64,000 nt of DNA, taken from the NCBI RefSeq assembly GCF_947496775.1, contig NZ_CANMDU010000004.1, positions 1-64,000 on the forward strand. The letters run 5' to 3'. Below are positions 1 to 64,000 of the stretch, piece by piece. The notes under the pieces are model-generated. The model ran no database searches. It was not told the DNA's origin and was given only the letters and a program-made list of their open reading frames with translations. A program made the translations under genes and the position numbers. How positions within the stretch are numbered: the stretch's first letter is position 1; every line of letters begins with the position of its first letter. This DNA comes from an uncultured Maribacter sp. (GTDB lineage Bacteria > Bacteroidota > Bacteroidia > Flavobacteriales > Flavobacteriaceae).

Positions 1-624
1 ACTGTAGTTAACAATATTGTTGTTAGCAATGGAAATGATGATGGTATCGAATTTTTTGGAGGTAGCGTTAATGTAACCAATGTTTACTGTGCTAATATTG
101 CTGATGACATGTTTGACTGGACTGGTGGTTATACTGGAACTATTACAAATGCTTTTGGTGTTCGTAATGATGGTTTTGATGCTGCTACTGACGACCCTAG
201 AGGTATTGAAGGTGATAGTAACTCTAGCGACGCAACTGCTGCTCCAATATCTACTCCAACATTAAACAATGTAACTATCTTAAACCTTAACCCTGATGTT
301 GCTCTTAAAGCTGGTGCAGAAATTAGAAGAGGTACAGAAGCTACAATTAATAATATTCTTTTCGCTGCTTACGGAAATGCTTCTTTTGGAAACAGAATAG
401 ATACTGCAGATGATAAAGGAAATGGCATATTAACTATTACAAATGCTACTGCTCAAGGTAACGTTGGTGATGATAAGGTTGGTGGTGCAATAACTGGTTC
501 TGTAGACCTAGTTACTGATGGTATTAGTGTGTCAGCAGATAATACTGTAGAAACAAAAGCTGGTGTTGGTGCTGATTTATCTGCATTTGATTGGGCTAAT
601 CAATCTTTCGTAGTAACTAAATAA
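1..624 (+). CDS. Surface beta-helix-like protein, C-terminal part (5' end outside window)
   Basis: Reading frame 1 is open from the first base, so this is the last 207 residues of a longer protein. It is rich in Asn, Asp, Gly, Thr and Val with short strand-turn periodicity, and contains DDGIEFFGGSVNVTN and a later DDMFDW. These phrases recur in a Bacteroidota family of secreted or lipid-anchored right-handed beta-helix proteins, sometimes misannotated as multidrug transporters. There is no T9SS sorting domain at the C-terminus; the protein stops at FVVTK. A strong hairpin terminator follows 30 bp downstream. Localisation at the cell surface is inferred from the family because the signal peptide is not in the window. 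The role is unknown. Confidence 0.7.
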   Translation, partial: TVVNNIVVSNGNDDGIEFFGGSVNVTNVYCANIADDMFDWTGGYTGTITNAFGVRNDGFDAATDDPRGIEGDSNSSDATAAPISTPTLNNVTILNLNPDVALKAGAEIRRGTEATINNILFAAYGNASFGNRIDTADDKGNGILTITNATAQGNVGDDKVGGAITGSVDLVTDGISVSADNTVETKAGVGADLSAFDWANQSFVVTK

Positions 625-652
625 TAAATACCTTAACAAAATAGATTGAATT

Positions 653-682
653 AATAGCCTCGCAATTGCGAGGCTATTTTTT
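653..682 (+). terminator. Rho-independent terminator of the beta-helix gene
   Basis: Perfect palindrome at 653-678 (core GCCTCGCAATTGCGAGGC) followed by a T run. It lies 30 bp after the stop of the preceding gene and separates it from the small T9SS genes. Confidence 0.9.
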
Positions 683-757
683 GTAATAAAAACTATTCAA
701 AAAGTAACTCTGCAAAATTTTTAAAGTAGGAAAAAGTGAACTTTATATCATTTTTTG

Positions 758-791
758 TGCATTTCATCGATCATTTTGCATTTCATCGATC
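758..791 (+). promoter_or_regulatory. Two direct repeats of TGCATTTCATCGATC upstream of the first T9SS mini-gene
   Basis: The 15-base sequence occurs exactly at 758-772 and 777-791, a 19-bp period. It sits about 50-80 bp upstream of a TATATTTG -7 box. A 13/14 match in inverted orientation lies at 1217-1230, upstream of the second mini-gene. The arrangement looks like an activator site, but no binding protein can be named. Confidence 0.5.
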
Positions 792-839
792 TTTTAACAA
801 TATCTGCTCTTACAAAAATTAAACAGGCATAAGAATTTA

Positions 840-847
840 TATATTTG
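840..847 (+). promoter_or_regulatory. -7 box (TATATTTG) of the first T9SS mini-gene
   Basis: Exact match to the Bacteroidota TAnnTTTG -7 element, 28 bp before the ATG at 875. No good -33 TTG is seen at the expected distance, consistent with activator dependence. Confidence 0.55.
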
Positions 848-874
848 TGGTATACCCTTTGCATAACATAACCT

Positions 875-1177
875 ATGAAACACTTTTACCTAATTATATC
901 TTTTCTTTTTATTTCTTTAACTTATGGGCAAAATAGTTCTGGGGATATTGATGGGTTTAAGTTATATCCAAATCCTGTAGTATCTGGCAAGGTATATGTG
1001 AGTACTTCTGCAAATGCACCAAAACAAATATTTATATATGATGTGTTTGGAACACAAATTCTAAAAACTACTATTTTAGGAAAAGAATTAAATTTAAGAA
1101 ACTTAGATGCGGGTGTTTATGTTCTACGTGTTTTTGAAAACAATAATGTTGCAACAAGAAAACTCATTATTAAATAA
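875..1177 (+). CDS. Stand-alone T9SS type A sorting-domain mini-protein
   Basis: 100 residues: a signal peptide (about 1-18, ending near TYGQ), roughly nine linker residues, then a complete type A T9SS C-terminal domain. Domain landmarks are KLYPNPV near residue 29, an IYDVFG strand, LDAGVYVL and the terminal RKLIIK. There is no cargo domain. In this secretion system the C-terminal domain is recognised by the outer-membrane machinery and normally removed by PorU-type processing, so the mature cargo would be only a very short peptide. A close paralogue follows at 1334. The ORF is intact, has its own -7 box and carries a repeated upstream box. The role is unknown. Confidence 0.85.
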   Translation: MKHFYLIISFLFISLTYGQNSSGDIDGFKLYPNPVVSGKVYVSTSANAPKQIFIYDVFGTQILKTTILGKELNLRNLDAGVYVLRVFENNNVATRKLIIK

Positions 1178-1216
1178 GAGTTTCTTTTTCTTTTTTACAG
1201 CTACACTACCTAAATC

Positions 1217-1230
1217 ATCGATGAAAAGCA
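1217..1230 (-). promoter_or_regulatory. Inverted copy of the TGC-TTTCATCGAT box upstream of the second T9SS mini-gene
   Basis: ATCGATGAAAAGCA is the reverse complement of the upstream box of the neighbouring paralogue with one mismatch in 14. It lies about 70 bp before a TATCTTTA -7-like element at 1301-1308. It suggests shared control of the two mini-genes. Confidence 0.4.
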
Positions 1231-1333
1231 CGCACTAATTCATTGACCTACAATTTATTGCGATTCACAACATTTTATAATACGATTTTACAAAATACTA
1301 TATCTTTATATTGTTGATCCCAAATCAATATTC

Positions 1334-1657
1334 ATGAAGAAAATCTACATAATACTACTTTTTCTGGCTAGTTATACCATTTCTGCCCAAGATGCTACGA
1401 AAATATCGGATATTCCAAATAGAGAAATTTCTGAATTTAAGTTATATCCTAATCCAGTTTTTAATGGGTTCGTTTATATTACAACCCAAAATAATGAAGA
1501 GAAAGAAATAATTATTTATGATGTCTTTGGAGAAATAGTTCTTATGGACCGAATTAAAAATAAACGTTTGGATATTTCCAGATTAATTTCTGGAGTATAT
1601 GTGGTTACCGTTACCGAAAATAAAAAATCTATTAGTAGAAAATTGGTAGTAAAATAA
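1334..1657 (+). CDS. Second stand-alone T9SS type A sorting-domain mini-protein
   Basis: 107 residues with the same plan as its upstream neighbour: signal peptide to about residue 18 (ISAQ), a linker of about 15 residues, then a full type A C-terminal domain (KLYPNPV, IIIYDVFGE, LISGVYVVTV, RKLVVK). The two proteins align along their whole length and look like a tandem duplication. The linkers diverge while the sorting domain is kept. A TATCTTTA element at 1301-1308 is a plausible -7 box. No other domain is present and the function is not known. Alternatives are a decoy substrate of T9SS or a secreted peptide precursor. Confidence 0.85.
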   Translation: MKKIYIILLFLASYTISAQDATKISDIPNREISEFKLYPNPVFNGFVYITTQNNEEKEIIIYDVFGEIVLMDRIKNKRLDISRLISGVYVVTVTENKKSISRKLVVK

Positions 1658-1726
1658 ATTACTCTAAAAACTAAGTTACCAGTAGATACATTCCATTTAA
1701 TCTCTTATTTACAGCTTAATTTTGGT

Positions 1727-1734
1727 TACTTTTG
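1727..1734 (+). promoter_or_regulatory. -7 box (TACTTTTG) of the LuxE-like gene
   Basis: Exact TAnnTTTG match about 104 bp before the ATG at 1838, giving an unusually long 5' leader for this lineage. The leader holds hairpins ATTAG-AAA-CTAAT (1775-1787) and TCGAGAT/ATCTCGA (1795-1801 with 1820-1826). Confidence 0.5.
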
Positions 1735-1837
1735 TTACCGTAAACTACCTTGGAGGCATACCCGAGAGGCGTTCATTAGAAACTAATTTTTATTTCGAGA
1801 TAAGCCTTGGTGCATTTTAATCTCGATTATAGAGTAA

Positions 1838-2818
1838 ATGGTAAACACTCAAAAAATATTTAACATTAAAACTAAGGCAGAATTTAATGCTTTGGCTCTG
1901 CAAACTTTTAAGCATCAATTCAAAACAAATATGGTGTATAAAGAGTTCTGTAAACACTTAGGAAAAAACCCTATAAATGTTAATAGTATTGAAAAAATTC
2001 CTTTTATTCCTATTGATTTTTTTAAATCAAAAATTATCCTTTCTGACAAAGAAAAAGCAGAAACCATTTTTACAAGTAGCGGCACTACTGGATCCGTAAC
2101 AAGTAAACATTATGTAAGCAATATAAACTTATATAAAGAAAGTTATATAAAGGCATTTAGATACTTTTATGGTCATGAGGAAGACTATTGCGTTTTAGCC
2201 TTGCTACCTTCTTACCTAGAACGTCAAGGTTCTTCTTTAATTTATATGGTCAATGATTTAATTGATAAAAGCTCGCATCCCGAAAGTGGATTTTTCTTAA
2301 AGGATACGAATACTTTAATTACTACCTTAAAAAAACTGGAGGCTGCAAAAACCAAAACACTTTTAATAGGTGTTTCTTTTGCTTTGTTAGATTTGATTGA
2401 GGAAACACATTTAAATCTAAAAAACACCATTGTAATGGAAACTGGAGGTATGAAAGGAAGGCGTAAAGAAATGATTCGCGAAGAATTACATGATACCCTT
2501 AAAAATGGACTTGGAGTTTCTAAGATTCATTCTGAATATGGAATGACAGAGCTTTTATCACAGGCTTATTCCAAAGGTGATGGTATATTCCATTGTCCTC
2601 CTTGGATGAAAGTTCTAACACGAGATACAGAAGATCCCCTAAGCATACAAGAATACGGTAAAACTGGTGGTGTTAATGTAATAGATTTAGCAAATGTAAA
2701 TTCCTGTTCTTTTATAGCAACGCAAGACCTTGGTAAAATTTATGAAGATGATAGTTTTGAAATTCTTGGTCGTTTTGACCATTCTGATATTCGCGGCTGT
2801 AATTTATTAGTACTCTAA
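1838..2818 (+). CDS. LuxE-family acyl transferase / acyl-protein synthetase-like protein
   Basis: 326 residues. It carries an adenylate-forming type phosphate loop TSSGTTG (residues 79-85) followed by Lys90, and a later SEYGMTELLSQAY, which is the position of the A5-like motif. These are features of the LuxE/acyl-activating fold, in which a carboxylic acid is activated with ATP and passed to a protein cysteine. The natural acyl substrate cannot be deduced. No luxC, luxD or luciferase genes are nearby, so this is not a bioluminescence operon. Such stand-alone LuxE-like genes are common in Bacteroidota. It has its own predicted promoter and a hairpin-rich leader of about 100 bases, and is convergent with the next gene. 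Confidence 0.8.
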   Translation: MVNTQKIFNIKTKAEFNALALQTFKHQFKTNMVYKEFCKHLGKNPINVNSIEKIPFIPIDFFKSKIILSDKEKAETIFTSSGTTGSVTSKHYVSNINLYKESYIKAFRYFYGHEEDYCVLALLPSYLERQGSSLIYMVNDLIDKSSHPESGFFLKDTNTLITTLKKLEAAKTKTLLIGVSFALLDLIEETHLNLKNTIVMETGGMKGRRKEMIREELHDTLKNGLGVSKIHSEYGMTELLSQAYSKGDGIFHCPPWMKVLTRDTEDPLSIQEYGKTGGVNVIDLANVNSCSFIATQDLGKIYEDDSFEILGRFDHSDIRGCNLLVL

Positions 2819-2820
2819 AG

Positions 2821-3261
2821 TTACTTTTTTAACTGTTTATATTCTAATTCAGGGCCATCACAAATATTCCAATTCCCTTTTAGGACATCCCCTTTCGAAA
2901 AAAACAATTGCTCTTTATCATTTCCAGAACAACTGGCTATAAGTTCTTTCCCTTTTGAATAGGTCAATTCTAAGTATTCTTGTTCATTAAATGTTTCGGT
3001 AATATAGGTTCCAGAAGCTTCTTTTACCTCTCCTCCTATATCTCTAGATTTAATAAAAGTAGCATTAGAGTTAAAAATATAATATTCCTGCCATTCCATA
3101 TCGGCACCAGTAGTTTCTGTACCCGTAAAGCTTCCAGTCATTTTTACAAGCTCCCATTTTTGGGAATTAACGTCTAAAACAGGGATGTTTTCTTCCTCAT
3201 TGTTACTACAAGAAATAAACATAAACATTAATAAAACTGAATATAAAACTCTAATTTCCAA
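2821..3261 (-). CDS. Lipocalin-like lipoprotein of unknown function
   Basis: 146 residues with a lipoprotein signal peptide (lipobox FISC, Cys about 18), an acidic stretch, then a region with W-E-L-V-K, TFIKSRDI, SGTYI and LELTYSKG. This strand pattern resembles the small lipocalin-like lipoproteins of Bacteroidota. The mature protein has two further cysteines (SCSGN and NICDGP). It ends 3 bp from the stop of the convergent acyltransferase and starts 45 bp from the stop of tyrS, with which it may be co-transcribed. The role is unknown. Confidence 0.6.
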   Translation of the reverse strand: MEIRVLYSVLLMFMFISCSNNEEENIPVLDVNSQKWELVKMTGSFTGTETTGADMEWQEYYIFNSNATFIKSRDIGGEVKEASGTYITETFNEQEYLELTYSKGKELIASCSGNDKEQLFFSKGDVLKGNWNICDGPELEYKQLKK

Positions 3262-3306
3262 TATCTTTATTTAAAGCTAAGATGTATAAATCTAATTTTA
3301 GTTGCG

Positions 3307-4602
3307 TTACTTAATTACAAGTACAAAATAGTTTTTCTTCCCTCTTTGCAAAAGAACAAACTTATCATTGATTAAATCTGCCTTTGTAATAGTATAATCT
3401 TCTTTTACCTTTTCCTTATTTACAGAAATAGAATTTTGCTTTAGCTCTCTTCTTGCCTCTCCATTAGAACCTAAAAATCCTGTTTTAGCGGCTAATGCAC
3501 CAATCATATCTATGCCTTGCTCTATTTCAGATGCAGAAATTTCTGCTTGTGGCACTCCTTCAAAAACATCTAAAAAAGTTTTTTCATCCAACTTTTTTAA
3601 ATCTTCCGAAGTAGATTTTCCAAATAAAATAGAACTGGCTTTTAATGCATTATCTAAATCTTCTTGCGAATGCACAGCAATAGTAATTTCTTCTGCTAAC
3701 CTTTTTTGCAATAAACGCATATGCGGGGCTTCGTGGTGTTCTTTAACCAAAGCCACAATCTCTTCTTTAGAAATAAAAGTGAATATTTTTATATACTTCT
3801 CTGCATCTGCATCTGATGTATTTAACCAATACTGGTAAAACTTGTACGGAGAAGTTCTATTCGCATCTAACCAAACATTTCCTCCTTCAGTCTTTCCAAA
3901 TTTTGTTCCATCTGCCTTTGTTATTAAGGGGCAGGTAAGTGCATAACCTTTACCACCACCTATTCTTCTTATAAGTTCTGTTCCTGTAGTAATATTTCCC
4001 CATTGGTCACTACCACCCATTTGTAATGTACAATTATACTCTTTAAAAAGGTGTAGAAAATCGTACCCTTGAACCATCTGGTAGGTAAACTCCGTAAAAG
4101 ACATACCTTCTTTAGCTTCTGATGAAAGTCTCTTTTTTACAGAATCTTTTGCCATCATATAATTTACCGTAATATGTTTACCCACATCACGAATAAATTC
4201 AAGGAATGAAAAATCTTTCATCCAATCGTAGTTATTTACTAGCACAGCTGCATTTTCGGCATCACTCTTAAAATCTAAAAATCGCGATAGTTGTTCTTGT
4301 AAACCCTCTTGGTTATGGCGTAAAGTTGCTTCATCCAAAAGGTTTCGTTCTGCAGATTTTCCAGAAGGATCCCCAATCATACCGGTAGCACCACCAATTA
4401 AAGCATACGGTTTATGCCCTGCCAATTGAAAGTGCTTTAACATCATTACACCTACCAAATGACCAATATGTAAAGAATCTGCTGTTGGATCAATACCTAC
4501 ATACGCAGACTGCATTCCAGACAATAAATGTTCTTCTGTTCCCGGCATTGCATCATGCAACATTCCTCGCCATTTTAATTCTTCTACAAAATTGGTAGCC
4601 AT
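3307..4602 (-). CDS. tyrS: Tyrosyl-tRNA synthetase
   Basis: 431 residues from the ATG at 4602 ([15 protein letters not shown]). An in-frame extension to 4659 exists but adds 19 residues not typical of the family. It charges tRNA-Tyr in the cytoplasm. Class I signatures are HIGH at residues 45-48 and KFGKT at 234-238, the latter being the bacterial TyrRS version of KMSKS. The tyrosine-pocket segment GGSDQWGN is at 197-203. The C-terminal 60 residues look like the S4-type RNA-binding domain ([16 protein letters not shown]). Length is normal for the family. Confidence 0.97.
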
Positions 4603-4763
4603 TGTTTTTTTATTTTCAATAATAAGATGCAAATATAAAAGGAATTCGTTCATTCTCATATCTACAAATACATTCTTATTATCTCTTGCCTCATAAAAAT
4701 AGAAAATCAGAAAAATTATAAGCTAGAATACAGATTGTACCTAGCTTTTGTTACATTTGGAAT

Positions 4764-5768
4764 ATGGTTCTTGTTACTGGCGGTACTGGTTTAGTTGGGT
4801 CACATCTTCTTCTGCAATTAGTACAGAAAGAAACCCCTGTAAAAGCAATTTACAGACAAGGAAGTAATCTAAAGCGTGTAAAAACCATCTTTTCTTATTA
4901 TGCTAGTAACCCACAAGAATTATTTGACAAAATAAAGTGGATAGAGGCAGATTTATTAGATGTTCCTGCTCTAGAAACCGCTTTTTTGAATGTAGAGTAT
5001 GTTTATCATGCCGCAGCATTTATATCTTTTAATCCAAAAGATTATACGGTATTAAAAAATATTAATGTAACTGGTACAGCTAACATTGTAAACCTTTGTA
5101 TTGCAAATAAAATTACAAAATTAGCTTATGTAAGTACCATTGGTACTATTGGTAAAAGTTATCCTAACCAATTAGCTACAGAAAAAAATGAATGGAAAGA
5201 AAACCATGTAAATGTTTATGCACTTACCAAATACAAAGCAGAGTTAGAAGTTTGGAGAGCTTCGCAAGAAAATGTCCCTGTTGTAATTATTAATCCTGGT
5301 GTAATTGTTGGTCCTGGCTTTTGGGGTCGTGGGAGTGGTGCCTTATTTACGACAGCTAAAAAAGGATATTCCTATTACCCCCCTGGCGGAACAGGTTTTG
5401 TTTCTATTGATGACGTAATACATACCCTTATTGGCTTAATGCATTCTGATATAATAAATCAACGTTTTATTACGGTGTCTGATAATTTAAGTTTTAAAGA
5501 AATTCTATGTCTTATTGCTCCTAAACTTGGAAAAAAGAGCCCCAAAAGAGAACTTAAGTTTTGGCAATTACGAATAGGTAGGTATGGAGATTGGTTATTA
5601 AACGTATTCACGCAAAAAGGAAGGCGAATTACTAAAAACTCCATTCACTCCTTAAAAAATAGAGAGTTTTACTCTTCCGAAAAAATAAAAACTACTTTAC
5701 CTTATTCGTTTTCTAACTTAGAAAAGTCTATTGAAAAATGCTGTTCTATTTTTTTGGAGGAGAATTAG
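4764..5768 (+). CDS. NAD(P)-dependent epimerase/dehydratase (extended SDR)
   Basis: 334 residues. The N-terminal nucleotide-binding motif is TGGTGLVG (5-12), Asp63 follows in EADLLD, and the catalytic YxxxK is Tyr152/Lys156 (YALTKYKAE) after the STIGTIG active-site serine/threonine region. This is the extended short-chain dehydrogenase/reductase fold, as in dihydroflavonol reductase-like or nucleotide-sugar epimerase proteins. The substrate is not predictable. The coding region overlaps the 3' end of the convergent DUF4296 lipoprotein gene by 23 bp, so the two mRNAs have complementary ends. Confidence 0.88.
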   Translation: MVLVTGGTGLVGSHLLLQLVQKETPVKAIYRQGSNLKRVKTIFSYYASNPQELFDKIKWIEADLLDVPALETAFLNVEYVYHAAAFISFNPKDYTVLKNINVTGTANIVNLCIANKITKLAYVSTIGTIGKSYPNQLATEKNEWKENHVNVYALTKYKAELEVWRASQENVPVVIINPGVIVGPGFWGRGSGALFTTAKKGYSYYPPGGTGFVSIDDVIHTLIGLMHSDIINQRFITVSDNLSFKEILCLIAPKLGKKSPKRELKFWQLRIGRYGDWLLNVFTQKGRRITKNSIHSLKNREFYSSEKIKTTLPYSFSNLEKSIEKCCSIFLEEN

Positions 5769-6168
5769 TACCTTTTTTAGGTTTATTTTTCGAGGTAGCT
5801 TTCTTCGCTTTCTTAAGACTATCCTGCATTTTTTTTAACTCACTTGCCACTTTTTTTTCTATATATAATAATGTGTCTATTTCTTCATAAATAGATTCGT
5901 ACACATCTGGTTTAGATGCATAGTATTTATCACTTAATACAAATTGTAAACTATCTATATTAAATTTTTTAAATACATAAGCTGTAGGATCTATTTTATT
6001 ATCTTGAAACTTAGTAATATTCGTATTTTTAGCGGCATTTACAATGGCCATTTCTTTAAGAATTTCTACCATTTTATCTTTAGAAATAAGATTCTCTGGT
6101 TTCTCAATTAGTGGTTCATTACAAGCAACAAATAAGATAAACATTATTAAGACTCCCGATTTTCTCAT
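5746..6168 (-). CDS. DUF4296-type lipoprotein
   Basis: 140 residues. Lipoprotein signal peptide with lipobox FVAC (Cys16), then the conserved DUF4296 stretch (MVEILKEMAIVNAAK, a Phe/Tyr-rich middle with YYASKPDVYESIYEEID) and a Lys/Ser-rich tail. Family members are found only in Bacteroidota and have no assigned function; a periplasmic lipid-anchored location is inferred. It lies 3 bp downstream of the dihydroorotase gene and is probably in the same transcript. Its 3' end overlaps the SDR gene on the other strand. Confidence 0.75.
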   Translation of the reverse strand: MRKSGVLIMFILFVACNEPLIEKPENLISKDKMVEILKEMAIVNAAKNTNITKFQDNKIDPTAYVFKKFNIDSLQFVLSDKYYASKPDVYESIYEEIDTLLYIEKKVASELKKMQDSLKKAKKATSKNKPKKGTNSPPKK

Positions 6169-6171
6169 AAC

Positions 6172-7506
6172 TTACCTATTAAATGTTAGTCTTTTTGCAT
6201 TGCGTTTTTCAGAAAAATTTCCATTTTCATAAGCCAAATGACCGTTAACGAAAGTATGTGTTACTCTACTATCAAAAGTATCTCCCTGGAAAGGAGACCA
6301 ACCACACATATAAGCAATATTCTCTTTAGTTACTTTCCAAGTATCATTAGTATTTACTACAACTAAATCTGCATAATACCCCTCTCTTACAAATCCTCGT
6401 TTTTCAATTTCGAATAATATTGCTGGATTATGACACATTTTTTCAGCAATCTTTTCTAAAGAAATAACCCCTTCTTTATACTTTTGCAACAATGCTGGTA
6501 AAGCATGTTGCACTAATGGCCCGCCAGATGGGGCTTTAGTATATACATTATCTTTTTCTTCAAAGGTATGTGGAGCGTGGTCCGTAGCAATTACATCAAT
6601 GCGATTATCTAATAGTGCTTTCCACAAAGCTTCTCTATCTGTAGCTTTTTTAACGGCGGGGTTCCATTTTATTAATGTTCCTTTAGTCTGGTAGTCTTCT
6701 TCAGCAAACCAAAGGTGGTGCACACAAACCTCAGCAGTAATTTTTTTCTGTTCTAATGGAATATCGTTTCGAAATAAATCCATTTCCTTTGCTGTAGAAA
6801 CATGAAAAACATGAAACCTTGCTCCTGTTTTCTTTGCCAGAGCAATTGCTTTAGAGGAAGATATATAACATGCTTCTTCACTGCGTATCAGTGGGTGATT
6901 CTTTATAGGAATATCATCTCCAAATTCTTCTTTATATTTTGCTAAATTTTCGCGTATGGTTTGTTCATCCTCACAATGCGCAGAAATTACCATTTCTGTA
7001 TTATTAAAAATACTTTCTATTACTTGCTCATTGTCAACAAGCATATTTCCTGTAGAGGAGCCTAAAAACAGTTTTACACCGGAACATGCATTTTTATCTA
7101 ACTTCTTTATTTCTTCTAGATTATCATTAGTTCCTCCAAACAAAAAAGAATAGTTAGCATAGGAACTATCTTTTGCCATTGCAAATTTAGCTTCTAGTTT
7201 TTCTATAGTAGTAGTTTGCGGATTGGTATTAGGCTGTTCCATATAGGTAGTAATTCCGCCTGCAACAGCAGCTCTACTCTCCGAGGCAATATTTCCTTTA
7301 TGGGTTAATCCTGGTTCTCTAAAATGTACTTGATCGTCTATAACTCCTGGAAAAACATAATTTCCGTTCACGTCTATAACTTTAGCTGTAGCATCGCTAA
7401 GGTCTTTTCCAATCTTTACTATAATATCGTCTTGTATAAGAATATCGTTTTCTACAATAGTATTCTCATTTACAATTTTGGCATTCTTTACTAATACTTT
7501 ACCCAT
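6172..7506 (-). CDS. pyrC: Dihydroorotase (type I-like amidohydrolase)
   Basis: 444 residues. It would catalyse ring closure of carbamoyl-aspartate to dihydroorotate in pyrimidine synthesis. Visible signatures: FREPGLTHKG after the first metal motif (60-71), PNTNP (92-96), a lysine in SGVKLFLGSS (Lys145) at the carboxylated-lysine position, AHCED (His177), HVFHVS, and the ATDHAPH block. The first metal motif reads D-D-Q-V-H rather than the usual D-x-H-x-H, so one expected His ligand (residue 59) is Gln. That could be a lineage variation or could reduce activity. The gene starts 2 bp after the upstream mannosyltransferase gene, suggesting one operon with it and the DUF4296 gene. Confidence 0.88.
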   Translation of the reverse strand: MGKVLVKNAKIVNENTIVENDILIQDDIIVKIGKDLSDATAKVIDVNGNYVFPGVIDDQVHFREPGLTHKGNIASESRAAVAGGITTYMEQPNTNPQTTTIEKLEAKFAMAKDSSYANYSFLFGGTNDNLEEIKKLDKNACSGVKLFLGSSTGNMLVDNEQVIESIFNNTEMVISAHCEDEQTIRENLAKYKEEFGDDIPIKNHPLIRSEEACYISSSKAIALAKKTGARFHVFHVSTAKEMDLFRNDIPLEQKKITAEVCVHHLWFAEEDYQTKGTLIKWNPAVKKATDREALWKALLDNRIDVIATDHAPHTFEEKDNVYTKAPSGGPLVQHALPALLQKYKEGVISLEKIAEKMCHNPAILFEIEKRGFVREGYYADLVVVNTNDTWKVTKENIAYMCGWSPFQGDTFDSRVTHTFVNGHLAYENGNFSEKRNAKRLTFNR

Positions 7507-7508
7507 AC

Positions 7509-8237
7509 TTAAAACTTATTTTTTTGAAAAAGGCTTCTAAATTTCATTGCTAAAACACCAAAAACTGCTTCTTTTATTATAGAACCACTCATTTTAGACT
7601 TTCCTTTTACTCTATCTCTAAAAACAATAGACACTTCTTCTATACTATATTTTTGCAGATATGCTCTAAACTTCATCTCTATTTGAAAAGCATATCCTAT
7701 AAACCGAACAGAGTCTAATCTTATATTTTCTAAAACATATCTCCTATAACAAACAAAACCGGCAGTAGGATCATGTACTCGCATTCCTGTAATCATTTTT
7801 ACATAAAAAGACGCACCATAAGATAAAAGAACTCTGTATAATGGCCAGTCTACCACATTAACTCCTTTTGTATAACGAGAACCTACAGAAACGTCGGCTC
7901 CATTATAACACGCCTCATACAGTCTTACTAAATCCGTTGGTGTATGCGAAAAATCGGCATCCATCTCAAAAATATAATCATACTTTTTAGCAATTGCCCA
8001 TTTAAAACCGTGAATATATGCTGTTCCAAGACCAGATTTTTCTTCTCTTACTTCAATAAAAAGTTTATCTACAAAAACCTTTTGTAAAGCATATACCGCT
8101 TGTGCTGTTCCATCGGGAGAATTGTCATCTACTATTAAAACATGAAAATCTTTTTCTAGAGCAAATACAGCTTGTATTATGGCCTCTATATTTTCAATCT
8201 CGTTAAAAGTAGGGATTATGACTAAACGATCTGACAT
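7509..8237 (-). CDS. Polyprenol-phosphate mannosyltransferase-like GT2 glycosyltransferase
   Basis: 242 residues, a single GT-A domain with no trailing membrane segment. Motifs: IPTFNEIENI at the N-terminus, the UDP/GDP-binding VDDNSPDGTA (36-45), the DxD-like EMDADFSH and the acceptor-side RDRVKGKSKMSG. These are characteristic of dolichol- or polyprenol-phosphate mannose synthases, which transfer mannose (or another sugar) from a nucleotide donor to a lipid carrier on the inner face of the membrane. A divergent membrane glycosyltransferase at 8371, a type that uses lipid-linked sugars, is a natural partner. Sugar identity is not proven. Confidence 0.88.
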   Translation of the reverse strand: MSDRLVIIPTFNEIENIEAIIQAVFALEKDFHVLIVDDNSPDGTAQAVYALQKVFVDKLFIEVREEKSGLGTAYIHGFKWAIAKKYDYIFEMDADFSHTPTDLVRLYEACYNGADVSVGSRYTKGVNVVDWPLYRVLLSYGASFYVKMITGMRVHDPTAGFVCYRRYVLENIRLDSVRFIGYAFQIEMKFRAYLQKYSIEEVSIVFRDRVKGKSKMSGSIIKEAVFGVLAMKFRSLFQKNKF

Positions 8238-8370
8238 GGAACTCTTTTGAATTTTAACAAAAATAGTGTTTTAAAATCTGTAGAAAAATGACATTTTAGT
8301 ATTTATGCTTTTTTTAAAAAGAAAGTTACGAAGTAGAATTCGTAATTTTGGCATCAATTAAATCTTAAAA

Positions 8371-10038
8371 ATGTTTAGAAAACTCCCCAAATTACTTGTT
8401 ATATTACTTGGAAGTCTTCTCGCTATTAATGTACTACAAGCCTACTTTACAGAGTTAATCTATGATGAGGCGTATTATTGGTATTATGCCCAAAATATAT
8501 CTTGGGGTTATTTTGACCACCCTCCTATGGTGGCACTTCTTGTTAAAATTAGTAGCTTTTTCTTCGATGGAGAATTAGGCGTTCGGTTTATGAGCTGTAT
8601 CCTATCTATAGGTACTTTTATCATTTTATGGCTATTAATAGATAACCCTAAGAAGAAAGATTATATAGCTCCTTTCTTTGTGTTTGGTTTTTCTATGACC
8701 CTAATAAATGCCTACGGTTTTTTTACTTTGCCAGATACTCCGTTAGTATTTTTTACGTGTGCTTTTTTATTATGCTATAAGAACTTTATTAAAAATCCGA
8801 CTTACGGTCTTTCCATTATTTTAGGGTTACTAATAGCGGCCTTAATGTATAGCAAATACCACGCATTTTTGGTTATTTTCTTTGTTATTCTTTCCAATAT
8901 AAAATTAGCTGTCAACAAATATGCATGGATAGCAGTTGTAGTCGCTTTGCTATGCTACACTCCACATTTTATATGGCTTTATGACCATGATTTTGTTTCT
9001 ATAAAATATCATATCTCTGAACGACCTAATGGTGCCTACCAATTTGAAAAATATACTCTTGGCTTTTTCGTAAACTTATTGGCCATATTAGGTTTTACTT
9101 TTCCATGGGTTTATAAAGCTTTATATAAAACTAAGGCCACCGACCTTTTCACCAAAGCCTTATTGTATTTAACATATGGCTTTATTTTGTTTTTCTTTAT
9201 TTCTAGTTTTAACAGAAGAATACAAACGCAATGGGTGATAATTATTTCTATTCCGTTATTTATTATGGCTTATAATTATATGCTTAACAATGAAAATGCT
9301 AGAAAATGGATTTATAGAATGGCCATAATAAATTGCATTATTCTTGCAGTATTACGTGTAGGACTCATTTACAAACCTCTTTTCCCAATTTATTATGAAA
9401 CGCATGGAAATAAATTATGGGTTAATAACTTAAAATCGCAAATAGGAGATATCCCCGTAGTTTTTGAAAATTCGTATAGATACGCTCCCATGTATGCCTT
9501 TTATACTGGAAACAAATCTTTTTCATTAAATAATATATTCTATAGGCAAAACCAATATACCATAGATTCTACAGAGTCTTCTGTACAAAATCAAAAAGTC
9601 CTTTACGCTTCTAAATACTTTAAAAAAGGAGAATTGAAATATAATCGTATAAATGGTACTTCTGTATATGGTAATTATATAGATAATTTTAAATCCTATA
9701 GAAAACTTAGATGTTCTATTAAAGAGGATATTGATAGTTTAAACACAAATACACAATTAACATTACAAGTATATAACCCCTATAAAGAAGATGTTTCCTT
9801 AAGAGAGTTAAAATTTGCTATAGGTTATCTAGATCCTTACAAAAAAGTAAAAGAGGTAATACCTATATTACCAATGGCAGTAAATAAAGAATCCTTATTT
9901 TTAAAGACTAAAGACACAACTAATTTTACATTTAAATTGCCAGTTCCTAAAATGGATAAACCTAGTTATTTAAAAATTAGCATTTCGGAAAACGGACTTA
10001 TTTATGGAATTAACAGTACTAATATGAAATTAAATTAA
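8371..10038 (+). CDS. Membrane glycosyltransferase (GT39/ArnT-PMT-like)
   Basis: 555 residues. About ten hydrophobic helices in the first 345 residues, then a periplasmic soluble domain of roughly 200 residues. The first external loop has YDEAYYWYYAQNISWGYFDHPPMVALL, matching the acidic catalytic loop of lipid-linked sugar transferases such as ArnT and protein mannosyltransferases (Asp/Glu then DHPP). It probably moves a sugar from polyprenyl phosphate to an envelope acceptor. The divergent neighbour encodes a polyprenol-phosphate mannose synthase-like enzyme that could supply the donor. The stop codon overlaps the next start (TAATG), so translation is probably coupled to the DUF4271 gene. 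Confidence 0.85.
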   Translation: MFRKLPKLLVILLGSLLAINVLQAYFTELIYDEAYYWYYAQNISWGYFDHPPMVALLVKISSFFFDGELGVRFMSCILSIGTFIILWLLIDNPKKKDYIAPFFVFGFSMTLINAYGFFTLPDTPLVFFTCAFLLCYKNFIKNPTYGLSIILGLLIAALMYSKYHAFLVIFFVILSNIKLAVNKYAWIAVVVALLCYTPHFIWLYDHDFVSIKYHISERPNGAYQFEKYTLGFFVNLLAILGFTFPWVYKALYKTKATDLFTKALLYLTYGFILFFFISSFNRRIQTQWVIIISIPLFIMAYNYMLNNENARKWIYRMAIINCIILAVLRVGLIYKPLFPIYYETHGNKLWVNNLKSQIGDIPVVFENSYRYAPMYAFYTGNKSFSLNNIFYRQNQYTIDSTESSVQNQKVLYASKYFKKGELKYNRINGTSVYGNYIDNFKSYRKLRCSIKEDIDSLNTNTQLTLQVYNPYKEDVSLRELKFAIGYLDPYKKVKEVIPILPMAVNKESLFLKTKDTTNFTFKLPVPKMDKPSYLKISISENGLIYGINSTNMKLN

Positions 10039-10688
10039 TGGAGCCAATAGTAAGAAGTGTAGGCATTGCCGATTGGGTTACTATTTTACTTTTTAGCAGT
10101 TTATTGTTTGTAATAATTGCAAAGAGTGTTTTTTACCCAAGGTTTCTTAATTTCATTATTCTACCTTTTAATAATAAATACATTTTTATGTACAATAAAA
10201 AGGAGAAGTTACTGAATTGGTTTCATGTTTTTTTTACCCTTTTCCTAATTATTAATTTTTCTCTTTTTATATTTTTTATCTGGACCATCTTTATGGAAAC
10301 AGATTCTTCTGAACATGGTTTAGGCTACTTAATAATATTAGGGGTTCTATTATTGTTTCTTCTCGTAAAATTTATCTTACAAATAAGTAATGGTTTTATT
10401 TTTGGAAATTTGAAAGTATTTTCTGAGTTTTTATTTAAAAAAATATCCTATTTAAATTACAGTGCAATACTTATGTTTATTGCTAATATTATGCTTTCTT
10501 ACGTTGTACCTGCCTCTAAAGCTGTTGTGTATATTACTTTAGCATTAATAGTTATTATTAATGGAATTGGTTGGGTAACTATATTAAAGAATCATCAAAA
10601 ATTTATTGCTCATAATTTTTTCTATTTTATTTTGTACCTTTGCGCTCTCGAAATCGCACCCTTCGTAATCCTAAGAAGCCTGCTCTAA
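10038..10688 (+). CDS. DUF4271 membrane protein
   Basis: 216 residues with about five or six hydrophobic segments and few charged residues. It starts in the TAATG overlap with the glycosyltransferase. In Bacteroidota a DUF4271 protein commonly sits directly before hemD, as here. It has no known activity. Its last 50 bases contain a near-perfect promoter for hemD. I see no catalytic motif. Confidence 0.75.
   Translation: MEPIVRSVGIADWVTILLFSSLLFVIIAKSVFYPRFLNFIILPFNNKYIFMYNKKEKLLNWFHVFFTLFLIINFSLFIFFIWTIFMETDSSEHGLGYLIILGVLLLFLLVKFILQISNGFIFGNLKVFSEFLFKKISYLNYSAILMFIANIMLSYVVPASKAVVYITLALIVIINGIGWVTILKNHQKFIAHNFFYFILYLCALEIAPFVILRSLL
10635..10642 (+). promoter_or_regulatory. -7 box (TACCTTTG) for hemD
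   Basis: Exact TAnnTTTG inside the 3' end of the DUF4271 gene, 60 bp before the hemD ATG. It implies that hemD can be transcribed independently of the upstream glycosyltransferase genes. Confidence 0.6.
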
Positions 10689-10701
10689 AATAGTATAAAG
10701 T

Positions 10702-11448
10702 ATGAAAGTAAAAACGATTTTGGTATCTCAACCAGAACCAAAAATGGAAAACTCTCCATATTCTAAACTTATTGACAAAGAAAAAGTCAAAGTTGATTTT
10801 AGACCTTTTATTCATGTAGAAGGGGTTGATGCTAAAACTGTACGCCAGCAAAAAATAGACTTACATAAGTTTACTGCGATTATTCTTACTAGTAGAAATG
10901 CCGTAGATCATTTTTTTAGAATAGCTGAAGAAATGCGTTTTAAAGTTCCGGACAGCATGAAGTATTTCTGTCAATCTGAAGCGGTTGCCTATTATTTGCA
11001 AAAATATGTGGTATATAGAAAGCGTAAAATCTATGTTGGTAAAATGCATTTTCCAGATTTGGTTACTCTATTTAAGAAATACAAAGAAGAAAAGTTCTTA
11101 TTACCTTCTTCGGATGTATTAAAACCTGTTGTGCCGAAAACTTTAGATGAATTAGGAGTAACGTGGACTAGAGCTATTTTTTACAAAACAGTAATAAGCG
11201 ATTTGTCTGACTTGAGAGATGTTTATTATGACATTTTAGTTTTCTTTAGTCCATCTGGAATAGAATCTTTGTTAAAGAATTTTCCTGATTTTGAACAAAA
11301 TGATACCCGTATAGCGGTATTTGGAAACTCAACAGTTAACGCAGCTACAGACGCTGGTTTACGTATAGATATAAAAGCTCCTATGCCAGATACTCCTTCT
11401 ATGACAATGGCATTGCAAAAATATATACAAGAGGAAAATAAAAAATAG
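10702..11448 (+). CDS. hemD: Uroporphyrinogen-III synthase
   Basis: 248 residues. Two-lobed HemD-type sequence: ILVSQPEP at the N-terminus, AIILTSRNAVDHFF in the first lobe (about residues 57-70), and DILVFFSPSGIESLL followed by RIAVFGNSTVNAATDAG in the second. The enzyme closes hydroxymethylbilane to uroporphyrinogen III in heme synthesis. HemD proteins diverge strongly in sequence, so the call rests on these serine/threonine-rich turns and on the DUF4271 neighbour. A bidirectional terminator separates it from pckA. Confidence 0.88.
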   Translation: MKVKTILVSQPEPKMENSPYSKLIDKEKVKVDFRPFIHVEGVDAKTVRQQKIDLHKFTAIILTSRNAVDHFFRIAEEMRFKVPDSMKYFCQSEAVAYYLQKYVVYRKRKIYVGKMHFPDLVTLFKKYKEEKFLLPSSDVLKPVVPKTLDELGVTWTRAIFYKTVISDLSDLRDVYYDILVFFSPSGIESLLKNFPDFEQNDTRIAVFGNSTVNAATDAGLRIDIKAPMPDTPSMTMALQKYIQEENKK

Positions 11449-11464
11449 TTTTATTAGAAGCTAT

Positions 11465-11498
11465 AAAAAAAACCCTGAGAAATTTCTCAGGGTTTTTT
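11465..11498. terminator. Bidirectional terminator between hemD and pckA
   Basis: Perfect hairpin with core ACCCTGAGAAATTTCTCAGGGT, flanked by an A run on the left and a T run on the right, so it can end transcription of both convergent genes. Confidence 0.92.
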
Positions 11499-11503
11499 CT
11501 TTG

Positions 11504-13120
11504 TTAAAAAGCGTATCGCTGTGGACCGCCACGCCTAATCTCTTCACTTGCGTAACTTTCAAATTTTTCAAAATTCTTTCTAAAAGCATTTGATAATTTA
11601 AAGGCTGTCTTATAATATTTCTCATCGTTATTCCATGTTGCTCTAGGACTTAAAACTTCCGTTGGCACTCCAGGACAGTATCTTGGTTGCGCAACTCCAA
11701 ATACAGAATGTATATGATAAGTATCATAAGAATATGGCCCTAAATCTCCGTTTAAAGCTGCATGAATCATTGCTCTTGTATACTTTAACTTCATACGTGT
11801 TCCTACCCCATAAGGACCGCCTGTCCAGCCTGTATTCACCAACCAAACATTTACTCCGGCATCTTTCATTTTCTTACTTAACATCTCTGCATACTCCGTA
11901 GGATGTAAAGGCATAAAAGGAGCTCCAAAACAAGCCGAAAAAGATGGTTGAGGCTCTACAACACCAGCTTCAGTACCCGCAACTTTAGCTGTATACCCAG
12001 ATATAAAATGATACGCCGCTTGTGTTGGGGTTAGCTTAGATATTGGAGGCAAAACACCAAAAGCATCTGCTGTTAAAAAGAAAATATTCTTTGGGTTATG
12101 ACCAATAGATGGCTGCTTTATGTTTTCTATATGATACAAAGGATAACTTACTCTGGTATTTTGCGTAATGCTTATATCGGTAAAATCAACTTTACCATTA
12201 TCATCCATAACTACATTTTCCAGTATAGCTCCTTTTTTAATTGCACCAAAAATTTCTGGCTCGTTTTCACCAGATAAGTTAATTACTTTAGCGTAACATC
12301 CTCCCTCAAAATTAAAAACGGCATTTTCATTGTTCCAACCATGCTCATCATCACCGATTAATTTTCTTGTAGGATCCGTAGAAAGTGTTGTTTTCCCTGT
12401 TCCGGATAATCCAAAAAATATAGCAGTATCCCCATCTTTACCCACATTTGCAGAACAATGCATCGGCAAAGTGTTTTTCTGTACTGGTAGAATAAAATTA
12501 AGAGCCGAAAAAATACCTTTTTTAATTTCACCAGTATACCCAGTTCCACCAATTAAAGCTACCTTCTTTGTAAAATTTAAAATTGCAAAATTATGCTGTC
12601 TTGTCCCATCTACATCTGCCACAGCCATAAAACCAGGTGCATTTATTACAGTCCATTCGGGATCAAAATTCTTAAGCTCTTCTCCCGTTGGTCTTATAAA
12701 CATATTATAGGCAAACATATTAGACCAAGGGTATTCATTTATTACCCTAATATTCATTCTATAATTAATGTCCGCACAAGCATAACAATCACGTACATAT
12801 AATTCCTTATCATTTAAATACGCTATTACTTTAGCGTGTAACTTATCAAAAGCATCTGCCTCAAACGGAATATTTATATCTCCCCACCAAATTTTATCCT
12901 CTGTTATTGTATCTTTTACAATAAAACGATCCATGGGCGATCTCCCTGTAAATTCTCCAGTATTTATAGCCAAAGCACCACTAGAAGATTCTTTTCCCAA
13001 TTTTTTATCTATGGTTATGGCATGCAACTCATCAGCAGAAAGTTGGTAATTAATTTTGTCATGAGTGATTCCATAATTCTTTAACGAAATCGTTTTCGTG
13101 AATTGAATGTTTTTATCCAT
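11504..13120 (-). CDS. pckA: Phosphoenolpyruvate carboxykinase (ATP)
   Basis: 538 residues, normal length. It converts oxaloacetate and ATP to phosphoenolpyruvate, the entry step of gluconeogenesis. The kinase-type loop GLSGTGKTTLS and the following metal site GDDEHGW are intact. RSPMDRF, the TGWTGGPYGVG arginine/nucleotide segment and CFGAPFMP are also present. It has a clear promoter (TTG, 20 bp, TATGTTTG on the minus strand) just upstream and ends at the shared terminator with hemD. Confidence 0.97.
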   Translation of the reverse strand: MDKNIQFTKTISLKNYGITHDKINYQLSADELHAITIDKKLGKESSSGALAINTGEFTGRSPMDRFIVKDTITEDKIWWGDINIPFEADAFDKLHAKVIAYLNDKELYVRDCYACADINYRMNIRVINEYPWSNMFAYNMFIRPTGEELKNFDPEWTVINAPGFMAVADVDGTRQHNFAILNFTKKVALIGGTGYTGEIKKGIFSALNFILPVQKNTLPMHCSANVGKDGDTAIFFGLSGTGKTTLSTDPTRKLIGDDEHGWNNENAVFNFEGGCYAKVINLSGENEPEIFGAIKKGAILENVVMDDNGKVDFTDISITQNTRVSYPLYHIENIKQPSIGHNPKNIFFLTADAFGVLPPISKLTPTQAAYHFISGYTAKVAGTEAGVVEPQPSFSACFGAPFMPLHPTEYAEMLSKKMKDAGVNVWLVNTGWTGGPYGVGTRMKLKYTRAMIHAALNGDLGPYSYDTYHIHSVFGVAQPRYCPGVPTEVLSPRATWNNDEKYYKTAFKLSNAFRKNFEKFESYASEEIRRGGPQRYAF

Positions 13121-13140
13121 ACAAATTTTAGTTTAGAGTA

Positions 13141-13171
13141 CAAACATATATAAATTTTATACGGCTCCCAA
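13141..13171 (-). promoter_or_regulatory. pckA promoter (-33 TTG, -7 TATGTTTG)
   Basis: On the minus strand TTG at 13171-13169 is followed after 20 bp by TATGTTTG (13148-13141), matching the Bacteroidota sigma-ABfr type consensus. The start codon is 21 bp further on. Confidence 0.65.
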
Positions 13172-13187
13172 TAGAAAAGTTAATTTA

Positions 13188-13574
13188 TTAGACGAATTGC
13201 TTATAAGCTCGATAGCCTAAAGCAATCCAACCAAAAATTAAAAACACCCCACCAATAGGAGTTGCCAAGGCAATAGTCTTAAAATTGAAATTAGTTAAAC
13301 TGTTAGTTGCTAATAAGTATATAGAAAAAGAAAACAAAAATACTCCGATAGTGATTAGATAAAATACCACCTTTTTGTCCTTCTCTTTTATTTGCGAAAC
13401 GCTACTTAGAATCAGCAAAAACAATGCGTGGTACATTTGGTAACGCACGCCGGTCTCAAAAGTTACTAAATTATCTGGTGTTAGTACCTTTTCTAAACCA
13501 TGTGCTCCGAAAGCACCCAATACAATTGCCACTACTCCGAATAGCACCCCAAATATAAAAATTGTTTTGTTCAT
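13188..13574 (-). CDS. DUF423 small membrane protein
   Basis: 128 residues with four predicted membrane helices. It carries the family phrases GAFGAHGLEKVL, YQMYHALFLL, TPIGGVFLIFGW and a terminal Tyr-Arg-Ala. Members are widespread in bacteria and have no established function. The gene stands alone between pckA and the divergent saccharopine dehydrogenase-like gene. Confidence 0.85.
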   Translation of the reverse strand: MNKTIFIFGVLFGVVAIVLGAFGAHGLEKVLTPDNLVTFETGVRYQMYHALFLLILSSVSQIKEKDKKVVFYLITIGVFLFSFSIYLLATNSLTNFNFKTIALATPIGGVFLIFGWIALGYRAYKQFV

Positions 13575-13662
13575 AACTTATTTTGTATGTATTTTTACAT
13601 TTATAACATTCTAACACGAATGCTATTCGTTAACTATGAAGCAAAATTACATTTAAAAACAC

Positions 13663-15036
13663 ATGTTACGAAAAATACTTATTGTGGGAGCTGGCAAATC
13701 TACTTCCTACTTAATAGATTATTTTTTAGAAAAATCTAAAGAAGAAAACTTACAAGTAACTATTGGCGACATAAACCCAGAAGCTATTCCTCCAAAAATA
13801 GCAAAACACCCAATGTCTAGAATTTTACAGCTTGATGTTTTTAAGAAAGAAGAAAGACAAAAAGCCGTTGAAGAAAGTGATATTGTAGTATCTATGTTAC
13901 CTGCTCGTTTTCATATGCTTGTAGCTGAAGATTGTATAGAGTATAGCAAACACTTAATTACAGCATCTTATGTAAGTGACGAAATTAAGGCTTTGGACAA
14001 AAAAGCAAAAAGCAAAGGTTTAGTGTTTATGAACGAAATTGGTCTTGATCCTGGAATAGATCATATGAGTGCCATGCAAATATTAGATACTATTAGAGAT
14101 AAAGGGGGCAAAATTTTACTTTTTGAATCCTTTACAGGCGGACTTGTTGCACCCGAAAGCGACACCAATCTATGGAACTATAAGTTTACATGGAACCCAA
14201 GAAATGTAGTTGTTGCAGGCCAAGGAGGTTCCGCACAATTTATTCAGGAAGGGACCTATAAATATATTCCTTATCATAAATTATTTAGAAGAACAGAATT
14301 TTTAGATATTAAGGGCTATGGTAAATTCGAAGCGTACCCAAATAGAGATTCTTTAAAATATAGAGAAGCTTACGGTTTACAAGATGCATTAACATTATAT
14401 CGTGGTACTATGCGCAAAGTAGGCTTTTCTAAGGCCTGGAATATGTTTGTACAATTAGGAATGACAGACGACAGCTACACCATAGAAAATTCCAAAGGAA
14501 TGACATATAGAGAGTTTGTAAATCTATTCTTAGCCTACTCTCCAACAGATTCTGTAGAATTAAAATTTAGACACTATTTAAAAATAGATCAAGATGATAG
14601 CACTTGGGCAAAATTCTTAGAATTAGATTTGTTTTCGACTAATAAAACAATAACTCTAGAAAAAGCAACACCTGCCCAAATTTTACAAGAAATTTTGGAA
14701 GCAAGTTGGTCTCTAAGTGAACATGACAAAGACATGATTGTTATGTACCATAAATTTGGTTACGAGTTAAACGGCAAAAAACACCAAATAGATGCCGACC
14801 TAGTTGTCATTGGTGAAAACCACACGCATACAGCAATGGCTAAAACTGTAGGTTTGCCAGTTGCCATAGCTACATTACTTGTCCTAAATAAAAAAATATC
14901 CACACCTGGGGTTCAAATTCCTATTAGAAAAGAAATTTATGAGCCTATTCTTGAAGAATTAAAACAATATGGTGTTCTTTTTAAGGAGCATAAAGTTCCT
15001 TACCTAGGCTATAATCCTAATACAATTACCAGTTAG
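13663..15036 (+). CDS. Saccharopine dehydrogenase-family reductase
   Basis: 457 residues. The N-terminal Rossmann loop is VGAGKSTSYL (about 8-17) and the catalytic-domain phrase NEIGLDPGIDHMSA is the strongest family marker. The family includes saccharopine reductase (Lys9-type, lysine catabolism) and carboxynorspermidine synthase. The length and the GLDPGIDHMSA motif favour the Lys9-like group. Directly downstream is an Lrp/AsnC regulator, consistent with amino-acid-responsive control. The exact substrate is inferred, not shown. Confidence 0.85.
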   Translation: MLRKILIVGAGKSTSYLIDYFLEKSKEENLQVTIGDINPEAIPPKIAKHPMSRILQLDVFKKEERQKAVEESDIVVSMLPARFHMLVAEDCIEYSKHLITASYVSDEIKALDKKAKSKGLVFMNEIGLDPGIDHMSAMQILDTIRDKGGKILLFESFTGGLVAPESDTNLWNYKFTWNPRNVVVAGQGGSAQFIQEGTYKYIPYHKLFRRTEFLDIKGYGKFEAYPNRDSLKYREAYGLQDALTLYRGTMRKVGFSKAWNMFVQLGMTDDSYTIENSKGMTYREFVNLFLAYSPTDSVELKFRHYLKIDQDDSTWAKFLELDLFSTNKTITLEKATPAQILQEILEASWSLSEHDKDMIVMYHKFGYELNGKKHQIDADLVVIGENHTHTAMAKTVGLPVAIATLLVLNKKISTPGVQIPIRKEIYEPILEELKQYGVLFKEHKVPYLGYNPNTITS

Positions 15037-15084
15037 TATTTATTAATATTTTCATATTTTTACCGTGCATTTGAAACTATTTCT

Positions 15085-15555
15085 ATGAAATCTACTACCA
15101 AAAACGTTAAGATTGACGGCATTGACAAGAAAATTCTAAGATTCTTAATGGCCGACGCTAGAAAGCCAGTTTTAGAAATTGCTAGAAGTATTGGTATTTC
15201 TGGTGCGGCAATACACCAACGTCTTAGAAAATTAGAAGCCTCCGGTTTGTTATCTGGCTCCAAATTTATTATTAATCCTAAAGTAATGGGGTATACCACT
15301 ATGGCGTACATTGGTATTTATTTAGACAAAGCCATGAGCAACCCTATTGCTGTAAAACAATTAGAAAAAATTCCTGAAGTTTTAGAATGCCACTATACAA
15401 CAGGTAATTGGTCAATTTTAATAAAAATTCTTTGTAGAGATAATGAACATTTAATGCATGTGCTCAATAGAGAAATACAACAAATAGAAGGGATTTCTAG
15501 AACAGAAACTTTTATTTCTCTCGACCAACAAATAGATCGACAAATAACGATATAA
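15085..15555 (+). CDS. Lrp/AsnC family transcriptional regulator
   Basis: 156 residues. An N-terminal winged helix-turn-helix (DGIDKKILRFLMADARKPV, then GISGAAIHQRLRKLEASG) is followed by the RAM ligand-binding domain (YIGIYLDKA, VLECHYTTGNWSILIKI). Lrp-type proteins sense amino acids and bind DNA as dimers or octamers. The gene lies 48 bp behind the saccharopine dehydrogenase-like gene in the same direction and ends at a hairpin terminator, so the two probably share a transcript. Confidence 0.93.
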   Translation: MKSTTKNVKIDGIDKKILRFLMADARKPVLEIARSIGISGAAIHQRLRKLEASGLLSGSKFIINPKVMGYTTMAYIGIYLDKAMSNPIAVKQLEKIPEVLECHYTTGNWSILIKILCRDNEHLMHVLNREIQQIEGISRTETFISLDQQIDRQITI

Positions 15556-15582
15556 AAAAAGCCTCCAATTTGGAGGCTTTCA
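15556..15582 (+). terminator. Terminator after the Lrp/AsnC gene
   Basis: GCCTCCAATTTGGAGGC hairpin at 15561-15577 with an A run before and a short T run after it. Confidence 0.85.
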
Positions 15583-15600
15583 TATGTCAAAAAAACTGAA

Positions 15601-16299
15601 TTAATCTCTACTTGCAACTCGCATAGCAAAATATAATAAGGTTGCTAATGCTCCAATTGCCGCTACTAAATATGTTCTAGCCGCCCACTTAAGTGCGTCT
15701 TCTGCCCCAGCATATTCTTCTTGGCTTACCATATTTTTATTCTTTAACCAAGCTAACGCTCTGTTACTTGCATCATATTCTACAGGAAGAGTAACAAAGC
15801 TAAATAATGTTCCTATACCATATAAGCCAACACCTATCCAAGCAATAGGGCCTCCAATTGCAGTAGTGCTCATTAACATTAGCCCCCCCATAATTACCCA
15901 CATAGAAAATCTAGAAGTAACATTTAAAATAGGTACCAACTTAGATCTCATTTGCAACCAACTATATGCTGTAGCATGTTGCACTGCATGTCCGCATTCG
16001 TGAGCAGCAACTGCCGCTGCAGAAGCATTACGTTGCGAATAAACCCCTTCACTTAAGTTCACAGTTTTATTTGCAGGGTTATAATGATCGGTAAGCATCC
16101 CTGGAGTTGAAATAACTTTTACATCACGAATACCATGGTCCGCTAACATTTTTTCTGCTATCTCTGCACCACTTAATCCATTTCTTAAATGCACCTGAGA
16201 GTACTTTTTAAATTTACTTTTAAGGCGATTACTAACAAACATACTGAAAAGCCCAAAAGCTCCAGCAATTATCATATAACCTATATCAAATCCAAACAT
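15601..16299 (-). CDS. YugP-like zinc-dependent membrane protease
   Basis: 232 residues. An N-terminal membrane segment, then the zinc-protease motif HECGH (100-104), and three further hydrophobic segments. The text after the motif (AVQHATAYSWLQMRSKLVPILN) is typical of the YugP family of neutral zinc metallopeptidases. Substrates are unknown. The protein is normal in length. It is monocistronic, lying between the terminators of the Lrp gene and of ald. Confidence 0.9.
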   Translation of the reverse strand: MFGFDIGYMIIAGAFGLFSMFVSNRLKSKFKKYSQVHLRNGLSGAEIAEKMLADHGIRDVKVISTPGMLTDHYNPANKTVNLSEGVYSQRNASAAAVAAHECGHAVQHATAYSWLQMRSKLVPILNVTSRFSMWVIMGGLMLMSTTAIGGPIAWIGVGLYGIGTLFSFVTLPVEYDASNRALAWLKNKNMVSQEEYAGAEDALKWAARTYLVAAIGALATLLYFAMRVASRD

Positions 16300-16373
16300 A
16301 ATTTTCTTTTTTAATTTTAAATAAATATACTAAAGAATCTATCTTCTAAACAAATTCTATTCTATATATAGCA

Positions 16374-16421
16374 AAAACCCCGCCAGTCTTCCCGAATTAG
16401 TCAACAGGAAGTGACGAGGCT
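16374..16421 (-). terminator. Terminator of ald
   Basis: On the minus strand an imperfect stem (CCTCG...CTTCC with GGGAAG...CGGGG) is followed by TTTTTG. It lies 25 bp after the ald stop codon. Confidence 0.65.
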
Positions 16422-16445
16422 TTTGAAAACTTATCAAAATCTATT

Positions 16446-17546
16446 TTATACCATAGAAAATTCCGATTCGAAAGCTTCTAAAATTTCCTTATAAACCACT
16501 TCTCCTTTTACCACATTTAGTCCTTTTTTTAGTGCGTTATTTACACTACATGCTTCTTCCCACCCTTTATTGGCTAAAGATAAAACGTAAGGTAATGTAA
16601 CATTAGTAAGGGCCATAGTAGATGTGTACGGTACAGCACCTGGCATATTAGCTACGGTATAATGAACCACGTCATCTATTATATAAACCGGGTCTTCATG
16701 CGTTGTAGGTCTTGTTGTTTCTACACAACCACCTTGATCTACAGCAACATCAACTATTACCGTACCGGGATGCATATCTTTAAGCATATCTTTAGTTATT
16801 AAATTAGGGGCCTTGGCTCCTTTTAATAATACACCCCCTACAATTAAATCGTGCGTTTTAATGTGCTTTCTAATATTAAATTCATTAGAAAACTCGGTTA
16901 CCACGTGCGGTGGCATTACATCATTTACATAACGAAGGCGTTTCATATCAATATCTAAAATGGTAACATGTGCTCCCAAACCTGCTGCCATTTTAGCAGC
17001 TTGTATGCCTACAACTCCGGCACCGAGTACCAATACTTTTCCAGGAGCCACTCCTGGAACTCCACCAAGTAGTACTCCTTTTCCTTTCACTGGTTTTTCT
17101 AAATATTTAGCTCCCTGCTGTATTGCCATTCTTCCTGCAACCTCTGACATGGGAGTTAATAAAGGCAAAGTGCCCTCATTATCCTCCACCGTTTCATAAG
17201 CAATACAAATTGCTTTACTTTTTATCATTGCTCTAGTTAAAGGCTCACTAGATGCAAAATGGAAATAGGTAAATATAATTTGCCCTTCTTGCACTAAATT
17301 ATATTCTTCTTCAATAGGCTCTTTTACTTTTACAATCATTTTGCTCATGGCATATACCTGACCAATAGTATCTAGTATTACAGCTCCTACATTTTGGTAA
17401 TCTTCATTAGAAAATCCACTACCTTCTCCTGCTTCAGACTGCACATAAACCGTATGTCCAGAACGAACTAGTTCAAAAACACCAGCCGGAGTCATTCCAA
17501 CCCGACTCTCATTATTTTTAATTTCTTTTGGGACACCTACTATCAT
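16446..17546 (-). CDS. ald: Alanine dehydrogenase
   Basis: 366 residues. It interconverts L-alanine and pyruvate plus ammonia with NAD. N-terminal signature GVPKEIKNNESRVGMTP with the substrate-binding Arg, a catalytic His in the FTYFHFASS segment, the NAD loop LGAGVVGIQAAKMAAGLGA, and the conserved DVAVDQGGC. The MPGAVPYTSTMALTN stretch is typical of alanine dehydrogenase rather than of transhydrogenase. Length is normal. A 332-bp stretch without genes lies upstream. Confidence 0.95.
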   Translation of the reverse strand: MIVGVPKEIKNNESRVGMTPAGVFELVRSGHTVYVQSEAGEGSGFSNEDYQNVGAVILDTIGQVYAMSKMIVKVKEPIEEEYNLVQEGQIIFTYFHFASSEPLTRAMIKSKAICIAYETVEDNEGTLPLLTPMSEVAGRMAIQQGAKYLEKPVKGKGVLLGGVPGVAPGKVLVLGAGVVGIQAAKMAAGLGAHVTILDIDMKRLRYVNDVMPPHVVTEFSNEFNIRKHIKTHDLIVGGVLLKGAKAPNLITKDMLKDMHPGTVIVDVAVDQGGCVETTRPTTHEDPVYIIDDVVHYTVANMPGAVPYTSTMALTNVTLPYVLSLANKGWEEACSVNNALKKGLNVVKGEVVYKEILEAFESEFSMV

Positions 17547-17878
17547 TTGTTATGATTTTAGCAATTATTAAGCAAATTTGTGATAAACATTTGAAACAAA
17601 AAAATTTTATAGATAAAAAATAGGGGTACATATATTAAAAAAGACATATAATGATACGCAAACCCTAAAATTTTAGGGGTATAAATAACAAATCAATGAT
17701 TTAACTCAATAAAATTATATATTTATTGGGGTATGCGTGAAAATAATGAGAAAATAAAATAAACCTACTTCCTTAGAAAAATGAGCAATTAGACGATGCA
17801 TACCGTGTAAAAAGTAAGGCAATTTACAGTTCTTAAAAAGAAAATTGTACAGCTTAGTCTTATTAAAAAATAAAAAAA
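17547..17878. other. 332-bp non-coding stretch between ald and the SemiSWEET gene
   Basis: No credible ORF. It holds a perfect 16-bp palindrome, CCCTAAAATTTTAGGG (17663-17678), and three GGGGTA words at 17623, 17676 and 17728, spaced 53 and 52 bp. It contains the ald promoter region but no exact TAnnTTTG was identified next to the ald start. Confidence 0.5.
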
Positions 17879-18133
17879 CTACTTGTATCTTAGCTTTAAT
17901 ACAATAACAGTTATTACCAATATTAAAGTTACTGTATTAGCTATAATCATAGATATACTGTTAATATAATACCCATAGATTAACCAAAGTATTATACCTA
18001 TTAAAAAAGCAATATACATGGTTAGCGATATATCTTTAGTAGATTTTTCGCTCCAAGCTTTATATACTTGTGGAAAGAAAGATGAAGTAGTAAATACTGC
18101 TGCAATTAACCCCAGAATTTCTATTCTTTCCAT
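17879..18133 (-). CDS. SemiSWEET sugar transporter
   Basis: 84 residues with three hydrophobic helices, the size of a bacterial SemiSWEET half-transporter that works as a dimer. It has the PQ motif in SSFFPQVYKAW and the SLTMYIAF and LWLIYGYY phrases of the family. It would move small sugars across the inner membrane without energy input; the substrate is not known. It is monocistronic and faces the same way as leuS, downstream of a long palindrome. Confidence 0.88.
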   Translation of the reverse strand: MERIEILGLIAAVFTTSSFFPQVYKAWSEKSTKDISLTMYIAFLIGIILWLIYGYYINSISMIIANTVTLILVITVIVLKLRYK

Positions 18134-18185
18134 AATTAATTTTATTATTAGAAAAATTAAGTTCTCTATGAACTTGCAAGTTATA

Positions 18186-18225
18186 GTATTATTCCCTTTC
18201 CTTTTAAAAGGAAAGGGAATAATAC
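18186..18225. repeat. Perfect 40-bp palindrome abutting the leuS stop codon
   Basis: Two 20-base arms are exactly complementary with no central mismatch (centre CCTTTTAAAAGG). The palindrome ends 1 bp from the leuS stop codon. As RNA it folds to a near-perfect hairpin in either direction, but there is no T run on either side, so it is not a classic rho-independent terminator. Confidence 0.9.
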
Positions 18226-18226
18226 A

Positions 18227-21130
18227 CTAGCCAACGATATTCACAATTTTACCAGGAACTATTATCACCTTCTTAGGGGTTCTTCCTTGTAATTGCTGCT
18301 GTGTTTTTTCATGTGCCATTACCACTTCTTCAATCTGGTCTTTATTAATATCTAGCGGTAATTCTAATTTAAAACGCATTTTACCATTAAAAGAAATTGG
18401 ATACTCTTTACTGCTTTCTACTAAATGACTTGCATCAAAAGTTGGGAAAGGCGCGGTAGAGATAGACGCTGTATTTCCTAATTGACTCCATAATTCTTCT
18501 GCAATATGTGGCGCATAAGGCGATACCAAAATAGCCAAGGCTTCTAAAACCTCTTTACTAGTACACTTTTGCGTAGAAAGTTCATTAACACAAATCATAA
18601 ATGTAGATACCGAGGTATTAAAAGAGAAGTTTGCAATATCTTCTTCTACCTTCTTTATAGTCTTATGTAATGTTTTTAAATTGTCTTTTGTTGGAGCCGA
18701 GTCTGTAAACTTTGCGCCGTTATCATCAAAATACAAACGCCATAGTTTTTTTAAGAAACCATGTGTTCCTGTAATACCTGCCGTATTCCAAGGTTTAGAT
18801 TGCTCCAATGGCCCCAAAAACATCTCATACAAACGTAAAGAATCTGCACCGTATTCTGCACAAATTTCATCAGGGTTTACCACATTGTATTTGGACTTGG
18901 ACATTTTTTCTACTTCGCGACCAACTATATATTTACCATCCTCTAAAACAAACTCCGCGTCCTTGTATTCCTCTCTCCAGTTTTTAAAAGCTTCTACATC
19001 TAATTCATCAGAAGCATTTATAAGGGAAACATCTGCATGTATTTTCTGAAAATCGAATTCTCCAAATTGTTCAATGTAAGACCCTAAAGGATTATTCTCA
19101 TAGGTATATTTAGATTTACTAGAAGGATTTAAAAATGAATCTATCATATCATAACTAGCAAAAATTGTGTAATTACTTTTAGAAAACTGAACCCTATAAA
19201 CAAAAGCACTCGTCCCCGTAATCATCCCCTGATTAATAAGTTTTTTAGCAAACTCATCTTTAGGAACAAAACCTCTATCGAACATAAATTTTTGCCAAAA
19301 ACGGCTGTATAACAAGTGTCCTGTAGCGTGTTCACTACCACCAATATATAAATCTACATCTTGCCAATAATTCATGGCTTCTTTAGAGAAAATTTCATTG
19401 TCGTTCGTAGGATCCATATACCTATTAAAGTATTGCGAACTTCCTGCCCAACCAGGCATGGTATTCAACTCCAACGGCCACACCGTGGCATTATTTATTT
19501 CACTGTTATGCACTACTTTATTCTCTTTAGTACACCAAGCCCATACCTCAGCATTGCCTAATGGCGGCTCACCGGTTTCTGTTGGTAAATACTTTTCTAC
19601 TTCTGGTAATGCAATTGGTAAATGCTCCGCTGCTATCATCTGCGGCATACCATCTACATAATACACTGGGAAAGGTTCTCCCCAATAACGCTGCCTGCTA
19701 AAAACAGCATCGCGCAGCCTGTAATTTATTTTTCCCTCACCTTGTCCCAATTTCTCTAACTCATAAATAGCCAATTTCATGGCTTTCTTATATGGTAATC
19801 CGTTTAAGAAATCGGAATTTGCAATCACGGTTTTACCCTTATCTGCAAAAGCCTCTTCCGAAATATCTACGCCTTCAAAAATATTAGGGATTGGAATATT
19901 AAAATGTTTTGCAAAATCATAATCGCGCTGATCCCCACAAGGAACAGACATTACTGCTCCTGTACCATAACCTGCCAACACATAGTCTCCTATCCAAATA
20001 GGAATAGGCTCTTTAGAGAAAGGATGCTCTGCATAAGCACCAGTAAAAGCACCAGAAATGGTTTTAACATCGGCCATACGATCACGCTCGGATCGTTTTG
20101 CTGTAGCTTCTATATAGGCTTCTACCTCCGCTTTTTGTTCTGGTGTAGTTATTTGCGAAACCAACTCATGTTCAGGAGCCAAAGTCATAAAACTAACCCC
20201 AAAAATAGTATCGGGTCTAGTGGTAAATACCTCTATAACCGCATTATGATTATTCACTTTAAAAGTTGCCGAAGCACCCTGACTCCTTCCTATCCAATTG
20301 GTTTGTGAATCTTTCAAAGGCTGTGGCCAATCTATCTTTTCTAACCCATCTAATAAACGTTGTGCATATGCAGAAATACGCATACTCCACTGTGTCATTT
20401 TTTTACGAACCACAGGATGCCCACCACGTTCAGATACACCGTTTACAATCTCATCATTAGCTAAAACCGTTCCTAATGCTGGGCACCAGTTAACTTCGGT
20501 TTCCGCCAAATAGGTTAATCTATATTGTAATAAAATCTCTTGTTGTTTTTTACTATCAAAAGACTTCCATTCCTCACTACTAAAAATCGCTATATCTTCA
20601 TCACAAACGGCATTAACACTAGCATTTCCCTTTTTTTCAAAAACGGCAACTAAGCTAGAAATATCTTCTGCCTTATCGGTATCTTTATTATACCAAGAAT
20701 TAAATATTTGAATAAAAATCCACTGTGTCCATTTATAATATTTTGGATCCGAAGTTCTTACCTCACGACTCCAATCAAAAGAGAAACCAATTTGATCTAA
20801 CTGCCTTCTATAGGTTGTAATATTTTCGGCTGTAGTTATTGCCGGGTGCTGCCCTGTTTGTATAGCATATTGTTCTGCTGGAAGTCCAAAAGAATCGTAC
20901 CCCTGCGGATGCATTACATTAAAACCTTTATGCCTTTTGTAACGTGCATAAATATCACTGGCAATATACCCTAACGGATGCCCAACATGCAACCCTGCTC
21001 CAGAAGGATAAGGAAACATATCTAGAACATAGAATTTTTCTTTGTCCGAATTGTTTTCTGCTTTAAACGTTTGGTTTTCTGCCCAATATTTTTGCCACTT
21101 GGCTTCAATTTCATTGAAATTGTACTGCAT
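18227..21130 (-). CDS. leuS: Leucyl-tRNA synthetase
   Basis: 967 residues. Class I enzyme charging tRNA-Leu. HVGH (residues 48-51) is the HIGH motif in the FPYPSGAGLHVGHPLGY block, and KMSKSKYNVVNPDEIC is the KMSKS block. The editing domain has TTRPDTIFG and the hydrolytic-site phrase GTGAVMSVPCGDQRD. An insert of about 100 residues lies between the zinc-like/HIGH core and KMSKS (leucine-specific region), making it a little longer than many bacterial LeuRS. The C-terminal anticodon-binding and tRNA-contact domains appear intact. A 40-bp palindrome follows the stop codon at once. Confidence 0.97.
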   Translation of the reverse strand: MQYNFNEIEAKWQKYWAENQTFKAENNSDKEKFYVLDMFPYPSGAGLHVGHPLGYIASDIYARYKRHKGFNVMHPQGYDSFGLPAEQYAIQTGQHPAITTAENITTYRRQLDQIGFSFDWSREVRTSDPKYYKWTQWIFIQIFNSWYNKDTDKAEDISSLVAVFEKKGNASVNAVCDEDIAIFSSEEWKSFDSKKQQEILLQYRLTYLAETEVNWCPALGTVLANDEIVNGVSERGGHPVVRKKMTQWSMRISAYAQRLLDGLEKIDWPQPLKDSQTNWIGRSQGASATFKVNNHNAVIEVFTTRPDTIFGVSFMTLAPEHELVSQITTPEQKAEVEAYIEATAKRSERDRMADVKTISGAFTGAYAEHPFSKEPIPIWIGDYVLAGYGTGAVMSVPCGDQRDYDFAKHFNIPIPNIFEGVDISEEAFADKGKTVIANSDFLNGLPYKKAMKLAIYELEKLGQGEGKINYRLRDAVFSRQRYWGEPFPVYYVDGMPQMIAAEHLPIALPEVEKYLPTETGEPPLGNAEVWAWCTKENKVVHNSEINNATVWPLELNTMPGWAGSSQYFNRYMDPTNDNEIFSKEAMNYWQDVDLYIGGSEHATGHLLYSRFWQKFMFDRGFVPKDEFAKKLINQGMITGTSAFVYRVQFSKSNYTIFASYDMIDSFLNPSSKSKYTYENNPLGSYIEQFGEFDFQKIHADVSLINASDELDVEAFKNWREEYKDAEFVLEDGKYIVGREVEKMSKSKYNVVNPDEICAEYGADSLRLYEMFLGPLEQSKPWNTAGITGTHGFLKKLWRLYFDDNGAKFTDSAPTKDNLKTLHKTIKKVEEDIANFSFNTSVSTFMICVNELSTQKCTSKEVLEALAILVSPYAPHIAEELWSQLGNTASISTAPFPTFDASHLVESSKEYPISFNGKMRFKLELPLDINKDQIEEVVMAHEKTQQQLQGRTPKKVIIVPGKIVNIVG

Positions 21131-21202
21131 AATAGGATTACTTTTATTCCCGGCAAAAATAAGTTTAATAAAGGAAAGAGGAAAGCTAAAGCAAAAGCTT
21201 GT

Positions 21203-22045
21203 TTATGGCATTAGTAATTTTCCACTATACAACACCCAAAACATAGATAATATGGCAGAAATATTAATTGCATAACCAAATAATTTCATTTGAGATAAAG
21301 TATAAGGTTTGTCTTTAAAGAAAATTAAAACATCTAGTAATAACCAAATACTAAAAAATGCTAGAAAAAGAGCCAAAACTATATCTTGAAACCAAAACCA
21401 AACTAAAAAGGCTTCTAGCAATACAATAGCGGTCATGAGCATTTTAGATTTTTTTCTGCCTAAGATTCCTGCAGTTGTTTTTTTACCCCCCAATACATCG
21501 GGCTCAATATCCATTATTTCTCCTGCAATATGTGCCTGAAAAGCGAAAAGGGCCAAATATACTAAGGTTTGCCAAGGCAGTTCTGGCAGATTATTTAATT
21601 GAATACTAAAAAGAGCTGTAGTTACATAACCAACTTGAATAAAAATCTCAAACGGAGGTCTTTCTTTTATTCTAAACGGTCCAAAATTATAAGCGATATT
21701 AATGAGCACCATAAAGACCAACAACAATAACATATAAAATCCAGATGTCATAGAAAACCAAACTATAAATGGTAAAATAACAACGGCAATTTTCCCTAAA
21801 AGCCCCTTTAACTCTTCTTTAGAAGCACTAGCTCCAAACAGGAAATTTCCTTTTCGTTTATTTACTGCATCTGCCTTAACATCATTATAATCATTTAGTC
21901 CATAAACTAGATAATTTAATGGAAAAGTAACAAAGAAAAGCCCAACCCAAAAAGGAATGGTATTCCAAAAAGTAGTTTTTCCACTAAATGGCACTAGATA
22001 TATCCAAATAGTAGGAAACCACAATCCTGGCCTAGAAATTTTTAT
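21203..22045 (-). CDS. UbiA-family prenyltransferase with no ATG start
   Basis: About 273-280 residues, nine hydrophobic helices. The first aspartate-rich motif is NDYNDVKAD and the second DIEPDVLGGKKTT lies in the second half. UbiA proteins transfer prenyl chains to aromatic or carotenoid acceptors in the membrane. Here a carotenoid elongase/hydratase or quinone enzyme is possible but not decided. The only standard start in frame is TTG at 22024, yet the seven codons upstream read KISRPG, which matches the usual family N-terminus. The reading frame is open to 22085, with an ATA at 22045 as a possible rare start. No ATG exists in any frame up to 22130 on this strand. The end coordinate given is a compromise. 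Confidence 0.8.
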   Translation of the reverse strand: MKISRPGLWFPTIWIYLVPFSGKTTFWNTIPFWVGLFFVTFPLNYLVYGLNDYNDVKADAVNKRKGNFLFGASASKEELKGLLGKIAVVILPFIVWFSMTSGFYMLLLLVFMVLINIAYNFGPFRIKERPPFEIFIQVGYVTTALFSIQLNNLPELPWQTLVYLALFAFQAHIAGEIMDIEPDVLGGKKTTAGILGRKKSKMLMTAIVLLEAFLVWFWFQDIVLALFLAFFSIWLLLDVLIFFKDKPYTLSQMKLFGYAINISAILSMFWVLYSGKLLMP

Positions 22046-22090
22046 ATGAAAAAGTACGTTGTTTAAAAAATTGGATACTCTGTTTTATCT

Positions 22091-22129
22091 TTAAGCTTGC
22101 TTAAAATGTTTATCTTAACGCAAGCTTAA
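22091..22129. repeat. 10-bp inverted repeat between ubiA and the CHU_C gene
   Basis: TTAAGCTTGC (22091-22100) and GCAAGCTTAA (22120-22129) with a 19-base spacer, 16 bp before the TTG start of the CHU_C gene. It may be an operator or a leader hairpin for one of the two divergent genes. Confidence 0.6.
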
Positions 22130-22145
22130 TCACTATATTTTACAA

Positions 22146-24026
22146 TTGAAAACTTATACCACTTTTTCTCTCCTTCTATTTCTGTTTTTTTGCCTTATAT
22201 CTACCCAAATTCTTTTTGGACAGTTAGGTTTTTGCGGAGGAAATTCTGGCGACCCTATTTTTACAGAAACTTTTGGAACTGGAACAGATAGAGGGCCTGC
22301 GCTACCAACAGGGATTACCTCTTATTTCTACACTACGGGTGTACCGGCAGATGGAGATTATACTATAAGCAGCAACACCAATTTTTACGATTGGCATAAT
22401 ACTACAGACCATACTCCCGGGGATACAAATGGAAAATCTTTTATTGTAAATGCTCATTTTACAGCAGGTGAATTTTACAGAAGAACTGTAAGTGGTTTAT
22501 GCGAGAATACTTCTTACGAATTTTCTTCTTGGTTAATTAATCTTCAACAGCCTAATGGTTTTTGTGAGAATGGTGGACTGCCCATAAACGTACGTTTTCA
22601 AATATGGGATAGCACAGATACAACCCTTTTAGCATCTGGAGATACTGGAAACATTATGAGCCAAGCCACTCCTGTTTGGGAACAATATGGCTTAGTTTTT
22701 AAAACTGAAGTAGGGCAAACTTCGGTAATTTTAAAAATGCTTAATAATGGTAATGGAGGTTGCGGAAATGATTTAGGAATAGATGATATTGTTTTTAAAT
22801 CTTGTGGCGATTTTATTAGCGTTCGTAATGATGCCAATGAAAGCAGTATAACTAGTTGTGAAGACCTTGGGGCAATATCTACAACTTTAACTGCCACTCC
22901 AGATTTTTCAATTTTTAATACCCATGCATACCAATGGCAAGAAAGTAATGATGCAATTAATTGGACCGATATTGTAGGAGCCACGAACCCTACATACACC
23001 ACTCCTCTAATAAATACAACCACTTATTTTAGGGCAAAAGTTTCGGAAGATGCTATAAATATATCTAATAATCTATGCAATGTGGTCTCCGAAACTTTTA
23101 GCTTACACATAATACCAATACCAATTGCTCCAGTAAGTAATGGGGATATTAGTAATTGCCAAGGAGAAGCAAGCGGACTAAGTGTTTCTGTTCCTGATGG
23201 TGTTTCCGTAAACTGGTACGATGCACCTATTGGCGGAAACCTAATACAACCTAATAGTTCTTTTTTTCAAACCGAAACTGCCGGAAACTATTATGCCGAA
23301 GCTATTTCTGAGTTAGGGGCATGCATCTCTCCTACTAGGACTTTAGTAACCGCAATCTTTCACCCTTTGCCTGTTCTTAATAATGAAAGCCTTACTTTCT
23401 GCGAAGATGAAAACATAAATTTATCAGCAGATATAACCAATGCAAACTACCTATGGAGTACTGGAGAAACTACTTTAAACATTTCTGCAAATACACCAGG
23501 AACATACTCTGTAGTTGTAACAAATACCAATGGGTGTTCTAACGAAAAAACAATTACCCTAGAACAGATAGACCGTCCTATTTTAAAATCTATACGTTCG
23601 GATGGACCATCTATAATTATCCAAACCGAAAATATAGGAGATTTTGAATATGCTTTAAACTTTGGTGCATACCAAACAAGCCCCATATTCGATGCCGTCC
23701 TTGGTGGTTCCTATATAATTACTATAAGAGAACGTAATTTTTGCGGAGAGATTAATGAACCATACATTCATTTAGTTATCCCTAAGTTTTTCACCCCCAA
23801 CGGTGATGGTTTTTACGACACTTTTAGGCCAGAGGGTATTCCAAATAATATTTCATATTCACTAAGTATTTACGACCGATATGGCACATTAATTCTAAAC
23901 TCTAGAGATAGTTCGTTTGGTTGGGATGGCTTTTTTAACGGAAGTAAATTACCTGCTTCTGACTATTGGTATACCATTATTGTAGAAAATAACATGTACA
24001 AAGGCCATTTTTCCTTAAAAAGATAA
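22146..24026 (+). CDS. Exported protein with T9SS type B (CHU_C) sorting domain
   Basis: 626 residues, TTG start giving a good signal peptide (KTYTTFSLLLFLFFCLI, cleaved near residue 25). The N-terminal 200 residues (FGTGTDRG, YRRTVSGLCENTSYEFSSW, GNGGCGNDLGIDDI) are a discoidin/galactose-binding-like module often seen in gliding-associated proteins. Ig-like or PKD-like repeats follow (YQWQESND, VNWYDAPIGG, YLWSTGET). The last 79 residues (FFTPNGDG, IYDRYG, GWDG, Y-W-Y-T) form the CHU_C/type B domain that targets the protein through T9SS. It is likely a cell-surface protein or adhesin. Function beyond that is not predictable. Confidence 0.88.
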   Translation: MKTYTTFSLLLFLFFCLISTQILFGQLGFCGGNSGDPIFTETFGTGTDRGPALPTGITSYFYTTGVPADGDYTISSNTNFYDWHNTTDHTPGDTNGKSFIVNAHFTAGEFYRRTVSGLCENTSYEFSSWLINLQQPNGFCENGGLPINVRFQIWDSTDTTLLASGDTGNIMSQATPVWEQYGLVFKTEVGQTSVILKMLNNGNGGCGNDLGIDDIVFKSCGDFISVRNDANESSITSCEDLGAISTTLTATPDFSIFNTHAYQWQESNDAINWTDIVGATNPTYTTPLINTTTYFRAKVSEDAINISNNLCNVVSETFSLHIIPIPIAPVSNGDISNCQGEASGLSVSVPDGVSVNWYDAPIGGNLIQPNSSFFQTETAGNYYAEAISELGACISPTRTLVTAIFHPLPVLNNESLTFCEDENINLSADITNANYLWSTGETTLNISANTPGTYSVVVTNTNGCSNEKTITLEQIDRPILKSIRSDGPSIIIQTENIGDFEYALNFGAYQTSPIFDAVLGGSYIITIRERNFCGEINEPYIHLVIPKFFTPNGDGFYDTFRPEGIPNNISYSLSIYDRYGTLILNSRDSSFGWDGFFNGSKLPASDYWYTIIVENNMYKGHFSLKR

Positions 24027-24096
24027 CCTAGCTATTTATAAGATTGTATGTTCTTTTGAAATTACTTTCCTATTTTTACCATACGGATTACCCACT

Positions 24097-24975
24097 ATGA
24101 GCAAATCTTTTGAAAATTATCATAAAAGGAAATTAATTTCTTCCTACTTTTCAGTAGTGCTTAGTATAGCACTAGTACTGTTTTTACTTGGTATTTTAGG
24201 CCTTTTAGTTTTAAATACTAAAAAAATGGCTGATCATTTTAAGGAACAAATTACTATTTCTGTCTTTTTAAAAGATAGCGCTAAAGAGGTAGAAATAAAC
24301 CAAATGCAAAAAAGCCTTGCTATGGCAGAATATTCCAAAAAGGCCACTTATGTCTCAAAAGAAGAAGCTGCAGAGCAACATACTAAAGAAATTGGAGAAA
24401 ACTTTCAAGATTTCCTTGGTTACAATCCCCTAAAAAACTCCATAGATATACAATTAAATGCAGATTTTGTTTCACCAGATCAAATGGAGAAAATTGCAGG
24501 AGAAATTTCTAAAAAAGGATATGTAGACGAAGTTAGCTACGACAGACCTTTGGTTGGTCTCCTTACCGAAAATGTAAAAAAAATCGGGTTTTGGATTTTA
24601 GTAGCTAGTGGCATCTTTACCTTCATTGCTGTTTTATTAATTAATAGCTCTATTAGACTATCTATCTATTCCAAACGTTTTATAATAAAAACAATGCAAA
24701 TGGTAGGAGCTACTAAAACTTTTATTAGAAGGCCATTTATTCTAAATAACATTAAACTTGGAATATTGGGATCTATTATAGCTATTTTGGCTCTAAGCGG
24801 CGTTCTTTATTACATTAATGAAAACTTTAATGAACTTGGCCTTTTTGAAGACCCTACAGCACTAGTATTACTTTTAGTTTCCGTTTTTATCTTAGGAGTG
24901 TTTATATCATTTATTAGCACTTATTTTGCAACCCAACGGTTCTTAAACCTTAGAACTGATGAATTATATTATTAA
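24097..24975 (+). CDS. ftsX: Cell-division permease-like protein FtsX
   Basis: 292 residues. Topology is FtsX-like: one N-terminal membrane helix (about 18-40), a periplasmic domain of roughly 130 residues, then three helices. SIRLSIYSKRFIIKTMQMVGATKTFIRRPF is the conserved cytoplasmic loop. With FtsE it forms an ABC-type complex controlling cell-wall hydrolases at the septum. ftsE is not in this window, as is common in Bacteroidota where the genes are unlinked. The gene begins a run with DUF3098, uppP and truB. Confidence 0.92.
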   Translation: MSKSFENYHKRKLISSYFSVVLSIALVLFLLGILGLLVLNTKKMADHFKEQITISVFLKDSAKEVEINQMQKSLAMAEYSKKATYVSKEEAAEQHTKEIGENFQDFLGYNPLKNSIDIQLNADFVSPDQMEKIAGEISKKGYVDEVSYDRPLVGLLTENVKKIGFWILVASGIFTFIAVLLINSSIRLSIYSKRFIIKTMQMVGATKTFIRRPFILNNIKLGILGSIIAILALSGVLYYINENFNELGLFEDPTALVLLLVSVFILGVFISFISTYFATQRFLNLRTDELYY

Positions 24976-24984
24976 ATTTGCCCT

Positions 24985-25251
24985 ATGAGCAAAAAACACA
25001 ATTCCGAATTGAAAAACTCAGAAAAACAAGAGTTTATTTTTCAAAAGAAAAACTACTTATTTATGTTCATAGGGTTAGCCTGTATTGCTTTAGGCTTTAT
25101 CTTAATGAGTGGCGGCGGCAGTGACGACCCCAATGTTTTTAATGACGACATTTATAACTTTAGAAGAATTCGTTTAGCCCCAACCCTAGTATTAATAGGT
25201 CTTGGGATAGAAGTATATGCTATATTATTAAACCCTCATAAGAAAAAATAA
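24985..25251 (+). CDS. DUF3098 small membrane protein
   Basis: 88 residues with two membrane helices (about 26-44 and 65-82) separated by LMSGGGSDDPNVFNDDIYNFRRIRLAPT, the signature of DUF3098. It lies 9 bp after ftsX and 1 bp before the uppP start, clearly in one operon. Members are restricted to Bacteroidota and have no known role. The conserved position between ftsX and uppP suggests an envelope or division role. Confidence 0.85.
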   Translation: MSKKHNSELKNSEKQEFIFQKKNYLFMFIGLACIALGFILMSGGGSDDPNVFNDDIYNFRRIRLAPTLVLIGLGIEVYAILLNPHKKK

Positions 25252-25252
25252 T

Positions 25253-26047
25253 TTGGAAACTTTAGATGCTATTATCCTTGGAATTATTCAGGGTTTAACA
25301 GAATTTTTACCCGTTTCTTCTAGCGGACATTTAGAACTAGGGAAAGCAATTTTAGGAGATGATTCTGTTCCCGAAGAGAGTCTTTTATTTACTGTTGTAC
25401 TTCATTTTGCTACTGCATTAAGTACTATCGTTATTTTTAGAAAAGACATTTGGGAAATTTTAAGTGGTTTATTCCAATTTAAATGGAATGAAGAAATGCA
25501 ATTCTCCTTAAAAATTATTGCTTCTATGTTTCCCGCTGTTTTTGTTGGATTGTTCTTTGAAGAACAATTAGAGAGTTTTTTTGGAGGGAATATTCGCTTT
25601 GTAGGCTTCATGTTAATCATAACAGCCGTATTACTTTATTTTGCTGACAAAGCTAAAGACACGGATAAAAAAGTTAGCTTTCCGAACGCATTAATTGTAG
25701 GAGTTTCGCAAGCAATAGCTATGCTACCCGGTATTTCTAGAAGTGGTGCCACCATATCTACATCTGTTCTTTTGGGTGTTGACAAAACTAAAGCCGCACG
25801 TTTTTCTTTCTTAATGGTAGTCCCTTTAATTTTTGGAAAAATAGCGAAGGATATATTTAGTGGGGATTTAACCTTCTCAGGAGATAACAATTTTGCAATG
25901 GGCGCTGGTTTTATAGCTGCTTTTGTTGCCGGTTTAGTAGCATGTACCTGGATGATTCAACTAGTAAAGAAAAGTAAACTTTCCTATTTTGCAATTTACT
26001 GTTTAATTGTAGGTATTATTGCTATTGCATACGGCTATATGTCTTAA
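25253..26047 (+). CDS. uppP: Undecaprenyl-diphosphatase
   Basis: 264 residues, TTG start 1 bp after the DUF3098 stop. About eight membrane helices. Catalytic regions are intact: EFLPVSSSGHLEL near residues 17-30 and GISRSGATISTS near 155-166. It recycles undecaprenyl diphosphate to the monophosphate carrier for peptidoglycan and other envelope glycans, and can confer bacitracin tolerance (BacA). Confidence 0.95.
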   Translation: METLDAIILGIIQGLTEFLPVSSSGHLELGKAILGDDSVPEESLLFTVVLHFATALSTIVIFRKDIWEILSGLFQFKWNEEMQFSLKIIASMFPAVFVGLFFEEQLESFFGGNIRFVGFMLIITAVLLYFADKAKDTDKKVSFPNALIVGVSQAIAMLPGISRSGATISTSVLLGVDKTKAARFSFLMVVPLIFGKIAKDIFSGDLTFSGDNNFAMGAGFIAAFVAGLVACTWMIQLVKKSKLSYFAIYCLIVGIIAIAYGYMS

Positions 26048-26067
26048 AAAAATAATTATCTGCTCTA

Positions 26068-26772
26068 TTGAAAAACCAAGAAGATTTTTTGCAAGGACAA
26101 ATTTTATTAGTAGACAAGCCATTAACATGGACTTCTTTTCAGGCTGTCAATAAAATTAAATGGGATATTCGCAAAGCTTTTAATTTAAAAAAAATAAAAG
26201 TTGGTCATGCCGGTACATTAGACCCTTTAGCTACGGGACTACTAATAATTTGTACTGGAAAATTTACAAAAAAAATTACCGAGATACAAGGGCAAACTAA
26301 AGAGTATACTGGCACTATTACTCTTGGCGGGACTACACCTTCTTTTGATTTAGAAACAGAGGTAAATGAAACATTCCCAACAGAACATATAACAACCGAT
26401 CTTATCCAGGATACTATTCCTAAGTTCTTAGGAGAAATAGAACAAGTACCTCCAGTATTTTCTGCCCTGAAAAAAGATGGTAAGCGTTTGTACGAATATG
26501 CTCGAGAAGGAAAAGAAGTCGAAGTTAAAAAAAGGCTAGTTACTATATCGGAGTTCGAAATAACTGCGATTAATCTACCAAATATTGATTTTAGAATTAC
26601 CTGTAGTAAAGGAACCTATATCCGCTCTATAGCTAATGATTTTGGCAAGGCATTGCAATCAGGAGGTCATTTATCTACCCTAAGAAGAACCAAAATAGGA
26701 GACTATAACGTAGATATAGCCATAGACCCTACCAAATTTGGTGAAATGTTACCAAAAAAAAGTGAGAATTAA
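26068..26772 (+). CDS. truB: tRNA pseudouridine-55 synthase
   Basis: 234 residues from a TTG start. It isomerises U55 in the T-loop of tRNA. The catalytic Asp lies in GHAGTLDPLATGLL. PPVFSALKKDGKRLYEYAREG and CSKGTYIRSIANDFG are the other TruB signatures. The protein lacks a PUA domain at the C-terminus, so it is a short form. It is part of the ftsX-DUF3098-uppP-truB run. Confidence 0.95.
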   Translation: MKNQEDFLQGQILLVDKPLTWTSFQAVNKIKWDIRKAFNLKKIKVGHAGTLDPLATGLLIICTGKFTKKITEIQGQTKEYTGTITLGGTTPSFDLETEVNETFPTEHITTDLIQDTIPKFLGEIEQVPPVFSALKKDGKRLYEYAREGKEVEVKKRLVTISEFEITAINLPNIDFRITCSKGTYIRSIANDFGKALQSGGHLSTLRRTKIGDYNVDIAIDPTKFGEMLPKKSEN

Positions 26773-26835
26773 AGTAAGATTTTCTCCTTTTAAAGGTCTA
26801 ATAAAATATTTTAGTAAAAAATAGGTTATAACTCT

Positions 26836-27558
26836 ATGCGTTTAAACCGTAAACATTTATCATTTATAATAACTGTTTTCTCCCTGTCTATCATGGTGTT
26901 AACATTATACAATGTACATTTGGGAAAAGAAAAAAACCAAGATGAATATGTTGTAGAAATGGTTATGCTAGATGATGAATTAGAAGCGCTAATAGAAGAA
27001 AAAGAAAAGCTAGAGGAAGAAGCAAAGACAGAGCCTATTAAAAGTCACTTAGCTTTTAATGAAACTGCTAAACCAAGTTACGGTGACCCAGAGCCCTTAA
27101 AAACTTTAGACGAGCTACTAGAAGAAAGAGAATTAACTAGTGATAGTGATGCTCCTTCAGACAATTCCGATTCGGAATATAATGCGCGAGTAAAAGAACT
27201 TGCAAAGAAAAGAGAAGAAAAAAAACAACTTCTTGGGGAAAGAGAAGCTCAAAAAGAAGAATTTACCAATAATCTAGCAGAACGAAGAACATCTGTTTCT
27301 TATTCCCTAGTGAAAAGAAATAATTATAAATTACCCCCTCCAATATATACTTGTATTGAAGGGGGTAAGGTGGTAATTAATATTCAAGTCAATGCTGTTG
27401 GTAATGTTACAGACGCCACTTTTAATTCAAAAAGTTCTACAACATCTAATGGTTGTTTGGTAGATAACGCCGTTACCTACGCGCTAAAAGCAAAATTTAA
27501 TAGCTCGGAAAAAGCATCTCAAAAAGGTACCATTACCTATATTTTCCAAGGAAAATAA
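26836..27558 (+). CDS. TonB-like coiled-coil envelope protein
   Basis: 240 residues: a short cytoplasmic start (MRLNRKH), one membrane helix (about 8-25), a highly charged Glu/Lys coiled coil (about 45-155), and a C-terminal domain of roughly 80 residues with YTCIEGGKVVINIQVNAVGNV and AKFNSSEKASQKGTITYIF. The latter resembles the C-terminal fold of energy-transducer TonB-family proteins. It lies 63 bp after truB and may end this operon. No ExbB/ExbD genes are close. A structural, rather than classical TonB, role is equally possible. Confidence 0.6.
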   Translation: MRLNRKHLSFIITVFSLSIMVLTLYNVHLGKEKNQDEYVVEMVMLDDELEALIEEKEKLEEEAKTEPIKSHLAFNETAKPSYGDPEPLKTLDELLEERELTSDSDAPSDNSDSEYNARVKELAKKREEKKQLLGEREAQKEEFTNNLAERRTSVSYSLVKRNNYKLPPPIYTCIEGGKVVINIQVNAVGNVTDATFNSKSSTTSNGCLVDNAVTYALKAKFNSSEKASQKGTITYIFQGK

Positions 27559-27575
27559 AAGAGTTTACCATTCTA

Positions 27576-28205
27576 TTATAAAGGAAGTAATTCTATTAAA
27601 TCCGCAAGTGTACTTTGCCCTTTATCTTTATTATACCAAACTTGTAAATCTTGCTTAAATTCAGGGGTTAGTCCTCCATGTTCTTTCTTAAAATCTTGAA
27701 CCATCTTGGTGGCAACTTTAGGCCTTGATCCCCACTCGTTTATAACTTCATTAGTTTCACTATCTACCATTATCAATTTAGGAATAGATAATGTTCCATT
27801 GCTTAAAAATTGATTCATTAACTCTAAATTTTGATCTCGTTGTACAACTCTAAAATCAATATTCTCATTCAACTCTGCCATCTTATTCATTACTGGCATT
27901 GTCTGAGCAGCATCTCCGCACCAACTTTCTGTAAGTACCAACCAAGTTACCTTTTTTTCTAAAGATTTTATCTTAAGAGCACTCTCATCACCAATTTTTA
28001 TTGTCTTATCTAAACGCTTCATACGTCTATCATTTAAGACTGTATACTCCGTAAGTGCTTCTGATTGGTTTGGACCTGTAGCTTTACCTTCTGCACTTAA
28101 AGACGTAACTAAAGCCCGATAATCTTGGTATGAGGTCGCTTTTCCTAAAGACTCCGTAATCAATTCTAACGTGGTCTTTTCTTTATTATCTTTTATTACT
28201 TCCAT
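27576..28205 (-). CDS. Thioredoxin-fold protein with a single active-site cysteine
   Basis: 209 residues. A helical N-terminal part is followed by a thioredoxin-like fold with LVLTESWCGDAAQTMPVM, FRVVQRDQNLELMN and the cis-proline segment STLSIPKLIMVD. The CxxC pair of redox thioredoxins is reduced to Cys-Gly-Asp-Ala, so disulfide exchange with a second Cys at this site is not possible. Such monothiol forms occur in a Bacteroidota/Firmicutes subfamily. It is cytoplasmic (no signal peptide). Function unknown. Confidence 0.78.
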   Translation of the reverse strand: MEVIKDNKEKTTLELITESLGKATSYQDYRALVTSLSAEGKATGPNQSEALTEYTVLNDRRMKRLDKTIKIGDESALKIKSLEKKVTWLVLTESWCGDAAQTMPVMNKMAELNENIDFRVVQRDQNLELMNQFLSNGTLSIPKLIMVDSETNEVINEWGSRPKVATKMVQDFKKEHGGLTPEFKQDLQVWYNKDKGQSTLADLIELLPL

Positions 28206-28321
28206 CTGAAATCAAATTTATGCAAATTTAGTTTTGGCATACTTCCCAAAAACTGATATTGATCATATTGGTAGTATAAACTTCATAAAACTTACATATC
28301 TTTATTTTTTAAAAAAGAGAG

Positions 28322-28885
28322 ATGGAAAAACACAAATGCGGTTGGTGTATAGGAGATGATTTGTATGAAGCTTATCATGATTTGGAATGGGGAGTTCCAG
28401 TAAAAGACGATCCTTCTTTATTTGAATTTTTGATTCTAGAAACATTTCAAGCAGGCCTAAGCTGGATAACAGTTTTAAAAAAGCGAGAAAATTTTAGAAA
28501 GGCTCTAGACCAATTCGATTATAAAATAATTGCCCAGTACAAACAACCCAAAATAGATTCTTTGTTACAAGATACCGGTATTATTAGAAACAAGCTTAAA
28601 GTTAATGCCACTGTATCTAATGCCAAAGCTTTTATGCTAGTACAAGAAGAATTTGGAAGCTTTGGTAAATATATCTGGAGTTTTGTTAATGACACTTCAA
28701 TAAAAAATAAATTTACAAACTATAAAGATGCTCCTGGAAAAACAGAATTATCAGACGAAATAAGTAAAGACTTAAAAAAAAGAGGTTTTAAATTTGTTGG
28801 CAGCACCGTTGTATATGCCTTTATGCAAGCAACAGGAATGGTAAACGATCATGAAATTAATTGTTTTAGGTATGATGAAGTGTAA
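28322..28885 (+). CDS. tag: DNA-3-methyladenine glycosylase I
   Basis: 187 residues, normal length. Removes 3-methyladenine from alkylated DNA. It begins MEKHKCGWCIGDDLYEAYHDLEWGVP, including the Cys and Trp of the Tag zinc/active-site signature. ETFQAGLSWITVLKKRENFRKA and the C-terminal GSTVVYAFMQATGMVNDHEINCFR (His and Cys zinc ligands) complete the family pattern. The next gene starts inside its 3' end. Confidence 0.96.
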   Translation: MEKHKCGWCIGDDLYEAYHDLEWGVPVKDDPSLFEFLILETFQAGLSWITVLKKRENFRKALDQFDYKIIAQYKQPKIDSLLQDTGIIRNKLKVNATVSNAKAFMLVQEEFGSFGKYIWSFVNDTSIKNKFTNYKDAPGKTELSDEISKDLKKRGFKFVGSTVVYAFMQATGMVNDHEINCFRYDEV

Positions 28886-29456
28886 TATACTACTGCTACT
28901 TGCTCTATTCCTATATGTTAACCCACTTGATGCGCAATTAAAATACGAGAAAGAACATAGAATTAGAAAAACGCAATTTCCAGAACATGCACTTATCTTT
29001 ATTCAAAAGAATATAACGAATGCCAAAAGGTTAAAATATTATAAAGAAATTGATGGTAGCAAAACCCAATTTGAGCTAAAGTTAAAAAAAGATAGATTAT
29101 GGTATAATATAGAATTTACAGAGGAAGGAAATTTTAAAAACATAGAAATAGAAATTCAAAATGTCGATGTTCTTGATGAAAGCTACACTCAAATAACAAC
29201 TTATTTAGAACAAAAATTCTCCTCTTATAAAATTAAGAAAATTAAACAGCAGTATAGTTCAGATCAGGAAGAGACTGAAATTTTAAATACCGCTTTTCAA
29301 AATCTTATTACACCGGAAATAAAATATAACCTAATTGTTCGTGGAAAGAAAGATAGCAACTCTTTTGAAGAGTTTAATATTTTATTCAACGCAAAGGGCA
29401 ACTATATTTCTTCGATAAAATCGCTTCCACCTAATTATGACCACACCCTGTATTAG
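28872..29456 (+). CDS. Exported protein with a PepSY-like pattern
   Basis: 194 residues from the ATG at 28872, giving a clean signal peptide (MMKCNILLLLALFLYVNPLDAQ). A longer in-frame start at 28851 reads into tag and spoils the signal peptide. The mature part has two similar halves (FELKLKKDRLWYNIEFTEEGNFKNIEI and YNLIVRGKKDSNSFEEFNILFNAKGNYISSI), a layout seen in PepSY-like periplasmic proteins of Bacteroidota. It overlaps tag by 14 bp and is probably translated with it. No further function can be assigned. Confidence 0.6.
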   Translation: MMKCNILLLLALFLYVNPLDAQLKYEKEHRIRKTQFPEHALIFIQKNITNAKRLKYYKEIDGSKTQFELKLKKDRLWYNIEFTEEGNFKNIEIEIQNVDVLDESYTQITTYLEQKFSSYKIKKIKQQYSSDQEETEILNTAFQNLITPEIKYNLIVRGKKDSNSFEEFNILFNAKGNYISSIKSLPPNYDHTLY

Positions 29457-29574
29457 ATTATTAAAATGAGCTAAAATGGTGAAAATTATAGTTTTATCTA
29501 TGAGAATTAACCAAAATATTGCTCTTAAAAAGCAATAAATAAGCACCCAGTTTATATTCTTTGCATTTACCTTC

Positions 29575-30207
29575 TTAATCTTTTAAATACTCTAAAAAAT
29601 CTATTCTTTTTATTTCTCTTGCACCTAAACTTTCTAAATGAGGTGTATACATTTGACAGTCTATAAGTTTATATCTGTTTTCTTGTGCTAGTTTAATAAA
29701 AGCATATTTAGAGGCATTACTAACGTTACTAAACATACTCTCTCCACAAAAAACGGTTCCCAAATCTATACCATACAATCCTCCAACCAGTTCTTCATTT
29801 TCCCATACCTCATAAGAAACCGCTTTTCCCAATTCATGAAGTTTTACATAAGCATTTATCATACTTTCTGTAATCCAAGTATCTTCTTGCCCATTTCTTT
29901 TAACTGTAGCACATTTGATTAAAACATCTTTAAAACAATAGTTTTTTGTCAACTTAAATTGGTTTGCTTTAAAAACCTTACGCATACTTTTAGAAATTTT
30001 TACCTCCTCAGGAAAAAGAACCATTCTAGGATTTGGGCTCCACCAAAGAATTTGAGAACCTTCATTAAACCAAGGAAAAATACCTGACTTATAAGCTAAG
30101 AGTAAGCGCTCTGGTAACAAATCCCCTCCTACAGCTAATAAACCCTCATTATTGGCATTTTCTACTGACGGAAAAAATAAATCCTCGTTTAAAAAATATA
30201 TAGACAC
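29575..30207 (-). CDS. aat: Leucyl/phenylalanyl-tRNA-protein transferase
   Basis: 210 residues, normal length. It adds Leu or Phe from aminoacyl-tRNA to N-terminal Arg or Lys of proteins, marking them for ClpAP degradation. Family phrases: GLLAVGGDLLPERLLLAYKSGIFPWF, WWSPNPRMVL, TWITESMINAYVKLHELGKAVSYEVW, GGLYGIDLGTVFCGESMFS and DCQMYTPHLESLGA. It is cytoplasmic. Confidence 0.96.
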   Translation of the reverse strand: MSIYFLNEDLFFPSVENANNEGLLAVGGDLLPERLLLAYKSGIFPWFNEGSQILWWSPNPRMVLFPEEVKISKSMRKVFKANQFKLTKNYCFKDVLIKCATVKRNGQEDTWITESMINAYVKLHELGKAVSYEVWENEELVGGLYGIDLGTVFCGESMFSNVSNASKYAFIKLAQENRYKLIDCQMYTPHLESLGAREIKRIDFLEYLKD

Positions 30208-30243
30208 TTTTTACTTCTAAATTAACATGTATTGACTAAAACT

Positions 30244-30277
30244 AAAAAACCTCCCTAAATGCAATCTAGGAAGGTTT
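30244..30277 (-). terminator. Terminator of the DUF3127 gene
   Basis: On the minus strand AACCTTCCTA and TAGGGAGGTT pair around a loop of about 8 bases and are followed by a T run. It sits between the DUF3127 stop and the aat start. Confidence 0.85.
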
Positions 30278-30298
30278 ATATATTATACAAAGTATACC

Positions 30299-30676
30299 TT
30301 AAAAAGGTAAATCATCGTGATCTTCTTCCTTTAAATTATCTGCTGGCTCAAAAGCATCCATTGGAGGTACTGGTGGTATATTAGGATTTGCTGCCTCTGA
30401 TTGTAAGCTTTCTAATCTCCATCCTTGAATAGAGTTAAAGTATTTTACTTCTCCTTGAGGGTTTGTCCACTCTCTTCCCCTTAAATTAATACTTACTTTA
30501 ACATCCTGACCAACTGCATGGTTGTTCAATAAATCGCATTTATCCTGTACAAACTCAATCATTATACTTTGTGGATATTGCTCGTCTGTTGTAACTACTA
30601 ATTCTCTCTTTCTAAAACCGTTATTTCCAAATGTTGCAGTTTCACCAATTAGTTTAATCTTTCCTTGTACTTCCAT
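30299..30676 (-). CDS. DUF3127 small protein (single-strand-binding-like fold)
   Basis: 125 residues. A compact beta-rich region, then a Pro-rich acidic tail ending in DHDDLPF. The sequence GKIKLIGETATFGNNGFRKRELVVTT and WTNPQGEVKYFNSIQGWRLE matches DUF3127. The acidic DDLPF tail is strikingly like that of bacterial SSB (compare the ssb gene at 52797, EDDLPF), suggesting an OB-fold protein that may contact SSB partners. It has no known activity. Confidence 0.8.
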   Translation of the reverse strand: MEVQGKIKLIGETATFGNNGFRKRELVVTTDEQYPQSIMIEFVQDKCDLLNNHAVGQDVKVSINLRGREWTNPQGEVKYFNSIQGWRLESLQSEAANPNIPPVPPMDAFEPADNLKEEDHDDLPF

Positions 30677-30886
30677 GTTCTCTTAATTTGCTGTACTTAC
30701 TTTTTTCTTTAAAAGTGATTTCTTTAATTATTTTCCTTTCTACGTCTTTATAGGATTCTTGTAATAAAGCCTAAGATATAGAATTACAAATGTATGAAAA
30801 TTGTATCCTATATAAAACCATAGAATAAACCCTAATTCCTATATTATTTCAATTTGTGGTATCTTTAAAGCTAGAAATCATGTTAC

Positions 30887-32038
30887 ATGAATTTTAATTC
30901 CAGCAGAAAAACTTATAATCTTATTTTATTAGCAATAGCCTTTGGTATTGTAAGTCTTATATTATGGAATACTAACAGTTTTTTTAAAAAATTTAAGGAA
31001 GAAGAACGCCTAAAAATGGAAATATGGGCTACAGCCCAATCTGAATTACTACAATCGTCTGAAGATATGGATTTGGGAAATCTTACCATTAAAGTTCTCC
31101 AAAATAATTCTTCTTCCCCTATGATTTTAAAAAACAAAGATGGTTCTATTCGTGTAAATAATATGTCGGCCAAAAAAGCAAAAGACAGTATTTACATTAA
31201 AAACAAAATAATTCAATTTAAAAATGAAAACACTCCTATTTCTATTGACCAACAAGGGGAGCATTTAGCTACCTTATATTATGGGAACTCCGAGGTTTTA
31301 AATAAATTAAAATACTATCCTGTTGCACTACTCCTTATTATTATTCTGTTTGCTACTGTAATATTTTTCTTTTTTAAGACTAACAAAGTGTCAGAACAAA
31401 ATAAGCTTTGGGCTGGTATGGCTAAAGAAACTGCTCACCAAATTGGAACTCCTCTTTCTTCTTTACTAGGCTGGAATGAGCTTTTAAAAACAGAAAATAT
31501 AAACCCCGATATTACAAAAGAAATAGAGAAAGACATTGCAAGACTAGAAACTATTACAGATAGATTTTCTAAAATAGGCTCTCTTCCTAAACTAAATGAA
31601 ACCGATATAGTACAAGAAACTAAAGACGCTTATGAGTATTTAAAAAGAAGGAGCTCCAAGCTTATTCATTTTTCTTTTACTTCTAAAGTAGCAGCCTTTC
31701 CTATAATGCTAAATAGTTCTTTGTATAATTGGACTATCGAAAACTTAGTAAAAAATGGCATTGATGCCATGAAAGGTAAAGGTTCAATTGCCATAGAAAT
31801 TGTTCCTGATGGTAAATACGTAAACATATTAATTGCGGATACCGGATCAGGAATTGCGAAAAATAGATTCCAAACCATATTTAATCCTGGGGTAACCACA
31901 AAAAAAAGAGGATGGGGCCTTGGTCTTTCTTTAGTAAAAAGAATTGTAGAAGAATACCATAATGGAAAAATTAAAGTACTTTCGTCTGGCAAAGAAGGTA
32001 CTATAATGCAAATATCTTTAAAAGTAAAAAAAGAGTAA
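30887..32038 (+). CDS. Sensor histidine kinase
   Basis: 383 residues. One N-terminal membrane helix (11-27), a periplasmic domain of about 115 residues, a second helix (145-163), then a HisKA-like helix with the phospho-acceptor His184 (ETAHQIGTPLSSLLGW) and a complete HATPase domain: N box ENLVKNGIDAM, G1 ADTGSGI, G2 RGWGLGLSLVK. No HAMP domain is seen. There is no response regulator next to it, so it is an orphan kinase here. Its stop overlaps the next start (TAATG), coupling it to a zinc-ribbon membrane protein. Confidence 0.9.
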   Translation: MNFNSSRKTYNLILLAIAFGIVSLILWNTNSFFKKFKEEERLKMEIWATAQSELLQSSEDMDLGNLTIKVLQNNSSSPMILKNKDGSIRVNNMSAKKAKDSIYIKNKIIQFKNENTPISIDQQGEHLATLYYGNSEVLNKLKYYPVALLLIIILFATVIFFFFKTNKVSEQNKLWAGMAKETAHQIGTPLSSLLGWNELLKTENINPDITKEIEKDIARLETITDRFSKIGSLPKLNETDIVQETKDAYEYLKRRSSKLIHFSFTSKVAAFPIMLNSSLYNWTIENLVKNGIDAMKGKGSIAIEIVPDGKYVNILIADTGSGIAKNRFQTIFNPGVTTKKRGWGLGLSLVKRIVEEYHNGKIKVLSSGKEGTIMQISLKVKKE

Positions 32039-32394
32039 TGGCTGAAATAAAACTAGTGGTTATAAAAGAAGCCGATATAACCAATAATTGTCCGGAGTGT
32101 TTTAATCAAGATTTAAAACTTTCGTTTTATCAAAAACACAGTTATGGAAAATTTGTACACAAAACCACCAATGAGATTACACATAAACTTACTTGTAATA
32201 CCTGTAATTCTGATATTTATCCTGTAAAATGGACCGATGATATTGAACGCATTTTTGAATACTACCAAAAAATGGCAATCCCGGAAAAAAAATCAGTAAA
32301 ATACACCTCTTTGTTTTATATTTTACTCCTTTTTACAATTGCCCTTATTGGTATTGGGATATACCTATTAACTTCTGGTATTATACAATTTTAG
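32038..32394 (+). CDS. Zinc-ribbon-like protein with a C-terminal membrane anchor
   Basis: 118 residues. Two CPxC-like pairs (Cys18/Cys21 in NCPECF and Cys53/Cys56 in CNTCN) are spaced like a zinc ribbon. A single hydrophobic segment (about 91-115) ends the protein. It overlaps the histidine kinase stop by one base and so is probably translated from the same mRNA. It lacks a recognisable signalling domain. A regulator of the kinase is an inference. Its last 14 bp overlap the convergent HIT gene. Confidence 0.7.
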   Translation: MAEIKLVVIKEADITNNCPECFNQDLKLSFYQKHSYGKFVHKTTNEITHKLTCNTCNSDIYPVKWTDDIERIFEYYQKMAIPEKKSVKYTSLFYILLLFTIALIGIGIYLLTSGIIQF

Positions 32395-32773
32395 AGCGAA
32401 TTTTAGCTGCAATAGCCTCAAACTCTTCAGCATTTAATTTTACTTTATTTTGAAAAGTTGCTTCTGCCATTTCATTCAATGGAATAAGGTGCACATGTGC
32501 ATGCGGCACTTCTAAACCTATTACGGTAATACCTACTCTTTTACAATCTAAAGCAGATTCTATGGCTTTCCCTATTTTTCTAGAAAATGCCATTAAACCC
32601 ATATAGGTATCCTCATCTAAATCCATAATTTTATCTACTTCCTTTTTAGGAATACATAAAGTATGCCCTTCGGCATTAGGATTAATGTCTAGAAAAGCAA
32701 AAAAGTTTTCATCTTCTGCAATTTTATAAGATGGAATTTCACCATTAATAATTTTAGTAAAAATAGTTGGCAT
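32381..32773 (-). CDS. HIT-family nucleotide hydrolase
   Basis: 130 residues. It contains the histidine triad HAHVH at 91-95 (PHAHVHLIP), and the nucleotide-binding segment AFLDINPNAEGHTLCIPKKE. HIT proteins cleave phosphoramidate or dinucleoside polyphosphate bonds. The subfamily resembles HinT-like housekeeping enzymes. It is downstream of greA in the same direction, behind a greA terminator. Confidence 0.93.
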   Translation of the reverse strand: MPTIFTKIINGEIPSYKIAEDENFFAFLDINPNAEGHTLCIPKKEVDKIMDLDEDTYMGLMAFSRKIGKAIESALDCKRVGITVIGLEVPHAHVHLIPLNEMAEATFQNKVKLNAEEFEAIAAKIRSKIV

Positions 32774-32802
32774 AGTGTAATTGGTTTAACTAGAAATAAA
32801 AA

Positions 32803-32829
32803 AATCCCATTAGATATTCTAACGGGATT
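32803..32829 (-). terminator. Terminator of greA
   Basis: On the minus strand AATCCCGTTAGA and TCTAATGGGATT pair with one mismatch, followed by seven Ts. Confidence 0.85.
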
Positions 32830-32851
32830 AAATATAAAAATTTATACTTTA

Positions 32852-33328
32852 CTATTCTCTAGTAATTTCTAAAATATCAAACTTTAAAGTTCCATTTGGA
32901 ACTGTAATTTCAGCAACATCACCAACTTCTTTACCAAGTAAACCTTTTCCAATTGGCGAACTAACAGAAATTTTTCCTGTTTTTAAATCTGCTTCACTCT
33001 CCGCAACTAAAGTGTATTTCATTTCCAGACCATTAGTTTGGTTCTTTAATTTTACTGTGGATAAAACCAAAACCTTTGAAGTATCTAATTGCGATTCATC
33101 TATTAATCTTGCATTTGCTAAAACAGCTTCCATTTTAGAAATTTTCATTTCTAATAAACCTTGTGCTTCTTTAGCAGCATCATACTCTGCATTTTCTGAT
33201 AAATCTCCTTTATCTCTAGCTTCTGCAATTGCTTGTGATGCTTTTGGTCTTTCTATATCTCTTAATTGGTTTAACTCGTCTTTTAAGTTCTTTAACCCTT
33301 CAGCTGTATAGTAGGATACGTTACTCAT
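32852..33328 (-). CDS. greA: Transcript-cleavage factor GreA
   Basis: 158 residues, normal length. The N-terminal coiled coil carries the tip motif EARDKGDLSENAEYDAAKEAQG, whose acidic residues reach the RNA polymerase active site to rescue backtracked complexes. The C-terminal FKBP-like domain ends with SPIGKGLLGKEVGDVAEI. It has a -7 box TATATTTG at 33411-33404 on the minus strand and a terminator behind it. Confidence 0.96.
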   Translation of the reverse strand: MSNVSYYTAEGLKNLKDELNQLRDIERPKASQAIAEARDKGDLSENAEYDAAKEAQGLLEMKISKMEAVLANARLIDESQLDTSKVLVLSTVKLKNQTNGLEMKYTLVAESEADLKTGKISVSSPIGKGLLGKEVGDVAEITVPNGTLKFDILEITRE

Positions 33329-33403
33329 AACTCTTTATTTAATAAATCAGAAAATCCTCTACTTGTACCGCATGCAAACGGGTTTTTTAGCGAGGATTTA
33401 ACG

Positions 33404-33411
33404 CAAATATA
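33404..33411 (-). promoter_or_regulatory. -7 box (TATATTTG) of greA
   Basis: Exact TAnnTTTG on the minus strand, 76 bp upstream of the greA start codon. Confidence 0.55.
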
Positions 33412-33459
33412 CATATTTTTTGCTCACTTTTGTATAAGTTTTCTTAACCACGCTATAGT

Positions 33460-33897
33460 ATGAAACGTTTTTTAAGTTTTTTTTTAATTGTTATTTTGTT
33501 TTCTTGTGAATCTGATAGAACTAATAGAAATCCGTATTTACAAGAAATAGGATTCCGTTATGAGATTAACTTAAACCTACCTTTATATAGTCCCCTAACC
33601 AATACTGGAAACACAGTGTATATTAGTGCAAAAGGTGTGGGTACCAGAGGAGCCTTTATTATTAATTCTGGTTTTAATCAATTTCGAGTTTTTGAAGCAA
33701 GTTGCCCAAACCATGCTCCTAATGAATGCTCTACTATGGTATTAAATGGACAAGTAGCTACTTGTTCTTGCGAAGATTACGAATATAGCTTATTTACAGG
33801 ACAACAATTAAATAGACCTGACGATGGCAGCCGTTATTATAATATGCTAGAATACCACGCTTCTTTTAGTGGAAATACAGTGATAATTTCTAATTAA
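33460..33897 (+). CDS. Rieske-like lipoprotein with incomplete iron-sulfur ligands
   Basis: 145 residues. Lipoprotein signal peptide (lipobox LFSC, Cys16). The C-terminal half has a Rieske-like layout: SCPNHAPNECS then ATCSCEDYEYSLFTGQQL. In true Rieske proteins the ligands are C-x-H and C-x-x-H. Here the first pair is C-x-x-H and the second His is replaced (CSCED), so a 2Fe-2S cluster is unlikely in canonical form. The protein is probably a lipid-anchored periplasmic or surface protein of unknown role, divergent from greA. Confidence 0.65.
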   Translation: MKRFLSFFLIVILFSCESDRTNRNPYLQEIGFRYEINLNLPLYSPLTNTGNTVYISAKGVGTRGAFIINSGFNQFRVFEASCPNHAPNECSTMVLNGQVATCSCEDYEYSLFTGQQLNRPDDGSRYYNMLEYHASFSGNTVIISN

Positions 33898-33903
33898 AAT
33901 ATA

Positions 33904-34878
33904 TTAAATATTCCCTAAGATTTTATCCATAACCCAACTACAATGCAATCCTGATTTGCCTTGAGAAGGGTGTTTTGTATTTTCTAATAAATGTTTACGA
34001 ATATTAGCAACATGAAATTCTTGAATATGCTTAGGGTTGCCAATAAACAACTTTTTTTCTCCTATTGTATTATATAATTCTACTTCGGTTTCTCCGAAAA
34101 CAGAAAAAACAACTTTCCCCTTACTTCCAATTATTTCTACTTTATCTTCTCTTTGATAGCTTCCAAAATTCCAACTGCCCTCTCCAGTAATTCCATTTTT
34201 ATGTATCCATGAGGCCGTAATAGCATCTTTAGCAGCATACAATCCTTGTTGGTTTACTGCAATGCCTTTAACTTCTTTAAAATCTCCTAACAAAAAAGAA
34301 AAAAGATCCAAACCATGGCTGGCTAAATCATCAAAATAACCCCCTGGAGCAATTGCAGCATCTGTTCGCCAATTATAAACTCCACTTTTATCTATATCTG
34401 ATGGGGCTTTGCTTAAATACCAACGAATATGACGAATCTCTCCTATTTCCTTAGTGTCTAACCACTCCTTAACCTTTAAAAACCTAGGCAACGACCTTCT
34501 ATAATAAGCTATAAACAAAGGCACTTCTTTTTCTTTAAAAGCATTATAAATAGCCATACTATCTTTGTAAGAAGGTGCCATAGGTTTTTCTATGCAACAT
34601 GGTTTACCTGCATCTGCAACTTTTAAGGCATAATACTTATGTGTATCTGGAGGTGTTGCAATATAAACAGCATCTACTTCATTATCTAAAATTAACTCGT
34701 CCGCATTAGTATAATATTTAGAAACATTATGTCTTTTAGCATAATCAGCTGCTTTTTCTGTATCTCTACGCATTACCGCAAACAGTTCAAAATTGGGAGT
34801 ATTTTTATAAGCAGGACCACTTTTTACTTCTGTTACTGCACCACAACCAATAATTCCCCAACGAATATTTTTTTTCAT
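33904..34878 (-). CDS. Gfo/Idh/MocA family oxidoreductase
   Basis: 324 residues from the ATG at 34878 (MKKNIRWGIIGCGAV). The longer in-frame ATG at 34911 adds an atypical extension. The Rossmann loop is GIIGCGAVTE. CCIEKPMAPS carries the catalytic Lys of the EKP motif, and YYRRSLPRF and APGGYFDDLASHGLDLF (conserved His) complete the active site. The family oxidises or reduces sugars and related compounds with NAD(P). The substrate cannot be deduced. It lies just behind the terminator of the upstream TonB receptor gene. Confidence 0.9.
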   Translation of the reverse strand: MKKNIRWGIIGCGAVTEVKSGPAYKNTPNFELFAVMRRDTEKAADYAKRHNVSKYYTNADELILDNEVDAVYIATPPDTHKYYALKVADAGKPCCIEKPMAPSYKDSMAIYNAFKEKEVPLFIAYYRRSLPRFLKVKEWLDTKEIGEIRHIRWYLSKAPSDIDKSGVYNWRTDAAIAPGGYFDDLASHGLDLFSFLLGDFKEVKGIAVNQQGLYAAKDAITASWIHKNGITGEGSWNFGSYQREDKVEIIGSKGKVVFSVFGETEVELYNTIGEKKLFIGNPKHIQEFHVANIRKHLLENTKHPSQGKSGLHCSWVMDKILGNI

Positions 34879-34917
34879 AATGAACCGATTTGTATAAATA
34901 CCATTAAACAAAAATAG

Positions 34918-34956
34918 AAAAGGGAGACTTCTTTCTACAAAGAATCTCCCTTTTTA
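34918..34956 (-). terminator. Terminator of the TPP-controlled TonB receptor gene
   Basis: On the minus strand AAAGGGAGATTCTTT and AAAGAAGTCTCCCTTT pair with one bulge around a four-base loop, followed by TTTTC. Confidence 0.85.
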
Positions 34957-34971
34957 AATAAACACTTATTT

Positions 34972-37113
34972 TTAAAAATTAATAGTAGCTCCTAATAAAA
35001 AGTTAGTTCCTGCTTGCGGGTAGTAACCTAAAATTTCTTTAGAATTACCAGGTGTAGACCAATAATCTAAATATGTATAACCATTAGATTCATACTTTTC
35101 ATTTAATACATTATTAATTAAGCCAGACAAAACAATGGACTTAACTATTGCTTTTGGTTTAATTTCGTAGGTAATGTTTATATCATTTACAAAATAAGCA
35201 TCTAATTTAGAGGTTTCAGTATCTGTATTACTTAAATATTGTTCCCCAACATATTTAGAAAGTAAGGAAATGGAAAAATTCTCTATAGGTTGATATTGAA
35301 TAACATTCCCGGCTACTAAAGTTGGAGAAAATGAAATATTCGTGTCTCCAATATTTTTAATTTCTCCATCTCTATCCAAAACAAAGTCTTTAATTTTATT
35401 AGTACTTATTGCCAAATTTGGTCTTATCATTAATGCATTAGACACTCTAAAATTTGCATCAATCTCTAAACCAGCCCTATAACTACTATCTACATTAGCT
35501 CTTTTATATTCGCCAACATCATCTATATCTCCTGTTAAAACTAGTTGATTTTTATAACCCATGTAATAACCATTAACATTTAAACTCGTGTTTTCTGATA
35601 AAAATCTCCAACCAAATTCAAAATCATTTAACCTTTCTGATTTTGGAAAAACATCTCCTTTAAAATCATCTCTATTAGGTTCTCTTTGCGCCACAGCAAA
35701 AGAACTATACAAACTATTATTTTTATTTATTTTATAAGTAAAACCAGCTTTGGGGTTAAAAAAAGCATAGGACTCATTTATAACTAGCGGAACTCTATTA
35801 GAGGCTATTCCTGCAGTTTTGTAATTTACAAATCGGACTTGTAAATCTGCATATGCAATAAATTTTGGGCTAATATTATATGTAGCTTTAGAAAAGAAAC
35901 TTAAATCTGTCTTTTTTCCTGTACCATCGTAATAATGATCTCTTATAGAAGAGCCTCCTGCATTTTGCGCCCAAATTATCTCACCAAAATGATTAGAATC
36001 ATACAAACTATATGAGCCTCCCAAAATTAAATTAATCTTTTCATCCTTAAAATTAGCATTCCCGTTTATAACGTAAAAATCAGGAGTTAACCAGCGTCTT
36101 CTAATTAAATCAGTTGTTTTTATAGTATCCGAAGCTACAATTATAGGATCAAAATCATAGTCTTCGAAATCCTCTTCCTCTTTATATTGCTCAAAATACC
36201 CTCTCCCTTTAGTATAGTTTAATCCTAAGTTAGAAGACCATTTTGCATTGTATTTTTGATTCCAATGAAATTGAAAATGATCTTGTTTAAAATTATCTAC
36301 TTCATTTTCATAAGTATAAAAATTCGATGTCCTATCAGTTTTTAAAGTTTCAGCATCTACACCATACCAAGATTGATATGTTACTTCGTGCCCTCCAAAA
36401 GATAATGCCTTTATACGCGTATTATCATCCACATAAGCAGCTTGTAAAAAATAAGATTTTAAATCTGATGATGCTCTGTCCACGTAACCATCCGAGGATA
36501 TTTTTGATAATCTACCAGATATTTCAATATGATTATTTAACAATCCTGTACTAAACTTAACACCATTTTTAAATGTGTTAAAACTTCCTATAGAAGAAGA
36601 TATTTGCCCATATGCATCTTCCGAAACTGCATCTGTTAAAATATTTAAACTAGCACCAAAAGCTCCAGAACCATTTGTGGAAGTACCTACTCCACGTTGT
36701 AATTGCAAACTTTCTATTGAAGATGCAAAATCTGGCATGTTCACCCAAAAAGTACCTTGAGATTCTGCATCATTATACGGTATACCATTTATAGTTACAT
36801 TTACTCTAGTAGCATCGCTACCCCTAACTCTAATACCGGTATAACCAATACCAGCACCTGCATCTGATGTAGTCACTACAGATGGTAAAAAATTCATTAA
36901 AATTGGAATGTCTTGCCCTAAATTTCTAGGCTTAAGGTCTTCTTTTGTTAAATTAGAAAAGGTTACTGGAGACTCTTTGGTTACTCTCACGGCAGAAACA
37001 AATACCTCATCGAGGATTACTTTTTTACCTTCTAAAGAATCTGTTTGTTGTTTTTGGGCAGATACACTCATAACTAGAGTAAAGACTGCCAATGTTGTGA
37101 AAATAGTTTTCAT
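34972..37113 (-). CDS. TonB-dependent receptor, probably for thiamine
   Basis: 713 residues. Signal peptide to about residue 19, then a short TonB-box region, the plug domain (ILMNFLPSVVTT, RGSDATRVNVTINGIPYNDAESQGTFWVNMPDFASSIESLQLQRGVGTSTNGSGAFGASLNIL) and a 22-strand barrel-type C-terminal part ending in LGATINF. It has no CarboxypepD_reg domain before the plug. A TPP riboswitch lies 100 bp upstream on the same strand, so expression should fall when thiamine diphosphate is plentiful. That points to import of thiamine or a precursor across the outer membrane. The substrate is inferred from the regulation only. Confidence 0.9.
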   Translation of the reverse strand: MKTIFTTLAVFTLVMSVSAQKQQTDSLEGKKVILDEVFVSAVRVTKESPVTFSNLTKEDLKPRNLGQDIPILMNFLPSVVTTSDAGAGIGYTGIRVRGSDATRVNVTINGIPYNDAESQGTFWVNMPDFASSIESLQLQRGVGTSTNGSGAFGASLNILTDAVSEDAYGQISSSIGSFNTFKNGVKFSTGLLNNHIEISGRLSKISSDGYVDRASSDLKSYFLQAAYVDDNTRIKALSFGGHEVTYQSWYGVDAETLKTDRTSNFYTYENEVDNFKQDHFQFHWNQKYNAKWSSNLGLNYTKGRGYFEQYKEEEDFEDYDFDPIIVASDTIKTTDLIRRRWLTPDFYVINGNANFKDEKINLILGGSYSLYDSNHFGEIIWAQNAGGSSIRDHYYDGTGKKTDLSFFSKATYNISPKFIAYADLQVRFVNYKTAGIASNRVPLVINESYAFFNPKAGFTYKINKNNSLYSSFAVAQREPNRDDFKGDVFPKSERLNDFEFGWRFLSENTSLNVNGYYMGYKNQLVLTGDIDDVGEYKRANVDSSYRAGLEIDANFRVSNALMIRPNLAISTNKIKDFVLDRDGEIKNIGDTNISFSPTLVAGNVIQYQPIENFSISLLSKYVGEQYLSNTDTETSKLDAYFVNDINITYEIKPKAIVKSIVLSGLINNVLNEKYESNGYTYLDYWSTPGNSKEILGYYPQAGTNFLLGATINF

Positions 37114-37215
37114 TCGTAATACATTCGTTACGAATAAAAGGGGCTATTATTCTAATTATTATTTGATTTTTTAGTACTATATGTACTTTTTGGATAAATC
37201 CAAAGTAATTGTCAA

Positions 37216-37290
37216 CGTATCCCTTGGCAGCATTATCTGCCCAGGTTCATTGGGTATAATCTCAGCCTACTATTGCAAGCACCCCTTTGA
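37216..37290 (-). ncRNA. TPP (thi-box) riboswitch
   Basis: Read on the minus strand it has the thi-box landmarks in order: GGGGTGC, GGCTGAGA, TATACCC, TGAACCTG, the pyrophosphate-arm AGATAATGCTGCC, and the closing AAGGGA. Spacings match the TPP aptamer. It precedes the TonB receptor by about 100 bp. No T-tailed terminator is seen between aptamer and start codon, so control of translation initiation is more likely than transcription termination. Confidence 0.93.
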
Positions 37291-37364
37291 GATTCGGCAA
37301 ATGTAATACTGCATTTTAATTTATCATAGAAAAAAGAAAAAAATAACTTTTTAAACAAAAAGCA

Positions 37365-37391
37365 TAAAAAAAGAGCTGCCGAAGCAGCCCT
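37365..37391 (-). terminator. UUCG-loop terminator of the small membrane-protein pair
   Basis: On the minus strand AGGGCTGC and GCAGCTCT pair around a TTCG tetraloop (cUUCGg type) and are followed by a T run. It lies between the 61-residue protein gene and the TPP riboswitch. Confidence 0.9.
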
Positions 37392-37503
37392 TAACAACCA
37401 ACCAAAAAATAAATATAATCTCTTAACTAACTCAATTTTTCAGAAATACTTATTTGTTCGTTTAGCCAAAAAAGGTGGGGGAACTACCTAAATTGTAACC
37501 TTA

Positions 37504-37689
37504 TTAATTGGTTGCATCCTTATAGTCAATGGTTAGTGTTTCTATAAAGGGTTGTTCTACATTATTATCATTTTCAATTTTTGCAAAATCTTTTTCTATT
37601 TGCCTAGAATTATTAAGTTCTATACTAGCTATGATCCATACGGATATTGTTAATACACCTAACACAACGGATTTAACAAACTCTTTCAT
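37504..37689 (-). CDS. Small membrane-anchored protein of unknown function
   Basis: 61 residues. One hydrophobic helix (about 8-24) after MKEFVKS, then an acidic 35-residue tail (EKDFAKIENDNNVEQ). It starts in a TAATG overlap with the 39-residue protein upstream and ends before a UUCG-loop terminator, so the two form a small transcription unit of their own. I do not recognise a family. Confidence 0.6.
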   Translation of the reverse strand: MKEFVKSVVLGVLTISVWIIASIELNNSRQIEKDFAKIENDNNVEQPFIETLTIDYKDATN

Positions 37690-37808
37690 TACTTATTGGA
37701 TTGTTCTTTATAAGAATCCTCATCTCTTTCCCAATAAATTGCGGCTATCACACAAAGGGAGGTAATAAATGTTACTGTTCCGACTATCGCAAATACTGTG
37801 GTTATCAT
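37689..37808 (-). CDS. 39-residue single-helix membrane protein
   Basis: A small ORF translating to MITTVFAIVGTVTFITSL..., with one hydrophobic helix (about 3-25) and a charged end (YWERDEDSYKEQSNK). The stop codon overlaps the start of the 61-residue gene (TAATG), and the pair lies between two terminators, which argues for a real operon. The size and plan recall tiny accessory subunits of transporters or respiratory enzymes, but nothing specific is shown. Confidence 0.6.
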   Translation of the reverse strand: MITTVFAIVGTVTFITSLCVIAAIYWERDEDSYKEQSNK

Positions 37809-37892
37809 TTTAGATTCGTTTAAAAAAGGTTTAAAACATTTTGCTCTACATATTATAAGACACAACCTTTTTTAAAAAGTCACTTTTTAAGC

Positions 37893-37927
37893 AAAAAAAA
37901 AAGCTACATATGCAGCTTTTTCTTTTT
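37893..37927 (-). terminator. Terminator of the DUF4301 gene
   Basis: On the minus strand AAAAGCTGCATATGTAGCTTTT, with one G-U pair, is followed by a run of Ts. Confidence 0.85.
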
Positions 37928-37942
37928 TAAATTTAAATTAAT

Positions 37943-39481
37943 TCATACTTGATGAGATGGTTTAAGCAAATCATTTACCGTCTTTACAGGATTAAAAGTT
38001 AACAAAGGAACCTCTACAAATATAGTATTCCAATAGGCCATAGCTCCATTCCATAATCCTGGTAATTCTAATGCTTTTAATTCTCTTCCTTCTTTTGTTT
38101 TTTCCGTAATGAAGCCTTGCTTAGAGTCTACATAATTTAATAAGTTATACTTTTCTCCTTTATAGTTTTTTACCCCACAAACCAAATCTACAGGATTAAA
38201 ATGTGTAGCATTCTTTAAAATGGAAGCTTGCTCCTCATTTTTCATATCTATTTGAGCAGATTCTACGATTTGTAAAGAAGTTCTTCCAGAAGTATCTCTA
38301 ATCCAAAAAGGACCACCACCAGGCTCTCCTTCATTTTTTACCATACCACATACTCGGATTGGTCTATTAATTTTATCTTTTAAAACCCTTATTTTTTCAT
38401 CAATTGTATAGGAATTAAAAGCATCTATGAATCTTACATTTAATCGTTCTTCTAAGAACTTCCTTATTTTTAAAATCTCTTCATCATTAGGCGAGCTGCT
38501 TTCCAAAACTTCGGCATATTTAAAAGCTTTCTGTTGTACTTGCAAAAGAACCCCTGTTAGTATTTTTTTACTATTGGCTAGTTCTTCTACATTTTTAGGC
38601 ACTACAACATTATCTATATTTTTTACAAAAATAACATCTGCCTGCTGTTCGTTAAGATTTTCAATCAAAGCACCATGCCCTCCTGGCCTAAATAATAAAG
38701 AACCATCGGAATTTCTAAATGGTTTGTTATCCATGTCTACAGCCAAAGTATCTGTTGCAGATTTTTGATAGGAGTAATCTATAACGTAACTTATCTTTGT
38801 AGCGGTTGTAACACGATCTTTTATAGATTCGTACTCCGACAAAAACATTTCTTTATGTTGTTCCGAAATTGTAAAATGCAATTTAGCATTACCATTTGTT
38901 TGCGCATACATGGCGCTCTCTTTTAAATGTTCCTCAAAAGGAGTCGCTGCAAAATCTGCGTAGTCATGAAAAGGAAGAAGTCCTTTTGGAAAAAAACCAT
39001 AATTAAATCCTTCTTCTGAAAGTAATTGTTGCACAAAAAGATACAGTTCTTCATTTTCATCGTTTGCCTTAGCCTTAATTGCATGTTTTACCTTTTCATA
39101 GAACGGAAATTTAGTAAGGCCATTTGCAAATACAAGCATATCTTTATCACCTGTTCTCTTAGCATAATCCTGAAAAGTTTCCTTTTTAAAGTTATAGGCA
39201 TCTAAAAAATTGAACAACACTTTAAACATTCTAGAAGCTGCACCCGAAGCAGGAACAAATTTTAATATAGCCAATTCTTTAGGAAAAGAATTATAGTATT
39301 TAATGAGTAAACTTTCATCTTTTTCAGAAAATTTATATATTCCATCTCCTACTACGGCAGCTTTTTCTAAATTTACAAATGGTATTCCTTCTTCAAAAGT
39401 TTCAATCTGATCTCTAACTTTCTCTTTTGAAATCCCCTTTTTTTCTAATTGAATTGCATCACTATCAGTTAGTTGCATCAT
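37943..39481 (-). CDS. DUF4301 family protein
   Basis: 512 residues, cytoplasmic. It carries the DUF4301 phrases PASGAASRMFKVLFNFLD, FFPKGLLPFHDYADFAATPFEEHL, LFRPGGHGALIENLN and CGMVKNEGEPGGGPFWIRD. The GGHGAL and NEGEPGGGPFW blocks resemble nucleotide- or phosphosugar-binding loops (nucleotidyltransferase-like), but no reaction is established. The start overlaps the stop of the NadR-like kinase (ATGA), so it belongs to the pnuC operon. Two adjacent ATG codons are possible starts. Confidence 0.85.
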   Translation of the reverse strand: MMQLTDSDAIQLEKKGISKEKVRDQIETFEEGIPFVNLEKAAVVGDGIYKFSEKDESLLIKYYNSFPKELAILKFVPASGAASRMFKVLFNFLDAYNFKKETFQDYAKRTGDKDMLVFANGLTKFPFYEKVKHAIKAKANDENEELYLFVQQLLSEEGFNYGFFPKGLLPFHDYADFAATPFEEHLKESAMYAQTNGNAKLHFTISEQHKEMFLSEYESIKDRVTTATKISYVIDYSYQKSATDTLAVDMDNKPFRNSDGSLLFRPGGHGALIENLNEQQADVIFVKNIDNVVVPKNVEELANSKKILTGVLLQVQQKAFKYAEVLESSSPNDEEILKIRKFLEERLNVRFIDAFNSYTIDEKIRVLKDKINRPIRVCGMVKNEGEPGGGPFWIRDTSGRTSLQIVESAQIDMKNEEQASILKNATHFNPVDLVCGVKNYKGEKYNLLNYVDSKQGFITEKTKEGRELKALELPGLWNGAMAYWNTIFVEVPLLTFNPVKTVNDLLKPSHQV

Positions 39482-40041
39482 TTTTTTAATAATTTATCAA
39501 TATGTTCTACTGCCTTAGAAAGACGCTCTTTTTTATTCCCCTTTAAAGTAATAAAATTTCGGTTATATTTTTCGAGAGTTTCTTTAAAATATAAAAACAT
39601 TTTCTCCCGCTCATTTGGCTTATCTCTAAGGTCATCTTTTTCCCAAGGAATATCTATATAGGTTAAAAAATAAATTGCGTAACTATTTTCGAGAGCATAT
39701 TTATCCAAAATAGGATCGCAATACCCTAAATAATATGCCTCCGAATACACCTTTGTTTCTAACAAATCTGTATCACATATTAAAACTTTAGATGCCTTTT
39801 TCGCTAACTTATTTTCTAATTTCATTTGCCCCTCTGCTATGGGTAGCAAATCTGAAGGTTCACATGTTTTGCGTTCTTCGTTCCATTTATGCTGTAAATA
39901 TTCGCGAGCGTATTCAGGAACCCAAACCGTATTATAATGCCTTGCCAACTGTTCCGACAAAGTTGTTTTACCAGTAGATTCTGGTCCAAATAAGACTATT
40001 TTTACAACTCCTGAAGGTTCTTGTTTAAACTTTTCTTCCAT
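39478..40041 (-). CDS. NadR-like ribosylnicotinamide kinase / AAA_28 ATPase
   Basis: 187 residues. Walker A GPESTGKTTLSEQLA near residues 19-33, VPEYAREYLQHKW after it, and a CDTDLLETKVYSEAYYLG segment are the marks of the kinase domain of NadR. The adenylyltransferase part of NadR is absent. NadR kinase phosphorylates nicotinamide riboside. The start lies inside the pnuC coding end (40-bp overlap), and the stop overlaps DUF4301. Next to a YkoF-like thiamine-binding protein, a vitamin other than nicotinamide riboside could be the substrate. Confidence 0.85.
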   Translation of the reverse strand: MEEKFKQEPSGVVKIVLFGPESTGKTTLSEQLARHYNTVWVPEYAREYLQHKWNEERKTCEPSDLLPIAEGQMKLENKLAKKASKVLICDTDLLETKVYSEAYYLGYCDPILDKYALENSYAIYFLTYIDIPWEKDDLRDKPNEREKMFLYFKETLEKYNRNFITLKGNKKERLSKAVEHIDKLLKK

Positions 40042-40637
40042 ACTATATAACCCTGAATTGCCAAAATTGTAAATATTAAATACTGTAAAGCGAACATTCC
40101 CCAGCCTCTATAAGCATATAATGGGACTGTTATAATATCTGCAAAAATCCATAAAACCCAGTTTTCTATTTTTTTATTCGCCATATACCACATTGCAGTA
40201 AAAAATACGCCTGAGGTAAAAATATCAATATAATTAGAGCTCTCAATAGTTGCTCCAAAACCTTTATAGACTGCGTAAGTAACAAGCATGGTTAAAACAA
40301 ACATACCTAAACCTATACTCTTTTCTTTATTCGTAGTTCTCGAAATTTTAACTACTTTTTCTTTACCATCTTTAATTCGCAACCAATTCCACCAACCATA
40401 AATACTCATTACAGAAAAGTAAAAATTCATCATCATGTCTCCAAAGAGTCCGTCTAAAAAGAATATATACGTAGTTAATATGGTGGCTACCAAACCTGTA
40501 GGGTATACCATAATATCCTCTTTTTTAGCATATATTACACTGGCTATTCCAAAAAAGAAAGCTGCTGCTTCTAAAATAATTAAGGATAAGGCCCTATCCT
40601 GATATGGACCTATAAAAAAATCAAAAATGTGGTTCAT
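40002..40637 (-). CDS. pnuC: PnuC-family vitamin transporter
   Basis: 211 residues with seven hydrophobic segments. PnuC-type marks are SIYGWWNWLRIKDG and the late ENWVLWIFADIITVPLYAYRGW. PnuC proteins are facilitators for nicotinamide riboside; close relatives (PnuT) carry thiamine, PnuX riboflavin. The upstream gene encodes a thiamine-binding YkoF-like protein with a 17-bp overlap, and a TPP-controlled TonB receptor lies 3 kb away, so thiamine is a real alternative. Sequence alone does not settle the substrate. Confidence 0.88.
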   Translation of the reverse strand: MNHIFDFFIGPYQDRALSLIILEAAAFFFGIASVIYAKKEDIMVYPTGLVATILTTYIFFLDGLFGDMMMNFYFSVMSIYGWWNWLRIKDGKEKVVKISRTTNKEKSIGLGMFVLTMLVTYAVYKGFGATIESSNYIDIFTSGVFFTAMWYMANKKIENWVLWIFADIITVPLYAYRGWGMFALQYLIFTILAIQGYIVWKKSLNKNLQEL

Positions 40638-40881
40638 ATTCGCTTCGGTCCGATTTTACTACTTTCATAAACAATAAACCTTTATCCATCATTCCAAAAG
40701 CCTCTTTTATATCCACAAACAATACTTTCATAACCGCATCATAAGGCCCATATATTTGAGTACTCAATGGGTTTTCTAGAACTGTAAGACTAGAACCTCT
40801 CAATTTTTTTATGAAATTAATTATATGTAATTCGTAATCTTCCTGTAAAGGAGAAAATGTTAATTCAACAGATATATTCAT
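40621..40881 (-). CDS. YkoF/thiamine-binding-like protein
   Basis: 86 residues from the ATG at 40881 (MNISVELTFSPL); a TTG at 40896 is also in frame. A single ferredoxin-like domain: NISVELTFSPLQEDYELHI, then NPLSTQIYGPYDAVMKVL and LFMKVVKSDR. The S-T-Q-x-x-G-x-Y-D-x-V phrase is the mark of the thiamine/hydroxymethylpyrimidine-binding family (YkoF, PF01910-like). It overlaps the pnuC start by 17 bp, tying a thiamine-binding protein to the transporter. It is cytoplasmic. Confidence 0.75.
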   Translation of the reverse strand: MNISVELTFSPLQEDYELHIINFIKKLRGSSLTVLENPLSTQIYGPYDAVMKVLFVDIKEAFGMMDKGLLFMKVVKSDRSEYEPHF

Positions 40882-40945
40882 AATTTTTTTATCCAATAAA
40901 AATACCCTTTCTTTATGAATAACTTTTAATGTCCGGGTATAAGTA

Positions 40946-41578
40946 TTATTTTTTCAACGCATACACACAGGTAAACTCCTCAAACTCAATAAATGTGATA
41001 TCATATTTTGTTCGGATTCCAGAATAAACAATTTCACCAGTTGTAATTCCGTCCATTAAATCAAAATTATTTATAATTATATGATTGATAAAACTTAACC
41101 CTTCTTGCTCATATATTTTATATAAAGATTCCTTACAACCCCATACTACAGTAAGTTTACGAATTAAAGCTTCTGTATTCGCAATGGTTTTATATTCTTC
41201 AATAGGTGTAAATTTATATGCTATTCTTAAAATTTTTTCTCTTTGTTTTTCTATATCTATTCCTACCTCTGTATCCTTACTTACAATAATTCCAGTAAAA
41301 TGATTAGAATGCGTTATAGAAATTTTGTTGCCGTCTTTTAAATGGGGCTTTCCCATCTTATCATAATACATATCCGTATCTAAATAACCCGCCTTAGCCA
41401 TTAAGTGCCTTATACTCAAGAAACCTTTTCTATGCATCTCCGATTTCATCCCTTTAAGTCTATTGGTACTTTTGTCTGTAAGCACGATGTTACTAGATAG
41501 TTCATCTTCAGACTCCTGAATCTTCCAAACATAAACTACGGTTGATGAATTTACTTCTAATGTCTTATAAAGAGGCAT
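40946..41578 (-). CDS. 4'-phosphopantetheinyl transferase superfamily protein
   Basis: 210 residues from the ATG at 41578 (MPLYKTLEVN); the longer in-frame start at 41623 reads into the promoter region of ahcY. Active-site motifs: GIDIE (106-110, magnesium-binding Asp108 and Glu110) and WGCKESLYK (Trp146, Lys149, Glu150). The enzyme transfers the phosphopantetheine arm from CoA to carrier-protein serines, in the Sfp-like two-lobed form. It lies 64 bp before the YkoF-like gene in the same direction and may be the first gene of that operon. Target carrier proteins are not visible here. Confidence 0.88.
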   Translation of the reverse strand: MPLYKTLEVNSSTVVYVWKIQESEDELSSNIVLTDKSTNRLKGMKSEMHRKGFLSIRHLMAKAGYLDTDMYYDKMGKPHLKDGNKISITHSNHFTGIIVSKDTEVGIDIEKQREKILRIAYKFTPIEEYKTIANTEALIRKLTVVWGCKESLYKIYEQEGLSFINHIIINNFDLMDGITTGEIVYSGIRTKYDITFIEFEEFTCVYALKK

Positions 41579-41598
41579 CCTTTTATTTAAGTTATTTG

Positions 41599-41606
41599 TA
41601 CATTTG
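41599..41606 (+). promoter_or_regulatory. -7 box (TACATTTG) of ahcY
   Basis: Exact TAnnTTTG in the gap between the divergent PPTase and ahcY genes, 57 bp before the ahcY ATG. Confidence 0.6.
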
Positions 41607-41662
41607 CGTTTGATAAACGGCATATTATATGCCTAGTAACGAAAGTAAAAAATAAAAAGAAT

Positions 41663-42979
41663 ATGAGCACCACAACTACTTCTTATGTGCCTTATAAGGT
41701 AAAAGATATCTCTTTAGCAGATTGGGGAAGAAAAGAAATTGAATTAGCCGAAGCGGAAATGCCAGGTCTAATGGCACTAAGAGAAGAGTACAAAGGACAA
41801 CAGCCGCTTAAAGGAGCAAGAATTGCAGGTTGTTTACATATGACTATACAAACGGCAGTACTTATTGAAACACTTGTATCTTTAGGTGCCGATGTTACTT
41901 GGAGTTCTTGTAATATATTCTCTACGCAAGATCAGGCAGCGGCAGCAATTGCAGCAGCTGGTATTCCTGTTTATGCATGGAAAGGAATGAGTGAAGAGGA
42001 ATTTGAATGGTGTATTGAACAAACATTATTCTTTGGTGAAGATAAAAAACCTTTAAATCTTATTCTAGATGATGGTGGCGATTTAACTAATATGGTTTTA
42101 GATAAATACCCAGAGTTAGCGGAAGGAATTAATGGACTAAGTGAAGAAACCACTACTGGTGTTCACCGTTTATATGAAAGGATGAAAAATGGCACTTTAC
42201 CTATGCCGGCTATTAACATTAACGATTCTGTAACCAAATCGAAGTTCGACAATAAATATGGTTGTCGCGAAAGTGCTGTAGACGCTATAAGACGTGCTAC
42301 GGACCTTATGCTTGCTGGCAAGCGTGTGGTTGTTTGTGGTTATGGCGATGTTGGTAAAGGTTCAGCCGCTTCTTTTAAAGGCGCTGGTGCTATTGTAACT
42401 GTAACTGAGATTGACCCTATCTGCGCTTTGCAAGCTGCAATGGATGGTTTTGAAGTAAAGCGATTAGAATCTGTTATTGGTAACGCTGATATTATTATAA
42501 CTACTACAGGGAATAAAGATATTGTACAAGGAAGGCATTTTGAAGCCATGAAAGACAAAACAGTAGTTTGTAACATTGGCCATTTTGATAACGAAATTGA
42601 CATGGCTTGGTTAAATGAAAATCATGGAAGTTCTAAGGTAGAAATTAAACCTCAAGTAGATAAGTATACTATTGACGGTAAAGATATAATTCTTCTAGCA
42701 GAAGGACGCTTAGTAAATTTAGGCTGCGCAACTGGGCACCCTAGCTTTGTAATGAGTAACTCTTTTACCAACCAAACTTTAGCACAATTAGAACTTTGGA
42801 CCAATAGAGATGCTTATGAAAATAAAGTTTATATGCTTCCAAAACATTTAGATGAAAAGGTAGCAAAATTACACTTAGCCAAGATAGGTGTAGAACTTAC
42901 AGAATTAAGAGAAGATCAGGCAGAATATATTGGCGTAACAGTAAAGGGTCCTTTTAAACCAGAATATTACAGATATTAG
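41663..42979 (+). CDS. ahcY: Adenosylhomocysteinase
   Basis: 438 residues, normal length. It splits S-adenosylhomocysteine to adenosine and homocysteine using bound NAD. Signatures: [40 protein letters not shown] equivalent ([14 protein letters not shown]), the NAD loop [10 protein letters not shown], and the C-terminal PFKPEYYRY that closes the neighbour's NAD site. It has its own promoter and a strong terminator. Confidence 0.97.
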
Positions 42980-43000
42980 GCTCTTATTATCCCAAAACAA

Positions 43001-43029
43001 AGCCCTTACCAAATTGGTAAGGGCTTTTT
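43001..43029 (+). terminator. Terminator of ahcY
   Basis: AGCCCTTACC and GGTAAGGGCT pair around a five-base loop, then TTTTTC. Confidence 0.92.
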
Positions 43030-43177
43030 CATTGCCAATATATTTCCTATAACAATATTAGAAATATAAACTAATCTAGGTTAAGCAATCATAGAATTAG
43101 CTTGGGGAAGCTATCTATGCATTTAACTACGTACATTACATACCAGATAGATTATTAAAAGAGAAAAAAAAGCAAAA

Positions 43178-43214
43178 AAAAATCCTCTTTCATAATAGAT
43201 GAAAGAGGATTTTT
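43178..43214 (-). terminator. Terminator of the rplU-rpmA operon
   Basis: On the minus strand AATCCTCTTTCAT and ATGAAAGAGGATT pair around a short loop and are followed by a long T run. Confidence 0.92.
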
Positions 43215-43230
43215 AATTTTTATTAGCCTA

Positions 43231-43491
43231 TTAAGCTTCAAAAGGCTCAATGGAAACATATGATTTTCCACCTGCTTTTTTCTGGAACTTTACAACACCA
43301 TCTACACGTGCGTGTAATGTGTGGTCTTTTCCAAGGTAAACATTTTCACCTGGATTATGCTTTGTTCCTCTTTGTCTTACGATAATGTTTCCGGCAATTG
43401 CTGCTTGCCCACCAAAAATCTTAACACCTAAACGTTTCGATTCTGATTCTCTACCGTTTTTAGAACTACCTACACCTTTTTTATGTGCCAT
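43231..43491 (-). CDS. rpmA: Ribosomal protein bL27
   Basis: 86 residues. Begins [24 protein letters not shown], the conserved peptidyl-transferase-centre tail, and continues with [28 protein letters not shown]. There is no N-terminal Firmicutes-type extension needing cleavage. It follows rplU by 42 bp and shares its promoter and terminator. Confidence 0.97.
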
Positions 43492-43533
43492 TTTGTTACG
43501 GTTTTATTTTGTTATACAAAAGCAGTTTAGCAA

Positions 43534-44190
43534 TTAAGCTTTACCACCGTCTAATTCGTCTTGCCATTTTTTTAACTCGTCCCATTTGCCTTCAGCTGCC
43601 AATTTAGCTTGAGCTGGCCAAGTTTCTGTTACGTGATTACCACGAACACCTGCTATAATTTCAGATATTTTTTCCGATTTCGTTTTTGCTAATTCAGCAA
43701 AAGATGAAATACCTGCAGCAATTAACGTTTCTGCAATTTTTGGTCCAATACCTTCAATCTTTTTTAAGTCATCTGCTTTTGCTGCTGCTTTCTTTGGAGC
43801 CGCCTTTTTAGCTTCTGCTTTTGGAGCTGCTTCTTTTTTAGGAGCTGCCTCTTTTTTAGGAGCGGCTTTCTTAGAACCAGAAGATACAATACTCTCAATT
43901 ACGATTTCCGTTAAAGACTGGCGATGACCATTCTTTTTCTTGTAACCTTTACGTCTTTTCTTATGAAAAACGATTACTTTGTCACTTCTTAAGTGCTTAA
44001 TGACTTTAGCCTCAACAGCGGCTCCGTCTATAGCTGGGGCGCCAATAGTTACATTCTTACCGTCATCTAAAAGAAGTACATTGTCAAAAGTTACCTTTTT
44101 TCCTTCTTCCGTCTGTAAACGGTGAACATACACTTTTTGATCTTTCGCAACTTTAAATTGCTGCCCTGCCATCTCTACAATTGCGTACAT
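43534..44190 (-). CDS. rplU: Ribosomal protein bL21 with a C-terminal helix-hairpin-helix extension
   Basis: 218 residues, about twice the normal length of bL21. Residues 1-104 are standard bL21 (MYAIVEMAGQQFKVAKDQKV to the basic KKRRKGYKKKNGHRQSLTEI). A Lys/Ala/Pro-rich linker follows (repeats of APKKEA, about 111-138), then a helix-hairpin-helix-type domain (LKKIEGIGPKIAETLIAAGISSFAELA, about 143-170) and an amphipathic end. The extension is a lineage feature of many Flavobacteria and could bind rRNA or DNA. The gene leads the rplU-rpmA operon from a good promoter. Confidence 0.95.
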   Translation of the reverse strand: MYAIVEMAGQQFKVAKDQKVYVHRLQTEEGKKVTFDNVLLLDDGKNVTIGAPAIDGAAVEAKVIKHLRSDKVIVFHKKRRKGYKKKNGHRQSLTEIVIESIVSSGSKKAAPKKEAAPKKEAAPKAEAKKAAPKKAAAKADDLKKIEGIGPKIAETLIAAGISSFAELAKTKSEKISEIIAGVRGNHVTETWPAQAKLAAEGKWDELKKWQDELDGGKA

Positions 44191-44242
44191 AGCGTGTATT
44201 AATTTATTATTAAAACCTATTTATTTTTTAAATAGGCGGCTG

Positions 44243-44272
44243 CAAATATACAGTTAATTCGGTAATTTACAA
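44243..44272 (-). promoter_or_regulatory. rplU-rpmA promoter (-33 TTG, -7 TATATTTG)
   Basis: On the minus strand TTG (44272-44270) is followed after 19 bp by TATATTTG (44250-44243), a full match to the Bacteroidota consensus, 52 bp before the rplU start. Confidence 0.75.
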
Positions 44273-44473
44273 GGGATTTCAACAGAATTTGAGGTCATTT
44301 TGCACTAATATTTCTAAAATAATTGCACTCTTTTTAACTACACCTTTAACAAATTATCAAAAATAAAACACCAAAAACAATGTAAAGTACTTATAATCAG
44401 TTATTTAAATTGAGTGTAAATAAAAAACAGCCCTAAAGAAGCACCCTTTTAATCCTTATGTATATTTAGACTA

Positions 44474-44902
44474 TTATCCTATTTTTCTTATATCGGCCTC
44501 CCCAATAACGCTACCTTTATTTACTTAAACATCACCCATGTAATTAATAGTAGTTTCTCCATAACCAGTAACTTTTAAACAATCCGAAAGATTTACTCTA
44601 AAATTACTTTCTCCATAAGCTGTAATTTTTGTGCTAATATTCTCTAAAGTTACTGTATTAACCTCACTTTCCTCGTAAGCACTATAAACTTGTCTTTGCA
44701 CCAAACCATCTTTTATCCCTAAATAACTCTCCCAATAAATATTTACTGAATGTAGATCTACAGTTAAAGAATTAAAATAAACTTTAGATTCTCCGTATAT
44801 AACTAATTTTAAATCTTTTTGATTTATTGAGCTTTCGGTACGCACCACCTTCTCTCCCCAAATAGATAGCCCTCCTTTAAGAATGCTACACTTTTGGAGT
44901 AT
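44474..44902 (-). pseudogene. Decayed GIN-domain (DUF2807-like) gene fragment
   Basis: The frame reads LKGGLSIWGEKVV, then RTESSINQKDLKLVIYGESKV, AYGESNFRV, VTGYGETTINYMGDV, then an in-frame TAA at 44525-44527, and continues VNKGSVIGEADIRKIG to a second stop at 44474. The repeated G-x-S/GES steps are those of the GIN/DUF2807 beta-helix head domain, and the family text normally runs through the position of the TAA. There is no signal peptide, no lipobox and no ATG, and the upstream end runs straight into the 3' end of the EamA gene. It is therefore an N-terminally truncated relic with a nonsense mutation. A 107-codon GTG-initiated ORF (44848-44525) remains inside it. Confidence 0.75.
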
Positions 44903-44918
44903 TTTTAAAATATGCGAC

Positions 44919-45797
44919 CTATTCTTTCTTCTTTTTATTCACCAACCAAACACCAAAAAGGATGATTAACCCCCCAATTATTTGATACAAATTAATCTTC
45001 TCCCCATCTAAAACTCCCCAAAATATAGCCACAAGAGGAATGGTATACGTAACCGAAGCAGCAAAAACTGGGCTAGAAATATGAATTAATTTATTAAAGA
45101 GAATATTAGCCATTGCAGTACCTAAAAATGCTAAAATAAGCGTATATCCAAGCGCCTTTTGAATTTGAGGCTCGTGAAAATTTATAGTAAAAATACCCGC
45201 ATAACTCACCATTGCAATTGCTGGCAAAACAACCACACCAAAACTTGCTGTAGTAACCGCCAAAGGAGACAAATGTGCTAAATGCTTTTTTATAATATTT
45301 ATATTAAAGGCATAACCCAAAGCCGAAAGAATTACAAAAATAGAATAGGCGTAATTTTGCTCTGGACTAAATTCCATACCCACAACAATTAAAGCTATTG
45401 TTCCGAGCAAACCTATAATAACACCTACAATTTGTCTTTTAGTAATAGCCAACCCAAAAAGCCAAATACCCACTAAAGTAGTACCTAATGGAGCAATTGA
45501 GTTTAGTATAGAAGTAATACCACTATCTATTTCTGTCTGGGCAATTGCAAAAAAGAAAGGCGGAAAAAAAGAACTTAAAAAACCTGCTATGGTGACCCAT
45601 TTCCAATCTTTAACACTTAAACTTTTTAAAGTCTTTATACCAAATGAAAATAAAAATAACGACGCAAAAATAATTCGTAAGCCTCCCAATTGCATGGAAC
45701 TAAACCCAACTAATCCCTTTTTTATCAGGATAAATGAAGACCCCCAAATAAAGGAAAGCAAAATAAGATAAAGCCACTTCTTTCTAGAATTACTCAA
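44919..45797 (-). CDS. EamA/DMT-family permease
   Basis: About 293 residues, ten membrane helices in two EamA repeats (FIWGSSFILIKKGLVG... and AYSIFVILSALGYAFNINIIKK...). It belongs to the drug/metabolite transporter superfamily; the substrate is unknown. The start is uncertain: ATG codons at 45845 and 45827 precede a hydrophilic, atypical leader, whereas TTG at 45797 gives MSNSRKKWLYLILLSFIWG, the family's usual N-terminus. I chose the TTG. Its 3' end borders the GIN-domain relic. Confidence 0.88.
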   Translation of the reverse strand: MSNSRKKWLYLILLSFIWGSSFILIKKGLVGFSSMQLGGLRIIFASLFLFSFGIKTLKSLSVKDWKWVTIAGFLSSFFPPFFFAIAQTEIDSGITSILNSIAPLGTTLVGIWLFGLAITKRQIVGVIIGLLGTIALIVVGMEFSPEQNYAYSIFVILSALGYAFNINIIKKHLAHLSPLAVTTASFGVVVLPAIAMVSYAGIFTINFHEPQIQKALGYTLILAFLGTAMANILFNKLIHISSPVFAASVTYTIPLVAIFWGVLDGEKINLYQIIGGLIILFGVWLVNKKKKE

Positions 45798-45962
45798 ACA
45801 AATTAATTTTATACAAATGTGGTTCATTATTTTTAAACCAACCATATGTTAAATATCATTTTTTATTTTTTATCTGTTATTTCCTCATTTTTAGGTTCGT
45901 ATTTAATGGTAATCATCATGCATATTAGTGCAAACTAATTTATCTTCGCAAAAAAATTTAGT

Positions 45963-46337
45963 TTGAAAAGCTATACTGCATACTTTTTTGTACTACTGTA
46001 TCTATTAGCCATGGCAAGACCAATTATGCCCGTTATAGAATACATTGTGAATAAAGATTACATAGCTAAAGTTCTTTGCATTAACAAAGAAAAAACAGAG
46101 CTTAATTGCGAAGGAAAATGTTATTTAATGCAACAATTAAAAGCGCAGGAGGAAAATAAAAAACCTAACCTTCCAAAAGTATCCTTAGAAGAATACCCTA
46201 TAGGTTTTGTTTATTTAACAACTTTAGAACACCATTTTGAAAAGAGTTCTTTTACTAAGGTCCAAATAAAATACATTAAAAATTACCATTTTCTATTTAA
46301 TAAAAATGCATTAAGGCCCCCTATTTTTTTAAGCTAA
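45963..46337 (+). CDS. Small exported Cys protein next to a metal-uptake receptor
   Basis: 124 residues from a TTG start. An N-terminal hydrophobic segment (about 4-17) followed by MARPIMPVIEYIVNKDYI and the conserved LCINKEKTELNCEGKCYLMQQLKAQEE with three cysteines. The C-terminal part is hydrophobic-aromatic. Proteins with this CxGKC core appear before TonB receptors and PepSY proteins in Bacteroidota; their function is not known. Its position upstream of the receptor at 46452 suggests a role in metal or siderophore uptake. Confidence 0.65.
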   Translation: MKSYTAYFFVLLYLLAMARPIMPVIEYIVNKDYIAKVLCINKEKTELNCEGKCYLMQQLKAQEENKKPNLPKVSLEEYPIGFVYLTTLEHHFEKSSFTKVQIKYIKNYHFLFNKNALRPPIFLS

Positions 46338-46451
46338 TTTTCTTGCTCACCGAGCATCTTACTTTTATATTCAAAATTTTACATTTTTATTACTAAAAAA
46401 ATTTTAAGCAAAAGCAAAAGAGCTTTTATTTAATCTATAACATTATTATAA

Positions 46452-48785
46452 ATGAAAAAAATTAGCATTCTGTTGTTTGCGTTAGCAATCAGCACAATTA
46501 CATTTGCCCAGAATACTTATAAAGGAAAAGTATTGGGTGAAAACAACGAAGCTCTTCATGGAGCTACAATAATTTCTAGTACAAAAGGAGGAACATCAAC
46601 AAACAAAAAAGGCCTTTTTTCCATTACTCTAAACAATACACCAAAGGTAACCGTTAGTTATATTGGCTATAAAAATGCCTCTGTCACCCTTAATTCTGAA
46701 TCTAACATAATTAAATTACAGATTTCCGAAGAATCGTTAGAAGAGGTTGTTATATCCGCCAGCAGAGAACAACAAAAAAGAAAAGAGGTACCTGCTGCTA
46801 TATCTGTTATTAGCGCAAAAACTATTAAAGAGACAAAAGCTTTTGGTATTGAACAAATTGTTAACCAAGTTCCTGGTGTTTTTATGGCAACGTCAAAGGC
46901 ATCGAGTAATGAGGTTCACTTTATGTCTGTACGTTCTCCTATATCTACTAAATCTTTATTTTTGTATGTAGAAGATGGCTTACCTATAAGACCAACGGCC
47001 GTTTTTAACCACAATGCGCTTTTAGAAATGAACAATACTTCTTTTGAAAGAGTTGAGGTTTTAAAAGGTCCGGCTTCTAGCATATATGGGAGTGAGTCCA
47101 TTGGAGGTAGTTTTAATTTTATTACAAAAACTCCAAAACCAGGTTTACATGGTAGCGTGGCTTTCCAAGCGAACGACATGGGACTTAAAAAATATGAAAC
47201 CGAAATATCTAACCACAATAACAAAAATTTTGGTTTTTATCTAGGAACTCATTATATCCATAGAGAAGATGGCCCTATTAAACATAGTGATTATGAAAAA
47301 TTTGCTCTTACTTTTAAAACTATAAACGATTTTTCTAAAAGTCTTAAATGGACCAATGCGATAACACTTGTGGATTTTAGAACAGATATGACGGGCTCTT
47401 TAACAGAATCTGACTATCTAGGCGGAAATTATGAAAGCGATCAAACTTTTACAGAAAGAGTTGCCCTAGCTTTTAGATACAGAAGTACTTTAGATAAATA
47501 TTGGAATGACAATAACAAAACCTCATTCAATTTTATCTATAGAGATAATAGAATGGACCAAATACCGTCTTATAGAGTACGTCAATTTAGAAATAATGGC
47601 CAGCTAACTGGCTCGGCTTCTGGGGAGACAAACTCTAACCAATTTGTAAGTTATGTGGGATTAATACAGCATAAGCTAAATTTTGATTTTCTTAACTCCT
47701 CTCTTATTGTTGGAGCCTCGGTAGACCTATCTCCTCAGGATTACGTTGCCGAAGAGATTAGTATTACTGTAGATACAACTACTGGACAAAATTTAAGTTA
47801 CTCCAAAAATTCTGGAGACTTTATCCTAAACTATAAAGCCGACATTCTAAATTATGCTGGGTATTTACAATATGAGATTTCACCTATTGAAGCTATAAAA
47901 ATTACTGGAGCATTACGTTATGATAAGTTTATTTATGATTACGACAACCGTATAGAAGGCCAAGCTGGTGCTCAAGATTCTAAATCTGAATACCATAATT
48001 TATCCCCTAAACTAGGAGCTAATTTTAACTTTTCTAATAACGTAGGTATTTATCTGAATTATTCTAATGGGTTTACTCCACCACAAACTTCAACCTTGTA
48101 CAGAAATAGCCTTGTGGATATCGGGGGAGAAATTTTTGATTTAAAACCTAGTGACTATAATAACTACGAAATTGGAGGTTACTTTATAAATGATACATGG
48201 AAGCTAGATGCCGCTCTATATCTACTAAATGGGAAAAACACATTAATTACCCTTAGAGACCCGAACGATTTATTTTATAATGCGAATGCAGGAAAAACAA
48301 GGTCTATGGGTATAGAATATGGTATCACATTTAAACCCACAAAAGAAGTATCATTAATACACAATGGTAGCTACGCCAATCATAAATATGTTAGCTTTTT
48401 TGAACAAGGGGTAGATTATTCAGATACTCCTATGGAAACTGCTCCTAAACTATTAGGTATTTCTAAAGTCATTTATAAACCTTCCTTTATTAAAAACTTT
48501 GCTATTTCAGCTGAACATGAACTTGTTGGAAAATACAACACTAGTTTTGAAAATCAAGTAGATAACGGAGACGGCACCTTTAGCACAGCCACTTATGACG
48601 GCCATAATATTATAAATTTAAAAGCAACCTATAACTACAAAAGCTTCGAAATTTGGGTTCATGCATTAAATATTTTTGATGACTTGTACTCCGTAAGAGC
48701 TTCCTATAATAGATTTAGAGATGCTAATCGTTACATCATTGGAAACCCAAGAGCTTTCCATGGAGGCATAAAATACTCTTTTTAA
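46452..48785 (+). CDS. TonB-dependent receptor with CarboxypepD_reg-like domain
   Basis: 777 residues. Signal peptide to about residue 19, a carboxypeptidase-regulatory-like beta domain (YKGKVLGENNEALHGATIIS, about 23-95), the plug (EEVVISASREQQKRKEVPAAISVISAKTI, VNQVPGVFM, VLKGPASSIYGSESIGGSFNFITK) and a barrel ending in FHGGIKYSF. The plug phrases fit siderophore or heme-type receptors. With the Cys protein before it and the PepSY-membrane protein after it, iron or another metal complex is the likely cargo, by context only. Confidence 0.92.
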   Translation: MKKISILLFALAISTITFAQNTYKGKVLGENNEALHGATIISSTKGGTSTNKKGLFSITLNNTPKVTVSYIGYKNASVTLNSESNIIKLQISEESLEEVVISASREQQKRKEVPAAISVISAKTIKETKAFGIEQIVNQVPGVFMATSKASSNEVHFMSVRSPISTKSLFLYVEDGLPIRPTAVFNHNALLEMNNTSFERVEVLKGPASSIYGSESIGGSFNFITKTPKPGLHGSVAFQANDMGLKKYETEISNHNNKNFGFYLGTHYIHREDGPIKHSDYEKFALTFKTINDFSKSLKWTNAITLVDFRTDMTGSLTESDYLGGNYESDQTFTERVALAFRYRSTLDKYWNDNNKTSFNFIYRDNRMDQIPSYRVRQFRNNGQLTGSASGETNSNQFVSYVGLIQHKLNFDFLNSSLIVGASVDLSPQDYVAEEISITVDTTTGQNLSYSKNSGDFILNYKADILNYAGYLQYEISPIEAIKITGALRYDKFIYDYDNRIEGQAGAQDSKSEYHNLSPKLGANFNFSNNVGIYLNYSNGFTPPQTSTLYRNSLVDIGGEIFDLKPSDYNNYEIGGYFINDTWKLDAALYLLNGKNTLITLRDPNDLFYNANAGKTRSMGIEYGITFKPTKEVSLIHNGSYANHKYVSFFEQGVDYSDTPMETAPKLLGISKVIYKPSFIKNFAISAEHELVGKYNTSFENQVDNGDGTFSTATYDGHNIINLKATYNYKSFEIWVHALNIFDDLYSVRASYNRFRDANRYIIGNPRAFHGGIKYSF

Positions 48786-48790
48786 TTTGT

Positions 48791-48824
48791 AAAAGGGATG
48801 CTAAGTTTTAGCATCCCTTTTTTT
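48791..48824 (+). terminator. Strong terminator between the TonB receptor and PepSY genes
   Basis: GGGATGCTAA (48795-48804) and TTAGCATCCC (48808-48817) pair around a three-base loop, with an A run before and seven Ts after. It starts 5 bp after the receptor stop and ends 12 bp before the next ATG, so PepSY expression needs read-through or an internal promoter. Confidence 0.9.
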
Positions 48825-48835
48825 AAATACCACAA

Positions 48836-50086
48836 ATGAAAAAAAACGAATTATTAAATAAATGGCTATGGAAGTGGCACGTAATAGCTGGATTAATTTC
48901 AGCTCCTTTCGTTATTCTATTAGCGATTACTGGTTTTCTTTATTTGCTAAAAACGGATTATGAAACACCTAAACAAAAACATATTACAGAAGTTGCAATA
49001 AAAGGAACTCCTATAACCTTTCAACAGCAGCTAGAAATTGCTAATAAAAATGCAGTTAAAAAGCCTAACGCTATGATCCTTCCCAAACATAAAAATGAGG
49101 CTACAGAATTTGTCTCTGGAAGATTTGGCGGAAAAACTTCACTCTATATTGACCCTTATAAGAAAGGGGTATCTGGAGAAATTCTCCCAAAAACAACTTT
49201 AATGTTTAAGATTAGAAAATTACATGGAGAACTACTATTGGGCAAATGGGGAACAAAAATCGTAGAACTAATTGCAAGTTGGATGGTAGTTCTTATAATA
49301 ACTGGACTCTACGTTTGGTGGCCATCCAGAGGATGGGATATAAAAGGTTTTTTTATCCCTAGAATTAACCAAGGGAAACAAATTCTCTTTAGAGATTTAC
49401 ATGTAATTTTTAGCTTCTGGATTTCTGGACTTTTACTCCTTACATTAGCAGGTGGTTTTCCCTGGACAGATGTATTTGGCTCCAATTTTAAATGGGTTCA
49501 AAAAACAACTAATACTGGATATCCTAGCTCCTGGGAAGGGAGAGGTTTTAAATCTACCGTCAACGGAAAACCCATTTCTTTAGACGATATGGTAGTTAAA
49601 GCTAAAGAACTGAGTTTAGACGGAAAAATTTCTATAGGACTTCCTCGAGGAAAAGAAGGAGTATATAGCATCTCTAACGAATTATTTTCCAACTTAAGTG
49701 CGCAAAAAAAATTACATTTTGATCAATATAGTGGAGAGTTAATCCACCAAAACACTTGGAAAGATGTAGGCGTTCTAATGCGAGGAAGAATGTGGGTTAT
49801 GGCATTTCATCAAGGCCAATTTGGAGCCTGGAATTGGTGGTTAATGTTATTCACTGCATTCGCTTTATGCGCGGCTAGTATCTCCGCAATTATTTCTTAT
49901 GTAAAACGTAAAAGAAAAGGCAGCTGGAGTATTCCTAAAGTACCTAAAACATTTAATGTAGGATACAGTATCATTGGAGTATTACTCCTTTTATCTATTC
50001 TTTTCCCCTTATTTGGTGTTAGTGTAATTATAATTATTACTATAGAGTTTTTAAAGCAAAGAAAAAAAGCCACTAAAACATTGTAA
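48836..50086 (+). CDS. PepSY-associated transmembrane protein
   Basis: 416 residues with four or five membrane helices and large periplasmic loops. The first helix has WLWKWHVIAGLISAPFVILLAITGFLYLLK. KIRKLHGELLLGKWGTKIVELIASW, FRDLHVIFSFWISGLLLLTLAGG and GGPFWTD-like text follow, together with FHQGQFGAWNWW. His residues in KWHV, KLHGELL, DLHV and FHQGQ fit heme-binding or metal-transfer helices seen in PepSY-TM proteins. These often accompany siderophore receptors and act as inner-membrane reductases. Here it lies directly after a TonB receptor, but behind a terminator. Confidence 0.88.
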   Translation: MKKNELLNKWLWKWHVIAGLISAPFVILLAITGFLYLLKTDYETPKQKHITEVAIKGTPITFQQQLEIANKNAVKKPNAMILPKHKNEATEFVSGRFGGKTSLYIDPYKKGVSGEILPKTTLMFKIRKLHGELLLGKWGTKIVELIASWMVVLIITGLYVWWPSRGWDIKGFFIPRINQGKQILFRDLHVIFSFWISGLLLLTLAGGFPWTDVFGSNFKWVQKTTNTGYPSSWEGRGFKSTVNGKPISLDDMVVKAKELSLDGKISIGLPRGKEGVYSISNELFSNLSAQKKLHFDQYSGELIHQNTWKDVGVLMRGRMWVMAFHQGQFGAWNWWLMLFTAFALCAASISAIISYVKRKRKGSWSIPKVPKTFNVGYSIIGVLLLLSILFPLFGVSVIIIITIEFLKQRKKATKTL

Positions 50087-50475
50087 AACATAACTAAAAA
50101 AAACCTCATACAAAAGAATAGAAAAATTCGCAGGTACTTAGGACTTTTACTAAGCAAGCAGTTTTTACTTTGGACAGTCGGAGGCATATATTTTAGTCGG
50201 GCAAATATTGATGAAATTAGAGGTAGTGATTAAAAAAAATAACTACCTCTAATTGTTACAAAGCCAGACTATATTTCTCAAAAAAATATTTAAAAAAAAT
50301 ATTTTCATACGTAAGGCAGTATTGTGTCTTTACAATAAAAATCTATTCTGAATACTCCTTTTTATAGTATTTAGCACAAACAAAATCAAAAAAAAAACAA
50401 AAGAGATAACAAATTGGTGACCGAGCTATTTTGTATATTTGAAACAGCTATATCGCATTTAAAAAAAGTATAATT
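50087..50475. other. 389-bp gene-free stretch after the PepSY gene, with a hairpin
   Basis: No supported ORF. It contains a perfect 13-bp-arm hairpin (50215-50227 with 50242-50254, 14-base loop) without a T run. The rest is AT-rich with no clear promoter. Confidence 0.5.
50215..50254. repeat. Perfect 13-bp-arm hairpin
   Basis: AATTAGAGGTAGT at 50215-50227 and its complement at 50242-50254 around an A-rich loop, about 130 bp past the PepSY stop. It could stabilise an RNA 3' end or be an independent element. Confidence 0.75.
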
Positions 50476-50898
50476 ATGAAAAAATATATCCTAATTCTAG
50501 TTGCAATTACAACCTACACTTTGAGCTCTTGTAAAGAGGAAAAAAAAGCGCCTGAAGGGCCCACGCAAATGCAGCAAGTAATGGCTATTCATGATGAAGT
50601 AATGCCTAAAATGGGGGCTATAGGAAAATTAGTTAGCACATTAAAACCTATGGTAGATTCTACCGAAACAGGTATGCAATATGAAGTTGCCATGAAAGAT
50701 TTGCAAAAAGCCAATAAATCTATGATGGATTGGATGCAAAGTTTTGGTTCTAAATTTGATTCGGATGAAATTCTTAATGGAAAACAATTAACTCCCGAAA
50801 AACAAGAATTACTAAACTCAGAAGAAATTAAAGTTAAAGAAGTAGCAGACTTAATAAATACGAGTATTGCTAAAGCTGAAGTTCTTTTAAAAAAGTAG
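50476..50898 (+). CDS. Small helical lipoprotein
   Basis: 140 residues. Lipoprotein signal peptide with lipobox LSSC (Cys19), then an all-helical region of about 120 residues (QMQQVMAIHDEVMPKMGAIGKLVSTLKPMVDS, MMDWMQSFGSKFDS). Related flavobacterial proteins are sometimes labelled viral A-type inclusion protein, which says nothing about function. No catalytic motif. It is convergent with gldD, 5 bp apart. Confidence 0.65.
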   Translation: MKKYILILVAITTYTLSSCKEEKKAPEGPTQMQQVMAIHDEVMPKMGAIGKLVSTLKPMVDSTETGMQYEVAMKDLQKANKSMMDWMQSFGSKFDSDEILNGKQLTPEKQELLNSEEIKVKEVADLINTSIAKAEVLLKK

Positions 50899-50903
50899 GT
50901 TAT

Positions 50904-51461
50904 TTAATTTTTCCATTTTAGGGTTTCCATTATTTTTCCAATATCCTCCTTTAAATAGGATGCTGCAGGATAAATAGAATCGTAATTCGGTTTTGTATAA
51001 AAATAAAGGGACCCTGTAACAAAATGCTGCGTACTGTCTGTTGCAAAAAACTGAGATTGTGATGCTGCATTACCAACAACCTCGAACAAAACTCCATGAA
51101 CATTACTGTCTGGGTTACTAAAAACCTGCGGATGTATACCATCTGCCTTAACGGCATGTTCGTAACTTAATCTCTCAGCGTCTGCAATCAGCTTTTTTAA
51201 ATTATTATTTACTTTTTTATAACTGATAAAAATTGCCCCTTTCATCTCTGGATAAGAAATAACAAAAGAGCTTTCTTTCTTCTTTTCTATCTGAGCTTTA
51301 TCATTATAAGCAAATTCAAAATTCTTAGTCCCCACTTTTTTAGTTCCTCCAAGAGCATATTCTAAACGTAATTTGGCCTTAGGTTTAGGTAAAACCTCTT
51401 CTTTACAACCTATAAAGAAAATGGAAACAATTATTAAACTACAGATATACTTAAACTTCAT
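50904..51461 (-). CDS. gldD: Gliding motility lipoprotein GldD
   Basis: 185 residues. Lipoprotein signal peptide with lipobox FIGC (Cys19), then PKPKAKLRLEYA and the body with FVISYPEMKGAIFISYKKV, ERLSYEHAVKADGI, GSLYFYTKPNYDSIYPAASYLKEDI, a recognisable GldD pattern. GldD is needed for gliding and for T9SS-dependent secretion in Flavobacterium. It is placed right after gldE (11-bp overlap), the usual order. Confidence 0.92.
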   Translation of the reverse strand: MKFKYICSLIIVSIFFIGCKEEVLPKPKAKLRLEYALGGTKKVGTKNFEFAYNDKAQIEKKKESSFVISYPEMKGAIFISYKKVNNNLKKLIADAERLSYEHAVKADGIHPQVFSNPDSNVHGVLFEVVGNAASQSQFFATDSTQHFVTGSLYFYTKPNYDSIYPAASYLKEDIGKIMETLKWKN

Positions 51462-52779
51462 TTGGAAGGGTAACTTTTATTTGTTTTAATCTTTTTTTAT
51501 CTAAGCTTTCTACAACGAATTTGTAATCTTTAAAAATAATTAACTCGCCTTTTTTAGGAAAACCTCCTGCGATTTCTAACACAAATCCGGCTATAGTCTC
51601 GGACTCTCCTTTTTGGTCTTCAAAATCTTCTTCATCTTCTATCTTAACTACCCTATAAAAATCTTTTAAAGTAGTTTTTCCTTCAAAAACATAATTAAAA
51701 TCATCTAACTTAGAATAAACTAAATCTTCGTCATCAAACTCATCACTTATATCCCCTACTATCTCTTCTATAATATCTTCTAATGTTACGATTCCAGAAG
51801 TTCCACCATACTCATCCACTACAACTGCTAAATGATTTTTCTTTTCTTGGAATTCTAACAATAAATCGTCTAACTTTTTATTTTCAGGAACAAAGTAAGG
51901 TTCTCTTATAAGAGATAACCAGTTAAAAGTTTTACGATCCAAATGAGGTAACAAGTCCTTTACATACAATACACCCAAAACATTGTCCATATTCTCTGAA
52001 AAAACCGGAATTCTAGAATAACCATTCTTTTTTATTTTTTCTAGAACTTCAGCGAATTTCATTTTTTCGTTCAACGCAAAAATGTCAATTCTTGGGCACA
52101 TAACCTGCTTAGTATCCGTATTTCCGAAAGAAACTATACCTTCTAATATTTTTTGCTCTTCTTTTGTGGTATCTCCTTCTGAAGTAAGTTCTAAGGCTTG
52201 GGATAAATGATCTACACTTAAATTAGATTTTTCTTTTCCTAATCTGCTATGAAGAAAAATAGTAGCAGAACGCATTGGCATACTAAATGGCGAAAACACA
52301 ACATCTAATACTTTTAAAGGATACACCATAAATTGCGCAAAACTTTTTCTATTTCTATTAGCGTACACCTTGGGAAGAATTTCTCCAAACATTAAAATTA
52401 AAAAAGTAGCAACTACTACTTCCAATAAAAAACGAACAGAAATAAATCCTAAAAAAATGGTTGTAATAGAAGAAAATAAGTTATCCCCTATAACATTAAA
52501 CAATAAAACAACACCAATATTAATAGCATTATTTGCTATTAATATGGTCGCTAACAACTTTTTTGGTTTTTCTAACAATTTAACCACTAGGCTTCCTTTA
52601 GCTGTTTTTTCTTCTTCAATCTCTTTAATATTTGTCTGAGAAAGTCCAAAAAAAGCAACTTCTGCACCTGAAATAAGTGCAGAACATACCAATAAAAGTA
52701 CTAGAACTCCTATTCTAAGTGCAAAAGCACTATCTAATACTACAAAATTTAACAATAAACTAAGGGGGTCAGGGTCCAC
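51451..52779 (-). CDS. gldE: Gliding motility protein GldE (CNNM/CBS membrane protein)
   Basis: 442 residues. An N-terminal membrane CNNM/DUF21 domain (about 5-190, four helices, ALISGAEVAFFGL), two CBS domains (about 210-330, MCPRIDIFALNEKMKFAEVLEKI and LKLDDLLLEFQEKKNHLAVVVDEYGGTSGIVTLEDIIEEIVGDI), then a transporter-associated C-terminal domain. This is a HlyC/CorC-type magnesium/cobalt transport relative used in gliding. It overlaps gldD by 11 bp and lies 17 bp after ssb. Confidence 0.92.
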   Translation of the reverse strand: MDPDPLSLLLNFVVLDSAFALRIGVLVLLLVCSALISGAEVAFFGLSQTNIKEIEEEKTAKGSLVVKLLEKPKKLLATILIANNAINIGVVLLFNVIGDNLFSSITTIFLGFISVRFLLEVVVATFLILMFGEILPKVYANRNRKSFAQFMVYPLKVLDVVFSPFSMPMRSATIFLHSRLGKEKSNLSVDHLSQALELTSEGDTTKEEQKILEGIVSFGNTDTKQVMCPRIDIFALNEKMKFAEVLEKIKKNGYSRIPVFSENMDNVLGVLYVKDLLPHLDRKTFNWLSLIREPYFVPENKKLDDLLLEFQEKKNHLAVVVDEYGGTSGIVTLEDIIEEIVGDISDEFDDEDLVYSKLDDFNYVFEGKTTLKDFYRVVKIEDEEDFEDQKGESETIAGFVLEIAGGFPKKGELIIFKDYKFVVESLDKKRLKQIKVTLPNEV

Positions 52780-52796
52780 TAGTTACATTTTAAGGT

Positions 52797-53258
52797 TTAG
52801 AATGGTAAATCGTCTTCTTGTTCGGGCTCGTTTGTTTGAGCTGGTTGTTGAGGTATTGGCTTAGCACCACTTTGCGTAGCTTGCTGTTGTGGCTGGTTTT
52901 GTGCATTTGCCATACTTTCTTTTTTGGTAGATAAAAAAGTAAAATCTTGTACATGTACCTCTGTAGTATACCTAGTATTACCATCTTCCCCTTGCCATTG
53001 ACGATTTTTTAAACGCCCCTCTACATATACCTTATCTCCTTTACTTAAATATTTTTCACATATTTCTGCAGCCTTATTACGAACTACAACATTATGCCAG
53101 TCTGTATTCGTAACTCTTTCTCCCGTTTGTTTATTGGTATAGGTTTCATTAGTTGCAATTGGAAAGCGACCAATACTATTACCTCCTTCGAAATAGTGCA
53201 TTTTCACTTCGTCTCCTAAATGCCCAATTAGCATTACTTTATTTAATGTTCCGCTCAT
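52797..53258 (-). CDS. ssb: Single-stranded DNA-binding protein
   Basis: 153 residues. An OB-fold (MSGTLNKVMLIGHLGDEVKMHYFEGG, TDWHNVVVRNKAAEICEKYLSKGDKVYVEGRLKNRQW) to about residue 105, a Gln/Pro-rich linker, and the acidic tip EDDLPF that recruits repair and replication partners. It follows mutY by 25 bp and precedes gldE by 17 bp. Confidence 0.96.
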   Translation of the reverse strand: MSGTLNKVMLIGHLGDEVKMHYFEGGNSIGRFPIATNETYTNKQTGERVTNTDWHNVVVRNKAAEICEKYLSKGDKVYVEGRLKNRQWQGEDGNTRYTTEVHVQDFTFLSTKKESMANAQNQPQQQATQSGAKPIPQQPAQTNEPEQEDDLPF

Positions 53259-53283
53259 AATTTTTATCTAATAATCAAAAGTA

Positions 53284-54330
53284 CTAAAATTTAAATGTTT
53301 TAATAAAGTCTGCAATTAAAACTGGTACAGCATATTTTTCCAAATCACAAACCTTAATAGTATTATTAAATTCGTCTTCTACTTCTACAATCCAAAATTT
53401 TGTATATAAATGTTGATGCGATAGTTTATGCACTATAGTATCCTTATATATATGTATACTAAAATCGGATTTTAAATCTAGAAAATTAGGTATATCTTCT
53501 TCCATATTCTCAATAAAAGTTTCTTTCTCAGTTTCTATAAGCGGAAACTCCCATAAGTCTTGCCAAATTCCTTTCCCTATTCTTTGTTTTAATATGGTGT
53601 ATATTTCTCCTTTTTGATCCCTACGAATGGGTACTATATAGTTAAAGTATCGCTTTTTAATCTTTGTTTTTTTTAGTTTTACTGGTAAAACAGATACTTT
53701 GTTTTCTTTTAGAGCTACACAACTCCCCTGTAAAGGACAGTCCTTACATTTTGGATTTTTTGGAACACACTGCATTGCTCCGAATTCCATTATTCCTTGA
53801 TTATAGTCTCTTATTCTATCTCTATCTATAAGCTGTTTCGCTAAATCTTTAAAATAGGCAACACCTTCAGTACTATTAATAGGTGTATCTACACCAAAGT
53901 AACGAGAAAGTACTCTATATACATTACCATCAACAACAGCTTCGGGCGCATTAAAACAAATAGAGGCAATAGCACTTGCAGTATAATCTCCGATGCCTTT
54001 TAACTTTATTAACTCTTTGTAGGTCTCCGGAAACTTACCATTATAATCTAGGAGTACGGTTTTTGCCGCTTCATGAAGGTTTCTTGCTCTAGAATAATAA
54101 CCTAAACCCTGCCAAAGTTTTAATATTTTCTCCTGCGGAGCATTTGCTAAATCAAAAACAGTAGGAAAAGAACTAACAAATTTAAGGTAATACGGTGTTC
54201 CTTGTGCAACCTTAGTTTGTTGTAGTATTATCTCCGACAGCCAAATTTTATAAGGATCTATACTTCCTCTCCATGGAAGAGTTCTTTTATTTTGGGCATA
54301 CCAAAGCAGAATTTTGTGGGAAAAAAGCAT
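53284..54330 (-). CDS. mutY: A/G-specific adenine DNA glycosylase
   Basis: 348 residues. It removes adenine mispaired with 8-oxoguanine. Helix-hairpin-helix LKGIGDYTASAIAS (about 110-123), catalytic Asp134 (VVDGNVYRV) and Glu33 (LSEIILQQT), and the iron-sulfur ligands Cys188, Cys195, Cys198 and Cys204 in the C-x6-C-x2-C-x5-C spacing. The C-terminal NUDIX-like 8-oxoG recognition domain is present. It leads the mutY-ssb-gldE-gldD run. Confidence 0.96.
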   Translation of the reverse strand: MLFSHKILLWYAQNKRTLPWRGSIDPYKIWLSEIILQQTKVAQGTPYYLKFVSSFPTVFDLANAPQEKILKLWQGLGYYSRARNLHEAAKTVLLDYNGKFPETYKELIKLKGIGDYTASAIASICFNAPEAVVDGNVYRVLSRYFGVDTPINSTEGVAYFKDLAKQLIDRDRIRDYNQGIMEFGAMQCVPKNPKCKDCPLQGSCVALKENKVSVLPVKLKKTKIKKRYFNYIVPIRRDQKGEIYTILKQRIGKGIWQDLWEFPLIETEKETFIENMEEDIPNFLDLKSDFSIHIYKDTIVHKLSHQHLYTKFWIVEVEDEFNNTIKVCDLEKYAVPVLIADFIKTFKF

Positions 54331-54411
54331 GATAATCTATAGTAAAAGATAAAAGTACTAGTTTAAATACTTAAAATTAGTTCTTTAAGGCAAAAGATTC
54401 AATTTAATTTA

Positions 54412-54419
54412 TATATTTG
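54412..54419 (+). promoter_or_regulatory. -7 box (TATATTTG) of the HU gene
   Basis: Exact TAnnTTTG 37 bp before the HU start codon. Confidence 0.6.
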
Positions 54420-54456
54420 CATCCCGAAAAAACATACAGAAAATCTAAAATTCAAG

Positions 54457-54747
54457 ATGACGAAAGCGGAAATTGTATCGAAAATCTCAGATAAACTGGG
54501 AATTGAAAAAGGAGATGTACAGGCAACAGTTGAATCTTTCATGGAAGAAGTAAAGACTTCTTTGGAAAGTGGAGATAATGTTTACTTAAGAGGTTTTGGA
54601 AGTTTTATTATTAAAACAAGAGCTGAAAAAACTGGTAGAAACATTTCCAAGAATACAACGATAAAAATACCAGCTCATAATATTCCTGCATTTAAACCTG
54701 CAAAGGTTTTTGTTGAAGGTGTTAAGAGCAACGTACAAGTTAAATAA
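54457..54747 (+). CDS. HU/IHF-family DNA-binding protein
   Basis: 96 residues. MTKAEIVSKISDKLGIEKGDVQATVESFMEEV begins the helical body, YLRGFGSFIIKTRAEKTGRNISKNTTIKIPAHNIPAFKPAKVF is the beta arm with the conserved NP-type turn replaced by IPAHNIPAF. It bends and compacts DNA as a dimer. It is followed after 26 bp by a 29-residue basic ORF and then by rng, a conserved Bacteroidota order. Confidence 0.96.
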   Translation: MTKAEIVSKISDKLGIEKGDVQATVESFMEEVKTSLESGDNVYLRGFGSFIIKTRAEKTGRNISKNTTIKIPAHNIPAFKPAKVFVEGVKSNVQVK

Positions 54748-54773
54748 AAAAATAATCTTAAAAGTAGAATTTT

Positions 54774-54863
54774 ATGCCGAGCGGTAAGAAAAGAAAGAGA
54801 CATAAGGTAGCTACCCACAAACGCAAGAAGCGTAGGAGAGCTAACAGACACAAGAAAAAGTAG
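54774..54863 (+). CDS. 29-residue basic ribosomal-type protein (mS38/bS22-like)
   Basis: A 29-codon ORF beginning MPSGKKRKRHKVATHKRKK and ending in RHKKK. More than half the residues are Lys, Arg or His. The composition and the KRKRHKVATHKRKKRRR pattern resemble the AURKAIP1/COX24-type (mS38/bS22) small-subunit peptides. Its position between HU and rng and an overlapping terminator support a real gene. The product family is an inference from pattern only. Confidence 0.7.
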   Translation: MPSGKKRKRHKVATHKRKKRRRANRHKKK

Positions 54864-54885
54864 TTTTAAACTACTTTTTCTTTTT
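54855..54885 (+). terminator. Terminator overlapping the 3' end of the 29-residue gene
   Basis: AAAAAGTAG (including the stop codon) pairs with CTACTTTTT around a seven-base loop, then CTTTTTAG. Confidence 0.85.
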
Positions 54886-55005
54886 AGTAACGTTCATTGG
54901 CATAGAAGTTAAAAGTAACTTCGGCGGGCTATGTATGGCCTGTTTCTGGTATAATACAAACCATCTATCTGTTTTTAGTAAACAGACTGATATAAACAAA
55001 TTCAG

Positions 55006-56553
55006 GTGAATAGAGAATTAATCGTAAGATCAAGCTCTGATTCCGTTGACTTTGCCTTACTAAAGGATGGAAAACTTACTGAATTACATAAAGAAGAAGA
55101 AAAAAACGATTTCTCTGTAGGCGATATTTTTATTGCCAAAATTAGAAAACCCGTTACTGGTCTAAATGCTGCATTCGTAAATGTAGGTTATGAAAAAGAT
55201 GCCTTTTTGCATTATCATGATCTTGGACCGCAACTATCTTCTATGTTGAAATTCACTAAACAAGTAAGTACAGGGAAACTTCAAGATTTTTCCTTAAAGA
55301 ATTTTCCAGCCGAAAAAGATATTGATAAAAATGGAGCTATAGCTGATGTTATAAAAGCCAATCAATCAATATTAGTGCAAATTGTAAAAGAACCCATATC
55401 CACTAAAGGACCAAGAATAAGCTCAGAACTATCAATTGCTGGACGCTATTTAGTAATGGTTCCTTTCTCTGACCGTGTATCTGTTTCTCAGAAAATTGCG
55501 AGTTCAGAAGAAAAAGACAGACTTAAAAGGTTAGTACGCAGTATTAAACCTAAAGGATTTGGCGTAATTATTCGTACAGTTGCCGAAGGAAAAAAAGTAG
55601 CAGAATTAGACAAAGATTTAGAAAACTTGCTGAGCAAATGGTCAGCAATGTGTACAAAATTACATAAAGCGCCTACCCCCTCTAAAGTTTTAGTTGAACT
55701 CAATAGAGCCTCTTCTATATTAAGAGATGTATTTAATGACTCATTTACGGGAGTATTTGTAGATGACAAAACGCTTTATAACCAAATAAAAGATTACGTT
55801 CAAGAGATTGCACCTGCTAAAGAATCTATAGTTAAGCAACATGTTTCTCCTGTTCCTATTTTTGAAAAATTTGGCATTGAAAGACAAATAAAAACATCTT
55901 TTGGCCGAACTGCTTCTATGAGTAAAGGAGCTTATTTAATTATAGAACACACGGAGGCACTACATGTTGTAGATGTTAATAGTGGTAATCGTTCTAACAA
56001 GGCAAAAAATCAAGAAGATACAGCCTTAGAAGTAAATCTTTTAGCAGCATCCGAAATTGCAAGACAATTACGCTTGCGCGATATGGGCGGTATTATTGTA
56101 GTAGATTTTATTGATATGGTCAAAGCACCTCATCGAAAAAAACTCTTTGATCATCTTAGAGATGAAATGAAAGATGATCGTGCTAAACATAAAATTTTAC
56201 CTCCAAGTAAATTTGGCTTAATCCAAATTACAAGACAAAGGGTGCGCCCAGAAATGAATATTAAAACCACAGAAGAAGACCCTAACCGTTCTGGTAAGCA
56301 AGTTGAAGCTCCAATAGTTTTAATAGACAAAATAAATTTTGCATTAGAGAAACTCCTGAAAGGCCCTGCAAAAGGAAGTAGTATAACACTAAACATTCAT
56401 CCTTTTATAGCAGCATACCTTACACAAGGGTTCCCATCAATACGTTCTAAGTGGTTTTTAGAACACAAAAGATGGATTAAAATACAACCTCGAGATGCGT
56501 ATACGTATTTAGAGTACCGTTTTAAAAATAAAGACGGCAAAACCATATATTAA
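55006..56553 (+). CDS. rng: Ribonuclease G/E family endoribonuclease
   Basis: 515 residues from a GTG start. N-terminal S1-like RNA-binding region (GDIFIAKIRKPVTGLNAAFVNVGYEKDAFLHYHDL), then the catalytic core with metal-binding DVNSGNRSNKAKNQEDTALEVNLLAASEIARQLRLRDMGGIIVVDFIDM, and the shared RNase E/G C-terminal part (FGLIQITRQRVRPEM). It lacks the long scaffold tail of RNase E, so it is an RNase G-size protein. It matures 5S or 16S rRNA and degrades mRNA. Confidence 0.95.
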   Translation: MNRELIVRSSSDSVDFALLKDGKLTELHKEEEKNDFSVGDIFIAKIRKPVTGLNAAFVNVGYEKDAFLHYHDLGPQLSSMLKFTKQVSTGKLQDFSLKNFPAEKDIDKNGAIADVIKANQSILVQIVKEPISTKGPRISSELSIAGRYLVMVPFSDRVSVSQKIASSEEKDRLKRLVRSIKPKGFGVIIRTVAEGKKVAELDKDLENLLSKWSAMCTKLHKAPTPSKVLVELNRASSILRDVFNDSFTGVFVDDKTLYNQIKDYVQEIAPAKESIVKQHVSPVPIFEKFGIERQIKTSFGRTASMSKGAYLIIEHTEALHVVDVNSGNRSNKAKNQEDTALEVNLLAASEIARQLRLRDMGGIIVVDFIDMVKAPHRKKLFDHLRDEMKDDRAKHKILPPSKFGLIQITRQRVRPEMNIKTTEEDPNRSGKQVEAPIVLIDKINFALEKLLKGPAKGSSITLNIHPFIAAYLTQGFPSIRSKWFLEHKRWIKIQPRDAYTYLEYRFKNKDGKTIY

Positions 56554-56576
56554 GTCATAATGGCTATTTAAAATTT

Positions 56577-56609
56577 AAGCGACCTTCAGCAATGTGGGTC
56601 GCTTTTTTT
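56577..56609 (+). terminator. Terminator of rng
   Basis: AAGCGACC (56577-56584) pairs with GGTCGCTT (56597-56604), then a T run. Confidence 0.9.
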
Positions 56610-56626
56610 ATACAAAAAACTCAATA

Positions 56627-59600
56627 TTAATTATTCTTCGCAATTAAAAAGCCCTCTTTATTCACCTTTAAAATGTATAAACCAGTCGCCAATTTTGGAA
56701 GCAGAAGTGTAGTTACGCTTGAAGATTCATTAAAAAATTTATCTCTAATTATAATTTTACGTCCTATAGCGTCAAACAATACAAAGTTGTCTGTTGCCTC
56801 TGTATTTATTATATTAATTTCATCATTAATTATTGGGTTAGGATATAGAATATACTCTTTTGTATTTGTTGGGTTTATCGGGCTTTTTCCAGAAAAATAA
56901 GGCACTGCAAAATGATAGGCATCCACTCCCACTTTTTCTCCTATTATTCTTCCCAAAATATCATCAGCCGGAGGGTGTATTCCACCCCAAATACGAGACA
57001 AACTTGTTTGATCAGAAGCATCTCTGTATGTAGCCCATTGTAAGGTTACATCAACCGAAGGTCCGTTTTCAAATACCAAAAACTCATCTTTCTTTGCTAC
57101 AAATTCCCCCAATCCTCCAGGGAAATATTCGTCTCCCGTAATTAAGGTCATTACTTCGGCTGCAGCTCTAGAATAGGTAGAATGACCCGATAAATACCCT
57201 GCAAATGGCGGAGTTACAAAAGAGGGCCTTTGGTAAGGAAACCAGTTTTTAGCTAAAATCCAACCTACACCAGCAACATCTGAGCTAATATTATCTATAA
57301 AATTATGTCCACGCCAGGCAAAAACTTTTATTTCACCAACGTTTTCGTTATTAGAACCACTTAATTCGTCTCCTACTTCTACCACTTCTATATAACCTTC
57401 TTTTAAAGGTATCCCGCCCACGTGGTAATTGGGTAAATTTTGATCCGTGCTTTGCCCTAAGGAACTCATATACCTAATCGCCGAAATTGGCCTTATATAA
57501 TCATACCATCCTTTAATACCCCATGCGGTTATTGCTGCATCGTGCATGGCTCCAGCTAAAATAAAATAAGCTTTAACATCCCATTCTAAAGGATTTAATT
57601 CCTCTCCCTGTCCGTTAAATTTACGCTCAAATAACTCATGGTCATTTACATAATTAAGTATCGTGAACCAATGTCCCGGTGGTGTTTCAGAATCTGGACC
57701 GTCTGCCCAAAACTCTGCAAGTACTCTAGCGTAATCTGCTCTAGGTACAATTTGCTCTTCATAAGTCTCTCCTGTTTTTGGGTTCACTGAACGACCTGTA
57801 CTAGCGTCACCACCATCAATTTCTTTATAAAAATTAGGATATTCATCAAAAGAGCTAGGAAACATACTAATATCTATGTTACCTATACTCTTGGGCGATA
57901 TATCCCATAAAACACCATCTGTTGGATCTAAATGAGAACTCCAAATAGATACTAAAGAGAAATTCCATTTGTACAAATCACTTGATGCAGTTGCATTTTG
58001 GGTGTCTAATAATGGAGGTGCCCCCGGATCATGATACACCGTATAATTATTACCATTTCTATTGAAAATCGTTTTATCATCATCAGATAATGCAAAGGAA
58101 TGTATTTGCCCCCATTCTGGACTTAAAAATTCTGGAGTTTCTCCCCGAATTAAGTTTCCACTTTGATCAATAAATGCGTTAAAAGATAAAGGTTGCCAAC
58201 GGTTTGCATCCGTAATAGTATTATTTTCTTCAGAGACACTTAACGTCAAAGGCATATTTACAGGTTGATAAAATGCATTATCATAGGCAGTTGCTTCTCG
58301 CGACCCATCGGTATTTCCGTAGTCAATAATTACTTCCGCTACATAATTTCCTAAAGCCGCTGCTTCTCCTGAGGTATATTCTGTACTAGTGTTATTAATA
58401 TCATATCCCAAATCATTCATCACAAAATCAAATAGTGCTAAGCTTTCTTCCTTATTTGGTGAGTTTTTAAACCTATGACTAAGTACACGATAGGCAGCAT
58501 AACTCATTGCTTTTTCCTGGGCTTCATTTTTTTCTTCAACAGATTCAAATATTTCTAAATCACTACTAAATTCATTAACCGTATTGCCCACCAAATAAGG
58601 TCGAGCCATTTCATCGTAAATTGCCCAACTGTCATATAGAGCAACTGAAGTATGAAACAAATTTCTGGCATGTACTGTGGGTCTAGCAAAATCGTTTCTA
58701 ATAGCAGCAAGTAATGCTTCATTCCAAATTCTTGCTACGGATACATTCATAGAAATATTAGAAATAGAAAGATTTACGTTTAATTCTCTAGGCTCGCTAG
58801 CACATATATTGGACTGTTCTATAGCTATTACTCTACCAACTGCACCTAAACCCCATTTTACAGTAATGGCATTAGTTCCTTGCCCACTTATAAGTTCCCC
58901 TCCTTCGACCTGCCAATTTGCCTTCACATTTGCATCCGAACTAAATGTATAAGTCTCCAGTGCATTAAAACCAGATGATGCGGATCCAGCTACATTATTC
59001 TCAGATGCGTAATACTCACAGCTACCATCACTACTTACTGCTAAGGGATTATAATTACATGCATTAGGATCGGTACAACCTGTTAGTTTTACACTTGGAG
59101 AAATATTTAAGACTTCCAAACCTTGTCCTTCTGTTGCTCTTACAAACCTATTGACTTCAATATTTTGATGTCGTTCTACCAAACCTGAAGGCCAATCAAT
59201 AATTAACTCATTAATTATACTACTTTCATTTAAACCAAAATGAAGAGGCTTTAAGCTTTGAGATAAAAAACCAACCCCATTATAATATCTAACTATGCTA
59301 CCCTCATCTGTAACTACAGTTACTTTCGTACCCAATGCATCTCTATTTGATGTAGTTCCTTGAAGTTGTAATTGAAACCACTTTAAATTGGATACATTAT
59401 TTTCCGCTATTTTATTTTCATAAAAGAAAGCCTCTCGGTCTGAATTGGTTATAAAAAGATCTAAATCTCCATCCAAATCAAAATCAAAATCTATCACCTC
59501 AACGCTAATACTATTTTCGTTTAAACCCAATTCCGAAGAAAAATCTCGAAAGCTAGTTCCATTTTCTTTTAAAAGGTTCTTAAAATAAAAATTAGGTTGT

Positions 59601-60661
59601 GGTCCTGTATTTACAAATCCGTTTACAATCATTAAATCTTCGTCTCCATCCAAATCAAAATCCCCAAATGTGGTTCCCCATGCCCAATCAGTGTCTCCTA
59701 CACCAAAAACACTAGCTTGTTCAATAAAGTTATTAGCACCTTGATTTACAAAAAAATGATTCTCGCTAATACCGGTAGTAAAAAAATCAAAATTACCATC
59801 GTTATTTACATCTCCAATAGCTATACCCATATTATCTAGCATGCTATCTAAGTTATAAGTACTAGCTTGTTCCGAAAAATTAACCCCTCCATTGTTAATG
59901 AATAATCTATTACCTTGATCAAGGTCATTAGCTATATAAAAATCTTGCCAACCATCATTATTAAAATCAAAAGGAGACAATGTAAAGCTTTCTAAGCTAG
60001 GGAGCGTGGCTATACCAGTAACATTTGTGACGTTAGTAAAAGTTTCATCTCCATTGTTTTTATAAAGGGTATTTCCTTCGCACTTATTCCAATCCGCAAT
60101 GAACAAGTCCAAAAACCCGTCGTTATCATAATCAACCCATGTTGCTCCAGTATTATTACACCCATTATTAAACGTAATACCAGACTCATTAGTAACTTCA
60201 GTAAAAGTTCCATTACCCTGGTTTCTAAAAAGCTGTACTATGTTTAGGTGTGTCAAAAATAAATCTGGAAAACCATCATTATTATAATCTCCCCAAGAAG
60301 CACCAAATTTAAACCCTTTTAAACCTACAAAAAATTCGCCCGTTCGTTCAAACACTAGTACATTACTTAGTCCAGCCCCAGTAGTAACATCAGTAAAAGT
60401 TCCATCATTATTGTTTCTATAAAGTTTACTCAAGGTACTTGAATTACCTGCCTCATCCTCATCACTTGCTACTACAAAAATGTCTAAATCTAAATCTCCA
60501 TCATAATCTGCTACGGCTGCACCGTTATTCTTGCTTAAAAGCTCAAAACCCGCTATGCTTTCGACGCGTTCGAAAGTTTGAGATTGAATATTACTAGTTA
60601 CATAAAAAATAACTATAGTAAGAAGGCCTCTTAAATGTTTATTAAAAACAATCTTAAACAT
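56627..60661 (-). CDS. Exported FG-GAP/ASPIC - vanadium haloperoxidase-like - T9SS protein
   Basis: 1344 residues. Signal peptide to about 27. Seven FG-GAP-type calcium-binding repeats follow (D-x-D-x-D-G near residues 53, 125, 178, 232, 288, 340, 395: DYDGDLDLD, DYNNDGFPDLF, DYDNDGFLDLF and so on), then an ASPIC/UnbV-like domain (about 435-510), a CTDPNACNYNP motif (about 530), an Ig/PKD-like region, and from about 650 a PAP2/vanadium-haloperoxidase-type domain. Its active-site pattern is complete: Lys1138-x6-Arg1145-Pro, Ser1158-Gly-His1160, Ser1222-Arg1223-x5-His1229-x3-Asp1233. The last 75 residues form a type A T9SS domain (LYPNP near 1273). It is likely secreted or surface-attached. Halide oxidation versus phosphate hydrolysis cannot be decided from sequence. 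Confidence 0.85.
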   Translation of the reverse strand: MFKIVFNKHLRGLLTIVIFYVTSNIQSQTFERVESIAGFELLSKNNGAAVADYDGDLDLDIFVVASDEDEAGNSSTLSKLYRNNNDGTFTDVTTGAGLSNVLVFERTGEFFVGLKGFKFGASWGDYNNDGFPDLFLTHLNIVQLFRNQGNGTFTEVTNESGITFNNGCNNTGATWVDYDNDGFLDLFIADWNKCEGNTLYKNNGDETFTNVTNVTGIATLPSLESFTLSPFDFNNDGWQDFYIANDLDQGNRLFINNGGVNFSEQASTYNLDSMLDNMGIAIGDVNNDGNFDFFTTGISENHFFVNQGANNFIEQASVFGVGDTDWAWGTTFGDFDLDGDEDLMIVNGFVNTGPQPNFYFKNLLKENGTSFRDFSSELGLNENSISVEVIDFDFDLDGDLDLFITNSDREAFFYENKIAENNVSNLKWFQLQLQGTTSNRDALGTKVTVVTDEGSIVRYYNGVGFLSQSLKPLHFGLNESSIINELIIDWPSGLVERHQNIEVNRFVRATEGQGLEVLNISPSVKLTGCTDPNACNYNPLAVSSDGSCEYYASENNVAGSASSGFNALETYTFSSDANVKANWQVEGGELISGQGTNAITVKWGLGAVGRVIAIEQSNICASEPRELNVNLSISNISMNVSVARIWNEALLAAIRNDFARPTVHARNLFHTSVALYDSWAIYDEMARPYLVGNTVNEFSSDLEIFESVEEKNEAQEKAMSYAAYRVLSHRFKNSPNKEESLALFDFVMNDLGYDINNTSTEYTSGEAAALGNYVAEVIIDYGNTDGSREATAYDNAFYQPVNMPLTLSVSEENNTITDANRWQPLSFNAFIDQSGNLIRGETPEFLSPEWGQIHSFALSDDDKTIFNRNGNNYTVYHDPGAPPLLDTQNATASSDLYKWNFSLVSIWSSHLDPTDGVLWDISPKSIGNIDISMFPSSFDEYPNFYKEIDGGDASTGRSVNPKTGETYEEQIVPRADYARVLAEFWADGPDSETPPGHWFTILNYVNDHELFERKFNGQGEELNPLEWDVKAYFILAGAMHDAAITAWGIKGWYDYIRPISAIRYMSSLGQSTDQNLPNYHVGGIPLKEGYIEVVEVGDELSGSNNENVGEIKVFAWRGHNFIDNISSDVAGVGWILAKNWFPYQRPSFVTPPFAGYLSGHSTYSRAAAEVMTLITGDEYFPGGLGEFVAKKDEFLVFENGPSVDVTLQWATYRDASDQTSLSRIWGGIHPPADDILGRIIGEKVGVDAYHFAVPYFSGKSPINPTNTKEYILYPNPIINDEINIINTEATDNFVLFDAIGRKIIIRDKFFNESSSVTTLLLPKLATGLYILKVNKEGFLIAKNN

Positions 60662-60749
60662 AAATTATATATAAAAATTCTACCTTTATAGACATCTAAC
60701 AATGTAAGACTAATTTTTAACATTTTTAGCTTTTTTTACTCTACAATAC

Positions 60750-61223
60750 ATGAACAACAGTACTAAATTTTATACTCTCGCAGAAGCCAAAAAAAAATTA
60801 GAAAGTTATTGTGCTTACCAAGACCGTTGCCATAAAGAAGTAGAAGTTAAATTATATAGTATGGGCATGATTCCAGAAGCTACCAATCAAATCATCGGAC
60901 ATCTTATTCAAGAGAATTATCTTAACGAAGAACGCTTTGCTAAAAGTTTTGCTAGAGGGAAGTTCCGTATTAAAAAATGGGGTAAAAATCGCATTGTTAA
61001 CGAGCTAAAACAACGACAAATAACAAAATACAACATTACTATTGCTTTAAAAGAAATAGAAGAGAATACCTACTTAGAAACCCTAGACACCTTAGCCAAA
61101 AAAAGGTTAATGCAAATTAATGAGACCAACCAAAAAAAAAGAAAAAAAAAGCTCGCAGACTATCTACTTTACCGCGGATGGGAAAGCCATTTAGTCTACC
61201 AAAAATTGCAGGAACTTATTTAA
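60750..61223 (+). CDS. recX: RecA-modulating regulatory protein RecX
   Basis: 157 residues, all-helical with the three repeated helix bundles of RecX: LESYCAYQDRCHKEVEVKLYSMGM, YLNEERFAKSFARGKFRIKKWGKNRIVNELKQRQI and KLADYLLYRGWESHLVYQKL. It inhibits or tunes RecA filaments. Its stop codon directly abuts the stop of the convergent bioB gene with no spacer. Confidence 0.95.
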   Translation: MNNSTKFYTLAEAKKKLESYCAYQDRCHKEVEVKLYSMGMIPEATNQIIGHLIQENYLNEERFAKSFARGKFRIKKWGKNRIVNELKQRQITKYNITIALKEIEENTYLETLDTLAKKRLMQINETNQKKRKKKLADYLLYRGWESHLVYQKLQELI

Positions 61224-62312
61224 TTAAACCTTTGCTTTTGCTTTTGCTGCTTCGTTTCTTTCTATTTTATGATCTGGTCTAGACCATTTTGGTTTTTCTC
61301 CTAAAGCTGTAATTTTAGAGTCCTCAGCTTCAACAGTTTTTGGTTGCGAAGACTTCTTAAATGGTTTTTGAGGGTTTAAGCCTAAAAGCTCAAACATAGC
61401 CATATCCTCGTTTACATCAGGATTTGGGGTTGTCAATAATTTATCTCCCGCAAATATAGAATTTGCCCCCGCAAAAAAGCACATTGCTTGCCCTTCTCTA
61501 CTCATTTGGGTACGTCCTGCAGAAAGTCTTACTTGTGTCTGTGGCAATACAATCCTTGTGGTAGCAACCATACGTATCATTTCCCATATTTCTACAGGCT
61601 TAATATCTTCCATAGGTGTTCCTTCTACGGCTACTAAAGCATTAATAGGGGTAGATTCTGGTTGCGGATTTAAGGATGAAAGCGCTACTAGCATTCCTGC
61701 TCTATCTTCCAACTTTTCTCCCATACCAATAATACCACCACTACATACCGTAACGTTTGTTTTACGAACGTTCTCTATCGTCTCTAAACGATCTTCAAAA
61801 GCTCTGGTAGAAATTACATCTTTATAATAATCTTCAGAGGTATCTAAATTATGATTATAAGCATACAAACCTGCTTCTGACAAACGTTTTGCTTGGTTTT
61901 CTGTTACCATACCTAGGGTACAGCAAACCTCCATATCTAATTTATTTATGGTACGAACCATCTCTAACACCTGATCAAACTCAGGTCCGTCTTTTACATT
62001 ACGCCAAGCTGCACCCATACACACTCTAGAACTACCTGATGATTTTGCTCTAAGTGCTTGTGCCTTTACTTGGGGTACTGACATTAAATCGTTCCCATCA
62101 ATATCCGTATGATATCTTGCAGCCTGTGGACAATACCCACAATCTTCGGAACATCCACCTGTTTTTATAGATAGTAAAGTAGAAACTTGAATTTCATTAG
62201 GATTATGCTTCTTACGATGAATAGTAGCAGCATCATATAACAATTCCATTAACGGTTTATTATATATTTCTAAAACTTCTTCTTTTGTCCAATTATGTCT
62301 TACTTCACTCAT
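61224..62312 (-). CDS. bioB: Biotin synthase
   Basis: 362 residues from the ATG at 62312 (MSEVRHNWTKEEVL); an in-frame start at 62393 adds 27 residues not typical of the family. A radical SAM enzyme inserting sulfur into dethiobiotin. The cluster ligands are Cys54, Cys58, Cys61 (CSEDCGYCPQ). CMGAAWRNVKDGPEF, TLGMVTENQAKRLSEAGLYAYNHNLDT, GGIIGMGE and the Arg in RLSAGRTQMSREGQAMCF complete the signature. Other biotin genes are not in the window. Confidence 0.97.
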   Translation of the reverse strand: MSEVRHNWTKEEVLEIYNKPLMELLYDAATIHRKKHNPNEIQVSTLLSIKTGGCSEDCGYCPQAARYHTDIDGNDLMSVPQVKAQALRAKSSGSSRVCMGAAWRNVKDGPEFDQVLEMVRTINKLDMEVCCTLGMVTENQAKRLSEAGLYAYNHNLDTSEDYYKDVISTRAFEDRLETIENVRKTNVTVCSGGIIGMGEKLEDRAGMLVALSSLNPQPESTPINALVAVEGTPMEDIKPVEIWEMIRMVATTRIVLPQTQVRLSAGRTQMSREGQAMCFFAGANSIFAGDKLLTTPNPDVNEDMAMFELLGLNPQKPFKKSSQPKTVEAEDSKITALGEKPKWSRPDHKIERNEAAKAKAKV

Positions 62313-62427
62313 AACAGCTATATTTAACTTTACAAAAATAATGTATTCCAATGTTAAAAATACATTTCCTTGGTTATAAATGGCCAAATGCAAATAATCT
62401 CTAGCCTTTATTGTACTATTTAAGAGG

Positions 62428-62435
62428 CAAAATTA
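62428..62435 (-). promoter_or_regulatory. -7 box (TAATTTTG) of bioB
   Basis: Exact TAnnTTTG on the minus strand about 116 bp upstream of the bioB ATG. The predicted leader of about 110 bases is long for this lineage. Confidence 0.45.
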
Positions 62436-62512
62436 CTACGATTCGTATTCTATTTTACTGATATTTCTCATAGAACCAAGCTTATTTTTTAAACAATAAT
62501 TTTATCTTAACT

Positions 62513-62545
62513 AAAAAACCTAGCCGATTTCTAAATCAACTAGGT
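62513..62545 (-). terminator. Terminator of the flotillin gene
   Basis: On the minus strand ACCTAG...GATTT pairs with AAATC...CTAGGT in two stacked segments, then a T run. It lies 28 bp behind the flotillin stop. Confidence 0.8.
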
Positions 62546-62573
62546 AATTATATACATATAAATAGCTTTTATA

Positions 62574-64000
62574 CTATTCTTTAGAATCTTCTTTTTCCGA
62601 TTCTTTTTTGCTCGACTGTTCTTCTACTGCAACAGTTGCATCAACGACATCTTTTCCTTTTAAATATTCTGGTAATTGCATGCCAGCCATGTTAAACATT
62701 TCTTGCAATGGAGGAACAGATTTGTACATTCCAGAAATAAAATTAGCAGTAGATCCTTTTCCGTCTGCAGTTTTTGCTCCAGAATCCCATACAGTAACTT
62801 TATCTATTTTAATGTTTTTAATTGCTTCTGCTTGCGTTTTCACCAATTCTGGTAATTTATCTGCAACTAAAAGTAGAACGGCATCTTTAGGATTATCTCC
62901 TGCGGCCTTAACAATTTCATCTAAACCAGCAGCTTGTTTGGTTAATACTTCATACAAACCTTTTGCTTCTGCCTGTGCTTTAAATAAAATAGCATCTGCT
63001 TCACCTTTTGCTATTCTTCTAAGGTTTTCTGCTTCTGCTTCTGCATCAATCTCAACTTTTCGTTTATCAATTTCAGCTGGAACAATTATATCAGCTAATT
63101 GCGAGCTTCTCTCTCTTTCTGCTCTAGCAGATTCTGCCAATTGCTCAGCTGCATATGCTTCTTCTAAAGCTTTAGCTGCCTGCACTTTTTCTGAAGCAAT
63201 TGCTCTTTTTTCAGCTTCAGCTTCTTTTTCTCTTCTTAAAGCATCAGACTCTGCTATAGAAATTTTAGCGGTATTCTCTCCATCAATAGCTTTTGCATTA
63301 GCTTCAGAAGTTTTAATTCTTTCATTTTTTAAAGCTTCTGCTTCCCCTATTTTTGCTAAGGCTACAGCACTAGCAGTTTGTACCCTCTCATTCTGATTTG
63401 CATTTGCCTCACCAATTTTTGCCTCAGCATTTGCAGCTGCCACCTGAGTTCTTTCTGTTTGCATCGCATTTGCTTCTCCAATTTTCGCTTTAGCATTTAA
63501 TTCTGCCACTTGTGTTCTTTCATCTTGTACGGCATTAGCCTCACCAATAGAACCATCTCTAGTTTTTTCTGCTACAGATTTACGCGCAGCGTTTATAGCA
63601 TGTGCAGCCGCTTCTTTACCAAGTGCTTCAATATAACCAGACTCATCTACAATATCTGTAATATTTACGTTGATTAATTTAAGACCAACTTTCTTAAGTT
63701 CCGATTCTACACTTTTAGATATATTGGTTAAAAACTTGTCTCTATCAGAATTTATTTCTTCTATATCCATAGAAGCAACAACCAAACGCAATTGACCAAA
63801 AATTATCTCCTGAGCTAACTCTTGTATATTATCTTGATTTAAGCCTAACAAACGTTCCGCTGCATTTTGCATAATTCCAGGTTCTGTAGAAACCCCAATT
63901 GTAAATCTAGAAGGCACATTTACTCTAATATTTTGCTTACTTAGGGCATTTATTAAGTTCACTTCTATAGATATAGGTGTTAAATCTAAAAATTCGTAAT
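62574..64000 (-). CDS. Flotillin-like SPFH-domain membrane protein (N-terminus outside window)
   Basis: At least 475 residues visible; the frame is open through the window edge (PISIEVNLINALSKQNIRVNVPSRFTIGVSTEPG), so the start lies beyond 64000. The SPFH core (about 1-130 of the visible part) is followed by a long coiled coil. Residues 136-223 (counted from the GTG at 63962) form four near-perfect 22-residue repeats of the type KIGEANAxQxERTQVAxANA, an 11-residue (hendecad) periodicity. The C-terminal region has AAGLDEIVKAAGDNPKDAVLLLVADKLPELVKTQAEAI, characteristic of bacterial flotillins that organise membrane microdomains. Confidence 0.9.
   Translation of the reverse strand, partial: YEFLDLTPISIEVNLINALSKQNIRVNVPSRFTIGVSTEPGIMQNAAERLLGLNQDNIQELAQEIIFGQLRLVVASMDIEEINSDRDKFLTNISKSVESELKKVGLKLINVNITDIVDESGYIEALGKEAAAHAINAARKSVAEKTRDGSIGEANAVQDERTQVAELNAKAKIGEANAMQTERTQVAAANAEAKIGEANANQNERVQTASAVALAKIGEAEALKNERIKTSEANAKAIDGENTAKISIAESDALRREKEAEAEKRAIASEKVQAAKALEEAYAAEQLAESARAERERSSQLADIIVPAEIDKRKVEIDAEAEAENLRRIAKGEADAILFKAQAEAKGLYEVLTKQAAGLDEIVKAAGDNPKDAVLLLVADKLPELVKTQAEAIKNIKIDKVTVWDSGAKTADGKGSTANFISGMYKSVPPLQEMFNMAGMQLPEYLKGKDVVDATVAVEEQSSKKESEKEDSKE

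Follow-up and report, generated by a model that had tools for sequence, protein, structure and literature searches.

Which substrate do a PnuC-family permease and a NadR-type kinase handle when their genes lie beside a TPP riboswitch and the gene of a TonB-dependent receptor? The question was raised by a locus in the window, the 64,000-nucleotide stretch of DNA from an uncultured Maribacter sp. (contig NZ_CANMDU010000004.1, positions 1 to 64,000) that was analysed here. In the reading we prefer, to which we give a probability of about 70%, the locus encodes the Bacteroidota thiamine uptake system in its flavobacterial form, a NadR-type kinase replacing thiamine pyrophosphokinase (TPK).

Layout of the locus and reach of the riboswitch

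Domain and riboswitch searches found every element named in the original prediction at the position it had been given. The features of the locus are as follows.

34972–37113, minus strand: TonB-dependent receptor, with plug and beta-barrel domains
37203–37296, minus strand: TPP riboswitch aptamer (RF00059, full-length match 1–105, 43.4 bits, E = 4.2e-6; below the Rfam gathering score of 54.3)
37298–37305, minus strand: predicted promoter box TACATTTG, a Bacteroidota-type −7 box (TAnnTTTG)
37371–37392, minus strand: intrinsic terminator, with a 9-bp stem, UUCG loop and T tail
37943–39481, minus strand: DUF4301 protein (PF14134, E = 3e-219)
39478–40041, minus strand: stand-alone NadR-type (RNK-like) kinase (AAA_28, E = 9e-43)
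40002–40637, minus strand: PnuC-family permease (PF04973, NMN_transporter, E = 9e-50; related to PnuC structure 4QTN)
40621–40881, minus strand: MTH1187/YkoF-superfamily protein (PF01910 matches of orthologues and predicted fold)
40946–41623, minus strand: 4'-phosphopantetheinyl transferase (PPTase; ACPS domain, E = 6e-8), an upstream neighbour retained in most loci

The ORF coordinates (40896–40621, 40637–40002, 40041–39478 and 39481–37943) define a run encoding, in this order, the thiamine-binding-family protein, PnuC, the NadR-type kinase and DUF4301, with the tight overlaps of 17, 40 and 4 bp that had been described; the conserved start codon of the small protein is ATG (40881) rather than TTG (40896). 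This gene order, with PnuC adjoining the kinase, was kept in 79 of the 80 named Flavobacteriaceae loci. The run had been regarded as a separate block 3 kb away, but only 647 bp separate its end from the riboswitch, which follows downstream on the same strand. Across genera, the riboswitch-receptor unit follows the kinase downstream on the same strand, and the last gene of the run is at most 650 bp from the aptamer in 30 genera and at most 7.5 kb from it in 14 further genera. The kinase was also located near the riboswitch and receptor in families f5 (G122, where PnuC does not adjoin it) and f9 (G130), and among the sampled genomes outside families f1, f5 and f9, no PnuC-kinase pair with a riboswitch nearby was found. 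One genome (G015) lacks the usual PnuC and has a divergent one, encoded downstream of the riboswitch and receptor.

The match of the aptamer was not considered to be due to chance, because the invariant cores GGGGUGC, GCUGAGAU, ACCC and GAxC are common to 38 relatives; the aptamers of the f5 and f9 relatives exceed the RF00059 cut-off. Together with its position upstream of the receptor gene, this conservation supported the earlier proposal that the riboswitch governs the TonB receptor, which is predicted to be an OMthi-type outer-membrane thiamine receptor. Of the 58 mapped riboswitch loci, 50 have a receptor homologue after the TPP riboswitch, among them L059 of G014 with the arrangement riboswitch-receptor-PnuC-TPK. 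A TAnnTTTG box likewise occurs about 10 bp or less from the aptamer start in 50/58 loci, and we infer that it serves as the promoter of the riboswitch transcript. The intrinsic terminator was the sole terminator-like site in 5 kb (shuffled sequences averaged 2.7), and from its sequence it appears to mark the boundary between the run and the riboswitch unit; since a strict scan of relatives returned no similar sites, it may be lineage-specific.

These features bear on the claim of TPP control over the entire region, a claim that could not be maintained. No riboswitch was detected upstream of the PnuC-kinase operon at E values up to 1 within 34.5–42.2 kb, and the aptamer, which comes after the run and has both a terminator ahead of it and a promoter box of its own, therefore reaches the receptor only. 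TPP control of the PnuC-kinase operon was thus ruled out. A second TPP riboswitch in the window genome heads a thiS-thiC-thiD-thiE-thiG-thiH operon.

A candidate thiamine kinase and its alternatives

The nearest solved structures to the kinase were NadR kinase domains, and in sequence it was closest to nicotinamide riboside (NR) kinases. It matched positions 164–320 of TIGR01526 (NadR) with an E value of 1.5e-30, which correspond to the ribosylnicotinamide-kinase-type P-loop domain, and its full-length NadR score of 106.5 bits stayed below the cut-off of 341; a profile search found no NMN adenylyltransferase (NMNAT) domain in the 187-aa protein. Its conserved residues comprise the Walker A motif GPESTGKT together with E43, R46, D90, W133, D136, R139 and R145.

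TPK (PF04263) was found neither in the window genome nor in 57 of the 60 genera of Flavobacteriaceae; ThiL was present in all 60 (59 above the cut-off), and the kinase was present in 57. The kinase-less genera were G002 and G014, which carry TPK, and G018, which is devoid of PnuC as well; the TPK of G014 passes the thiamine diphosphokinase model and adjoins PnuC in its riboswitch-receptor-PnuC-TPK operon. In the window's class, PnuC was found in all 37 sampled genomes and the kinase in 33, and by raw counts, uncorrected for relatedness, TPK was present in 4/4 kinase-less genomes (G071, G075, G142 and G153) and absent from 28 of the 33 kinase-bearing ones. In the phylum sample, the stand-alone kinase was always accompanied by PnuC (33/33). 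The replacement of TPK is not strict, because both enzymes occur together in genus g61 (five genomes) and in G054. Since these bacteria are without the usual vitamin B1 kinase, TPK/Tnr3, the NadR-type kinase would fill the missing step, and we propose from these sequence comparisons that it is a thiamine kinase forming thiamine monophosphate (TMP).

The original prediction that PnuC and the kinase handle thiamine is most likely correct: within the class, three families have the genes beside a TPP-riboswitch receptor, a gene of a thiamine-binding family belongs to the operon, and the kinase and TPK are largely mutually exclusive. It was to be refuted by co-occurrence with NAD but not with thiamine genes, and the opposite was observed. 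Judged by genomic context, thiamine is the best-supported substrate of the pair. As for the permease itself, a starred clade of the PnuC tree (98/94) unites PnuC of the window type with that linked to TPK and that linked to riboswitches; NadR-linked PnuC falls outside it on a long branch. Forcing the window type together with either NadR-linked or TPK-linked PnuC gave an AU p of 0.08 each, so that neither alternative was rejected and the phylogeny does not decide between the specificities.

The homology of the kinase to the NadR kinase domain, its pairing with a PnuC that exceeds the NCBIfam cut-off as an NR transporter, and the location of the upstream operon outside TPP riboswitch control would also fit NR salvage. 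In that case, NR imported by PnuC would be converted to NMN by the kinase and on to NAD by DUF4301, by fold a nucleotidyltransferase, the two proteins standing in for the two halves of NadR, and the thiamine receptor would be a mere neighbour; a kinase-nucleotidyltransferase fusion in g61 resembles such NadR logic. We consider this unlikely, since it would not predict the mutual exclusion of kinase and TPK, and the operon includes the thiamine-binding-family protein. Furthermore, in many genomes the kinase occurs with no DUF4301, or DUF4301 with neither the kinase nor PnuC. Unlike NadR, the window kinase has no NMN adenylyltransferase domain and is linked to a TPP riboswitch and a thiamine receptor. 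By sequence, true NR salvage is encoded separately by complete NadR-PnuC operons in the same family and the same genomes: G001 has a receptor-PnuC-NadR locus in addition to the kinase locus, and NadR coexists with the stand-alone kinase in G107, G130 and G203.

It is still less probable that the substrate of the kinase is a thiamine precursor imported by PnuC, most likely hydroxyethylthiazole (as a ThiM analogue) or HMP. The retention of the kinase in g61 and G054 despite TPK would agree with this, as would the ThiE and ThiD encoded in the window genome, which could use precursor phosphates. However, such a role leaves unexplained why all kinase-less, PnuC-bearing members of the class possess TPK, and the small genome G040 keeps the kinase although no ThiC, ThiD, ThiE, ThiG, ThiH or TPK was found in the scanned 63% of it. 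That nothing more than old neighbourhood links the PnuC-kinase operon to the receptor, as might be suggested by their separate transcription units and by the adenosylhomocysteinase (AHCY) and PPTase genes that flank the block in most loci, is highly improbable, given that G122 and G130 keep kinase, riboswitch and receptor where AHCY and PPTase were not found alongside, that the kinase ends just 24–34 bp before the aptamer in G047, G058 and G003, and that TPK swaps follow the kinase. The PPTase is not thought to participate in the route.

The proposed route and known systems

In the thiamine uptake reading, the TonB receptor would carry thiamine across the outer membrane, with the riboswitch stopping its synthesis in response to TPP, and the PnuC-family permease, proposed by analogy to be a PnuT-like inner-membrane facilitator, would equilibrate thiamine over the inner membrane. 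The NadR-type kinase would then convert thiamine to TMP, the step newly proposed here, whereby thiamine would be trapped in the cell, and ThiL, whose gene lies elsewhere in the genome, would turn TMP into TPP. The small YkoF-like protein would bind thiamine in the cytosol. Alone it gave a weak Thiamine_BP match (PF01910, E = 0.009, below the cut-off), and 41/41 orthologues matched this family at E values up to 0.1 (best 7e-9). The top 14 structural matches of its predicted fold all belonged to the UPF0045/YkoF family (MTH1187-type, ferredoxin-like), including YkoF with thiamin (1sbr), and on this modelled fold we propose it as a cytosolic thiamine-binding protein.

The enterobacterial salvage by ThiK and ThiL, which leads from thiamine to TMP and on to TPP, follows the same two-step logic, whereas the window kinase belongs to the NadR/AAA_28 family. 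In Bacteroides, the OMthi-PnuT-Tnr3 (TPK) system combines a TPP riboswitch, a TonB receptor, a PnuC-family permease and a kinase-type enzyme for thiamine uptake, and deletion of the receptor or permease in B. thetaiotaomicron impairs growth at low thiamine in suitable backgrounds (PMC5613172). The window locus has in common with it the TPP riboswitch before the TonB receptor gene and the PnuC-family permease gene beside the receptor unit. In contrast, permease and kinase are encoded upstream of the riboswitch in the window and downstream in the Bacteroides system, and the YkoF-like and DUF4301 genes are extra. Because TPK is absent, a stand-alone NadR-type kinase taking its place, the locus was regarded as a variant rather than a member of that system, and TPP would need the second step by ThiL.

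No proposal of a NadR-like thiamine kinase was found in the openly accessible papers that were searched. Flavobacteria are abundant in the sea, and if the kinase is indeed a thiamine kinase, much of the class would have its missing salvage enzyme in a gene that now carries an AAA domain or NadR-like annotation. PnuC genes counted as NR transporters would then be thiamine permeases, and predictions of auxotrophy would change. A recent survey described Bacteroidota populations without any currently described vitamin B1 synthesis or transport system (PMC10881298).

DUF4301

The literature search returned nothing relevant on DUF4301. Its predicted model (pLDDT 91.6) resembled UDP-glucose and UDP-GlcNAc pyrophosphorylases as the best structural matches across the whole chain (Z 18–23; for 2i5k, Z 23.3 over 325 aligned residues with an rmsd of 3.4), although it is only about 11–19% identical to them and scored 17.1 bits against PF01704 (UDPGP), under the cut-off of 22. 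The strongly conserved motifs PASGAxxRM, GHG and KNxDN also resemble those of UDP-sugar pyrophosphorylases. From this model, DUF4301 is predicted to be a nucleotidyltransferase with the UDP-sugar pyrophosphorylase fold, and it thereby gains a testable enzyme class. A two-step module, in which the kinase makes TMP and DUF4301 transfers a nucleotide onto it, seems very unlikely to us; its product, a nucleotidylated thiamine such as adenosine or uridine thiamine diphosphate, would serve in storage or signalling, and the module would be a thiamine counterpart of NadR.

DUF4301 had been put forward as an enzyme of the route, and this is still a hypothesis. An obligate role in the thiamine route was not supported, since many genomes carry it without the kinase or PnuC and many others have the kinase without it; it stands by itself in f14, f19 and f32, and its neighbours can be unrelated genes. 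In Flavobacteriaceae, DUF4301 is tied to the kinase. A fusion of the two occurs in the one genus g61, and DUF4301 stays beside PnuC where the kinase has been lost.

Locus organization and reach of the riboswitch

The window genome belongs to Flavobacteriaceae; its closest named relatives were Maribacter, with a kinase identity of 87%. The window locus is transcribed on the minus strand in the following order:

(-) 4'-phosphopantetheinyl transferase
(-) MTH1187/YkoF-like small protein
(-) PnuC
39478..40041 (-) stand-alone NadR-type kinase
(-) DUF4301
(-) TPP riboswitch, 647 bp from the DUF4301 gene
(-) TonB-dependent receptor

The predicted gene overlaps of 17, 40 and 4 bp proved exact, and the first two were found again in most relatives. 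PnuC-kinase-DUF4301 order was conserved in 79/80 named relatives, with the receptor downstream on the same strand in 69/80 (within the stretch examined).

The window aptamer gave an end-to-end match to RF00059, its score of 43.4 bits falling below the curated cut-off. RF00059 matches were obtained in 56/60 genera of Flavobacteriaceae (one genome per genus), a homologue of the window receptor lay downstream of 50 of the 58 mapped aptamers, and the TPP core was invariant across an alignment of 38 aptamers. The window organism should make thiamine and be able to import it as well, because a second, strong TPP riboswitch in its genome lies ahead of thiS-thiC-(TenI/ThiE-like)-thiD-thiE-thiG-thiH (thiS and thiG named from position and sequence, without a profile above cut-off; ThiD and one ThiE-like protein matching below equivalog cut-offs). 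A TAnnTTTG box, known from the literature as the Bacteroidota -7 element, was located about 10 bp or less from the aptamer start at 50/58 loci and likewise in the window, where a terminator (37392-37371) separates the upstream run from the riboswitch. Given this box and terminator, the receptor alone is under the aptamer's control and the PnuC-kinase-DUF4301 operon stops upstream; the original prediction that the whole region was under TPP control was thus overstated. In three compact genomes (G003, G047 and G058), only 24-34 bp lie between the kinase end and the aptamer, and read-through into the riboswitch unit is possible. Two small open frames (about 38 and 61 codons; 37505-37820, minus strand) occur between DUF4301 and the terminator.

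Partners of PnuC

Three partners of PnuC were compared, namely the stand-alone kinase, thiamine pyrophosphokinase (TPK) and NadR. By raw counts, relatedness being ignored, the kinase was found in 57 and TPK in 3 of the 60 genera (kinase-by-TPK table for PnuC-bearing genera, 1/56/2/0; Fisher p 0.002); two of the three kinase-less genomes carried TPK, and the third lacked PnuC too.

Partners in the 62 PnuC genomes of the phylum sample (raw counts, relatedness ignored)
Stand-alone kinase only: 25
TPK only: 22
NadR only: 6
Kinase and NadR: 3
Kinase and TPK: 5 (all genus g61)
None: 1

In the phylum sample the stand-alone kinase was always accompanied by PnuC (33/33). All four kinase-less genomes of the window's class (G071, G075, G142, G153) encoded TPK. 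Kinase-less PnuC genomes were scattered (G002, G014, G142, family f2, G075), with TPK present every time. G014 shows riboswitch-receptor-PnuC-TPK, the Bacteroides arrangement, and lacks the kinase. In G142, PnuC is directly followed by DUF4301, then riboswitch and receptor, with TPK encoded elsewhere. G015 retains the kinase and lacks the usual PnuC, a divergent PnuC lying downstream of riboswitch and receptor. The order is kinase, riboswitch, receptor in G122 (f5), PnuC not adjoining, and PnuC, kinase, riboswitch, receptor in G130 (f9). In G130, an aldose-1-epimerase domain is fused to the NadR-type kinase (L083 7163-8608, minus strand).

Structure and distribution of DUF4301

The predicted structure of DUF4301 (pLDDT 91.6) matched UDP-glucose/UDP-GlcNAc pyrophosphorylases along its entire length (Z 18-23), and its conserved PASGAxxRM, GHG and KNxDN motifs resemble pyrophosphorylase motifs; we expect DUF4301 to act as a nucleotidyltransferase or to derive from one. 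In genus g61 the kinase and DUF4301 are fused, the protein measuring 706 aa in L099 and the open frames of five genomes 733-800 aa; in G005 both lie within a single open frame. Because DUF4301 was found without kinase and PnuC in f14, f19 and f32, and in f8 at a separate place from the kinase, it is an enzyme of more general occurrence that later joined the PnuC-kinase operon.

In L098 (6924-10850, minus strand), DUF4301 adjoins putative 5-oxoprolinase subunit genes (named by eye), the PnuC-kinase pair being on a different contig. In the g61 loci L084 (6658-7395) and L099 (3443-4171), a PcrB-type (geranylgeranylglyceryl phosphate synthase-like) gene precedes PnuC, in the place of the YkoF-like gene, which was not found there.

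Proposed substrate of the kinase

Beside the observed gene content, order, riboswitch and distribution, we propose, with a probability of roughly 0.7, that the stand-alone kinase is a thiamine kinase, and we infer every substrate in the route. The kinase would convert thiamine to thiamine monophosphate (TMP), and ThiL, present in 60/60 genera and required for this step, would convert TMP to TPP. The P-loop, DT motif and lid Asp/Arg residues are all retained, so the kinase is expected to be active. Some of its invariant positions, including K52, Q72, E76 and Y121, differ from the NadR of G001; the substrate is not readable from sequence alone. The system would work like OMthi-PnuT-TPK of Bacteroides (PMC5613172), but is not a strict member, since the TPK defining that system is missing and replaced.

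Nicotinamide riboside as the substrate is unlikely, but it keeps some probability because the pairing of a kinase with a nucleotidyltransferase (DUF4301) resembles NadR. G001 carries a receptor-PnuC-NadR operon, probably serving nicotinamide riboside, in addition to a window-type locus, and NadR occurs alongside the stand-alone kinase in G107, G130 and G203; given this coexistence, we argue that the two NadR-type kinases within one genome do different things. Action on a thiamine precursor seems less probable still, and mere synteny without shared function is the most improbable reading.

A receptor-PnuC-NadR operon in the window's family (L064 7812-11426, minus strand) likely takes up nicotinamide riboside in a TonB-dependent manner. 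Three genera (L061 735-2492, minus; L062 8688-10435, minus; L063 8726-10482, plus) have a TPP riboswitch directly ahead of a divergent PnuC paralogue whose gene overlaps that of an acyl-CoA-dehydrogenase-like flavoprotein. The two genes probably make up a second operon under TPP control, which would import and oxidize a compound related to thiamine. In L022 (7221-8497, minus strand), a 2OG-Fe(II) oxygenase gene lies between the TPP-controlled receptor gene and that of a divergent PnuC.
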